Part shown: positions 1-38,554 of the stretch, piece by piece | How positions within the stretch are numbered: the first letter of the stretch is position 1 | Layout of the letters: each line of letters starts with the position of its first letter | Assembly (NCBI GenBank): GCA_024696005.1 | Contig: JAILHF010000067.1 | Span: forward strand, 1-38,554 | Length of the DNA stretch: 38,554 nucleotides | From: Lachnospiraceae bacterium | GTDB taxonomy: Bacteria; Bacillota; Clostridia; Lachnospirales; Lachnospiraceae | Reading direction: 5' to 3' | Translations under genes and position numbers: made by a program | Notes under the pieces: model-generated | What the model was told of the DNA's origin: nothing | Database searches by the model: none | What the model saw: only the letters and a program-made list of their open reading frames with translations

Positions 1-120
1 CTGGCATATCATAGTGTCATATCTTTCCTTTTCCTGTCATAACCTGTTGCACATATTGGCGTAAAATTGGCGTAAACGCTGTTTTGGGATGGCCGCCTGC
101 CCAGTATTCATGGGCATTTC

Positions 121-1764
121 TTAGCTCAAGCTCTTGAGTGTAGGGAAGAACAATACATCCCTGATCGCGGGGCTGTCGGTAAGCAGCATCACGAGACGGT
201 CGATGCCGTAGCCGATGCCGCCGGTAGGAGGCATGCCGATCTCCAATGCGTTCAGGAAATCCTCATCCGTGTGCTCAGCCTCGTCGTCGCCTGCTGCCGC
301 GTTGGCATCCTGGGCGGCGAAACGCTCGCGCTGGTCGATCGGGTCGTTCAGCTCGGAATAAGCGTTGCACATCTCCCAACCGTTGACAAAGAGCTCGAAG
401 CGCTCCACGTGTCCTTCATAGCCGGGCTTCTTCTTGGTCAGCGGCGAGATCTCGATCGGATGGTCCATCACGAAAGTGGGCTGCACCATGTGCTCTTCGC
501 AGAATTCTTCGAAGAAGAGATTCAGGATATCGCCCTTCTTGTGACGCTCTTCGTACTCGATGCCTTTTTCCTTCGCAAGCTTCTTTGCAGCTGCATCATC
601 CGGCACCTGCGCAGGATCATCAAAGTCGATGCCCGTATATTTCTTGACAGCAGCTGCCATCGAAATGCGCTCGAAAGGCTTGCCGAAATCCAGCTCGATA
701 TCACCATACTTAAAGGTGGTGGTGCCCAGCACGGTCTGTGCGACATGACGGAACATCTCCTCCGTCAGATCCATCATCCCGTTGTAATCGGTATATGCCT
801 GATAAAGCTCCATCAGGGTGAACTCCGGATTGTGCCTGGTGTCCACACCCTCGTTGCGGAAAACGCGGCCGATCTCGAATACACGCTCCAGACCGCCCAC
901 GATCAGTCTCTTCAGATACAGTTCCAGCGAGATGCGAAGCTTCAGATCCTCATCCAGCGCATTGAAATGCGTCATGAAAGGTCTTGCCGCAGCGCCGCCG
1001 GCATTGGCGACCAGCATGGGCGTCTCCACCTCCATAAAGCCCTTCGAATCCAGGAAAGTACGGATCGTGCTGATGATGCGGGAACGCTTTACAAAGGTGT
1101 CCTTCACATCCGGGTTCATGATCAGATCCGTATAACGCTGACGATAGCGCAGATCGGTATTCGTCATGCCGTGGAATTTTTCCGGAAGAGGCTGCAGGCT
1201 CTTGGACAGGAGCGTCATCTCCGTGGCGTGGATCGAGATCTCGCCGGTCATGGTGCGGAACATGAAGCCCTTCACACCGAAGATGTCGCCGATATCCGAC
1301 TTTTTGAATTCTCCGTACGCCTCTTCACCCAGCGCATCTTTGGAAGCATAGACCTGGACATCGCCCTTCAGATCCCTGAGGGTCGCGAATCCGGCCTTGC
1401 CCATCACACGCTTCAAAAGCATGCGTCCCGCAACCGAAACCGAAAGGGGATGCTTGTCCAGATATTCCCTTTTGGCATTGTAGGCTTCCTTTTTCGCCTG
1501 ACGGTACGCGGCCACGGTCTCATCGTCCGCGCCCTCTGCGGGCTCGGCGAGCTCGGGCTCGCTGTAATCCTTCAGAAGCTCTGCCTCATGTGCCTCGTAT
1601 GCGGCCTTTGCGTCTTCACTGTGATCCGTCTGGTCAAACTTCGTGATCACGAAAGGATCGTTCCCGGCTTCCTGAAGGGCTGCCAGTTTCTCGCGGCGGA
1701 CCTTCTTCAGCTGGTTGATATCCTGTTCCTGCGGCTTGTTCTGCGTCTGCTTTTCGTCTGCCAT
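121..1764 (-). CDS. lysS: Lysyl-tRNA synthetase, class II
   Basis: Charges tRNA-Lys with lysine in the cytoplasm. The 547-residue product has the class II LysRS layout. An N-terminal OB-fold anticodon domain follows a charged leader. The aminoacylation core has motif 2 (FRNEGVDTRHNPEFT) and motif 3 (GIGYGIDRLVMLLTD), and ends FFPTLKS as family members do. It is longer than the usual roughly 500 residues because of an acidic/Ala-rich insertion near residues 65-100 between strands of the OB domain. It follows greA by one base, so the two are translated from one transcript. No T-box leader is visible. Identification is very secure; the role of the insertion is unknown. Confidence 0.98.
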   Translation of the reverse strand: MADEKQTQNKPQEQDINQLKKVRREKLAALQEAGNDPFVITKFDQTDHSEDAKAAYEAHEAELLKDYSEPELAEPAEGADDETVAAYRQAKKEAYNAKREYLDKHPLSVSVAGRMLLKRVMGKAGFATLRDLKGDVQVYASKDALGEEAYGEFKKSDIGDIFGVKGFMFRTMTGEISIHATEMTLLSKSLQPLPEKFHGMTNTDLRYRQRYTDLIMNPDVKDTFVKRSRIISTIRTFLDSKGFMEVETPMLVANAGGAAARPFMTHFNALDEDLKLRISLELYLKRLIVGGLERVFEIGRVFRNEGVDTRHNPEFTLMELYQAYTDYNGMMDLTEEMFRHVAQTVLGTTTFKYGDIELDFGKPFERISMAAAVKKYTGIDFDDPAQVPDDAAAKKLAKEKGIEYEERHKKGDILNLFFEEFCEEHMVQPTFVMDHPIEISPLTKKKPGYEGHVERFELFVNGWEMCNAYSELNDPIDQRERFAAQDANAAAGDDEAEHTDEDFLNALEIGMPPTGGIGYGIDRLVMLLTDSPAIRDVLFFPTLKSLS

Positions 1765-1765
1765 T

Positions 1766-2254
1766 TTAGTTCTCCTGCCAGATGTCCAGTACCTTGTATT
1801 GGATCGGTCCTGCCGGCGCCTCTACTTCCACAATGGCACCCTTCTTTGCACCCATCAGAGCCTTGCCCAGAGGCGATTCGTTGGAAATGCTCTTTTCCAG
1901 AACATTTGCCTCGCTGGCACCCTTGATGGTATAGGTCATTTCTTCATTCAGCTCCAGATCCTGGATACGAACCGTGTGGCCGAATCCGACGGAGGTGATC
2001 TTTCCGCCCTTCTGGTCCACATCTACAACTTCAACGTTCTTCAGGATGTTTTCCAGCTCTTCGATGCGGGCTTCCACGTCGCGCTGTTCGTCACGGGCAG
2101 CATCATATTCCGCGTTCTCGGAAAGGTCGCCCTGCTCTCTGGCTTCCTTGATCTTCTGCGAGATCTCCAGTCTCCGGACCGATTTCAGTTCATGCAGCTC
2201 ATCTTCGTATTTTTTTAAGCCTTCTCTTGTGAGATAATTCTTCTTCTCCGCCAT
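1766..2254 (-). CDS. greA: Transcription elongation factor GreA
   Basis: Rescues backtracked RNA polymerase by stimulating cleavage of the nascent RNA 3' end. At 162 residues it has standard GreA length. The N-terminal coiled-coil hairpin carries the acidic tip motif GDLSENAEYDAA (around residues 42-53), whose acidic residues coordinate the polymerase Mg2+. The C-terminal FKBP-like domain ends near SPLGKALMGAKKG. It is the first gene of a greA-lysS unit driven by a promoter that overlaps the dusB stop codon, so greA and lysS can be expressed apart from the upstream operon. Confidence 0.98.
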   Translation of the reverse strand: MAEKKNYLTREGLKKYEDELHELKSVRRLEISQKIKEAREQGDLSENAEYDAARDEQRDVEARIEELENILKNVEVVDVDQKGGKITSVGFGHTVRIQDLELNEEMTYTIKGASEANVLEKSISNESPLGKALMGAKKGAIVEVEAPAGPIQYKVLDIWQEN

Positions 2255-2308
2255 TTTTTATGACCGCCTTTCCTTGAAAATCGGGCACAACCGCCCATAA
2301 TCTGTGAT

Positions 2309-2338
2309 ATTATACATTAACGCTCTTTCCGATGTCAA
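2309..2338 (-). promoter_or_regulatory. Sigma-A promoter for greA-lysS
   Basis: On the minus strand TTGACA (2333-2338) and TATAAT (2309-2314) are separated by 18 bp, a near-consensus vegetative promoter. The -35 hexamer covers the TGA stop of dusB (2335-2337), so this promoter is embedded in the end of the previous gene. Confidence 0.85.
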
Positions 2339-3303
2339 GCATTAACACCCTCCGAGATCTGCTCCAGCAGCTTCTCCAGATCCTCCATGCTCTCCAGCTC
2401 GCAGGCCTGTTTCCGAAGCAGCGCCGCCCGCGGAAAGCCCGTGATGTACCAGGCCGTGTGCTTGCGCATCTCGCGGATGCCGATGTACTCGCCTTTTACC
2501 GCCAGCTGCAGGGCCGCGTGTTCCCGGATCATGGCGCACACCTCCTGCGCGTCCGGCCGGGGAGGAAAGCTGCCGTTCTCCAGATAGGAGAGGATGTCCC
2601 GGAAGATCCAGGGGTTCCCCTGTGAGCCGCGGCCGATCATCAGGGCCTCACAGCCCGTCTGCTCCATGCAGGCCACTGCTGCCGCGGGACTGTCGATATC
2701 GCCGTTTGCGATCACGGGAATGCTCACGGCTTCCCTCACCCGGCGGATGATGTCCCAGTCGGCCTTGCCGCTGTAGTACTGCTCTCTGGTCCGTCCGTGC
2801 ACCGCCACTGCTGCCGCCCCGGCATCCTCCAGGCGCTTTGCCAGCTCCACGGCATTGACATGCGCCTCGTCAAAGCCCTTGCGGATCTTGACCGTGACAG
2901 GCTTTTTGATGGCCGAAGACACGGCCTTCACGATCCGGGCCGCCAGTTCGGGGTCCTTCATCAGCGCCGAGCCCTCACCGTTGTTGACCACTTTCGGCAC
3001 CGGGCAGCCCATGTTGATGTCCAGGATGTCGAAAGGCCTGTCCTCGATGCTCTTTGCCACCTCGGCCATCAGCTCCGGCTCCGAGCCGAAAAGCTGCAGC
3101 GAGACCGGCCGCTCCCGCTCATCGATCGCCATCAGGGCTTCGGTGTTTTTGTTGCGGTAGTGGATCGCCTTGGCGCTGACCATTTCCATACATAAAAGAC
3201 CTGCCCCCATCCTTTTGCAGAGGATACGGAAGGGCAGATCCGTCACGCCCGCCATGGGCGCCAGTATCACCGGCTTTTCTATCGTTACGTTACCGATCTT
3301 CAT
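2335..3303 (-). CDS. dusB: tRNA-dihydrouridine synthase (DusB-type)
   Basis: FMN enzyme reducing specific uridines of tRNA to dihydrouridine. The 322-residue protein starts with the TIM-barrel motif [12 protein letters not shown]. It contains NMGCPVPKV, where the Cys is the general acid, and [11 protein letters not shown] and NGDI for FMN/phosphate binding. The C-terminal helical domain (about residues 240-322) recognises tRNA. The start overlaps the coaX stop by four bases, implying translational coupling. Which uridine is modified cannot be read from sequence; bacterial single-copy Firmicute homologues are usually labelled DusB. Confidence 0.95.
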
Positions 3304-4076
3304 GCGTGAGCCGTGTTCTTTTCATATATCATGCGCAGACCGTCCAGCGTAAGGGTACGGTCATACACCTCGATCACATCCGTTTCATCGGCGATGATGG
3401 AGCCGAGACCGCCGGTCGCGACCACGTGCATCTTCTCCAGACCGGCTTCCTCCTTCACCTTGCGCACGATGTACTCGGTCTGGCCGATCTGGCCGTACAC
3501 CAGGCCGGCCTGCATGCTGGTCACGGTATTCTGTGCCAGTATCGACGCGGGTTTGCGGATCTCCACCTCGGGCAGCTTCGCCGTATCCTCCCAGAGAGCC
3601 TTGGCACTGATCTTGATGCCGGGGGCCGTGATGCCTGCGACAAACTCACCCTTTTCGTTGACCAGGTCATAGGTGGTCGCGGTGCCGAAATCCATCACCA
3701 GCACGGGGCCGCCGTATTTTTCGAAAGCACCCACCGCGTCCACGATGCGGTCGGGGCCGATCTCCTTGGGATTTTCCGTCACGATGTGGATGCCGGTCTT
3801 AAGGCCGGGCCCCACGATCATGGGCTTTCTCTCCAGGAAGCGCTCGATGGCGCCGGTCAGCGAATGCATCACGTTCGGCACCACGGAAGAGATGATCACG
3901 CCGTCCAGATCGGCTCTTCCCACCTGGTAATGATCGATCAGGTCCAGCATCATCATGCCGTACTCATCGGAAGTACGGGGCGTGCCCGTCATCAGACGGA
4001 AGGTGCCGGTCAGCTCTTTTCCCCTGTACAGGCCAAACGTGATATTCGTGTTTCCTACATCTACAACCAGGATCAT
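3300..4076 (-). CDS. coaX: Type III pantothenate kinase
   Basis: Phosphorylates pantothenate in the first step of coenzyme A synthesis. The 258-residue length and the opening motif [17 protein letters not shown] (phosphate-binding DxGNT) are characteristic of CoaX, an ASKHA-fold kinase not feedback-inhibited by Co[10 protein letters not shown] and the PGIKIS segment mark the second and third conserved regions. It lies between a small uncharacterised gene and dusB in the argF-birA-coaX-dusB cluster. Physical linkage with birA is common in Firmicutes and joins two cofactor functions, CoA and biotin. Confidence 0.97.
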
Positions 4077-4132
4077 CCTTAAATCCTCCAGTCCTTGTAT
4101 TTTCCTGCCCTGCGCCGGATGCAGCCCGGCAA

Positions 4133-4489
4133 TTACGCGTCTTCCCCTGTCTTCTCGTCCAGCCCCTCGTGCAGCACAAAGGTCCGGTAATACAGGCTCA
4201 GGGATTCCAGCAGTTCCCTGCGCTTCTGACGGATCTGCCCCACCAGAAGAGCCGCGCTCACCTCGTCATAATAAAAGTCGTTCTCCGCGGCCATGGTGTC
4301 CAGGGACACGCCGCCGTCCTCCTCAAACACAACGGTAAAGATCCCGCCCACTTCCTCGGTAAAAAGCACGCACATCACATGCAGCTCCTCCTGTATGGCC
4401 GTGGGAAGATTGCCGTATTCTTCTTTATTAAAGTAATATTTCTGCTCGTAGGCATTGGCGCCGCAGAGGACGCTCCTCTTCTCAGACAT
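4133..4489 (-). CDS. Small conserved hypothetical protein between birA and coaX
   Basis: A 118-residue soluble, acidic protein with no signal peptide or membrane segment. It opens with a Cys-containing segment ([16 protein letters not shown]), has a predicted beta-rich middle and a charged C-terminal helix ([19 protein letters not shown]). The start overlaps the birA stop by eight bases, so it is co-translated with birA. It resembles small proteins found at this position in Lachnospiraceae (possibly the family annotated DUF6145, recalled without a search). No function can be assigned; the operon only suggests a housekeeping role. Confidence 0.8.
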
Positions 4490-5477
4490 AGCCGTAGATC
4501 CCCCTCACGGAAACCTCTCCGGAAGCCACCATCGACGTGCCCCCGTCCGGCAGGCGCACGATCAGCTCGCCCTTGTCGTTGATGCCCTCGGCCACGCCGG
4601 TGTATTCCCCTTTGGGATCGAGCACGCGCACTTCCCGTCCGCGGTTGATCAGATAGCCGTCGTAGATGTGCACAAAATCCGAAACATCCAGACGCTCCGC
4701 AAAGATCCCGTAATAATACTCGAAATAATCCATGATCCCCACGATGATCTGCGCGCGGTCGATCATCTCACCGTGCATCAGCCGAAGGGAGGTCGCGATC
4801 TTTTCCACCTCGGGCGAAAAGCTCATCTGGTTCACGTTGATCCCCACGCCGATCACCACATGGTGGATGAAATCCGGCTCGGCGTCCATCTCGGTAAGGA
4901 TCCCGCACACCTTGCGCTCTTCCACGAGCACATCGTTCGGCCACTTGATGTTCACCTTCATGTCGGGATACAGGCCGTTGATCACTTCCGCCACGCTCAC
5001 GGCCATCAGCAGGGTGAGCATGGAGGCCTTGTCGGGCGAGAATGTGGGGCGAAGCAGAAGGCTCATCGAGATCGACTGCCCGGCAGGGGATTCCCAGCCG
5101 CGGCCGCGCCGTCCCTTTCCGCCGGTCTGCGCATCCGCAACCACCAGCGAACCGTGATCCATGCCCTCTTCGGCCAGATACTTCGCGTCTTCGTTCGTGG
5201 ACTCGGTCTCCTTGCGGAAATAGACCTTTTTGCCGGCCCACTGTGTCTGCATCCGGCTCATGATCTCGCTCCCGGAGAGGATGTCCGGATAGGAAAGAAG
5301 GCGATAGCCCTTGTTGGTCACCGCCTCGATATCGTACCCTTCGGCCTGCAGCTGCTTGATCACCTTCCAGACCGCCGTACGGGATATGCCAAGTTTCTCA
5401 CAGAGCTCCTGCCCCGACACGTGATCGGAGCTGCTGCGGATCTCTTTCAGGATCTCGGCCTTGGTACTGATCGCCAT
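4482..5477 (-). CDS. birA: Biotin-protein ligase / biotin operon repressor BirA
   Basis: Makes biotinyl-5'-AMP and attaches biotin to the acceptor lysine of carboxylase carrier domains; with its DNA-binding domain it can also repress biotin genes. The 331-residue protein has an N-terminal winged helix (about residues 1-60, with GISRTAVWKVIKQLQAEGY as recognition region). The catalytic core follows, with the adenylate-binding loop GGKGRRGRGWESP and KWPNDV. A small C-terminal SH3-like domain ends the protein. This is the bifunctional class II form. It starts one base after the argF stop. No biotin operator was recognised in the window. Confidence 0.96.
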   Translation of the reverse strand: MAISTKAEILKEIRSSSDHVSGQELCEKLGISRTAVWKVIKQLQAEGYDIEAVTNKGYRLLSYPDILSGSEIMSRMQTQWAGKKVYFRKETESTNEDAKYLAEEGMDHGSLVVADAQTGGKGRRGRGWESPAGQSISMSLLLRPTFSPDKASMLTLLMAVSVAEVINGLYPDMKVNIKWPNDVLVEERKVCGILTEMDAEPDFIHHVVIGVGINVNQMSFSPEVEKIATSLRLMHGEMIDRAQIIVGIMDYFEYYYGIFAERLDVSDFVHIYDGYLINRGREVRVLDPKGEYTGVAEGINDKGELIVRLPDGGTSMVASGEVSVRGIYGYV

Positions 5478-5478
5478 C

Positions 5479-6468
5479 TTATGCCCCCAATGTGGCCGCC
5501 ATCACGGCTTTGATCGTGTGCATGCGGTTTTCCGCTTCCTGGAAGACCTTCGACTGCGGCCCTTCGAAAACCTCGTCCGTCACTTCCATCTCGCTGATGC
5601 CGAACTGCTCTCCCTTTTCCTTTCCGATCTCGGTCTTCAGGTCGTGGAAAGCAGGCAGGCAGTGCAGGAAGATCGCCGTGGGCTTTGCCTTGTCCATCAA
5701 TTCCTTCGTTACCTTATAAGGGCTGAGCTCGCGGATGCGCTGTTCCCAGATCTCATCCGGCTCGCCCATCGAAACCCATACGTCCGTATACAGGATGTCC
5801 GCATCCTTTGCGGCTTCTGCGGCATCTTCCGTGAGCAGGACGGTACCGCCGCTCTCCTTGCCGTATTCCCTGCAGGTCTCTACCAGCGCGGGATCCGGGA
5901 AGTAGCTCTTGGGCGCAGCCGCCGCAAAATGCATGCCCATCTTGGTGCAGAGGATCATCAGGGAATTGCCCGTGTTGTAGCGCGCATCGCCGAAATAAGC
6001 GAGCTTGAGCCCCTTGTGATCGCCGAACACCTCACGGATCGTGAGCAGGTCGGCCAGCATCTGCGTGGGATGGTATTCATTGGTCAGTCCGTTCCAGACC
6101 GGCACATCGGAATACTTCGCCAGCTCTTCCACTCTCTCCTGGCCGAAACCGCGGTATTCAATCCCGTCAAACATCGAGCTCAGTACGCGTGCGGTATCCG
6201 CGGTGCTCTCCTTTTTGCCGATCTGCGAGCTCTTGGGATCCAGATAGGTAGTCCCCATGCCCAGGTCGTGCGCCGCGATCTCGAAGGAACAGCGGGTACG
6301 GGTGCTGGTCTTTTCAAAGATCAGGGCCACATTTCGGCCGCGCAGCGTGTCCACCAGAACATGCTGCTGCTTCTTCTTTTTATAATCCGCCGCAAGATCC
6401 ACAAGATAGAGGATCTCCTCCGGAGTAAAGTCTCTTAACGTCAAAAAATCCCTTCCGATCAGATTCAT
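5479..6468 (-). CDS. argF: Ornithine carbamoyltransferase
   Basis: Converts ornithine and carbamoyl phosphate to citrulline, in arginine synthesis or, in the reverse direction, in the arginine deiminase pathway. The 329-residue protein shows the carbamoyl-phosphate loop STRTRCSFE (near residue 56), HPTQ, and the ornithine-site HCLPAFHD. It is the first gene of the cluster running to dusB and has its own sigma-A-like promoter. No other arginine gene is nearby, so anabolic versus catabolic role is open. An in-frame ATG at 6468 with GGGAGGG upstream fixes the start. Confidence 0.96.
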   Translation of the reverse strand: MNLIGRDFLTLRDFTPEEILYLVDLAADYKKKKQQHVLVDTLRGRNVALIFEKTSTRTRCSFEIAAHDLGMGTTYLDPKSSQIGKKESTADTARVLSSMFDGIEYRGFGQERVEELAKYSDVPVWNGLTNEYHPTQMLADLLTIREVFGDHKGLKLAYFGDARYNTGNSLMILCTKMGMHFAAAAPKSYFPDPALVETCREYGKESGGTVLLTEDAAEAAKDADILYTDVWVSMGEPDEIWEQRIRELSPYKVTKELMDKAKPTAIFLHCLPAFHDLKTEIGKEKGEQFGISEMEVTDEVFEGPQSKVFQEAENRMHTIKAVMAATLGA

Positions 6469-6504
6469 TTCAGAACCCTCCCTTCAAAAATGAAATACAG
6501 CACA

Positions 6505-6533
6505 ATGATACTATAAATGGGAAAAAAAGACAA
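6505..6533 (-). promoter_or_regulatory. Putative promoter for the argF operon
   Basis: On the minus strand TTGTCT (6528-6533) and TATCAT (6505-6510) are separated by 17 bp, about 40 bases before the argF start. The spacing is ideal but each hexamer has two mismatches to consensus. No clear ArgR box was found beside it. Confidence 0.5.
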
Positions 6534-6535
6534 GC

Positions 6536-7612
6536 TTACCAGAATACGTGGCCGCCGATCACGATGCCCTCATGATAACCTGCCGCACGGAAATGCGTGG
6601 CATCTCCGACGTTGGAAAAACCGTCCAGCGCCTGCTGAGCCGCCTGCAGACATATGGGATTCACGCCGGCGGCGATCCGTCGGTCCACACCGCCGCTGCC
6701 GGCAGGGGTAAACTGTCCCGAGGCGTAGATCACGCCGTAAAGGGTATTGGGATATGCGGGACTGCGCAGACGGTTCATCACCACCGCTCCGACTGCCACC
6801 TGTCCTTCAAAAGGCTGATTGCCCGATTCACACTGGATCAGCGCACCCAGAAGCACCACGTCCGAAGCGTCACCCGCGTATTTGCCGTACCACTTCATGC
6901 GCTCGGCCTCGCGCTTTGCCCGTCGTTCCTCTTCCTCGCGCACCTTGATCTCTTCCAGGGTCTCACCGTAATCCATGTGGAAAGAAAGCTTCAGGAATTC
7001 CTCGCTCAGATAGCCCTGGTCGCCTTCAAAATCGATCTTTGCCCAGCCGTCTTCCTGCTCGAGCACTTCGTATACATCGCCCGAACCGACCACGCCGTAG
7101 GTTCCGCATTCCGTGTTCGGTTCCTGGCGCACGCGCAGGAAATCCGTCGTGACTTCCGCCTGCACACGGGCCACCTCCTCCAGGAGGTTCTCCGCATCGT
7201 CAGCGAAAAGCAGGTAATCGTTGCGCACCCAGCCTTCCAGGTTGCCGGATTGCAGCTTGGTCCAGGTATCCGTGTATTCCACGATCGTGCCGCCGCAGTC
7301 CTTGTAGAGCAGGCCCACGAGCGTTGCGTTCTCGTCCGGCTCCTCGCGCACGTTCACCGAAGTGTTCACATGAGCCATCACAACGGCACCCGGATTCTTC
7401 CAGGCGTTGGCCGTTTCAATGATGAGCTCCACTTCCTCTTCCGTGGGTGTCGTGCCGATCTCGAGCACTTCGGCCGCGCCGGCCGTGGCCTCTTCAAGGA
7501 TCGAGTTGCTCTCGGTGTCCGTGGCGCTCACTTCTGCATTGTCAAGAAGGCAGCAAAAACCAAAGGCCATCAAAATGCCCGGTATCATTCCGATCATTTT
7601 TCTGATCTTCAT
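6536..7612 (-). CDS. Exported SH3-domain / SleB-like cell-wall hydrolase
   Basis: Probable secreted peptidoglycan hydrolase. Starting at ATG 7612 (GGGGAG eight bases upstream) gives 358 residues. These are a signal peptide (basic MKIRK then a hydrophobic stretch ending near AEVSA), two bacterial SH3 domains (about residues 70-125 and 135-195), a charged linker rich in Glu/Arg, and a C-terminal Hydrolase_2/SleB-type domain. The last domain holds the putative catalytic Glu in CESGNQPFEGQVAVGAVVMNR-like context and ends ATHFRAAGYHEGIVIGGHVFW-like. SleB relatives are lytic transglycosylases acting in spore germination or vegetative wall turnover; SH3 domains would bind the wall. It has its own promoter and a striking repeat array in the leader. 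Confidence 0.9.
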   Translation of the reverse strand: MKIRKMIGMIPGILMAFGFCCLLDNAEVSATDTESNSILEEATAGAAEVLEIGTTPTEEEVELIIETANAWKNPGAVVMAHVNTSVNVREEPDENATLVGLLYKDCGGTIVEYTDTWTKLQSGNLEGWVRNDYLLFADDAENLLEEVARVQAEVTTDFLRVRQEPNTECGTYGVVGSGDVYEVLEQEDGWAKIDFEGDQGYLSEEFLKLSFHMDYGETLEEIKVREEEERRAKREAERMKWYGKYAGDASDVVLLGALIQCESGNQPFEGQVAVGAVVMNRLRSPAYPNTLYGVIYASGQFTPAGSGGVDRRIAAGVNPICLQAAQQALDGFSNVGDATHFRAAGYHEGIVIGGHVFW

Positions 7613-7664
7613 GGCTGCTTCTCCCCGCAATACTTGGTTAACTGTAAATAAATTATGTCAATTT

Positions 7665-7703
7665 ATTACAAAACTTTTACGTATTTGTTACGAAATTGTT
7701 ACA
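7665..7703 (-). promoter_or_regulatory. Four-copy WalR/PhoP-like box array
   Basis: On the minus strand the hexamers TGTAAC (7698-7703), CGTAAC (7687-7692), CGTAAA (7676-7681) and TGTAAT (7665-7670) occur at an exact 11-bp period. This gives four YGTAAH units with N5 spacers. It matches the form TGTWAH-N5-TGTWAH known for WalR and the related PhoP direct repeats. The array lies just after the predicted transcription start of the cell-wall hydrolase gene, a position suggesting repression. Confidence 0.6.
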
Positions 7704-7716
7704 TCAATTTTCGGAA

Positions 7717-7745
7717 ATCATAGCACTTTTGCGAAGATTTGTCAA
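7717..7745 (-). promoter_or_regulatory. Sigma-A promoter for the SleB-like hydrolase gene
   Basis: Minus-strand TTGACA (7740-7745) and TATGAT (7717-7722) are separated by 17 bp, with TGC immediately before the -10 giving an extended -10. It lies about 110 bases before the start codon, leaving a long leader that holds the repeat array. Confidence 0.8.
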
Positions 7746-7757
7746 ATTTTATGCGGG

Positions 7758-7782
7758 AAAAAAGCAACTCCAGACAGGAAGC
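7758..7782 (-). terminator. Rho-independent terminator of the pfkA-proC operon
   Basis: Read on the minus strand, GCTTCC, loop TGTCT, then GGAGTTGC (two-base bulge) form a short stem directly followed by six T residues. It lies 16 bases after the stop of the membrane-protein gene and just before the next promoter. Confidence 0.55.
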
Positions 7783-7797
7783 AATGAATGCCCAGTC

Positions 7798-9168
7798 TCA
7801 GCCGAGAAGAGAGAAGCCCTCGTAACGGGGAAGCCCGACGAGAAGCACAAAGAAGAAGCTGAGGATCAGCAGAACGCCCATCAATACAGGGATCCCGAAG
7901 CGTCTGACTTTTTCGGGAAGCAGGCCGGACAGGCCCTCCCAGCCGGAAACGATCAGGACCGCGAAGGGGATGACCGAAGGCAGCACATAACGTCCCTGCG
8001 CCTGGTAATCCATCGCATAGGAATAGTACATCCACAGGGCCACGTTGATCAGCGCACCGAGGAGCAGCGTCGCGTAAAAGGGCAGGCGCTCTTTGCGAAG
8101 CCCTTCCTTCCGGATCCGCAAAACGAGCCCGACCGCGGCCGCCGCATAGAGCACGACATACACCAGATAGTAAGGCTTGGTCGCAAAGATCGACATGGCT
8201 CCGTATCCGCCGATGAAGGAGCAGAAGAGCCAGAAGAACATGCCCGGCGTGCGCAGGAATTCGAAGAACGAGATGCCGTCCGAAAGCGGCGACGTCATCT
8301 CGATCCCGACACGCGCCCTGTCAGCGGCCTGCTGTGCCGCAAGGCTGCGAAGCCCGAGGAAATCCCCGTCGTGGATCGCCGCGCTGCGGATGAACCACCA
8401 GCCCGCGCCCAGAAAGATCATGAACAGCACCGGAACGGAATACTGCAGCATCTTCCGGATGTTATAACGGCGCTTGCCGTCCTTCTCTTCGAGGAAGAGG
8501 AAAAGAAAGAGCAGCGCGCAGCCCGGAAGGAACGCGTAACAGTTATAGTAGGAAAGCAGGCAGAACACAACGCCCGCAGACAGGCCCACGCATTTCGGAA
8601 GCGAGACCCCGTCCTGCGACATGGCCAGCAGATAGTAAAGCATCAGTGTGATCGAGAGAAGGCCCAGCGCGTCCAGATTGACATAGCTGTGCACAAAGAT
8701 CATCTGCGGCAGATACAGGATCGAGGTGCAGAAAAGCCAGCCCGTCCATGCATCCGAAAACAGGCGCTTTGCGATCCTGCGCAGATACACGGCCTGGATC
8801 AGGCCCAGGATCAGATTGACCGAGCGCGCGGCCAGGACCAGGGTGCTTTCCAGCCCGGAAAAGAGCGAGGCAATGCGCATCATTCCCGCCATCAGGATGT
8901 AGCTTAAGCCGGGCAGATAGGCATAGGAGCCGCCGTAACCGCTGATCGCCACTTCCCGTTCCGGTCCGATCGGGAGCCTGCCGAATTCATAGATAAAGCG
9001 GGGGATCAGATAGCGGTCCGCTTCATCCGGCGGACAATAGACCGAGGGCATGAAAACACTCGAATGCTGATGCACGATCAGAAGACCGCACAGAACGGCA
9101 AAACCGGCCAGGTAAAAAAACAGGCACAGTCCTTCCCTTATGCTTTGCTTTTTCGCCCGGTCCGCCAT
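7798..9168 (-). CDS. Polytopic membrane protein, GT-C glycosyltransferase-like (DUF2142-like)
   Basis: A 456-residue integral membrane protein with about ten to twelve hydrophobic segments. The first extracytoplasmic loop carries acidic PPDEADRYLIPRF followed by GRLPIG, an arrangement seen in GT-C fold and DUF2142-type proteins, where acidic loop residues contact lipid-linked sugars. Near the C-terminus, QGRYVLPSVIPFAVL matches the RY..P..P motif of the same proteins. It is the last gene of the pfkA operon, seven bases after proC. A lipid-phosphosugar-dependent glycosyltransferase role is inferred from fold-type features only; donor and acceptor are unknown. Confidence 0.75.
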   Translation of the reverse strand: MADRAKKQSIREGLCLFFYLAGFAVLCGLLIVHQHSSVFMPSVYCPPDEADRYLIPRFIYEFGRLPIGPEREVAISGYGGSYAYLPGLSYILMAGMMRIASLFSGLESTLVLAARSVNLILGLIQAVYLRRIAKRLFSDAWTGWLFCTSILYLPQMIFVHSYVNLDALGLLSITLMLYYLLAMSQDGVSLPKCVGLSAGVVFCLLSYYNCYAFLPGCALLFLFLFLEEKDGKRRYNIRKMLQYSVPVLFMIFLGAGWWFIRSAAIHDGDFLGLRSLAAQQAADRARVGIEMTSPLSDGISFFEFLRTPGMFFWLFCSFIGGYGAMSIFATKPYYLVYVVLYAAAAVGLVLRIRKEGLRKERLPFYATLLLGALINVALWMYYSYAMDYQAQGRYVLPSVIPFAVLIVSGWEGLSGLLPEKVRRFGIPVLMGVLLILSFFFVLLVGLPRYEGFSLLG

Positions 9169-9174
9169 GAATCC

Positions 9175-9969
9175 TTACAGTTCGCGGGAACGCTCCGCTG
9201 CCGCCTCCACCGCATCTATAACAGCCCCGCGGAAGCCCTCCTGCTCCAGCACGCGGACTGCTGCGATGGTAGTACCTGCAGGTGAACATACCATATCCTT
9301 AAGCTCGCCGGGATGCTTGCCGGTATCCAGCATAAGCTTTGCGCTGCCGTAAACTGCCTGGGCTGCAAACTCATAAGCCTGGGCACGGGGCATGCCTTCC
9401 TCTACAGCCGCATCTGCCATTGCTTCAATGAACATAAACACATAAGCCGGTGCGGAACCGCTCACACCAACTACCGCATCCATAAGCTTCTCCGAAACCA
9501 CGGATGCACGTCCGAAAGCCCTTAAGATGGAAAGGGCTGTTTCCTTCTCTTCTTCAGTAACTAATGCATTGGGGGTAGCTGCGGTGATAGCCTCTCCCAC
9601 CAGCGCTGCGGTATTGGGCATACAGCGTACACACTTGATGTCGCTGCCAAGATGCTCAGAAAGCCATGCAATGGTCTTGCCTGCCATGATGGATATGACC
9701 ACCTGATCCTTACGCAGGGACGCCTTAAAGCCCTCTATGGCCTCTGCCGCAAACTGAGGCTTAACAGCCAGCACAAGATAGTCCGCATTCTTTACCACTT
9801 CATTATTATCCGTGCCCGCATTGATCTTAAACTCATCGGCACGCTTCTTTGCCATATCTGCATTTACATCCGCACCATATATATCCGAAGCTGCTACCAG
9901 GCCTTTCTTAAGAAGCCCTCCTATCATGGCGCCTGCCATATTTCCGAGTCCGATAAATCCGATCTTCAT
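9175..9969 (-). CDS. proC: Pyrroline-5-carboxylate reductase
   Basis: Reduces 1-pyrroline-5-carboxylate to proline with NAD(P)H, the last step of proline synthesis. The 264-residue protein begins with the Rossmann motif IGFIGLGNMAGAMIGGLL. It contains VLAVKPQ, CMPNTAALVGEA and the C-terminal signature SPAGTTIAAVRVLEQEGFRG-like region of the dimerisation domain. The start overlaps the methyltransferase stop by four bases. Its G+C in the 5' half (about 45-50% in sampled stretches) is lower than neighbours near 58%, suggesting a separate history. The operon context with pfkA does not explain the proline link. Confidence 0.96.
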   Translation of the reverse strand: MKIGFIGLGNMAGAMIGGLLKKGLVAASDIYGADVNADMAKKRADEFKINAGTDNNEVVKNADYLVLAVKPQFAAEAIEGFKASLRKDQVVISIMAGKTIAWLSEHLGSDIKCVRCMPNTAALVGEAITAATPNALVTEEEKETALSILRAFGRASVVSEKLMDAVVGVSGSAPAYVFMFIEAMADAAVEEGMPRAQAYEFAAQAVYGSAKLMLDTGKHPGELKDMVCSPAGTTIAAVRVLEQEGFRGAVIDAVEAAAERSREL

Positions 9970-10769
9970 TTTTGATATCCTCTCTGTCTGGCCGCCTCGT
10001 ACAGAAGCAGGGCGGCGCTTACTGAAGCATTCAGCGATTCCGTCTTTCCCGCCATCGGGATGAAGACCGAATCGTCAGCTCCGTCTATGGTTTCTTTTTT
10101 CAGCCCCTTGCCCTCGTTTCCGATGACAAAGGCCGTGGGTCCTAAGTAATCCCTGCCGGAAAACACCTCCGCGCCTTCCATGGCGGCAGCGTGTATCTTC
10201 ACTCCCCTGCTGCGAAGCGTCCCGAAGCAGAAGCTTAAGTCCGAAAGCCTCATGAAGGGCAGGCGGAAGATCGCGCCCATCGTGGAGCGCACCACCTTCG
10301 GGCTGTAGATGTCCGCGGTATTGCCGGCCAGGATCACGCCGTGTGCTCCGGCGGCCTCGGCGGTCCTGAGCACCGTGCCCAGATTGCCCGGGTCCTGTAT
10401 GTCCTCCAGCAGGATCAGAAGCGGGGCCTTTCCTTCCGGCAAAAGCTCCTCCCAGTCGTGCTTCCTTCGCTTCACGACCGCCAGCACGCCCTGGGGCGTG
10501 ACCACATCCGACATCTTTTCCATGACCGGCAGGCTCACCTCTTCCGCCCTGCCGTCACGCAACAGCTGCTCCGGATCGGAATGCCCGCGTTCCTTCAGGA
10601 CCCTCAGGCCTTCCTCCGTGAAATACGCTTCTTTGATGTCGCCGGGCGGGATCTCCTCAAAGAGCCGCACCCCCTCCGCAACGAAGACGCCTTCTTCCTC
10701 ACGCAGGGCGGCTTTTTTGTTCAGCGCACAGACATGCTTTACCTTTTCATTCGCAGGGGAGCTAATCAC
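9966..10769 (-). CDS. TrmH/SpoU-family RNA methyltransferase
   Basis: Predicted 2'-O-ribose methyltransferase acting on rRNA or tRNA with S-adenosylmethionine. The 267-residue protein has an N-terminal substrate-binding domain (about residues 1-105). The SPOUT trefoil-knot domain follows, with EDIQDPGNLGTVLRTAEAAG (motif 1), IGNEGKGL (motif 2) and MAGKTESLNASVSAALLLYE (motif 3), the full SpoU set. It overlaps pfkA by four bases and proC by four bases, so all three are coupled. Target nucleotide cannot be inferred; homologues beside other genes are often labelled RlmB or TsnR-like. Confidence 0.93.
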   Translation of the reverse strand: MISSPANEKVKHVCALNKKAALREEEGVFVAEGVRLFEEIPPGDIKEAYFTEEGLRVLKERGHSDPEQLLRDGRAEEVSLPVMEKMSDVVTPQGVLAVVKRRKHDWEELLPEGKAPLLILLEDIQDPGNLGTVLRTAEAAGAHGVILAGNTADIYSPKVVRSTMGAIFRLPFMRLSDLSFCFGTLRSRGVKIHAAAMEGAEVFSGRDYLGPTAFVIGNEGKGLKKETIDGADDSVFIPMAGKTESLNASVSAALLLYEAARQRGYQK

Positions 10770-11740
10770 AGGATCTTGCTCACCTCGTATTCATACTCGG
10801 GGATGCTCTTTTCCATCGCGAGCGCTTCGTCGATGTCGAAATCCACAAAGCGGCCGTTCTTCTGCGCTACCACACGGTTGCTCTTTCCGTCACGCAGAAG
10901 GTCCGCAGCCATAGCTCCCATGATGGAAGCATAATAGCGGTCCTTACAGCTGGGAGAGCCGCCGCGCTGCATGTAACCCAGTATCGTCGCACGGGTCTCC
11001 ATGCCGGTGGCCGCCTCGATGCGCCTTGCCATGGAAGTGGAGTGCCCGATGCCTTCGGCATTGATGATGATGTGATGCTTTTTGCCCAGCTTCCGGTTCT
11101 CGATGATATGGTTGATGATGCGCTGCTCGTTGTAATCGTACTTCTCCGGCAGCAGTATGTCCTCGGCTCCGTTCGCGACACCGCACCAGAGCGCGATGTA
11201 ACCGGCTCCGCGCCCCATGACCTCGATGATGGAGCAGCGTTCGTGGGAGGAGGAAGTGTCGCGCACCTTGTCAATGGCTTCCATGGCCGTGTTGATGGCC
11301 GTGTCAAAGCCGATGGTGTAATCGGTGCAGGCGATGTCAAGGTCGATGGTCCCGGGAAGGCCCACCGTATTGATGCCTTCATGCGAGAGCTTCTGTGCCC
11401 CGCGGTAAGAGCCGTCGCCGCCGATCACGACGATGCCGTCGATCCCGTGCTTGTGGCAGATCTCGGCACCCTTGCGTATGCCTTCTTCCGTGCGGAATTC
11501 CTGGCAGCGCGCCGTTCCCAGTATGGTGCCGCCCAGGCCGATGATCTCGGAGACCGAATGCTTGTCCATGTCGATGATCTCTTCGTTCAGCAGGCCCTGA
11601 TAGCCCTTCTTGATCCCTTTCACGCTCATCCCGTTCGCGATAGCCTTGCGGACCACGGCACGGATCGCCGCGTTCATTCCCGGGGAATCGCCTCCGCTGG
11701 TCAGAACACCGATCGTCTTAACTTCCTTTGTCTCTCCCAT
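10766..11740 (-). CDS. pfkA: ATP-dependent 6-phosphofructokinase
   Basis: Phosphorylates fructose 6-phosphate in glycolysis. At 324 residues it is the short bacterial PfkA form. The N-terminal ATP site TSGGDSPGMNAAIR and IGGDGSYRGAQ are present. Gly rather than Asp after GGD indicates ATP and not pyrophosphate as donor. The catalytic PGTIDLDI keeps both Asp residues although the Asn of the common TIDND is Leu. RxSSHER..IIEVMGRGAG completes the F6P/allosteric signature. First gene of a four-gene operon with a strong promoter at 11790-11818. Confidence 0.97.
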   Translation of the reverse strand: MGETKEVKTIGVLTSGGDSPGMNAAIRAVVRKAIANGMSVKGIKKGYQGLLNEEIIDMDKHSVSEIIGLGGTILGTARCQEFRTEEGIRKGAEICHKHGIDGIVVIGGDGSYRGAQKLSHEGINTVGLPGTIDLDIACTDYTIGFDTAINTAMEAIDKVRDTSSSHERCSIIEVMGRGAGYIALWCGVANGAEDILLPEKYDYNEQRIINHIIENRKLGKKHHIIINAEGIGHSTSMARRIEAATGMETRATILGYMQRGGSPSCKDRYYASIMGAMAADLLRDGKSNRVVAQKNGRFVDFDIDEALAMEKSIPEYEYEVSKIL

Positions 11741-11789
11741 GTTTCTTTCCTCCTTCAGAAAAGGATTTCCTCTTACAACATTGGCCTAT

Positions 11790-11818
11790 ATTATAGCGGA
11801 TTTGCCCCCGTTTTTCAA
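11790..11818 (-). promoter_or_regulatory. Sigma-A promoter for the pfkA operon
   Basis: Minus-strand TTGAAA (11813-11818), 17-bp spacer, TATAAT (11790-11795), about 50 bases before the pfkA start; GAAGGAGGAAAG precedes the ATG as a strong ribosome site. Confidence 0.82.
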
Positions 11819-11851
11819 TGACAAAAGACTTGAAGGCCCCCGCATCCGCAT

Positions 11852-11881
11852 AAAAAGAGCCGCAGAAATGATCCGCGGCCC
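11852..11881 (-). terminator. Rho-independent terminator after the cytidylate-kinase-like gene
   Basis: Minus-strand GGGCCGC (11875-11881) pairs with GCGGCTC (11857-11863) across an 11-base loop, including one G-U pair, and is followed by TTTTT (11852-11856). It lies 22 bases after the stop codon and ends the sigI-rsgI transcript. Confidence 0.75.
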
Positions 11882-11903
11882 GATAGGGATTATTCTGTTT
11901 TAC

Positions 11904-12530
11904 TCAACCGAACTTTACCTGCAGGTAATGCTCCACAAGCTCCACACACTGCTCGTAGCTCAGCTCACCCGTATTCAGGCAGAGGTCGTAATTGTAGGGA
12001 CTCTCCCATTCCTTGCCTGTGTGATAGCGGTAATAAGCCCTGCGGTACTTGTCCATGTCCAGGATATGCTTCTCCGCCTCTTTCCGGCTCATGTCCAGGC
12101 GCTTCATCTCGGTCTGTATGCACTTCTCCAGCGGGGCGTACACGAATATGCTCACCACATTGGGGAAGTCGCGCAGCACATAATCCGCTGCCCTTCCGAT
12201 GCATACAAAGCTCTCGCGCTCGGCCAGTTCCTTCAGAACCTTGGCCTGAAAGGCAAAGAGGTTGTCGTTCTTGGTATAATCCGGACTTTCCGGAGGGATG
12301 ATCTCGCCACTGTAGACCTTTTGCGTCACATGATACAGAAGGCTCTTTTTCGTGGTCTCATCCGCGCGGGCAAATAACTCCTCGCTGATTCCGCTGTCGT
12401 CACTGGCCATGCGCAGGATCTTTTTGTCATAGAAATCGATCCCGTGCTTTTCCGCAAACATCTTTCCTATGATCGTGGCTCCGCTGCCGCAGGTTCGCGT
12501 CAGCGCCAGCACAAAGCGTTTTTCACTCAT
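11904..12530 (-). CDS. Cytidylate kinase-like family protein
   Basis: A 208-residue P-loop NTPase of the cytidylate-kinase-2 type, distinct from housekeeping Cmk. The N-terminus FVLALTRTCGSGATIIGK carries the phosphate loop in the unusual form CGSGATIIGK. FYDKKIL and the SGI..E segment follow as in this family, then a VCIGRAADYVL nucleotide-site strand and the lid-like RLDMSRKEAEKHILDMDKYR. Such proteins commonly sit in Lachnospiraceae accessory operons, and the physiological substrate is not established. It starts ten bases after the rsgI stop and ends in a terminator, so it is the last gene of the sigI-rsgI unit. Confidence 0.85.
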   Translation of the reverse strand: MSEKRFVLALTRTCGSGATIIGKMFAEKHGIDFYDKKILRMASDDSGISEELFARADETTKKSLLYHVTQKVYSGEIIPPESPDYTKNDNLFAFQAKVLKELAERESFVCIGRAADYVLRDFPNVVSIFVYAPLEKCIQTEMKRLDMSRKEAEKHILDMDKYRRAYYRYHTGKEWESPYNYDLCLNTGELSYEQCVELVEHYLQVKFG

Positions 12531-12540
12531 CCAAAAACCC

Positions 12541-13875
12541 TCACTCTACCGTCGGGACAGGCGTTGTCGTAGGATCGGTCTGACTCTGAGGCTTGGGCGT
12601 GGGCGTCACCACCTCGGTGGGAACAGGCGTCGGGGACGCGGGTTCTTCCGTGGGCGAAGGAGCATTCGTAGGCTCCCCGCTCGTAGGTGTGGGCACCTTG
12701 GTCGGCCTCGGAGTGGGCGTAGGTGTGGACGTGGGTCCGATCGCCGGCTTCGGCGTAGGCGTAGGCCTCGTCGTAGGCGTAGGCGTGGACGTGGGTCCGA
12801 TCACCGGCTTGGGTGTAGGCGTCGGCTTCAATGTGGGCGTCGGCGTCAAAGTAGGCGCAAGCGTGGGCTTGACCGTGGGAAGTGCGGTCGGGCTCGGCGC
12901 AGCGGTAGGCGTAATGCCTTCGTCCGAACCGGTCGGTACCGGCGTAACCGTAACCGTAGCAGCAAGCGTCACGGTAGGCGTTGCGGTCACATCGCTGTCG
13001 CCGCTGCCCGCCTTGGGCGTTGCGCTGGGGTCTTCCGGCTGCTTGTCTTCCGACACGGAGTCCTTCTTTCCCGGGGTAGGAGTGGCAGCTGTATATGCCG
13101 TCGGTTCAGCCGTCGGCTCGACAGTGGGCGTGGCGCTCGCTTCCGCGACCGTCTTGGCCGGTGCCTCTGCAGTTACCTGCGTCAGGCCGCTGCTCTCTAC
13201 CAGATCTTTGACGGAGTCCTTGCTCAGGTTCTCCTTGGTCTCTTTCTCTGCTTTTTTCCCTACTTCATAACGTCCCGTGCTCACCCCCATCTCCCGGGCT
13301 TCTTTCCGCTCGGAGATGCTGGCGTCTACCACATACACGGCAAGCTCTGTTTCCACGGCAACGGTTTCCGCTGCCTGCTTCAGATTATCACGCACATCCG
13401 CGTTGTCCGCAACAACGGAAAGCAGCATTACATTGTCTTTTTCTTCGCCAAGGTAACCTGCTTCATAAAGCGCATCCTTCGTGCTTTCCAGCACGCTTTC
13501 CAGTTTCTCTCCCCGGATGCCGCCTTCTTCCAGGCACGCGACGATCGCTTCCGCATCGGCGTTGAGGGCGGAAACCCTAAGCACCTTGCATTTCGCGTTC
13601 ATCGCGTATTCCAGGGAAGGATTGACATCCACAGTCACATAAGCACATTCCTTCATGTTCCGGCCATAGAAAATGCCGGAACCGGCAAACACCACAAGAA
13701 GAGCCGCCGCTGCCGCGACCGCACGGAAAGCATTACTGTAGATAATGTTGTTCTTTTTGGGCATCTCGATCTGCTGACCGACACGATAGCCCCGGTCGGG
13801 AATGCGTTCTACCGCGCCGCCCTTGGCAAGCACGGCCGCATATCCGTCCCTGATCTCCAATACTACTGCTTTCAT
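12541..13875 (-). CDS. rsgI: Anti-sigma-I factor RsgI with Pro/Thr-rich tail
   Basis: Membrane anti-sigma factor that holds SigI until an outside signal arrives. The 444-residue protein has a cytoplasmic RsgI_N domain (about residues 1-42, VVLEIRDGYAAVLAKGG), one membrane segment (about 49-69), then the conserved extracytoplasmic YVTVDVNPSLEYAMN domain. The Asn-Pro bond in VDVNPS corresponds to the autoproteolysis site described for clostridial RsgI. Residues about 225-444 are a Pro/Thr/Ser low-complexity region with two copies of a KPxIGPTSTPTPT unit and no recognisable carbohydrate-binding module. It follows sigI but is separated from it by a 147-bp palindromic element. Ligand unknown. Confidence 0.92.
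   Translation of the reverse strand: MKAVVLEIRDGYAAVLAKGGAVERIPDRGYRVGQQIEMPKKNNIIYSNAFRAVAAAAALLVVFAGSGIFYGRNMKECAYVTVDVNPSLEYAMNAKCKVLRVSALNADAEAIVACLEEGGIRGEKLESVLESTKDALYEAGYLGEEKDNVMLLSVVADNADVRDNLKQAAETVAVETELAVYVVDASISERKEAREMGVSTGRYEVGKKAEKETKENLSKDSVKDLVESSGLTQVTAEAPAKTVAEASATPTVEPTAEPTAYTAATPTPGKKDSVSEDKQPEDPSATPKAGSGDSDVTATPTVTLAATVTVTPVPTGSDEGITPTAAPSPTALPTVKPTLAPTLTPTPTLKPTPTPKPVIGPTSTPTPTTRPTPTPKPAIGPTSTPTPTPRPTKVPTPTSGEPTNAPSPTEEPASPTPVPTEVVTPTPKPQSQTDPTTTPVPTVE
12718..12836 (-). repeat. Internal tandem repeat encoding the RsgI Pro/Thr tail
   Basis: Two near-identical DNA copies of about 60 bases encode PTPTPKPxIGPTSTPTPT units in the extracellular tail, inside a longer array of TPTP-coding triplets. 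Such arrays vary in length by slippage. Boundaries are approximate. Confidence 0.7.
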
Positions 13876-13914
13876 TTCCCTTTACTTCCTCATATTCGCA
13901 CAAAGACGCTTCAC

Positions 13915-14061
13915 GTTACCGTTCTCTCACGAGCCACGCACTCCGCTGCGTGGCTGCGGGCCAATGTTTTGGCCTGCAGGCTTGCCGCCCATCGGCGAAG
14001 CCGATCATGCATGGCGGCAAGCGCGTTATGTTCGGCGGCTGGTCAGCCGCTGAACAGTAAC
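13915..14061. repeat. 147-bp palindromic intergenic element, copy A
   Basis: Bounded by GTTACCGTTC (13915-13924) and GAACAGTAAC (14052-14061), an imperfect terminal inverted repeat with one mismatch. It contains four stems: 13932-13940 with 13947-13955; GGCCAA/TTGGCC at 13959-13974; GCTTGCCGCC/GGCGGCAAGC (13980-13989 with 14013-14022) enclosing ATCGGC/GCCGAT; and a GTTCGGCGGCT hairpin at the right end. Its reverse complement matches copy B at 18890-19036 with the same length. It sits between sigI and rsgI, so it would fold in their shared transcript. ERIC/BIME-like or non-autonomous transposon-like; no coding capacity. Confidence 0.85.
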
Positions 14062-14070
14062 GCTTACGCG

Positions 14071-14802
14071 TCACTCATCGTCAGACAGGTAATCTCCCAA
14101 TAAAGGAAAATCACCTTTTAAGATCTCGGCGGCCGCAATGATGTAACGTCTGTGCCGATCCATGAGTTTGCGCTGGAGGCCCGTTCCGTTGCAAAGAGCT
14201 TTGATCGGCAGGCTGTGTTCCTTCCGCATCTTCTCAAAAAGAGGAGCTGTGTTAAGAAGGAGTCCCACGGCCATCCTGCAGGCTTCTTTCGTCTTGCGGG
14301 ATCTGGGCGAACATTCCGTCAGATCGAAGAACGAGAAGCCATAGCCGGCCAGAATCGACTGGACCGCCTCGATTTCGTCCTGCAGAGGGGTGGTATCTGC
14401 GATCGCTGCACTCTCACCGCCTCCGCTGTTACGGATGCTGCCTGCAATATGTTCCTCTCCGCTGCCGTCCTCTTCGTCATCGGTATATTCACCCATGAGT
14501 ACTCCGGGCTGCACGGGGATTTCCACGCTGCGGGAAAGCCTCCGCCGTTCTTCATCCAAAAGCCTGCGCTTGATCACCACGCCGGCAAAGCTTCCGAAGC
14601 TCCCTTTGTCCGGTTTGTACACTCTCACGGCTTCGTGAAAGGCGATCAGGGCAATGGACCATTCGTCATCATCGTCGCGCACGTATCTGTGCAGACTCTT
14701 GGAAGCACAACCTAAAATAAATGTTTTATTTTCTGCGGCAAAGCGATTGAAGGCCTCATCACTTTCCTTCGCACTTACTGCCGCCCTGGAAAAATCATCC
14801 AT
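14071..14802 (-). CDS. sigI: RNA polymerase sigma-I factor
   Basis: Alternative sigma factor of the SigI group, controlled by the RsgI encoded just downstream. The 243-residue protein has a sigma-2 region with DEWSIALIAFHEAVRVYKPD and GSFGSFAGVVIKRRLLDEERR, typical of SigI. A C-terminal SigI-type domain includes LPIKALCNGTGLQRKLMDRHRRYIIAAAEILKGD-like sequence, binding the -35 element. An acidic linker separates the two. The only ribosome site (AGGAG) lies about 15 bases before the ATG, and an in-frame TAG blocks an earlier start, so initiation may be weak. Two candidate promoters precede it, one SigI-type. Confidence 0.93.
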   Translation of the reverse strand: MDDFSRAAVSAKESDEAFNRFAAENKTFILGCASKSLHRYVRDDDDEWSIALIAFHEAVRVYKPDKGSFGSFAGVVIKRRLLDEERRRLSRSVEIPVQPGVLMGEYTDDEEDGSGEEHIAGSIRNSGGGESAAIADTTPLQDEIEAVQSILAGYGFSFFDLTECSPRSRKTKEACRMAVGLLLNTAPLFEKMRKEHSLPIKALCNGTGLQRKLMDRHRRYIIAAAEILKGDFPLLGDYLSDDE

Positions 14803-14846
14803 AACCGTAGTCAGTTTCTCCTAAGGCCATATTTCGTGATTTTCCC

Positions 14847-14875
14847 ATTATAATATGATAAAGGCAATTTGTAAA
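14847..14875 (-). promoter_or_regulatory. Sigma-A promoter for sigI
   Basis: Minus-strand TTTACA (14870-14875), 17-bp spacer, TATAAT (14847-14852), about 45 bases before the sigI start. Only one mismatch to consensus across both hexamers. Confidence 0.8.
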
Positions 14876-14938
14876 TCACGGAGACCGATTTCATCTTGCA
14901 ACCGACCTCCGCTACTTTTATCTTCTTATACCTATAAA

Positions 14939-14967
14939 TTCGAAAAACGGGGCAAAAAAAAGGGGGT
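14939..14967 (-). promoter_or_regulatory. Candidate SigI-dependent autoregulatory promoter
   Basis: Minus-strand ACCCCC (14962-14967) and CGAA (14939-14942) are separated by 19 bases, upstream of the sigma-A promoter of sigI. The ACCCCC / CGAA pair is the hallmark described for SigI promoters of Bacillus and cellulolytic clostridia. The spacer is largely T-rich. Spacing was not checked against a curated set. Confidence 0.5.
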
Positions 14968-14972
14968 AGCAC

Positions 14973-15002
14973 AAAAAAAACCGCCCCGATCTCTCGGGGC
15001 GG
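14973..15002 (-). terminator. Strong Rho-independent terminator after rpsR
   Basis: On the minus strand CCGCCCCGA (15002-14994) pairs perfectly with TCGGGGCGG (14989-14981) over a four-base loop, followed by eight T residues (14980-14973). It ends the rpsF-ssb-rpsR transcript and insulates sigI. Confidence 0.95.
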
Positions 15003-15052
15003 CCGGTGAAAGTATCCTCTTTTCCTTCTCAAATCTTTCTCAAATGGTATTC

Positions 15053-15322
15053 TTAGTCCGTCACATAGGGCATAAGTGCCATATGACGCGCACGCTTGAT
15101 CGCCAGGGTCAGCGCACGCTGATGCTTTGCACAGCAGCCGGTAACACGTCTGGGCAGGATCTTTCCGCGCTCGGATACATACTTCTTGAGCTTTACGGTA
15201 TCCTTGTAGCTGATCTCATTGTCCTTGCCGCAGAAAACACAGACCTTTTTACGTCTGCGAAGACCGTTACCCATTCTTCTTCTGGGTGCATCGCTTTTAT
15301 CAGACTCTCTGTTAAATGCCAT
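15053..15322 (-). CDS. rpsR: 30S ribosomal protein S18
   Basis: Small-subunit protein that pairs with S6 on the platform of the 30S subunit. The 89-residue product is very basic and has the S18 signature [22 protein letters not shown]-like region, with [27 protein letters not shown]-like C-terminal half. Four Cys residues (CVFC and GCC) suggest the zinc-binding C+ form. Last gene of rpsF-ssb-rpsR and followed directly by a strong terminator. Confidence 0.98.
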
Positions 15323-15362
15323 GATCTTACCTCCTGTTATTGTTCGTACGGGACGAGCGCCT

Positions 15363-15827
15363 TTATCTCTTGTTGAAAGGCATCTCCTCTACGATCCCCT
15401 CGGGGATGTTCATGAAGTCATCCGCCGCTCCGGCAGGTGCGCCCTGGAAACCGGCATCTCCGCCGTCTCCGAAACCATTTCCGGATGAAGCGTTCTTGCT
15501 CTCGGCAAATTCAGCATCCTCGATAACGACTTCCGTGGTGTAGACCTTTTTGCCGGTCTCCTTGTCGTTATAGCTTCCGGTCTGGATGCGGCCGGATGCT
15601 GCGATCTTCAATCCCTTGTGATAGTACTTTCCCGCGTGCTCGGCAAGCTTTCCGAATGCGACGCAGTTGATAAAATCCGCCGTCTGCTCGTTACCGTTAT
15701 TGTTGCGGTTGAAGCGGCGATCCACAGCCAGGGAAAATCTGGCAATGGCCAGGGGCGGTTCGCTGTTGTTGGAATATCTGATCTCCGGGTCTCTCGTAAG
15801 ACGTCCCATTAAAATGACTTTATTCAT
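15363..15827 (-). CDS. ssb: Single-stranded DNA-binding protein
   Basis: Coats single-stranded DNA during replication, repair and recombination. The 154-residue protein has an OB-fold (about residues 1-108; [19 protein letters not shown] start, [23 protein letters not shown]). A Gly/Ala-rich linker leads to an acidic tail. The tip reads EEMPFNKR, so the partner-binding PF motif is followed by Asn-Lys-Arg rather than being terminal as in the classic DDDIPF. PF followed by Asn is common in related Clostridia, the extra Lys-Arg less so. It lies between rpsF and rpsR, its standard location. Confidence 0.97.
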
Positions 15828-15845
15828 CGGGTTATCCCTCCTTCT

Positions 15846-16136
15846 TTATGCCTCGTCTTGTCGAACGCATAAATAACGGATTACATCTTCCATCAGACGT
15901 ACATGATTCTCGATCTCGATGGGAGCGGTGCTGTCCGCTTCGAAGTGGATAAAGTAATAGAAAGCTTCCTTCATGTCCTGAATCTCATAAGCAAGCTTCT
16001 TCTTGCCGCCGTCTTCAACGTCGGTAACGGTTCCACCGTATCTTACGATGTACCCCTTACATTTTTCGACGGTAGCATTTCTTTCTTCCTCTTCGATCTT
16101 AGCGCTGACAACAACGGCTAATTCGTATTTGTTCAT
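15846..16136 (-). CDS. rpsF: 30S ribosomal protein S6
   Basis: Ribosomal protein forming a heterodimer with S18. Starting at ATG 16136 (ribosome site AGGAGG upstream) gives 96 residues beginning MNKYELAVVVSAKI. The middle has GGTVTDVEDGGKKKLAYEIQ and the end YYFIHFEADSTAPIEIENHVRL-like, all typical S6. The open frame extends further upstream to 16172 but that part overlaps the ribosome-binding region. It is first in rpsF-ssb-rpsR, driven by the promoter at 16227-16255. Confidence 0.97.
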   Translation of the reverse strand: MNKYELAVVVSAKIEEEERNATVEKCKGYIVRYGGTVTDVEDGGKKKLAYEIQDMKEAFYYFIHFEADSTAPIEIENHVRLMEDVIRYLCVRQDEA

Positions 16137-16158
16137 GCTACTCTTACCTCCTTTTGGT

Positions 16159-16201
16159 CTGACCCGCCGCAAAGACAGGTCGAATGGCCCCTGTTGGTCA
16201 G
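16159..16201 (-). promoter_or_regulatory. Structured rpsF leader, candidate S6:S18 autoregulatory site
   Basis: In the 5' leader, CTGACC (16201-16196) pairs with GGTCAG (16164-16159), enclosing a second stem ACAGG/CCTGT (16194-16190 with 16179-16175). An S6:S18-binding leader is known in front of many rpsF genes and this one has the right position. The conserved CCG bulge was not clearly located, so this is tentative. Confidence 0.35.
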
Positions 16202-16226
16202 GAGCAAGGATATTTCACGGAGTTTC

Positions 16227-16255
16227 ATAATAGCACGTGGCGTTCGGAAAAGCAA
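16227..16255 (-). promoter_or_regulatory. Sigma-A promoter for rpsF-ssb-rpsR
   Basis: Minus-strand TTGCTT (16250-16255), 17-bp spacer, TATTAT (16227-16232) with TGC before it forming an extended -10. About 90 bases before the rpsF start. Confidence 0.75.
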
Positions 16256-16371
16256 GCACTAAATTTAGGGGATTATTTCTTTCCCTTCCCAATATCTGGT
16301 GCTTGAAAAGAGCACGCTTTGGGCTTAGGATGGATTCGACCCGCGAAAAGCTTTTGCATTTTGGAGAAAAA

Positions 16372-17172
16372 ATGGACTGTCTGCTGATCTACCGCCGGGA
16401 AGATGTCGAAAAAAACCGCGCCTACATCGCTCTGTACGAAGAAGAATGCAAAAAGCGCGGCCTCGGCTTTTCCCTCATTCTATATGAAGAAACGGACCGG
16501 GATCTTTCCCTGCGGAAAGACAGCGGCTTCTTTGTCATCAACCGCAGCCGCAGCGCTGCCCTGGCGGCCTCCCTGGAAGAGCGCGGCATCCCCGTTTTCA
16601 ACAATTCCGAAGTTTCCCGCGTGGGGAACGACAAACTGCTCGCGATACGCCGGGCCGAAACCTGGGGCCTGCCCGTGATGCGCACAGAAGAAAGCTCCGA
16701 AGCCTTCGGGGGCAGCTTTCCGCTGGTCATGAAGACGGCGGATGGGCACGGAGGCAGCGAGGTGTTCCTGATCCGCAGTGCCGCGGAGGCGGAAGGGATC
16801 GCGGCGGCTCATCCGGGACGTTCTTTCCTGTTCCAGGAGTTCTGCGACACCCCGGGACGCGATCTTCGCATTTATATAGTAGGAAACCGCATCTGTGCCG
16901 CCATGCTCCGGACGTCGGATACGGATTTCCGCAGCAATTATTCCCTGGGCGGCAATGCCGTCCCCCACAGCCTCACTCCCGAAGAGCAGGCGATCATCGA
17001 AACAATCCTTTCCGAACTGACGATCGGACACGCCGGCATCGATCTGATCTATCATCAGGGCAACCCCGTCTTTAATGAACTGGAGGATGTTGTCGGAAGC
17101 CGCATGCTCTATCGCCATACAAATATCGATATTGTACACATCTATATGGATCACATCTGCCGTTGTATCTGA
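16372..17172 (+). CDS. RimK-like ATP-grasp ligase (plus strand)
   Basis: Predicted ATP-dependent carboxylate-amine ligase; substrates unknown. The open frame begins at 16237 but that part runs over the rpsF promoter. ATG 16372, five bases after GGAG, gives 266 residues. An N-terminal pre-ATP-grasp region ends FNNSEVSRVGNDK, the ATP-grasp core has FPLVMKTADGHGGSEVFL (Gly-rich loop) and FLFQEFCDTPGRDLRIYIVG, and FRSNYSLGGNA plus GIDLIYHQGNPVFNELED supply the RimK-type Arg, Asn and acidic Mg2+ residues. It is the only clear plus-strand gene and converges on a related ATP-grasp gene. Confidence 0.85.
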   Translation: MDCLLIYRREDVEKNRAYIALYEEECKKRGLGFSLILYEETDRDLSLRKDSGFFVINRSRSAALAASLEERGIPVFNNSEVSRVGNDKLLAIRRAETWGLPVMRTEESSEAFGGSFPLVMKTADGHGGSEVFLIRSAAEAEGIAAAHPGRSFLFQEFCDTPGRDLRIYIVGNRICAAMLRTSDTDFRSNYSLGGNAVPHSLTPEEQAIIETILSELTIGHAGIDLIYHQGNPVFNELEDVVGSRMLYRHTNIDIVHIYMDHICRCI

Positions 17173-17247
17173 TGTTCCGCTCAAGCACTATATATTGTGT
17201 GCGAGAAGAAGGGCAAATAAGTCAGAGAGAAAAAAAGAAGAAAAGCG

Positions 17248-18126
17248 TTAATTCCGGGAGGTCATGATGTAAGTCATGATCTCCTTTGCCGTATCGACAC
17301 CGGTACAGTCATAAAGATTCTTGAAATGCGCATTTGAATTCACTTCACAGAGCACGGGCTCTCCTTTCTCCCCAAACAAAAGATCCACCCCTGCAAAATC
17401 CAGTCCGAGCACGCGGCAGGCACGCACCGCCAGCTCCGTCTGCTGCGGCGTCAGCCTGTCTGTATAGTCGCTCGCCGTGCCGCCGTTCGTGATGTTGGCG
17501 CGAAAGTCCGATGCGTTCTCGCGCAGCATCGCGGCGATCACCCGCTCCCCGACCACCTGCAGGCGCAGGTCACGCCCCTCCGAGGATGCAACATAGCGCT
17601 GGATCAGATAAGGCCTCTCCCCGATCTGTCTGATCTGCGAAAGGAGCTCGTCTTCATCGCGTACGAGCGAAACCTGCTGCCCGAACGAACCGAAGGCTTC
17701 CTTCACCACGCAGGGAAAGCCGAGCCTGTCCGCTGCTGCCGCAAGGAAGGCCGGGTCGCTGAGCCCGTCATCGTGGAATTTCTTCGGCGAGATAAAGCTG
17801 TCCGGCTGGGGCAGCCCCGCGTGCCTGCAGAGCAGCCAGGTCAGCGTCTTGTCATCGCAGGCTTCGATCGCCGCCGCCGGATTGTACAGACGCAGTCCCT
17901 GTCTCTCCAGTTCGTAAGCCAGCCGCAGGTCCTTGTCCCAGAACAGAACGAAGTCGGGCTTTTTCTTCAGTTCATAGCCCTCCTCCGCGAGGATGCGCCA
18001 GGCGTCTGCACCTCCGATGCGTTTCAGTTCCACATCAAAAGAAGCTGCCGCCCCTTCCAGCATGGCAAACAGCTCCTGAAATTTGACACTGTTAATGAAT
18101 TGATTTACTACCAACCAGCCCTGCAT
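17248..18126 (-). CDS. RimK-like ATP-grasp ligase (minus strand)
   Basis: Second RimK-type ATP-grasp protein, 292 residues, from ATG 18126 with GAGG five bases upstream. Features are FVLFWDKDLRLAYELERQGLRLYN (pre-ATP-grasp), FPCVVKEAFGSFGQQVSLV (Gly-rich loop) and YLIQRYVASSEGRDLRLQVVG. FRANITNGGTA follows, then LGLDFAGVDLLFGEKGEPVLCEVNSNAHF-like sequence with the terminal Glu and Asn that bind Mg2+. Overall order matches the plus-strand neighbour, so the two are probably paralogues. It starts seven bases after the sirtuin stop, hence one transcript with it. RimK relatives add glutamate or other amino acids to proteins, cofactors or peptides; which applies here is open. Confidence 0.85.
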   Translation of the reverse strand: MQGWLVVNQFINSVKFQELFAMLEGAAASFDVELKRIGGADAWRILAEEGYELKKKPDFVLFWDKDLRLAYELERQGLRLYNPAAAIEACDDKTLTWLLCRHAGLPQPDSFISPKKFHDDGLSDPAFLAAAADRLGFPCVVKEAFGSFGQQVSLVRDEDELLSQIRQIGERPYLIQRYVASSEGRDLRLQVVGERVIAAMLRENASDFRANITNGGTASDYTDRLTPQQTELAVRACRVLGLDFAGVDLLFGEKGEPVLCEVNSNAHFKNLYDCTGVDTAKEIMTYIMTSRN

Positions 18127-18132
18127 GTTTCC

Positions 18133-18873
18133 TCAGATCTTAAGCTGCGAAAAGATCTCTCCGATCTTCCCGTGAATGCTGAAATCGGCAACGGAATCGC
18201 GCGCCGTTTCGTCACGGTTGATCAATACCAGCTTGTTTCCTCTGTAATAATCGATCAGCCCTGCTGCCGGATAGACCACCAGGCTGGTGCCGCCGATGAT
18301 CAGCATGTCCGCTTCCGCAATGGCACGGACCGCATTGGTCATGGTCGTATTGTCCAGGCCTTCTTCGTAGAGCACCACATCCGGTTTGATGTCGCCGCCG
18401 CATTCATCGCATTTCGGCAGGCCGTCCGCCTTGTAAAGATAGGAGGCTTCGAAAAACTTCCGGCACTTTTCGCAGTAATTGCGCAGCACGCTTCCGTGCA
18501 GCTCATACACGGTCTTGCTGCCGGCCGCCTGATGCAATCCGTCGATGTTCTGCGTGATCACGGCCTTGAGCTTGCCCTTTTCCTCAAGCTTAGCCAAAGC
18601 GATGTGCGCCGCATTGGGCTTTGCCGGATTCTCACCGCAGGTGCATTCCAGCAGCTTGTCCTTGTAAAAATCGAAAAACTCTTCCTTGTGCGTAACATAG
18701 AAAGTATGGGAGAGCATGGTCTCGGGCGGATATTTGAACTTCATGTGATACAGCCCGTCCACGCTGCGGAAATCCTTGATCCCGCTTTCCGTGGAAACAC
18801 CGGCCCCGCCGAAGAAAACAATGTTGTCCGAACCGTCGATCAGTTCCTGAAGCTTTTCGATCCCTATCTCCAT
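18133..18873 (-). CDS. NAD-dependent protein deacylase (sirtuin)
   Basis: Removes acyl groups from protein lysines using NAD+. The 246-residue protein has the sirtuin core GAGVSTESGIKDFRS (NAD loop), TQNIDGLHQAAG, and the catalytic His in ELHGSV. A Cys4 zinc site is formed by CEKC and CDEC. IKPDVVLYEE and GTSLVVYPAAGL complete the fold. No Tyr/Arg pair typical of desuccinylases is evident in the acyl pocket region, so deacetylase activity is likelier. Its ribosome site AAGGAGGGA lies immediately after the palindromic element B. The downstream gene is an ATP-grasp ligase. Confidence 0.95.
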   Translation of the reverse strand: MEIGIEKLQELIDGSDNIVFFGGAGVSTESGIKDFRSVDGLYHMKFKYPPETMLSHTFYVTHKEEFFDFYKDKLLECTCGENPAKPNAAHIALAKLEEKGKLKAVITQNIDGLHQAAGSKTVYELHGSVLRNYCEKCRKFFEASYLYKADGLPKCDECGGDIKPDVVLYEEGLDNTTMTNAVRAIAEADMLIIGGTSLVVYPAAGLIDYYRGNKLVLINRDETARDSVADFSIHGKIGEIFSQLKI

Positions 18874-18889
18874 GCCGTCCCTCCTTTTT

Positions 18890-19036
18890 GTTACTGTTCA
18901 GTGGCTTGCCAGCCACTGAACGTAACTGGCTTGCCGCCATGCATAATCGGCTTCGCCGATGGGCGGCAAGCCTGCCAGCCCAAGCGTCGGCCCGTAGCCA
19001 CGCTGCGAAGTGCGTGGCTACGGACTGAACAGTAAC
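18890..19036. repeat. 147-bp palindromic intergenic element, copy B
   Basis: Bounded by perfect terminal inverted repeats GTTACTGTTC (18890-18899) and GAACAGTAAC (19027-19036). Internal stems are GTTCAGTGGC/GCCACTGAAC (18896-18905 with 18912-18921), GCTTGCCGCC/GGCGGCAAGC (18929-18938 with 18962-18971) enclosing ATCGGC/GCCGAT, and a 12-bp stem CCGTAGCCACGC/GCGTGGCTACGG (18992-19003 with 19012-19023). It matches copy A in reverse complement, with compensated differences in the stems. It lies between the ACT-domain gene and the sirtuin, making up most of the sirtuin leader. Confidence 0.88.
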
Positions 19037-19073
19037 TCCTTTTTCTATTGTCATGCATCCGCAAAGCGGATCC

Positions 19074-19508
19074 TTACAGTTCCGCGATGTCTTCCTGCGT
19101 TAGTACCTTGATCCCCGCATGGGACAATGCCGCTTCCGCCGCCTTGTGATCGCTCACGCGGAAGATCATGTATGCGTTCTCCGGTTTCTTTCCGGCCGAG
19201 AGCGCATAGATGTATTCCAGGTTGATCTGCGCTTCCGTGAACACCTTCAGCACGCGGTTCAGTCCGCCGGGGCTGTTGGGCACTTCCACGATCACCACGC
19301 TGGTGAGCTTGTTGATGTAGCCTGCATCCTTCAGCACCGTGGTGGCTGCATACGGATCATCCACGATGATGCGGACGATGCCGAAGCCGTCGGTCTCCGC
19401 CAGGGAAACCGCACGCATGTTTACATTGTTGGCCGACAGCACAGCCGTCATCTCATCCAGCCGGCCTGCCTTATTCTCCAAAAAGATTGAAATCTGTTTT
19501 ACACTCAT
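19074..19508 (-). CDS. Tandem ACT-domain protein
   Basis: A 144-residue protein made of two ACT domains (about residues 1-68 and 70-140): KQISIFLENKAGRLDEMTAVL and VVIVEVPNSPGGLNRVLKVF are the two amino-acid-binding strand-helix starts. ACT domains sense amino acids; this stand-alone form is usually encoded beside phenylacetate-CoA ligase, exactly as here (22 bases after paaK). It probably binds an aromatic or branched amino acid and modulates that pathway. No catalytic domain is present. Confidence 0.92.
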   Translation of the reverse strand: MSVKQISIFLENKAGRLDEMTAVLSANNVNMRAVSLAETDGFGIVRIIVDDPYAATTVLKDAGYINKLTSVVIVEVPNSPGGLNRVLKVFTEAQINLEYIYALSAGKKPENAYMIFRVSDHKAAEAALSHAGIKVLTQEDIAEL

Positions 19509-19529
19509 GTTTCATAACCCCCTTTCCGA

Positions 19530-20831
19530 TCAGATCTTGCGGTTGTCGATCACTCTTACGGCTTTGCCTTCGCTGCGGGTAATGCTCTTGGGTGCGACCA
19601 GCGTCACCTTGGCCTTGATGCCCAGCATGCTCAGCAGACCCTTCACCAGATCTGCCTGCCGCTTGTTGATCTCGTTAATGTCATCGGTAAACATCTCCGG
19701 CGTCATCTCCACATGGACGTCCAGAGTATCGGTATTGTTGACACGGTCGACGATGATCTGATAGTTCGCCTGATAGCCATTCTCCAGAAGCACGGTCTCG
19801 ATCTGGCTCGGGAACACGTTCACGCCGCGGATGATCAGCATGTCATCGGTGCGGCCCATCGGCTTCGCCATGCGGATAAACGTTCTTCCGCAGGAGCATT
19901 TTTCGCGGGTCAGCCTGCAGATATCGCGCGTGCGGTAACGGACCATCGGGAAAGCCTTCTTGTCAACGGCCGTAAAGACCAGCTCGCCCTGGGAGCCCTC
20001 GGGAAGCACTTCCTCGGTATCGGGATCGATGATCTCGGCGATGAAGTGATCCTCGTTGATGTGCATGCCGTTCTGCGCGCTGCATTCGAAAGCAACGCCC
20101 GGGCCGGACAGCTCGGTCAGGCCGTAAATGTCAAACGCCTTGATACCCAGTGTTTTCTGGATATCCTTGCGCATTTCCTCACTCCAGGCCTCAGCTCCGA
20201 AGATGCCCGCCTTGAGAGGGATATCGTCGGGGGTAAGCCCCATCTCCTTCATGCTCTCGGCCAGATATGCGGCATAAGAAGGCGTGCAGCAGATGATCGT
20301 TGCTTCCAGATCACGGATGAACATGATCTGACGCTCGGTATTGCCGGAAGATGCGGGAACCGTGAGAGCTCCCACCTTGTGCGCACCGTCATGCAGCCCC
20401 AGGCCGCCCGTGAACAGGCCGTAACCGTAGGAAACCTGGATCACATCCTCGTCGGAACCGCCTGCTGCCGTGATGGCACGGGCACAGCACTCCGACCAGA
20501 GATCAAGATCGCCCTGGGTGTAAAAAGCAACCACGCGCTTTCCGGTGGTACCGCTGGTGGAATGGATGCGCACGCAATCCTTCAGCGGAGTACCCAACAG
20601 TCCGTAGGGGTAAGCATCGCGCAGGTCATATTTGGATAAAAAGGGAAGTTTATGCAGGTCGTCTACAGACTTGATATCATCGGGAGTTACACCCTTCTCC
20701 TCCATTTTTTTACGATAATAAGGTACGTTTTCCCAGACATGCTTTACCTGTTCGACAAGCTTTTCATTCTGGATCTCCCGGATCCGCTCCGGCGAGGCAC
20801 ATTCAATGTCCTCCTGAAAATAGCGTTCCAT
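19530..20831 (-). CDS. paaK: Phenylacetate-CoA ligase
   Basis: AMP-forming ligase activating phenylacetate or a related aryl acid to its CoA thioester. ATG 20831, six bases after GGAGGG, gives 433 residues. It has the adenylate-forming motif HSTSGTTGKRVVAFYT, IYGLTELSGPG (motif A5), the VRYRTRDICRL hinge aspartate, and RTDDMLIIRGVNVFPSQIE from the C-terminal domain; the catalytic Lys lies near the end (SEGKAVRV). The following ACT protein is the usual partner. In gut anaerobes such pairs often act on indolyl- or phenyl-acetate derived from amino acids; no Paa ring-cleavage genes are nearby. Confidence 0.95.
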   Translation of the reverse strand: MERYFQEDIECASPERIREIQNEKLVEQVKHVWENVPYYRKKMEEKGVTPDDIKSVDDLHKLPFLSKYDLRDAYPYGLLGTPLKDCVRIHSTSGTTGKRVVAFYTQGDLDLWSECCARAITAAGGSDEDVIQVSYGYGLFTGGLGLHDGAHKVGALTVPASSGNTERQIMFIRDLEATIICCTPSYAAYLAESMKEMGLTPDDIPLKAGIFGAEAWSEEMRKDIQKTLGIKAFDIYGLTELSGPGVAFECSAQNGMHINEDHFIAEIIDPDTEEVLPEGSQGELVFTAVDKKAFPMVRYRTRDICRLTREKCSCGRTFIRMAKPMGRTDDMLIIRGVNVFPSQIETVLLENGYQANYQIIVDRVNNTDTLDVHVEMTPEMFTDDINEINKRQADLVKGLLSMLGIKAKVTLVAPKSITRSEGKAVRVIDNRKI

Positions 20832-20863
20832 AAACAACCCTCCGTTTTTTGAAAGATGATGCC

Positions 20864-20892
20864 ATTATACAACCTTGAGAAACATAGTACAA
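20864..20892 (-). promoter_or_regulatory. Sigma-A promoter for paaK-ACT
   Basis: Minus-strand TTGTAC (20887-20892), 17-bp spacer, TATAAT (20864-20869), about 33 bases before the paaK start. Confidence 0.7.
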
Positions 20893-20904
20893 GAGCGGCT
20901 TTCA

Positions 20905-22128
20905 TCAGGCGCTGAAGGCCCAGATCTTCCAGGAATCCCCTTTTCGGATGAAGAACACGCGGAAAAGCTGGTCCGAGCCGGAATAATCCTTTCTCTGACC
21001 GTTCAGATTCGCATATGCATGATAGGTAAACTCCACGCTCACGCAGTTATCCGCCCAGCGTATGGGCCCTCTGGTCTCCAGCAGGCCGCAGTCCTGCTCG
21101 GTATAGGCAAGGGCATAGCAGGTGCTGTCGTAAGCTTTGAAAAGCATGTTGTAGGCTTCGCTGTCCGAGGGGATATAGGCGCAGCAGGCATTCAGCCTGC
21201 CCATGACCGGGTTGGGCGGAGCCTCCCTGCCTTCCGCAAGGGCCTCCTCCTTCGCGGCCTTGTAGTCCTTCCAGCCCGCGCCGCCGGTCATCGTGTAGAC
21301 CATGTAGGCACGGAAAAAGCCCTCGGCGCGCTCCGTCAGATCCGCCGGAACGTCATCCGCGGGCAGCAGGTAACAGCCGTCCTCCTCGGAATAGAAATAA
21401 CCATCGGCCGGACTGTACGCCACCTCGGGCTCCGTAAGCATGCCCTCCGCAACGCATTCGTGCCAGCGCACCGGGTTCTCCAGCAGTTCCTCGATGCCGT
21501 GATAGGGAAAATGCGAGACCTCCTCCTCCGAAGGCGCCACCGCAATGCCGTTGCAGATCAGCTGCATCCCGTCCGGAAGCTCGGCCCTTGCTTCATAATC
21601 GCCCCTAAGGAGCAGATCCACTCCGCTGACCGTCCAGTCCGCGGCGCTGCTTCCGTCCCCGCTGCTCTTTTTCATGCATACGCGGGCCAGATCCTTCTCT
21701 CCCAGCTTGATCTTGAAGACGGGCTCCTCTTCCGTCGAAGAAATGTCCGTGAAAAGCGCGGGCTTGTCCTTTGCCAGCGCCTCCTCGAAATAGGCTTTCA
21801 CGATTTCCGCGCTCTCCGGATCGTCCGGGCGGTCCTGCTGCCAGAGCGTGGTCCAGGCATCGGCATCCATCGAAGCCGCATATTGTTCAAACGCGCTCTG
21901 GGCCGCAAGCGGATCCGGGCCTTTCTTTTCCTCGGCCATCACCTTTTTCGCGGCCTCTTCCATGGCCTCGATGGATTTTTTCGCGTCCGTTTCACGCTGA
22001 AATACCATGAGCTTGTAGTACAGAAAACCCAGAGCTCCCGCCATCACCAGCGCGAGCACAAAGATGTAGATGAAATAGATCCGCAGAACGCCGGATCTTC
22101 TGCCTTTACGGCTCCTCGCTTCCGACAT
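20905..22128 (-). CDS. Membrane-anchored hypothetical protein
   Basis: A 407-residue protein of unknown function. The N-terminus is basic (RSRKGRR), followed by one membrane segment (about residues 14-40) and a long coiled, Lys/Glu-rich stretch. The remainder is a large extracytoplasmic acidic region. The C-terminal part (about 330-407, ending FFIRKGDSWKIWAFSA) resembles an NTF2-like or DUF4829-type wall, but no family was recognised with certainty. The start overlaps the previous gene by 23 bases, implying translational coupling, so it likely works with the phosphodiester glycosidase-type protein at the membrane. Confidence 0.75.
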   Translation of the reverse strand: MSEARSRKGRRSGVLRIYFIYIFVLALVMAGALGFLYYKLMVFQRETDAKKSIEAMEEAAKKVMAEEKKGPDPLAAQSAFEQYAASMDADAWTTLWQQDRPDDPESAEIVKAYFEEALAKDKPALFTDISSTEEEPVFKIKLGEKDLARVCMKKSSGDGSSAADWTVSGVDLLLRGDYEARAELPDGMQLICNGIAVAPSEEEVSHFPYHGIEELLENPVRWHECVAEGMLTEPEVAYSPADGYFYSEEDGCYLLPADDVPADLTERAEGFFRAYMVYTMTGGAGWKDYKAAKEEALAEGREAPPNPVMGRLNACCAYIPSDSEAYNMLFKAYDSTCYALAYTEQDCGLLETRGPIRWADNCVSVEFTYHAYANLNGQRKDYSGSDQLFRVFFIRKGDSWKIWAFSA

Positions 22129-23185
22129 CCGTCTCTCCTTCCGCGGGCATTACCAGGATCGCAGTGGGCAGATGCCGCATTCCCAGCAGATTGGAACCTC
22201 TCGTCACCTGCTCTCCCCGGAAAAACATCACGGCCGAGGTGCCGCCGTCCAGCATCGAAGCGTTCTCCGCTCCGTAGCGCACAAAGATGTCGCGCAGATC
22301 ATCCGCCGTCGCACCCAGGCTTCCGGCGTGACGCCCTTCGATCACCAAAAGCAGCATGGTGCCGTCTGCCCTCTGTCCTATGGCCGTGCGGGGATTGACG
22401 CCGCTATACTGGTCCGGCGAAGCCACTCCGTCCTTGACCAGAACCAGGCCGTCCTCGAAGCTGACCGCCGAGACCACGCCTGCCGACAGCGCCTGCTGCG
22501 GTGTCCAGTCGCCAAGCATCATCCGGTGATCCGCGTCAAAACCGATCACGTTTTTGTACACCCTGTCCGAGCCGTAGCGAACCGTGCCGTTCTCCAGCAC
22601 CATGCCGTCGGGACAGCCGCCCAGGCCCTTTCCGCCGGGATCGTAAAAGCCGCCGGCGTTGGTACCGCCGATCGCACCGTAATCCGAGATGAAATCCGGA
22701 AGCAGCTTGCCCGCGCCGCTTTCGCTGTAGGATTTGAGTGTTCCGATCACAACACGCGAGGGATCGGGCACGATCATGATCATGCCGCGGTAGATCCCTT
22801 CGTTGATCTCTTCCGTATAAGGTTCGCCGTACTCCGTCGTTTCCGGCGCAAGAGCTTCCTGCTCTTCTTCGGAAAGGCCTTCCAGATCCACCGGATCATA
22901 GGCAAGAGCCACCGTCGCGCTCGCGAGAGGCTTTGTTTCCTCCACGGCAACAGCCGTCGCATCCGAATGCAGGATCCCGTCCACCGTTTCCTCCGGCAGA
23001 AACCAGTATGGCAAAAATTTGAGGGCGCTTGTCTCCTGACAGGAGCGCGTGAACAGATCCCTGGCCTGCTCGGAAGGACCGTACATGAGCATAAGGATCA
23101 CCAGGAGCAAAAAGGCAAAGAATATGACAAAGCTTGTCAACACAAAACCGGAAAAGATCCCGGTAAATCTGAGTACTTTTTTCAT
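22106..23185 (-). CDS. Exported phosphodiester glycosidase (NAGPA-like) family protein
   Basis: Domain related to the uncovering enzyme that removes GlcNAc from mannose-6-phosphate; bacterial members act on exopolysaccharide or wall glycans, with substrates mostly unknown. Choosing ATG 23185 rather than an upstream TTG gives 359 residues. An N-terminal membrane anchor (about 10-38) leads to a Glu-rich linker and the NAGPA domain with AIGGTNAGGFYDPGG, NPRTAIGQRADGTMLLLVIEGR and MLDGGTSAVMFFRG, the family's three strong blocks. It has its own promoter and is followed by an overlapping membrane-anchored protein. Confidence 0.9.
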   Translation of the reverse strand: MKKVLRFTGIFSGFVLTSFVIFFAFLLLVILMLMYGPSEQARDLFTRSCQETSALKFLPYWFLPEETVDGILHSDATAVAVEETKPLASATVALAYDPVDLEGLSEEEQEALAPETTEYGEPYTEEINEGIYRGMIMIVPDPSRVVIGTLKSYSESGAGKLLPDFISDYGAIGGTNAGGFYDPGGKGLGGCPDGMVLENGTVRYGSDRVYKNVIGFDADHRMMLGDWTPQQALSAGVVSAVSFEDGLVLVKDGVASPDQYSGVNPRTAIGQRADGTMLLLVIEGRHAGSLGATADDLRDIFVRYGAENASMLDGGTSAVMFFRGEQVTRGSNLLGMRHLPTAILVMPAEGETDVGSEEP

Positions 23186-23222
23186 TCCATACCTGTATTT
23201 TTGCAAAAACGGATACGGAACA

Positions 23223-23251
23223 AATATACCCCAGAGTTGGTGTTATGTCAA
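23223..23251 (-). promoter_or_regulatory. Sigma-A promoter for the NAGPA-like gene
   Basis: Minus-strand TTGACA (23246-23251), 17-bp spacer, TATATT (23223-23228), about 38 bases before the start codon. Confidence 0.8.
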
Positions 23252-23286
23252 CCAAATCCGGAGTGCCGACTACGTTTTGTCATTTT

Positions 23287-23310
23287 TCCGTGGCCTGCCA
23301 GCCGCGGAAC
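23287..23310. repeat. Lone hairpin resembling one arm of the 147-bp elements
   Basis: TTCCGTGGC, loop CTGCCA, GCCGCGGAA form a nine-pair stem with one G-U. The loop and the flanking ..GGAAC.. echo the GTTCAGTGGC-TTGCCA-GCCACTGAAC arm of element B. On the minus strand it is followed by A-rich rather than T-rich sequence, so it is not a normal terminator for the upstream polysaccharide operon. Possibly a degenerate fragment of the element. Confidence 0.45.
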
Positions 23311-23322
23311 GGAACGTCTGTT

Positions 23323-25146
23323 TTACCGAACCTTTGTCCAGACCTTTGTAGCCAGGTCATAGGAATACACATTTTCCAAAGCGTTATCGTCTATCCATTT
23401 TTGCGCATAGAGAGGATAATCATCGCTGCACACATCCCAGACATACCATCCCGGAGGAGCATACCAGGCGCCGGCATTGATGGACGATACGCCGGTCGTC
23501 TCCGCGACCTCCCATGCATCCAGCTGATAATAAAACTGCAGCTGACCGCTCTTTGCCGAATCCGTAACGTAGAAAGATTCCGCATCCTCGGGTGCTGCCG
23601 CGATCCCGTCCAGTACCGCCTTTCGTTCTCCATGGTTCAGGAAAGCAAGCAAGCCCGTTTTGTTCACCGAGGAGAATACCAGCAGACCCAATAATACAAA
23701 CGCGATGATCCCGTTTCTGTTTTTTCTTGCTGCCGATCCGGCTAAAAAACGGTCCATGAAAAAGGCGGATATGATACTCATCGGAAAACACAGCCACAGA
23801 TAAAAACGCGATACAGAACTCAATGCTCGGGCAGGAGGCAGCAGTTCATAGACCAGAGCCCAGGCAGACAGTTCTTTCCCGTCCCAGCGTATGACCAGGA
23901 AAAGACAGATCACTACGCAAAGAAGTGTACAGCGGGGAATGATCTGCTCCACCTTCATTTTCTTTCCGTGTAGCGGGATCCATTTGATGAGCGCCAGGAT
24001 AAACACTGCCAGCAAAACCACAGAGAATCCGACCGTCAGTTCCAGATCCCTTCCACGTTTGCCGATATCGATGAGCTTCATAAACCAGCCCATCATCAGA
24101 TTGTTTTCACCCACGTTGATCAGATCCACCGGATCGGGCAGGAAAACACCCGAATAGGAATAGCTTCTTCCTTCTTTCATGACCGGGATGTAGATGCTCA
24201 GGAACGGAATAAAAAGGATGACCATAAAAATGACATAGCCCAGAAGATCCCATTTCATCGTCATCACCCAGTTTTTGATCTCCTTGAAAGGCTTCTGACC
24301 GGCCCGCGCCGAAACGATCAGATAAAGGATGATGAATATCAGGGAAAAGATACCGGTAAAGCAGGCGATATACCAGGAAGTATAGGTCAGGAGTACAAAA
24401 AGAAAGATTGTAGCGCAGGCATACACATTCCTTTTCAGGCGATTATGAAAATTCTTTACAAAAGCAACAAAACAGATCAGGATCGGCGGCAGCATCCCTA
24501 CGGCAAAAAGCTGGGGATGGTTGGAAAGCGATACCAGCGCACAGCAGTGGGAAAACGCAACAGCGCCAAAGGTGGACCATACCGGACTTATGCGAAAGCT
24601 TTTCCGCAGAAGAAAGTACATCCCGTACATTCCGATCAGATGCATGGAAAACACCGCATATTTGAATGCAAGATAGATATCCGCACCAAACAGCCGAAAT
24701 ACCGAGTGTAACAGTCCAAAACCAAGATGCATGTCGGAATAGCCTATCGCGATCCTGATCGGATAGAATACCGGTATGATACTGAATTTCTCTTTGCCCG
24801 TGAAAAACTTCCACCAATGCTCCGTACTGAGTGCGGTAAATCTGCCATCCCCAAGATCTCCGAGCATGGCATCCGTAAAGATGACATTACGCCAATAAAA
24901 CAACTCCAGAGCCAAAAGAATGACCAATGGAAGAAGCTCCAAAGGATTGAAGCTTTTTTTCTCCGCAGACGCATCCGCACCCGCTTTCTGGGAGTCCTTT
25001 GCGGATCCCGCGGTTTTCGTCTCTTTAACGGAAGCAGGTTTTTCCGATTCCGCTTTCTTCGCGGTATCCTTCTCTGCCTGTTCGGCGTTCACTTTGGAAT
25101 TCGTTTTGGCTTCCGCAGCATTTCCCGATTTCTTCTTTTTACTCAT
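23323..25146 (-). CDS. Large polytopic membrane protein, GT-C/YfhO-like
   Basis: A 607-residue membrane protein at the end of the polysaccharide operon. Residues 1-65 are a cytoplasmic Lys/Ala/Glu-rich tail. About eleven to twelve membrane segments follow. The first outside loop has FTDAMLGDLGDGRFTALS, an acidic loop of the sort that binds lipid-phosphosugars in GT-C enzymes and YfhO-like proteins. A C-terminal extracytoplasmic domain of roughly 110 residues is rich in Tyr/Trp. It overlaps the acyltransferase stop by four bases. A glycosyltransferase role is inferred from topology; polymerase is an alternative since no Wzy is otherwise visible. Confidence 0.7.
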   Translation of the reverse strand: MSKKKKSGNAAEAKTNSKVNAEQAEKDTAKKAESEKPASVKETKTAGSAKDSQKAGADASAEKKSFNPLELLPLVILLALELFYWRNVIFTDAMLGDLGDGRFTALSTEHWWKFFTGKEKFSIIPVFYPIRIAIGYSDMHLGFGLLHSVFRLFGADIYLAFKYAVFSMHLIGMYGMYFLLRKSFRISPVWSTFGAVAFSHCCALVSLSNHPQLFAVGMLPPILICFVAFVKNFHNRLKRNVYACATIFLFVLLTYTSWYIACFTGIFSLIFIILYLIVSARAGQKPFKEIKNWVMTMKWDLLGYVIFMVILFIPFLSIYIPVMKEGRSYSYSGVFLPDPVDLINVGENNLMMGWFMKLIDIGKRGRDLELTVGFSVVLLAVFILALIKWIPLHGKKMKVEQIIPRCTLLCVVICLFLVIRWDGKELSAWALVYELLPPARALSSVSRFYLWLCFPMSIISAFFMDRFLAGSAARKNRNGIIAFVLLGLLVFSSVNKTGLLAFLNHGERKAVLDGIAAAPEDAESFYVTDSAKSGQLQFYYQLDAWEVAETTGVSSINAGAWYAPPGWYVWDVCSDDYPLYAQKWIDDNALENVYSYDLATKVWTKVR

Positions 25147-26267
25147 TTTTCATTTCCTTTACTGTTTATTCTTTTCCGGATCCGGGCCGGCAGCCCCATG
25201 ATCCTCCGCAATAACTCTGCCGCCAAAACCACAAGCATAAAATACAGTACACATAATAATATCATATACAGAGGCGCATCGCCACAATATTTCCGCACGG
25301 CCTCGTATGCCTTGGCAGCCGAACCGATCACAAGCACGTGGACCAGATATATGGTAAAGCTGTTTCGGACAAGCGGATCGAACATGCGCTTCATCCTGTC
25401 CGACACACGGAAGCGGCCTCCGAAGCATTTATATTCATAAGCCAGAACGATCGCCGAAACACAGATGACAAACAAGAGTCCGCCTCCCCAGATGTTGACG
25501 GTTTTCCTGTGTCCTTCGTGGTACACCAGCGGCACAGCGATAAGCGGAAGCACCGCCATCAGAATGCATCCCACGCGTTCCGCACGACTGAGACTTTCCT
25601 TCTTTTTCAGAATCAGAGCCACGATCTCTCCCGCTGCCACACCCATGATAAAGATATCCATCCGCAGGCTGTATTTCCAGAACGCCAGTCCGCACGCCGC
25701 ATACAGGAGGTACCGGAGAATGAATTTGTCCTTAAACAGCATCAGGATAAGGGAAAGAAAAAGACGGCAGAGGATCACGTTGTTGATGTACCATAACTGA
25801 TACGAGTAGTAAGGGTACGAATCCTCCTGCCATCCGCCGATCACGATCCTGCGAAAATCCCGAAACAGCTCCGTCAGGCTGAATCCTTCCGCATTCCACA
25901 GCTCCCGCTTCAGAAACGCGATGAGCGCGCCGATTGTCACGATCAGCAGGGAGGGAAGGATCAGATACAGTTCCTTCTGCAACAGTTTCCGAAACGTGAT
26001 CTGCTTCCCGTTCCGATAGAGATCGTAAGACAGAAGAAAGCCGCTTAATGCAAAAAAGAAAAGCACCGAGATATCACCGGCGATCGAATACACGACTATG
26101 GTTTTTCCGAGAGTCGTCTTGTTGATCGCATCGCACAGACGAATGCCGTTTTCGGACTGCAGCGCAATGGAAAAGAAATGCCCGTTATAGACCCCGATAC
26201 AGGCGATCAGTCTGAGGAGCTCGATGACATAGTATTTTCTGTTTTTTCCCGGATTCTTATCCTGCAA
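25143..26267 (-). CDS. Acyltransferase 3 family membrane protein
   Basis: Predicted O-acyltransferase transferring acetyl or another short acyl group onto a surface sugar. The 374-residue protein has about ten membrane segments. The family's opening motif is ELLRLIACIGVYNGHFF, where the His is the presumed catalytic residue. FFFALSGFLLSYDL follows, the second conserved block. NSFTIYLVHVLVI near the end is the typical C-terminal motif. Placement between GT14 and the large membrane protein suggests it decorates the polysaccharide built by the cluster. Confidence 0.88.
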   Translation of the reverse strand: MQDKNPGKNRKYYVIELLRLIACIGVYNGHFFSIALQSENGIRLCDAINKTTLGKTIVVYSIAGDISVLFFFALSGFLLSYDLYRNGKQITFRKLLQKELYLILPSLLIVTIGALIAFLKRELWNAEGFSLTELFRDFRRIVIGGWQEDSYPYYSYQLWYINNVILCRLFLSLILMLFKDKFILRYLLYAACGLAFWKYSLRMDIFIMGVAAGEIVALILKKKESLSRAERVGCILMAVLPLIAVPLVYHEGHRKTVNIWGGGLLFVICVSAIVLAYEYKCFGGRFRVSDRMKRMFDPLVRNSFTIYLVHVLVIGSAAKAYEAVRKYCGDAPLYMILLCVLYFMLVVLAAELLRRIMGLPARIRKRINSKGNEK

Positions 26268-26292
26268 AGCAATACTCCGTCTGGCTTATCCG

Positions 26293-27165
26293 TCAGCGCT
26301 CCGTCCCTTCCTTCTCCCGAAGATAAGCACTGATCTTCTCTATGATCTCTGCATCAATGTCCACATCGAACTTCCGCGCGAAATGCATGCCGGAGGAGAT
26401 CAGCCGGTCAAAATCCTGAATGCAGAACACATAGGGATATCTTCCCTCCACAACGGTATTCCAGTCGATATAGCGCATGAGCGGGCCGCAGCTGTCCTGA
26501 AGCTTCAGATTGACGATCACTCTCTGCAGGGCTGATTCATCGGGAAGCAGATCGTTGGAGGTATTCTTATAGATCCAATCCCTGTTCTTCAAGAGCTTAA
26601 GCGCCAGATCATGCCGGATGTCAAACCAGGCCGCGCCGCCCGCGTAGGTCCTGGTTTTCTTTTTCACAAAACGGATGCACCTGCGGAAGAAATTGTTGAT
26701 CTTCTGCGCTACCGTCTTCGGGTCCTGACTGAACTTGTAATAGTCGATCCGGGCCCTTGCGTGGGTTTCGATCCAATCCTCATCACAGAGCTCAACATGA
26801 TTGATGCCCTGGTCTTCCTCATCATAAAAACGATTGATCTCACGGGCCGTCATCAAAGGCATGTCCTGACCGCTGATCAGATGATAACAGGAATAGGGCC
26901 CGTTCTTTACAGCTGCTTCCAGCATGATCAGCGTGCTCTCCACGATCGTAATGTGTCCCCAAAGGACCGATACCCTCCTCACAAAAAATATGCCGGCCTT
27001 TTTAACAACGGCTTTTAACGCCTCCATGTCCACTTCCGTTGATTTCAGATCAACGTGGATATACAGATCATTCTCTTCTATGTCTAACAGGCTAAGCAGA
27101 TTCTCGATCTGTTTCTGATTCTTGTGTACCGCGATCAGGTACGCGTGTCGTTTCGTGTTATCCAT
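26293..27165 (-). CDS. GT14 (core-2 beta-1,6-GlcNAc-transferase-like) glycosyltransferase
   Basis: A 290-residue soluble, inverting glycosyltransferase of the family that includes mammalian core-2/I-branching enzymes and bacterial capsule transferases. The N-terminus KRHAYLIAVHKNQKQIENLLSLL and YIHVDLKS match the bacterial group. VLWGHITIVESTLIMLEAA and YHLISGQDMPLM are the central conserved blocks. The DE pair in LLPDESALQRV matches the catalytic glutamate position. Mammalian relatives build branched host O-glycans, but bacterial members use varied sugars, so GlcNAc is an inference. A Lys/Arg-rich stretch near residue 165 could touch membrane lipid. Confidence 0.88.
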   Translation of the reverse strand: MDNTKRHAYLIAVHKNQKQIENLLSLLDIEENDLYIHVDLKSTEVDMEALKAVVKKAGIFFVRRVSVLWGHITIVESTLIMLEAAVKNGPYSCYHLISGQDMPLMTAREINRFYDEEDQGINHVELCDEDWIETHARARIDYYKFSQDPKTVAQKINNFFRRCIRFVKKKTRTYAGGAAWFDIRHDLALKLLKNRDWIYKNTSNDLLPDESALQRVIVNLKLQDSCGPLMRYIDWNTVVEGRYPYVFCIQDFDRLISSGMHFARKFDVDIDAEIIEKISAYLREKEGTER

Positions 27166-27210
27166 TCTTTTGCTCTATTCCTTTTCTCGCTCCCAAACAA
27201 AACCATTACA

Positions 27211-27546
27211 TCATATGGAAAAAACGATTACACCGCTGACGATCAGCAGATTTCCTATTATGCGTTTTACCGTTATTTTTTCCTTAAAGAATATCTTACC
27301 CAATATCATGACATATAAGTACGTCAATGATTCCAAAATAGCTCCCAACTTGAAGGTAATCCCTTTGTATGCATATATCATCAAAAGCATGCAAAGAAAA
27401 GTTATCCCATAACCGATTATCACATAGGGATTAAGATACTCAAATACTACGGATTTACGCTGAACAGTACTGCTCTTTTTCAGCAGAACCTGCGACAAAG
27501 CCGACAGAACTCCGGATGTTAATGCGACCAAAACGAAACTATTCAT
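27211..27546 (-). CDS. Half-size EamA/SMR-type flippase subunit 2
   Basis: About 111 residues from ATG 27546, four membrane helices, small multidrug resistance/EamA fold. It has SQVLLKKSST at the first helix end and LGKIFFKEKITVKRIIGNLLIVSGVIVF at the end, resembling ArnE/ArnF subunits that flip undecaprenyl-phosphate aminoarabinose. The start overlaps the stop of the sister gene by eight bases, which supports a heterodimer. The partner genes around it include a GtrB/ArnC-like GT2. Confidence 0.82.
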   Translation of the reverse strand: MNSFVLVALTSGVLSALSQVLLKKSSTVQRKSVVFEYLNPYVIIGYGITFLCMLLMIYAYKGITFKLGAILESLTYLYVMILGKIFFKEKITVKRIIGNLLIVSGVIVFSI

Positions 27547-27883
27547 CTTTTGATACCATCCAGATCCCAAACACGATAAGAATCACGCCGATTATATTAT
27601 TGGGTGTAATGGCCTCTCCAAACAGCAGGACGGACCAGACCAGTGCGATAACTACTGCTATCCCTTTTGAAGAAACAGCAACACCTACCGGAAAACGTTT
27701 TAATACTTGTTGCCAGATCAGAGCATAAATACCCAAAAAGACTATCTCCGCCCCAAAGAAAATAAAAGATTTTTCCAATCCATTCTGAAGAGCAGCATAT
27801 TTTGCACATACCGAAGCTCCCGAATAAATCAGAAAACTGAAATATAAAACGAAATAATCTCTGATCCTTCTTTTCTTTTCCAT
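27539..27883 (-). CDS. Half-size EamA/SMR-type flippase subunit 1
   Basis: A 114-residue four-helix membrane protein, SMR/EamA fold. GASVCAKYAALQNG marks helix 1 and ALVWSVLLFGEAITPNNIIGVILIVFGIW the conserved Glu-Pro-like turn before helix 4. It is the sister of the next gene and probably assembles with it as ArnE with ArnF. Context predicts transport of a polyprenyl-phosphate-linked sugar across the membrane rather than drug export. Confidence 0.82.
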   Translation of the reverse strand: MEKKRRIRDYFVLYFSFLIYSGASVCAKYAALQNGLEKSFIFFGAEIVFLGIYALIWQQVLKRFPVGVAVSSKGIAVVIALVWSVLLFGEAITPNNIIGVILIVFGIWMVSKDE

Positions 27884-27902
27884 CGTCCCTGTTCTTTTAT
27901 CG

Positions 27903-29363
27903 TTATTCTTCCAAATAAATCAGATTGATACTCTTTTTCCCATAATACTTTGCAATCCCGTTATTTACCCAGTTTTCCGGATCCGTCGACAATCCTGGAT
28001 CCTTGATAAAAAGCAGCTCTCTTTTCTTATCTCTGGTAATGACAACATCTTCATCACTGCTATTCATTATTTCATCCAGCATACTTTCTTCGTAATCAAT
28101 ATAGGAAGAAAAACTGTTATCAAAAAAAGAGGTGATCATCTTCGCTGTTGTAAATGTTCCGATTCCGCCTCTCAACAAGATCACGGCAAGTACTCCTGTC
28201 AGAACAACCGCTGTCGAAATGCATTTCTCCTTTTTTTGAAATTTCAATCTGGGCTTCTGTCTCTTTATCCACCCTGTAAAATATATGATCCATAAAAACG
28301 TCAGAAGGTATATCGTTACATCCTGGACAAGTATCCCTCTTTCAGGCAGTCCATCTGTCGAGTATCCGAGCATAACAGGGAAATCAACTATCACCACTCC
28401 TGCAAATACAACAAATAGACCGATCAGAGGAAATCTGTATTTCATCTTGCTTTTGCTATAATCCATATAAATCAATAACAATAATAAAAATGCCAGACAA
28501 ACGACCCCATACGGGCTCTTAAAAATCCTGTTTTTCAATGTACTAAACACATACATACAGGAATTCTTTAGCGTTCCTGCCACATTATAGCCTTCACTGA
28601 CATAATCATGCCTGGAATAATTTCCCGGCGATGCGAGATTAACAATGGTTCCAATCAGCGCCGCAATAAAGATCGTTAGGCTTTCTTTTTTCCTTTTAAG
28701 GTAAAACCACGAATATACGCCAAACAAAAACAAGATCCCGCACGAAAGCGCCGCAAGATTCAAGGATGAACCTCCAAGCAGAAACGCAAAGACAGAAGTG
28801 CAAATGTACATTTTTTTCTTCTTCGTAACAGAATATACATACAGGCCCATTGTGATAAATAACGTAGAAAGTGGGATTACGTATCCTGCCTGCACGCAAT
28901 ACCAAGTATATACCTCCGAGTTGCAGAACCCGTTAACGACCATGACAACAAATCCACAAAAAAACCACCTGTATAATTCCGGTTCTTGATTCAGGATATG
29001 CTTAAAAAACACTCTGATAAAAAAATATACAGAAAGAAAAAACAAAATATTTGAAAGCATATTGAATACTCTGATCCCGACGATTCCCCATCGTAAAAAA
29101 GGAGTACATAAGTAATTGATCATCACGGCATAAAAGGGACCGCTTACGGTTCGGTAGGAATCATATATCATCCTCAGACTGCCAACCAGTCTGGACGAAT
29201 ACCTCTCCCAATATTCGCTCTGAGATATCGCATTGGTAAAATCATCTGCAGCCGGCAAAGAATTCACCGAATAAATTATGATCGGAACAATAACGATCAT
29301 ACTTATCACTATTGGCAACATACTTATTGCCATTGATATCACACTTTTCTTGCGGTCTTTCAT
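27903..29363 (-). CDS. Polytopic membrane protein, GT-C-like (DUF6056-like)
   Basis: A 486-residue membrane protein with about eleven helices. The first outside loop carries NSLPAADDFTNAI, with an Asp-Asp-Phe typical of DUF6056 and GT-C membrane glycosyltransferases. A loop with NLASPGNYSRHDY is also typical of these proteins. The final 60 residues form a soluble domain. It lies between a polyprenyl-phosphate glycosyltransferase and the flippase pair, so it is the best candidate for the enzyme that moves the flipped sugar onto the surface polymer (the ArnT or GtrC position). Catalysis is inferred. Confidence 0.72.
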   Translation of the reverse strand: MKDRKKSVISMAISMLPIVISMIVIVPIIIYSVNSLPAADDFTNAISQSEYWERYSSRLVGSLRMIYDSYRTVSGPFYAVMINYLCTPFLRWGIVGIRVFNMLSNILFFLSVYFFIRVFFKHILNQEPELYRWFFCGFVVMVVNGFCNSEVYTWYCVQAGYVIPLSTLFITMGLYVYSVTKKKKMYICTSVFAFLLGGSSLNLAALSCGILFLFGVYSWFYLKRKKESLTIFIAALIGTIVNLASPGNYSRHDYVSEGYNVAGTLKNSCMYVFSTLKNRIFKSPYGVVCLAFLLLLLIYMDYSKSKMKYRFPLIGLFVVFAGVVIVDFPVMLGYSTDGLPERGILVQDVTIYLLTFLWIIYFTGWIKRQKPRLKFQKKEKCISTAVVLTGVLAVILLRGGIGTFTTAKMITSFFDNSFSSYIDYEESMLDEIMNSSDEDVVITRDKKRELLFIKDPGLSTDPENWVNNGIAKYYGKKSINLIYLEE

Positions 29364-29385
29364 TTCTTTATCATCCTCTCAAACG

Positions 29386-30390
29386 CTATTTCCTCTCACT
29401 CTCAGAAGACGGCAAGCGGAGTTCTTCTATATCCGATATGACATATACAGGTCTTTTCCGGGACGCTTCCAGTGTCCGCCACAGATATTCTGCTATGATC
29501 CCCAGAGAAATATTGGTCATTCCGAATCCAAGCGATAATATGCAAGCTATTGTTGAATAACCCGCCTGAACATCCGGATTCACAATCTTATTAATTATCG
29601 TCATCATCCCGATAACAATACCAACAAGAAATATGACCATTCCTATGATACTCACCATTCTGATCGGAACAAACGAAAATGCCACAAACGAATCAATGAA
29701 AGCCTTTATCTTTTTGGAGAACGTCCATTTGGAACTCCCGGCTGATCGCGCATTATAATCAAGTGAAATATTGGCATATTTAAATCCCATATTCATAATC
29801 TGCAATACAACCTGTGAATTCGCTTCCACATTTTCATTCAACAGATCCCTGATCTTTTTTCCAAACACAACTGTTGCCGTGCCTTCCGAAGAATAGGTAC
29901 TGATGGCATATTTCTTCATCAAATGAGAATAGATGCGCGAAAAAAGTCTTTCCATTTTCGAGATCTTAATGGTTTTTTTCGAAAAATATACCACTTCAAC
30001 ATTGCCGGAAGATATCTTTTCATAAGCAAGCGGCAATATCTCCAACGGTTCCTGCAAATCGGCCCCAAACCACGTGCAGATATCATATGATGCGTTCTTG
30101 ATTCCCGCCCGAACAGCCGAATGAAATCCGAAATTTCTTGATAATACCAAAAGTTTAGCGGATGCAACATTCTGAAACTCGTATCCCCTGACAATTTCAA
30201 CTGAGCCATCACATGAACCGTCATCAATGAATACAAGTTCAACCGGAAAATTCAACGTTCGGACGTAATCGTCCATTGTTTTGCAAAAGATCGGCAACGC
30301 TTCCTCTTCATTTAGAAAAGGGACAATGACCGTAATACCATCTTTACCCTTCAATTCTTTTTCCTCTTCAAAAGATCCTTCCTGTACCAT
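29386..30390 (-). CDS. Polyprenyl-phosphate glycosyltransferase, ArnC/GtrB-like GT2
   Basis: Transfers a sugar from a nucleotide donor to undecaprenyl phosphate on the cytoplasmic face. The 334-residue protein has a charged N-terminus, the GT2 opening ITVIVPFLNEEEALP, VFIDDGSCDGS and the Asp-rich GADLQEP (metal-binding D.D equivalent). NFGFHSAVRAGIKNA is typical of the DPM/GtrB branch. Two C-terminal membrane helices (about 230-255 and 275-300) match ArnC and GtrB topology. The donor may be the 4-amino sugar made by the upstream DegT and dehydratase genes. Confidence 0.9.
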   Translation of the reverse strand: MVQEGSFEEEKELKGKDGITVIVPFLNEEEALPIFCKTMDDYVRTLNFPVELVFIDDGSCDGSVEIVRGYEFQNVASAKLLVLSRNFGFHSAVRAGIKNASYDICTWFGADLQEPLEILPLAYEKISSGNVEVVYFSKKTIKISKMERLFSRIYSHLMKKYAISTYSSEGTATVVFGKKIRDLLNENVEANSQVVLQIMNMGFKYANISLDYNARSAGSSKWTFSKKIKAFIDSFVAFSFVPIRMVSIIGMVIFLVGIVIGMMTIINKIVNPDVQAGYSTIACILSLGFGMTNISLGIIAEYLWRTLEASRKRPVYVISDIEELRLPSSESERK

Positions 30391-30395
30391 ACTTT

Positions 30396-31475
30396 TCAGA
30401 CACTTTCTATTGCATTCATAAATTCATTGCTGATAAAGGTTTCATCCAATCCTCGTACTATGACACCTTCTTTATATTCAAAATCACTTTCGATCTCTTC
30501 ACCAAATACTCTGTCTCTTATTACCATCTCCGGCTCATTATATCCCACAATTGCCCGAAGAGGAGATGTTCCCGATATCCTGGGATTGATCTCAAAAACA
30601 TAAAACTCTCCATTATGGATCCGCCCCTGTATGTTGATCGGCGCTGTAGCACCGAGTTTTTCTGCAATTCTCTTCGCAATCACCGTCACTTCGGGAAAAC
30701 GTCCTATCATTCCCTGCGAAATGCCGCTGCTTATGGCCAGCACTTTTCCAAGCTCGCTTCTTCCTGTCTTGTTCGGAACTTTGATCCTGTTTGATAATCC
30801 GGACAGAATGCTCTTTTTTACCGCTATGGAATTAATATACCTTCCGTCTTTTCCGCACATGACGCCTACCGTATATTCGCTCTCCGCATTTCCCACGTAC
30901 TCCTGTACCGTAAATACAGAATACAGATCCAGAAGATAAGTTCCGAACATTTTCAATTCTCTTTTATCCTGCGCGATAAATGTATTGACCGACCCTCCTC
31001 CTCCGATGGACGGTTTCAAAACAACAGGGAAAATGTCAATCTGATCCAGTCCGCTTTCATCATGTATCTCCCAGGTTTTCTGAACGGGAATGGAATTGCT
31101 TCTGAGAAACTCCATGGTTTTGTTTTTATCCATGCAGATGGAGATCAGTTTCCTTGAATTAAAAGGAAGACAAATGCCATTCTCCTCAAACAAATCTCTG
31201 TTCTCACTCAACACCTTGAGCTCCGGTTCCGAACCGGGAAAAATGATATCAACTCCATTTGTTTTGCAGATTCTCCGGATACAATCCAAATACTGATCGG
31301 ATGATGAAGCGGGAACGATATATGCCTTATCCACCACGCCAAGGCCCTTACTCGTCCTGTTCATGTCACAGCCAATGATCCGGGTCTGAAGTTTCGACAT
31401 TTTTAGGCATTTTAATACCTGTTCTCCTACTCCGCCACCTCCTACACCCGTGATCAAAACAGTTAATTCTTTCAA
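30396..31475 (-). CDS. CarB/PylC-like ATP-grasp protein
   Basis: A 359-residue ATP-grasp ligase of the type found in polysaccharide loci. Starts TTG 31475 (GGAGG eight bases upstream) inside the previous stop, as TTGA. The N-terminal Rossmann-like segment VLITGVGGGGVGEQVLKCL precedes the ATP-grasp domain with FPVVLKPSIGGGGSVNTF (Gly-rich loop), VQEYVGNAESEYTVGV and FYVFEINPRISGTSPLRA, whose Glu and Asn bind Mg2+. Relatives ligate an amino acid or amine to a carboxylate. Here a sugar carboxyl or a lipid-linked intermediate is a possible acceptor; this is inference. Confidence 0.85.
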   Translation of the reverse strand: MKELTVLITGVGGGGVGEQVLKCLKMSKLQTRIIGCDMNRTSKGLGVVDKAYIVPASSSDQYLDCIRRICKTNGVDIIFPGSEPELKVLSENRDLFEENGICLPFNSRKLISICMDKNKTMEFLRSNSIPVQKTWEIHDESGLDQIDIFPVVLKPSIGGGGSVNTFIAQDKRELKMFGTYLLDLYSVFTVQEYVGNAESEYTVGVMCGKDGRYINSIAVKKSILSGLSNRIKVPNKTGRSELGKVLAISSGISQGMIGRFPEVTVIAKRIAEKLGATAPINIQGRIHNGEFYVFEINPRISGTSPLRAIVGYNEPEMVIRDRVFGEEIESDFEYKEGVIVRGLDETFISNEFMNAIESV

Positions 31476-32149
31476 CTCTGCTTCCTCCTAAATACGTCCA
31501 TTATCCTTTGATCCAAACCACTATAGTAATCAGAGTTCAATACCTCTTCCAATATTTTAACCCTGATCAGTTCGGGTTCCCCTATTTCTTCGTCAAACAA
31601 AACATAACTCGGAGCCAGCCCTGTGTCTCTTGGCATCCCGATCGATCCCACATTTACAAAGATGGTTTGTTCCGTCTTTTTGATGTATGGCCTATGCGTA
31701 TGTCCCATAAAAACATAATCATATCTCTCTTCTTTCCATGCATAATTCACATTGTTCTCATAGAGATAACCACACACGTGATCATACGGTGCTCCATGAA
31801 TACAGAGTGCTTTTTTATGCCTCAACTCGATTTCCACCTCTTCCGGTAACTGTCTCAAAATCTCCCCTGTATAAACATCGATCGTTTTACTTTGTTCTTT
31901 TAATCCGTATAATACATCCTTTTCATCATCTATTCTGATCTCACCATTTAGCATCGCTTCATGATTACCTTTTAAGATAACGGCATTTCTTTTCTTCAAT
32001 TCTTCCAGAATATATAACCCGTCCCTCATATATCCGAATGCATCTCCCAGAAAAATGATGCGTTCCGGATCAAGGTTGTCGATTTCTTTCATTACAATGT
32101 CAAAAAAGATCCTGTTTCCATGAGCATCAGATATAATAACATATTTCAT
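31472..32149 (-). CDS. Calcineurin-like metallophosphoesterase
   Basis: A 225-residue di-metal phosphoesterase with all classical motifs in order: DAHGNR (DxH), FLGDAFGY (GD), KGNHEAM (GNHE), CIHGAP (His) and GHTHRPY (GHxH). It resembles YfcE/MJ0936 phosphodiesterases. Location between an ATP-grasp gene and an epimerase, overlapping both by four bases, ties it to polysaccharide synthesis. It might hydrolyse a sugar phosphate or phosphodiester intermediate; the substrate is not recognisable. Confidence 0.88.
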   Translation of the reverse strand: MKYVIISDAHGNRIFFDIVMKEIDNLDPERIIFLGDAFGYMRDGLYILEELKKRNAVILKGNHEAMLNGEIRIDDEKDVLYGLKEQSKTIDVYTGEILRQLPEEVEIELRHKKALCIHGAPYDHVCGYLYENNVNYAWKEERYDYVFMGHTHRPYIKKTEQTIFVNVGSIGMPRDTGLAPSYVLFDEEIGEPELIRVKILEEVLNSDYYSGLDQRIMDVFRRKQS

Positions 32150-33042
32150 TTTCCGTTGATATCCTTATTCTGTCGCATGAAATCCTGTATGGTCCTTTCA
32201 ATGGGGTATTCCGGTTTATACCCGATATCTATTTTTATCCTGCTAAGATCAACATCCCATGTCTGGGAATCCGCCGGATCATCTTTGCCGGAAAATGTGA
32301 TCCTTGTTTTACCGTTTCCCGCAATCTCCATACATTTTTCCGCAAGCTCATAATTTGATACAGACTTTTCCGAGCCTATATTATACACCCCTACAGCGTT
32401 AGGGGATACTATAAAACGTTCTGTCGCTTTTGCTATATCCCTGACATCTATATAGTTCTGCCTTCTTGTCCCCCGCCCGTTTAACACGATATCCTCTCCG
32501 TTTAGAACGCGATTACAAAATATGGAAAAGATCGTAGGTTTTTTCATATCAGGAGCGATTGGCGAAGGAATCCGGATCGAAACAACTCTGACACCGTCTT
32601 TTTCCAACTGCTTTACCATATACTCCTGCATTGCTTTCGTTGCATGATACATAGTCGGTGGATCAACAAAGTTCTGCTCTCTGACAGCTTCTCTTCCCGG
32701 TATCCCAATGATCGGAAGGCTGGAAAACAGGATAAAAATCCTACAGTCTGTTTCTTTGCATATTTTCATGAGCTTTTGTGTTCCGACAACATTCACATAT
32801 AACAATTCCGGATCAAGATCATCAACACTGATATGCGATGCTATGTGAACGATGGCCTCCCACCTGTTTTTCAAAAGCACATCAGGAATATCATCATGGC
32901 CCATATCCCATCTTACATATCCGGATATATCTGCCGTGGCTCGGTCTTTTGTCCCTACACCTGTAACATCGAAACGCCCTGCCAGATGTTCTGCGACCCA
33001 CTTCCCTATAAAGCCATTCGCTCCCGTAACCAAAACATTCAT
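32146..33042 (-). CDS. NAD-dependent sugar epimerase/dehydratase (extended SDR)
   Basis: About 298 residues from ATG 33042 (GGAG seven bases upstream; a second ATG at 33048 is too close to it). The Rossmann motif is VLVTGANGFIGKWV, followed by LFSSLPIIG and the catalytic YHATKAMQEY (Tyr-x-x-x-Lys). The C-terminal half has NIGSEKSVSNYELAEK. It is most like UDP-glucose 4-epimerase or other 4-keto sugar-modifying enzymes. It overlaps the phosphoesterase start by four bases. Exact sugar unknown. Confidence 0.85.
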   Translation of the reverse strand: MNVLVTGANGFIGKWVAEHLAGRFDVTGVGTKDRATADISGYVRWDMGHDDIPDVLLKNRWEAIVHIASHISVDDLDPELLYVNVVGTQKLMKICKETDCRIFILFSSLPIIGIPGREAVREQNFVDPPTMYHATKAMQEYMVKQLEKDGVRVVSIRIPSPIAPDMKKPTIFSIFCNRVLNGEDIVLNGRGTRRQNYIDVRDIAKATERFIVSPNAVGVYNIGSEKSVSNYELAEKCMEIAGNGKTRITFSGKDDPADSQTWDVDLSRIKIDIGYKPEYPIERTIQDFMRQNKDINGK

Positions 33043-33091
33043 TTGCATGCTCCAACGATACTATCGATACAACCACAGATACATAGCAAAG

Positions 33092-33121
33092 GAAGCTTTT
33101 CCCGAATAGTGGAAAAGCTTC
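33092..33121. other. Perfect 11-bp inverted repeat between the two SDR genes
   Basis: GAAGCTTTTCC (33092-33102) and GGAAAAGCTTC (33111-33121) flank an eight-base loop. On the minus strand it is followed by CTTTGC, not a strong T tract, so it may act as an attenuator or RNA stability stem rather than a full terminator within the operon. Confidence 0.6.
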
Positions 33122-33136
33122 GATAAAAGGGAGAAT

Positions 33137-34099
33137 TCAGGAAAAATCTTTATACCAATCCAACGTAATCCTAATCCCTTCTTCAAATTCAACTTCCGGT
33201 TCAAAACCCAGAAGTTCCCTTGCTTTCTTAGCATCGGCACAAAGCTTTCTCACATCGCTGGTCCTTGCCGGCCGGTGTTCCCAATCTCCTGAATATCCGT
33301 AATAATCACAGATCCCCTGCAAAAGACGATTTATGGAAATATCTTTTCCCGAACCCAGATTGATGATCTCGCCTCGGGAGCTTTCTTTTTCATATGCCAG
33401 AATCAAAGCTCTGACAGTATCACCAACAAAAATGAAATCCCTTGTCTGTTCACCGTCACCTTCTACAATGGGCATTGCTCCTTCCTTGATCCTTCTTGCA
33501 GTTGCAGGTATGATGGCTGCAAGAGATCCTTCGGCATTCTGCCTGGGCCCGTAATTATTGAATGGCCGAACGATCGCAATATCCAATCCGAGCACCTTAT
33601 AAAAGCTGTGTACCATCAGGTCAGCCGCCGCTTTTCCGGCTGCATAAGGAGTCGTGGGATCTGTCGGATGATTCTCATCCATCGGGGAATACTGCGCTGT
33701 CCCATATGCCTCCGATGATGATGTATGGATCAGTGTTTTATACGCCCCTGTTTTTAACAGTTCCAGCAATGTATTGGCTATTTCCACATTCACCATATAT
33801 GCATCAAAAGGATTGAAAAAAGAGTAATTCAGCGCTATCGTTGCCATATTGAAAACTACTTCCACTTTTTCTTTTTCAATAATGGATTGCATGACGCCGA
33901 AATGTCTCACATCATCCCTGTATAACACAAAGTTTTCATGCTCCATGGCCTTGCAGATGTTTTCCGTTTTCCCCAGAAAAAAGTTGTCAACGCAGATTAC
34001 CTTTTCTGCACCCTTTTCCAAAAGAGCATCACAAAGATGACTACCGATAAATCCCGCCCCTCCGGTTACCAGAACTCTTTTCCCTTTTATAGAAGGCAT
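33137..34099 (-). CDS. LegB-like nucleotide-sugar 4,6-dehydratase (extended SDR)
   Basis: ATG 34099 with AGGATG upstream gives 320 residues; the frame opens at a TTG 34117 that is less likely. It has VLVTGGAGFIGSHLCDAL, HTSSSEAYGTAQYSPMDE, YAAGKAAADLM (catalytic Tyr-x-x-x-Lys) and RPFNNYGPRQN. SSSEAYGTAQY and NNYGPRQ resemble LegB-type UDP-GlcNAc 4,6-dehydratases more than GalE, where SSS-x-VYG lacks Glu. With the adjacent aminotransferase it would make a 4-amino-4,6-dideoxy sugar nucleotide. GDP-mannose dehydratase is an alternative. Confidence 0.82.
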   Translation of the reverse strand: MPSIKGKRVLVTGGAGFIGSHLCDALLEKGAEKVICVDNFFLGKTENICKAMEHENFVLYRDDVRHFGVMQSIIEKEKVEVVFNMATIALNYSFFNPFDAYMVNVEIANTLLELLKTGAYKTLIHTSSSEAYGTAQYSPMDENHPTDPTTPYAAGKAAADLMVHSFYKVLGLDIAIVRPFNNYGPRQNAEGSLAAIIPATARRIKEGAMPIVEGDGEQTRDFIFVGDTVRALILAYEKESSRGEIINLGSGKDISINRLLQGICDYYGYSGDWEHRPARTSDVRKLCADAKKARELLGFEPEVEFEEGIRITLDWYKDFS

Positions 34100-34113
34100 T
34101 TCATCACATCCTT

Positions 34114-35337
34114 TCAATCTTCGTCTATGGTCGCTCTGATGATATCGATGATCTCTTCCTGTTCTTCTTCTTTCAAGCCCACATATAAAGGCAGAGTGAT
34201 CGACAGACGGTCACATGCATAAGCCTGCGGATAATCCTCCGGCTTGAAACCGAAGCGGTCTCTGTAATAACCAAGCAAATGAACGGCATGCGTTCCCTGT
34301 CTTGTGGCGATCCCTTTATCCTCCAGCTTTTGCAGCAGAATATTTCTGTATTCTCCTCCGGCTTCGACTGTATCGATCTGAAGCTTCTTAAGATCCAGCA
34401 TGCAGACATAAGACTGGTATGTATGATAAAAACCTTCCGGCTCCACAGGCGGGATAAACTCCGGCAACCTTTCTGCAATCAGTCGATTATATACTGCTGC
34501 CTCTTTTCTCTTTTCTTCTATGATATGGTCCAGCTTTTTGATCTGCGCGATCCCCATGGCTCCCTGGATATCAGTCATTCGGTAATTAAATCCGGCTTCC
34601 GGGAATTCAGGAAGAAGAAAACCTTTTCCTTTATCCCTGGCATCGGCTGAAACAGTGCTTCCATGCGTCCGGAGTTCCCTCATTCTTTTGGCTGCAGAGG
34701 GATCATCTGTCAGGACCATGCCTCCTTCACCGGTTGTTATGGACTTTCTCGGATGAAAGCTGATACAAGAAAGATTGCCGAAAGCGCCCTGATGTTTATC
34801 TTTATACATGGCTCCCAGCGCGCATGCCGCGTCTTCCACTACCTTTAAGCCGTATTCATCAGCAATTTCATTAATCTTGGCAATCTCACAACACAAACCG
34901 AATTCGTGTACCGGAACGATCCCCCACAGGATGTTTCCGCTTTCAACATTGATCAGCTTTCCGTTTCCGGATCTGTACTTTGTTTCAATGATCTGACGGA
35001 GCTTTTCTACATCTATATTAAATGTTTCCTGATGGATATCACACAATACCGGTGTAGCCCCTGTCATGACGATGGAGTTCTCCGTTGCAACAAATGTAAA
35101 GGCAGGTGCAATCGCATCCATGCCAGCTTTCAAGCCGGAAACGCTAAGCGCCAGATGAAGAGCCGTCGTGCAGGAAGTAGTTGCTACACCTTCCGCAACA
35201 CCTTCATGGGCTGCTATCTGTTTTTCAAACTCGGCAACCTTCGGTCCCTGAGCCACCCAACCCGAATCCAAGGCAGTTCCGATCATCTGAAGTTCTTCTT
35301 CAGAGAAAAATGGTTTTGTTACCGGATATCTGATCAT
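34114..35337 (-). CDS. DegT/ArnB-type PLP sugar aminotransferase
   Basis: Transfers an amino group to a keto nucleotide sugar. The 407-residue PLP enzyme has [12 protein letters not shown] (PLP phosphate loop), [13 protein letters not shown] (Asp pairing with the pyridine nitrogen) and [14 protein letters not shown] with the Schiff-base Lys. The N-terminus [29 protein letters not shown] is typical of the ArnB/LegC/PseC group. It sits next to the 4,6-dehydratase, giving a 4-amino sugar pathway. Overlaps the acyltransferase stop by four bases. Confidence 0.92.
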
Positions 35338-35882
35338 TGTTCCAATCCTTTCCCATCATATTCCTGTCCGCATTCTTCGCAGACATACTTTTCGTTAAGC
35401 TTAAACCCACATTTACACACCCAGCCAATCTGACGAGCAGGATTCCCAACTACCAGGGCATGTGGCTTCACATCTTTTGTCACAACACTTCCAGCGCCAA
35501 CCGTAGCATATTCTCCTATGGTCACGCCGCATCTTATGACCGCGCCGGCTCCGATCGACGCTCCTTTTTTCACAAGGGTTTCCGTAATCTTCCAATTCGA
35601 ATTAAATGCCCTGGGGTACATATCATTGGAAAATGTCATCGATGGTCCGAGAAAGACATCATCCTCAATGGTAACACCATGATAAATATTCACATTATTC
35701 TGAACCTTAACGTGATTTCCTATCTGTACATGCTCATCAACATATACGTTCTTGCTGATGATGCAGCCCTCTCCCAATCTGGCATCATTCCGGATCTGTG
35801 CCTGATTCCAGATCTTGCAGCCCTCTCCTATCGAGGCGCTGTCGCTCACTTCTGCTGTAGGATGAATAAATATCTCACTCAT
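35334..35882 (-). CDS. Left-handed beta-helix N-acyltransferase with zinc-ribbon tail
   Basis: ATG 35882 gives 182 residues; the first 20 residues of the longer frame overlap the previous gene. Hexapeptide repeats run from [14 protein letters not shown] to [18 protein letters not shown], a WbpD/WlbB-like pattern, with [11 protein letters not shown] as the active-site loop. The tail (about 145-182) carries [20 protein letters not shown], two Cys pairs, likely a zinc ribbon. It would acetylate the amino group installed by the upstream aminotransferase. Confidence 0.9.
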
Positions 35883-35883
35883 T

Positions 35884-37083
35884 TTACTCTTTTCCCTCGA
35901 AAAAACTGTTTGCCGTATCAATGACATATGTGATCTGTTCATCCGTCATCTCAGGAAAAATGGGAAGACAGACAGTTTGCTTTGAAATACTCTCGGCAAC
36001 CGGCAAACTTCCACCCGATATCCTGCTGTTTTTCGCATTAAACGCCTTCTGCATATGCAACGGCACCGGATAGAATGTCCCATTCCCCACTTCATGTTCT
36101 GAAAGATACGAACAAAGCTCAGCCTTATGCTCCGTGCAGACAACAAACTGATGCCAGCAAGGCTTTACATCTGCAGAATAAACCGGCCTCCGCAGTTTTT
36201 TGCTCAAGCCGTCAAAATACCTGGCTGCAATCGCAGCTCTCCTTGCATTGTACTCATCCAGATGCCGAAGCTTTGCGGAAAGAACTGCAGCCTGTATCGC
36301 ATCAAGTCTGGAATTGTATCCGATAACATAATTAAAGTATTTGTACGGATTATATAATTCCGTCTCCTTTTCCTCACTTTTCAGCTCTTCCCTTATGCCT
36401 TCCTGGAGCTCCATCGTCATAGCACCGGCTTTTCCCGCACCATGCTCTTTATAGGCCTTCAATGCCGTAAGCAGATCAGGATCATTGGTCGTTACCATCC
36501 CGCCGTCTCCCGCACCTCCGAGATTCTTTGTCGGATAGAAAGAGAAGCATCCCACATCACCAATTGTTCCTGCTTTGTGTCCTTTATATTCACTTCCTAT
36601 GGCCTGTGCATCGTCTTCGATCACCCTGAGCCCGTGATCTTTTGCGATACGCAATATGCTGTCCATGTCGCAGGGTGCTCCAAAGATATGAACCGGCAGT
36701 ATCGCCTTTGTTTTATCACTGATCGCTTCCTCGATCTTTCCGGGATCGATATTGTAATCTTCTTCTCTGATATCAACGAACACCGGTATTGCTCCCACCG
36801 AAGCAATAGCCTCCGCGGTTGCAAAAAATGAAAACGGTGTGGTGATCACCTCATCACCTGCTTTGATGTTACAGGCCTTCAGTCCCAGAACCAGTGCATC
36901 GGTACCATTGGAGCATCCCGATACATATCCCGCCCCCAGATAGTCAGCCATTTCCTTTTCAAAGGATGAAACATATTCCCCGCCGATAAAGCAACATTTT
37001 TCCAGTATGTCGGAAACAGCTGCTTCCAACTCAGGCTTAATCTGATGATATTGTGTTTGCAGATTTAAAAACGGAACTTTCAT
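35884..37083 (-). CDS. DegT/WlbE-type PLP sugar aminotransferase
   Basis: Installs an amino group on a 3-keto sugar nucleotide in the WbpE/GnnB manner. ATG 37083 with GGAGAATAAG upstream gives 399 residues. It opens [20 protein letters not shown], a form typical of WbpE/GnnB/Fdt[14 protein letters not shown] is the PLP loop, [14 protein letters not shown] the Asp region and [16 protein letters not shown] the catalytic Lys. Unlike the neighbour at 34114 it has a short insertion rich in Glu/Lys near residue 225. It lies between the Gfo/Idh dehydrogenase and the acyltransferase. Confidence 0.92.
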
Positions 37084-37087
37084 TTTC

Positions 37088-38059
37088 TTATTCTCCTTTT
37101 TTTGCTCTGTTGGAAACCTCTTCACAGATCCTAATAGCCCTTACACCCACTTCGCCACTTGCCTCTATAGGCATTCCATTTGCCACAGCCTCATAAAAGG
37201 CAATCAGTTCAGCTCTCAAAGGTTCTTCGATCGGCACAAACACCTTTTGCACTACACTATCCTGTTTATAGGAGTTATCTTTCGCAATGTCAATGATCAT
37301 ATTCGTGCTCTTATAGATCTCGAGCTTTTTGGAAAGAAGATCCGCATGAACGCAGCTGTCTTTGGTATGCACGGTTATGCTTCTTTCCTTGTTCTGAGAC
37401 ACCCTGCTGGCATTGACGATCGCGTGTGCCTTTCCGGCAAAGTCCATCAGGCATGTGGCAAAATCGGTCTGTCCGGACAAGACCGACACCCCTCTTCCGT
37501 GGAGAGATGTCACTTCCCTCCCCTCCATCAGAGCACAGACCAGATCAACGTCATGTATCATCAGATCCTCCACCACACTTGTATCTGTAATCCTGCCGCT
37601 TCCGCTAAAGGGGCTGTATCTGCAGGTTTCGATAAAAAAAGCTTCTTCCGGCCTTATCAGTTTTTTCAATTCCCGGAACACCGGATTGAAACGCTCAATA
37701 TGACCGACTGCCAGTTTTAGTTTCTTTTCCTTAAACGCATCCACAATGACCTGTGCGTCTTCAGATGTCAATGCCAAAGGTTTTTCAATTAGGGCATGCA
37801 CACCGAATTCCGCCACCTGAAGCGCAATATCTTTGTGTAGCGAAGATGGAACGGCTATAACAACTGCATCAACATCCCCCAGCAATTCCTCCATGGAAAC
37901 ATACGCTTTCGTTCCGTATTTTGCGGCAACATCCTTCGCCTGTTCTGTATTGGCATCATAGATGCCGACGAGCTCGAACCTTTTTTCTTCAGCCAGATTT
38001 CGTACATGGTTTTTTCCCATGTGCCCCGTTCCGATCACTCCCATTCTGAGATTATTCAT
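37088..38059 (-). CDS. Gfo/Idh/MocA nucleotide-sugar 3-dehydrogenase
   Basis: NAD-dependent oxidation of the sugar 3-hydroxyl, in the WbpB/GnnA manner. The 323-residue protein has the Rossmann motif GVIGTGHMGKNHVRN, EKPLALT (catalytic Lys in the EKP motif) and VGHIERFNPVF. SVVEDLMIHDVDLVCAL carries the conserved HD..D segment. The next two genes encode aminotransferase and acetyltransferase, which defines the pathway. No UDP-GlcNAc 6-dehydrogenase is in the window, so uronic acid versus neutral product is undecided. Confidence 0.9.
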   Translation of the reverse strand: MNNLRMGVIGTGHMGKNHVRNLAEEKRFELVGIYDANTEQAKDVAAKYGTKAYVSMEELLGDVDAVVIAVPSSLHKDIALQVAEFGVHALIEKPLALTSEDAQVIVDAFKEKKLKLAVGHIERFNPVFRELKKLIRPEEAFFIETCRYSPFSGSGRITDTSVVEDLMIHDVDLVCALMEGREVTSLHGRGVSVLSGQTDFATCLMDFAGKAHAIVNASRVSQNKERSITVHTKDSCVHADLLSKKLEIYKSTNMIIDIAKDNSYKQDSVVQKVFVPIEEPLRAELIAFYEAVANGMPIEASGEVGVRAIRICEEVSNRAKKGE

Positions 38060-38152
38060 ATGCTCTATACTCCTATAATCTTATTTTGTTGTTTTTTCAT
38101 TAAATCTGAGGATATCCTATCTATGATATTCTCGTCAATACCTCATCTGCTT

Positions 38153-38554
38153 TTACGTCCTCAAAAACTCATGTCCGCCCTTTTTCCGTTTGTCCATCAC
38201 TGTGATCTTCTCCTTAAAAGGAAGATCCCAATCCTCGGGATACAGATAGGCCGGGCTCAGTATGCGATAATACTTTTCATCAAGATCATTCATGTAGCGG
38301 TTCAGCTGGCTTTCATCGTGCCACAACGCGATGATATCGTTTCTCAGATCCTCTTCGATCCGTTCCGCAAGGCAACGTATCATCTTCAGATAATCTTCCG
38401 TTCTCCCCCCGTTAAAGCCTCCGGCGAAATAGTATTTCCCTTCCCCTTTTTTAATATACGCTGTACAACCCGGATTGTTATCGTAAGTGAATTCAGCGGG
38501 TGAAGAAGCAAAATAGCCGGGATGCATGGTTACAAACAGACCTTCTTCCCCTTC
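38153..38554 (-). CDS. Glycosyltransferase family 6 (ABO blood-group-type), C-terminal part
   Basis: The 5' part lies beyond the right edge. The 133 residues seen match mammalian GT6 closely in order. TMHPGYFASS mirrors TLHPGFYGSS of ABO. FTYDNNPGCTAYIKKGEG mirrors FTYERRPQSQAYIPKDEG. YYFAGGFNGG mirrors YYLGGFFGG. LWHDESQLNRYM mirrors VWHDESHLNKYL, containing the catalytic Glu of the HDE triad. RILSPAYLY mirrors KVLSPEYLW. GT6 enzymes are retaining alpha-1,3-Gal/GalNAc transferases. The Gly at the ABO-268 position suggests UDP-GalNAc. The metal-binding DxD or NxN region is outside the window. Confidence 0.9.
   Translation of the reverse strand, partial: EGEEGLFVTMHPGYFASSPAEFTYDNNPGCTAYIKKGEGKYYFAGGFNGGRTEDYLKMIRCLAERIEEDLRNDIIALWHDESQLNRYMNDLDEKYYRILSPAYLYPEDWDLPFKEKITVMDKRKKGGHEFLRT

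Follow-up and report, generated by a model that had tools for sequence, protein, structure and literature searches.

A family-6 glycosyltransferase related to BoGT6a, and its probable fucosyltransferase partner, in a Lachnospiraceae polysaccharide locus

Which glycosyltransferase is encoded by the gene that runs off the right edge of this Lachnospiraceae contig, and which sugar branch might it add to a surface polysaccharide? The stretch analysed here (the window) is the entire contig C13, 38,554 bases long, from a draft assembly that totals 3.75 Mb, with 74 contigs, a completeness of 99.94% and a contamination of 2.4. Since the window is a complete contig, the gene was cut by the assembly and not by the choice of window. 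What survives on this contig is a reading frame on the minus strand (38554-38153), open from the contig edge to a TAA stop, whose product is the last 133 residues of a family-6 glycosyltransferase (GT6). Its features are as follows.

38153..38554, minus strand: C-terminal part of the GT6 gene, 133 codons and stop, open at the contig end (Pfam, PDB, NCBIfam, Foldseek)
38510..38524, minus strand: HPGYF motif, whose His lines up with ABO His233 (alignment to ABO and BoGT6a)
38417..38425, minus strand: Ala-Gly-Gly, at human ABO 266-268 and BoGT6a 155-157, involved in donor-sugar selection (alignment; PMC6351642)
38309..38323, minus strand: WHDES, whose Glu is the catalytic-site Glu (BoGT6a Glu192; alignment)
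38189..38191, minus strand: Lys equivalent to BoGT6a Lys231 (invariant in alignments)
38159..38179, minus strand: GGHEFLR, the GGH-x-x-LR C-terminal segment (column comparison)

Several searches agreed on the family. The fragment matched Pfam PF03414 (Glyco_transf_6) at 89.9 bits against a cut-off of 25 bits (E 1.7e-25, profile positions 189-297 of 313), a match that places this C-terminal part in CAZy family GT6. The NCBIfam model NF041524 ('family 6 glucosyltransferase') gave E 1.4e-39 and 135.9 bits, below its whole-protein cut-off of 250, as half a protein would be expected to score. In a sequence search of the PDB, the top matches were three BoGT6a sequences (8.2e-37 to 2.2e-36), followed by human ABO transferases from 6.7e-23. 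The Pfam, PDB and NCBIfam scores rule out a chance motif match.

Modelled with AlphaFold2 (mean pLDDT 80.7, with the final 20-odd residues low), the fragment retrieved BoGT6a chains at Foldseek ranks 1-16 and then human GTA, GTB and their mutants, with TM-scores by query length of 0.64-0.70 among the best 50 structure matches listed. For the C-terminal half, the model predicts the GT-A fold common to BoGT6a and ABO. Both the catalytic Glu (ABO 303, BoGT6a 192), which lies in WHDES, and the Lys corresponding to BoGT6a Lys231 were conserved in all 33 rows compared, and the donor-site Gly-Gly expected of a GT6 is also present. Lys231 of BoGT6a touches the UDP diphosphate (PMC3961637). The first-pass annotation, made from the letters alone, had named HPGYF, FTY, GGF-x-GG, WHDES and LSP-x-YL as an ABO-like series and proposed a GT6 enzyme; all five motifs are found in the frame in the order it gave, as HPGYF, FTY, GGFNGG, WHDES and LSPAYLY, and profile search, PDB match and predicted fold agree on the family, with BoGT6a and then human ABO as the best matches.

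We looked for the missing half by searching the genome's own contigs, using the aligned GT6 N-termini of 12 relatives as the query. A single place matched (E 8.2e-18), on contig C34 (3,735 bases), at whose right end an ATG followed by 48 codons runs off the contig (3591-3734); the start codon that the first pass had hoped to find by extending the window thus probably lies on C34 and not on C13. Against PF03414 alone this N-terminal part scored weakly (14.5 bits, below the cut-off), and the whole-genome Pfam search missed it, which indicates that this method misses short fragments. Neither the Pfam search nor the N-termini search of the contigs found a second GT6 in the genome. The middle of the gene was not found among the assembly's contigs, and the ends of C34 and C13 do not overlap.

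Compared with 31 relatives, the gap between the two parts corresponds to 56-66 residues (median 62), giving a whole protein of about 243 residues, like BoGT6a (246). Both parts are free of stops, and their orientation and locus type agree. We infer that they belong to one gene. A truncated pseudogene was rejected, as the break is a contig end and an N-terminal part lies elsewhere in the assembly, although the middle is unassembled. It is very improbable that the two ends derive from separate GT6 genes or from two strains, or that an interruption has inactivated the gene: the lack of overlap, the 74-contig draft and the differing affinities of the parts (Gemmiger sequences come closest to the N-terminal part and, narrowly, Chitinophagaceae sequences to the C-terminal part) would fit such a case, but exactly one N-terminal and one C-terminal part occur in a genome rated 99.94% complete, and the gap size, orientation, locus type and open frames all match a single gene. 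The first pass had also held that a protein lacking the donor-binding half would count against its proposal; no such result was obtained, as a 48-residue N-terminal part is present on C34, though the stretch between the parts is unassembled. The DXD/NXN site and several donor contacts fall in that stretch. Metal-independent bacterial GT6 enzymes of the BoGT6a type carry NXN where others have DXD. Of the 31 relatives, 28 have NAN or NSN at this metal site, while NGD, NSD or NAD is found in the other three (L017 7678-8574 and L029 1067-2182, both Akkermansia, and L032 1280-2092 from genome G307), mixed forms that are intermediate between bacterial NXN and vertebrate DXD.

The fragment does contain the residues that bear most directly on the donor sugar. 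Its Ala-Gly-Gly at ABO positions 266-268 is identical to the triplet of BoGT6a. In PMC6351642, human A transferase was given Ala-Gly-Gly in three experiments: A-positive cells amounted to 100, 140.6 and 95% of control, the B signal was zero, and there was some Forssman activity. In BoGT6a, the backbone N of Gly157 (ABO 268) contacts GalNAc O3 (PMC3961637). Because the human enzyme with this triplet has A activity but none for B, and because BoGT6a shares it, we expect UDP-GalNAc to be the donor, a prediction made from the triplet. The first pass had reached GalNAc from Ala266 and Gly268; the triplet supports that call, but its stress on 268 does not fit a review according to which residue 266 sets the donor and residue 268 itself does not (PMC4202792). 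Besides AGG, relatives carry SGG, MGG, QGC, TGA, IGA, CGG and QGA. This variation, and the location of other donor contacts within the unassembled gap, leave some room for a GT6 that transfers galactose to form a B-like or other alpha-Gal branch; given the BoGT6a triplet and the zero B signal of the human enzyme carrying it (PMC6351642), we consider galactose transfer improbable.

We then asked what the locus would offer as an acceptor. The 141 bases at the left end of C34 repeat exactly those at the right end of C36 (29,845 bases), as is seen between neighbouring assembler contigs, so we take the two to be adjacent. Across this junction, C36 29016-29845 and C34 1-1183 (L042 14116-14945 and L035 1-1183) join into an open reading frame of 623 residues whose N-terminal domain is GT11 and whose C-terminal domain is GT2. 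The GT11 domain scored 117.8 bits with Pfam (cut-off 23.9), and its HVRRGDY fits the alpha-1,2-fucosyltransferase motif. Since no PDB chain matched this domain by sequence, the fucosyl linkage is assigned by family. Other long GT11 open frames that may be alike occur at L029 4490-6421 and L054 154-2031 (644 and 626 codons).

The gene order is GT11-GT2, GT4, GT2, GT6, with two genes separating the fusion from GT6. Ten proteins further upstream on C36 were scanned with Pfam; they include a sugar-phosphate transferase (PF02397), two glycosyltransferases, a VanZ-WecG/TagA fusion, an ABC-2 permease and an ABC ATPase with a Wzt_C domain, and one of the ten had no Pfam match. The fusion, at L042 4855-6147, unites VanZ-like and WecG/TagA glycosyltransferase domains in one protein. 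Downstream of GT6, the window holds the following genes, the first being the first sugar-nucleotide gene after GT6.

37088..38059, minus strand: Gfo/Idh/MocA oxidoreductase, nearest UDP-GlcNAc 3-dehydrogenase (below cut-off; Pfam, NCBIfam)
35884..37125, minus strand: DegT/DnrJ-type sugar aminotransferase, nearest PseC (below cut-off; NCBIfam)
35334..35942, minus strand: hexapeptide-repeat acetyltransferase, NeuD/PglB-like (below NCBIfam cut-off; Pfam, NCBIfam)
34114..35337, minus strand: second DegT/DnrJ aminotransferase, PseC/LegC-like (below NCBIfam cut-off; Pfam, NCBIfam)
33137..34117, minus strand: NAD-dependent dehydratase/epimerase, nearest LegB (below NCBIfam cut-off; Pfam, NCBIfam)
32146..33048, minus strand: NAD-dependent epimerase/dehydratase (Pfam, NCBIfam)
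29386..30390, minus strand: GT2 glycosyltransferase in the same gene run (Pfam)
26293..27165, minus strand: core-2/I-branching-type glycosyltransferase (PF02485; Pfam)
25143..26267, minus strand: membrane acyltransferase (PF01757) at the far end of the polysaccharide region (Pfam)

The sugar-nucleotide genes, each of which scored under the cut-off of its nearest NCBIfam model, may supply a diacetamido-uronic acid and an amino or legionaminic-type sugar. With glycosyltransferase, sugar-nucleotide and ABC transporter genes around GT6, the polysaccharide locus proposed by the first pass is borne out. G+C content is 0.563 in the first 23 kb of the window and 0.41-0.46 in the window's part of the locus; since it is 0.482 in C34 and 0.538 in the last 14,945 bases of C36, the fall across the locus is not uniform. 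Genes for GDP-fucose lie outside C13, C34 and C36: gmd on C25 (474 bits, cut-off 415) and fcl on C20 (486 bits, just below its cut-off of 500, covering positions 2-306 of 308). Adjoining gmd is an epimerase-family gene that might make GDP-rhamnose instead. In terms of gene presence, the genome holds the set needed for an H-type acceptor, namely a member of the alpha-1,2-fucosyltransferase family and the GDP-fucose genes.

BoGT6a adds GalNAc to 2'-fucosyllactose (PMC3961637). An acceptor of this type calls for an alpha-1,2-fucosyltransferase, and a GT11 gene stands in the same gene run. To see how general this pairing is, we scanned the loci of 27 GT6 relatives with a GT11 model built here from 12 seeds, many of them from the very loci then scanned; of 15 GT11 candidates, three (L048, L051 and L052) failed the motif filter and were excluded from model building. 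GT11 lay within 10 kb of GT6 in 20 of the 27 loci, 15 of those 20 being Gemmiger-like. The seven loci without it were L010, L019, Akkermansia L017 and four from Psychrobacter; L010 and L019 had less than 1 kb of upstream DNA covered, yet are counted as misses. With the Pfam GT11 model, 12 of 14 whole genomes had GT11, close to GT6 in 11 of the 12 (a count that takes in the window's own genome through the C36/C34 join); the exception among the 12 genomes with both was Akkermansia genome G437. By our own arithmetic (1-4 GT11 genes, genomes of 2-7 Mb), chance would place GT11 within 10 kb in about 0.3-3% of cases per genome.

The arrangement varies: GT11 is adjacent upstream of GT6 in L027, L028, G334 and G307, about 2-3 kb upstream in Gemmiger-like loci, downstream (adjacent or near) in two Chitinophagaceae, and 2.3 kb away on the opposite strand in Akkermansia L029. 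We treat this linkage as support and not as proof, because it comes mostly from one genus and because polysaccharide loci gather glycosyltransferases; part of it may reflect glycosyltransferase-rich loci that hold many families.

A true GT6 might instead act on an acceptor other than H-type fucosylated galactose, making a linear alpha-Gal or Forssman-like structure, in which case the glycan would not be ABO-like and GT11 would serve another branch of the same chain. The family gives some reason to consider this, as it takes in alpha3GT, iGb3 and Forssman synthases with other acceptors (PMC3961637), and the human A transferase with Ala-Gly-Gly showed some Forssman activity (PMC6351642). Four of the 27 loci, all Psychrobacter, have no GT11 nearby, and GT11 was absent from the one Psychrobacter genome searched. 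At our locus, GT4 and GT2 genes stand between GT11-GT2 and GT6, so the two enzymes may act on different residues. Set against these points are the closeness of GT11 and GT6 in several distinct arrangements (adjacent upstream, downstream, and about 2-3 kb upstream) and the fucosylated acceptor of BoGT6a, the nearest solved relative (PMC3961637). On balance we regard a different acceptor as rather unlikely, though deserving more weight than galactose transfer.

The reading that we favour is that GT6, with GT11 as its probable H-type partner, makes a blood-group-A-like branch, and we think it somewhat probable as a whole. The whole GT6, of about 243 residues, would be a retaining alpha-1,3-GalNAc transferase of the BoGT6a kind, acting while the surface polysaccharide is assembled. 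The GT11-GT2 fusion would first transfer alpha-1,2-fucose from GDP-fucose to galactose, creating an H-type acceptor; GT6 would then add GalNAc from UDP-GalNAc to give GalNAc-alpha-1,3-(Fuc-alpha-1,2)-Gal, and the chain would be exported by the ABC transporter with a Wzt-like domain from the same run. Donor, acceptor, linkage, export and surface display are all deduced from the genes. The A-antigen-like epitope suggested by the first pass gains new support from the GT11 in the same gene run, but display on the cell is deduced in the same way.

Where did this gene come from? Judged by gene content, its host may be Gram-positive: the window encodes an RsgI-like anti-sigma factor and a cell-wall hydrolase, and C36 the VanZ-WecG/TagA fusion and an ABC ATPase nearest TagH (below cut-off), a set that fits a member of the Clostridia. 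A 16S search gave no match for this genome, though it also missed 5 of its 14 control genomes; the 334 genera sampled in the host's family would fit Lachnospiraceae. We compared the GT6 genes in three alignments (A1, A2 and A3, with 12, 20 and 16 of the 27 relatives). In one locus, L034 (G181), our own model recovered no GT6, and the column table and trees do not include it; it has a weak GT6-like match below cut-off (C5 3391-3537) with a TAG inside, perhaps a decayed copy.

A tree of the C-terminal half did not place the window gene firmly (85/92, not starred). With the N-terminal part added, a starred clade (99/97) united it with BoGT6a, two Chitinophagaceae, two Akkermansia and four Psychrobacter sequences, while the narrower grouping with Bacteroidota rows alone reached 87/74 and was not starred. 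A single clade of the window gene, the Gemmiger-like rows and two Lachnospiraceae rows was rejected (AU p 0.0035), with the caveats that this grouping was named after seeing the tree and that the tree has long branches. Also rejected was a clade with the remaining GT6 carriers of its own family (G334, G307 and G295; AU p 0.002), where the long branches are a caveat too. Taken alone, the N-terminal part was nearest to Gemmiger (72% over 46 residues). The GGH-x-x-LR end is common to BoGT6a, the four Psychrobacter, the two Akkermansia and a Chitinophagaceae MAG (L004), is altered in Chitinophaga SYP-B3965, and is absent from the Gemmiger-like and Lachnospiraceae GT6 rows. As the window GT6 groups with Gram-negative GT6s, horizontal transfer is suggested, and our best reading of these comparisons, held moderately, is acquisition from a Gram-negative BoGT6a-like source.

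The distribution of GT6 is sparse around the window's host, being found in one of 35 genomes of its genus. Among 397 genomes sampled from its family there were 5 carriers, 4 of which scored over the cut-off, and among 391 sampled from its class there were 2, with the host's own genome counted each time. In the genus Gemmiger (Gemmiger formicilis, the genome of L007; also L005), by contrast, 29 of 35 genomes carry it. The first-pass view that GT6 is rare in Firmicutes therefore fails for Gemmiger, though GT6 is scarce in the other groups sampled; since most genomes of one gut Clostridia genus carry GT6, the family is not confined to Gram-negatives. Its presence in Gemmiger is already in print, GT6 being listed among the enzymes found there (PMC8549361, 2021); in a narrow literature search we found no link from Gemmiger GT6 to ABO-type antigens. 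Nine of the 29 GT6-carrying genomes had two GT6 matches, and the donor triplet divides the 17 aligned Gemmiger-like rows into an SGG and an AGG group. GT6 relatives also occur in 71 phage records (for example MT838506.1 and MT836157.1), of which 64 are named Synechococcus or Prochlorococcus; among the matches listed, two 'Bacteriophage sp.' records come from human faecal samples, the better one at 48.8% identity.

These observations allow a wider proposal, which we advance tentatively and with somewhat less than even confidence: that true ABO-type antigens are made by Gram-positive gut Clostridia through GT11-GT6 pairs of their own, with GT6 carried by most Gemmiger and acquired separately elsewhere, here from a Gram-negative BoGT6a-like lineage. 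Histo-blood-group antigens have been reported on some such bacteria, including Clostridium clostridioforme, in passages of PMC11125826 that do not name the genes. If the proposal is true, GT11-GT6 pairs would be a genetic source of this histo-blood-group-like material, and their presence would predict which Gram-positive gut bacteria display ABO-like sugars; the interest of the locus lies in this pairing as a marker. Carriers would be possible inducers of anti-A antibodies, and both a bacterial origin of natural anti-A antibodies and a role for commensals as decoys for viruses that bind ABO-like sugars would become testable strain by strain.

Among known systems, the closest is the A-antigen synthase BoGT6a of Bacteroides ovatus (PDB 4ayj, 4cj8), which resembles the window GT6 in family, fold, Ala-Gly-Gly triplet, WHDES, lid Lys and GGH-x-x-LR end, with 50% identity over the C-terminal half. 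It differs in that activity is known only for BoGT6a, in the apparently Gram-positive host of the window gene, and in its NXN, since the corresponding site of the window gene falls within the unassembled stretch. The Gemmiger GT6 genes likewise belong to polysaccharide gene runs, where GT11 precedes them by about 2-3 kb, but they form a separate clade (AU p 0.0035), lack GGH-x-x-LR and carry SGG or AGG according to group, the SGG group having Gln at the ABO-233 position where the window GT6 has His. Helicobacter mustelae BgtA and E. coli O86 WbnI are bacterial GT6 or GTA-like enzymes that make A and B determinants from H-type acceptors (PMC4202792); their hosts are Gram-negative. Human GTA and GTB resemble the window GT6 in the motifs and in the fold of their catalytic C-terminal half (ABO sequences match from 6.7e-23), but are membrane-anchored and metal-dependent (PMC3961637), and carry LGG or MGA (PMC6351642) where the window GT6 has AGG.
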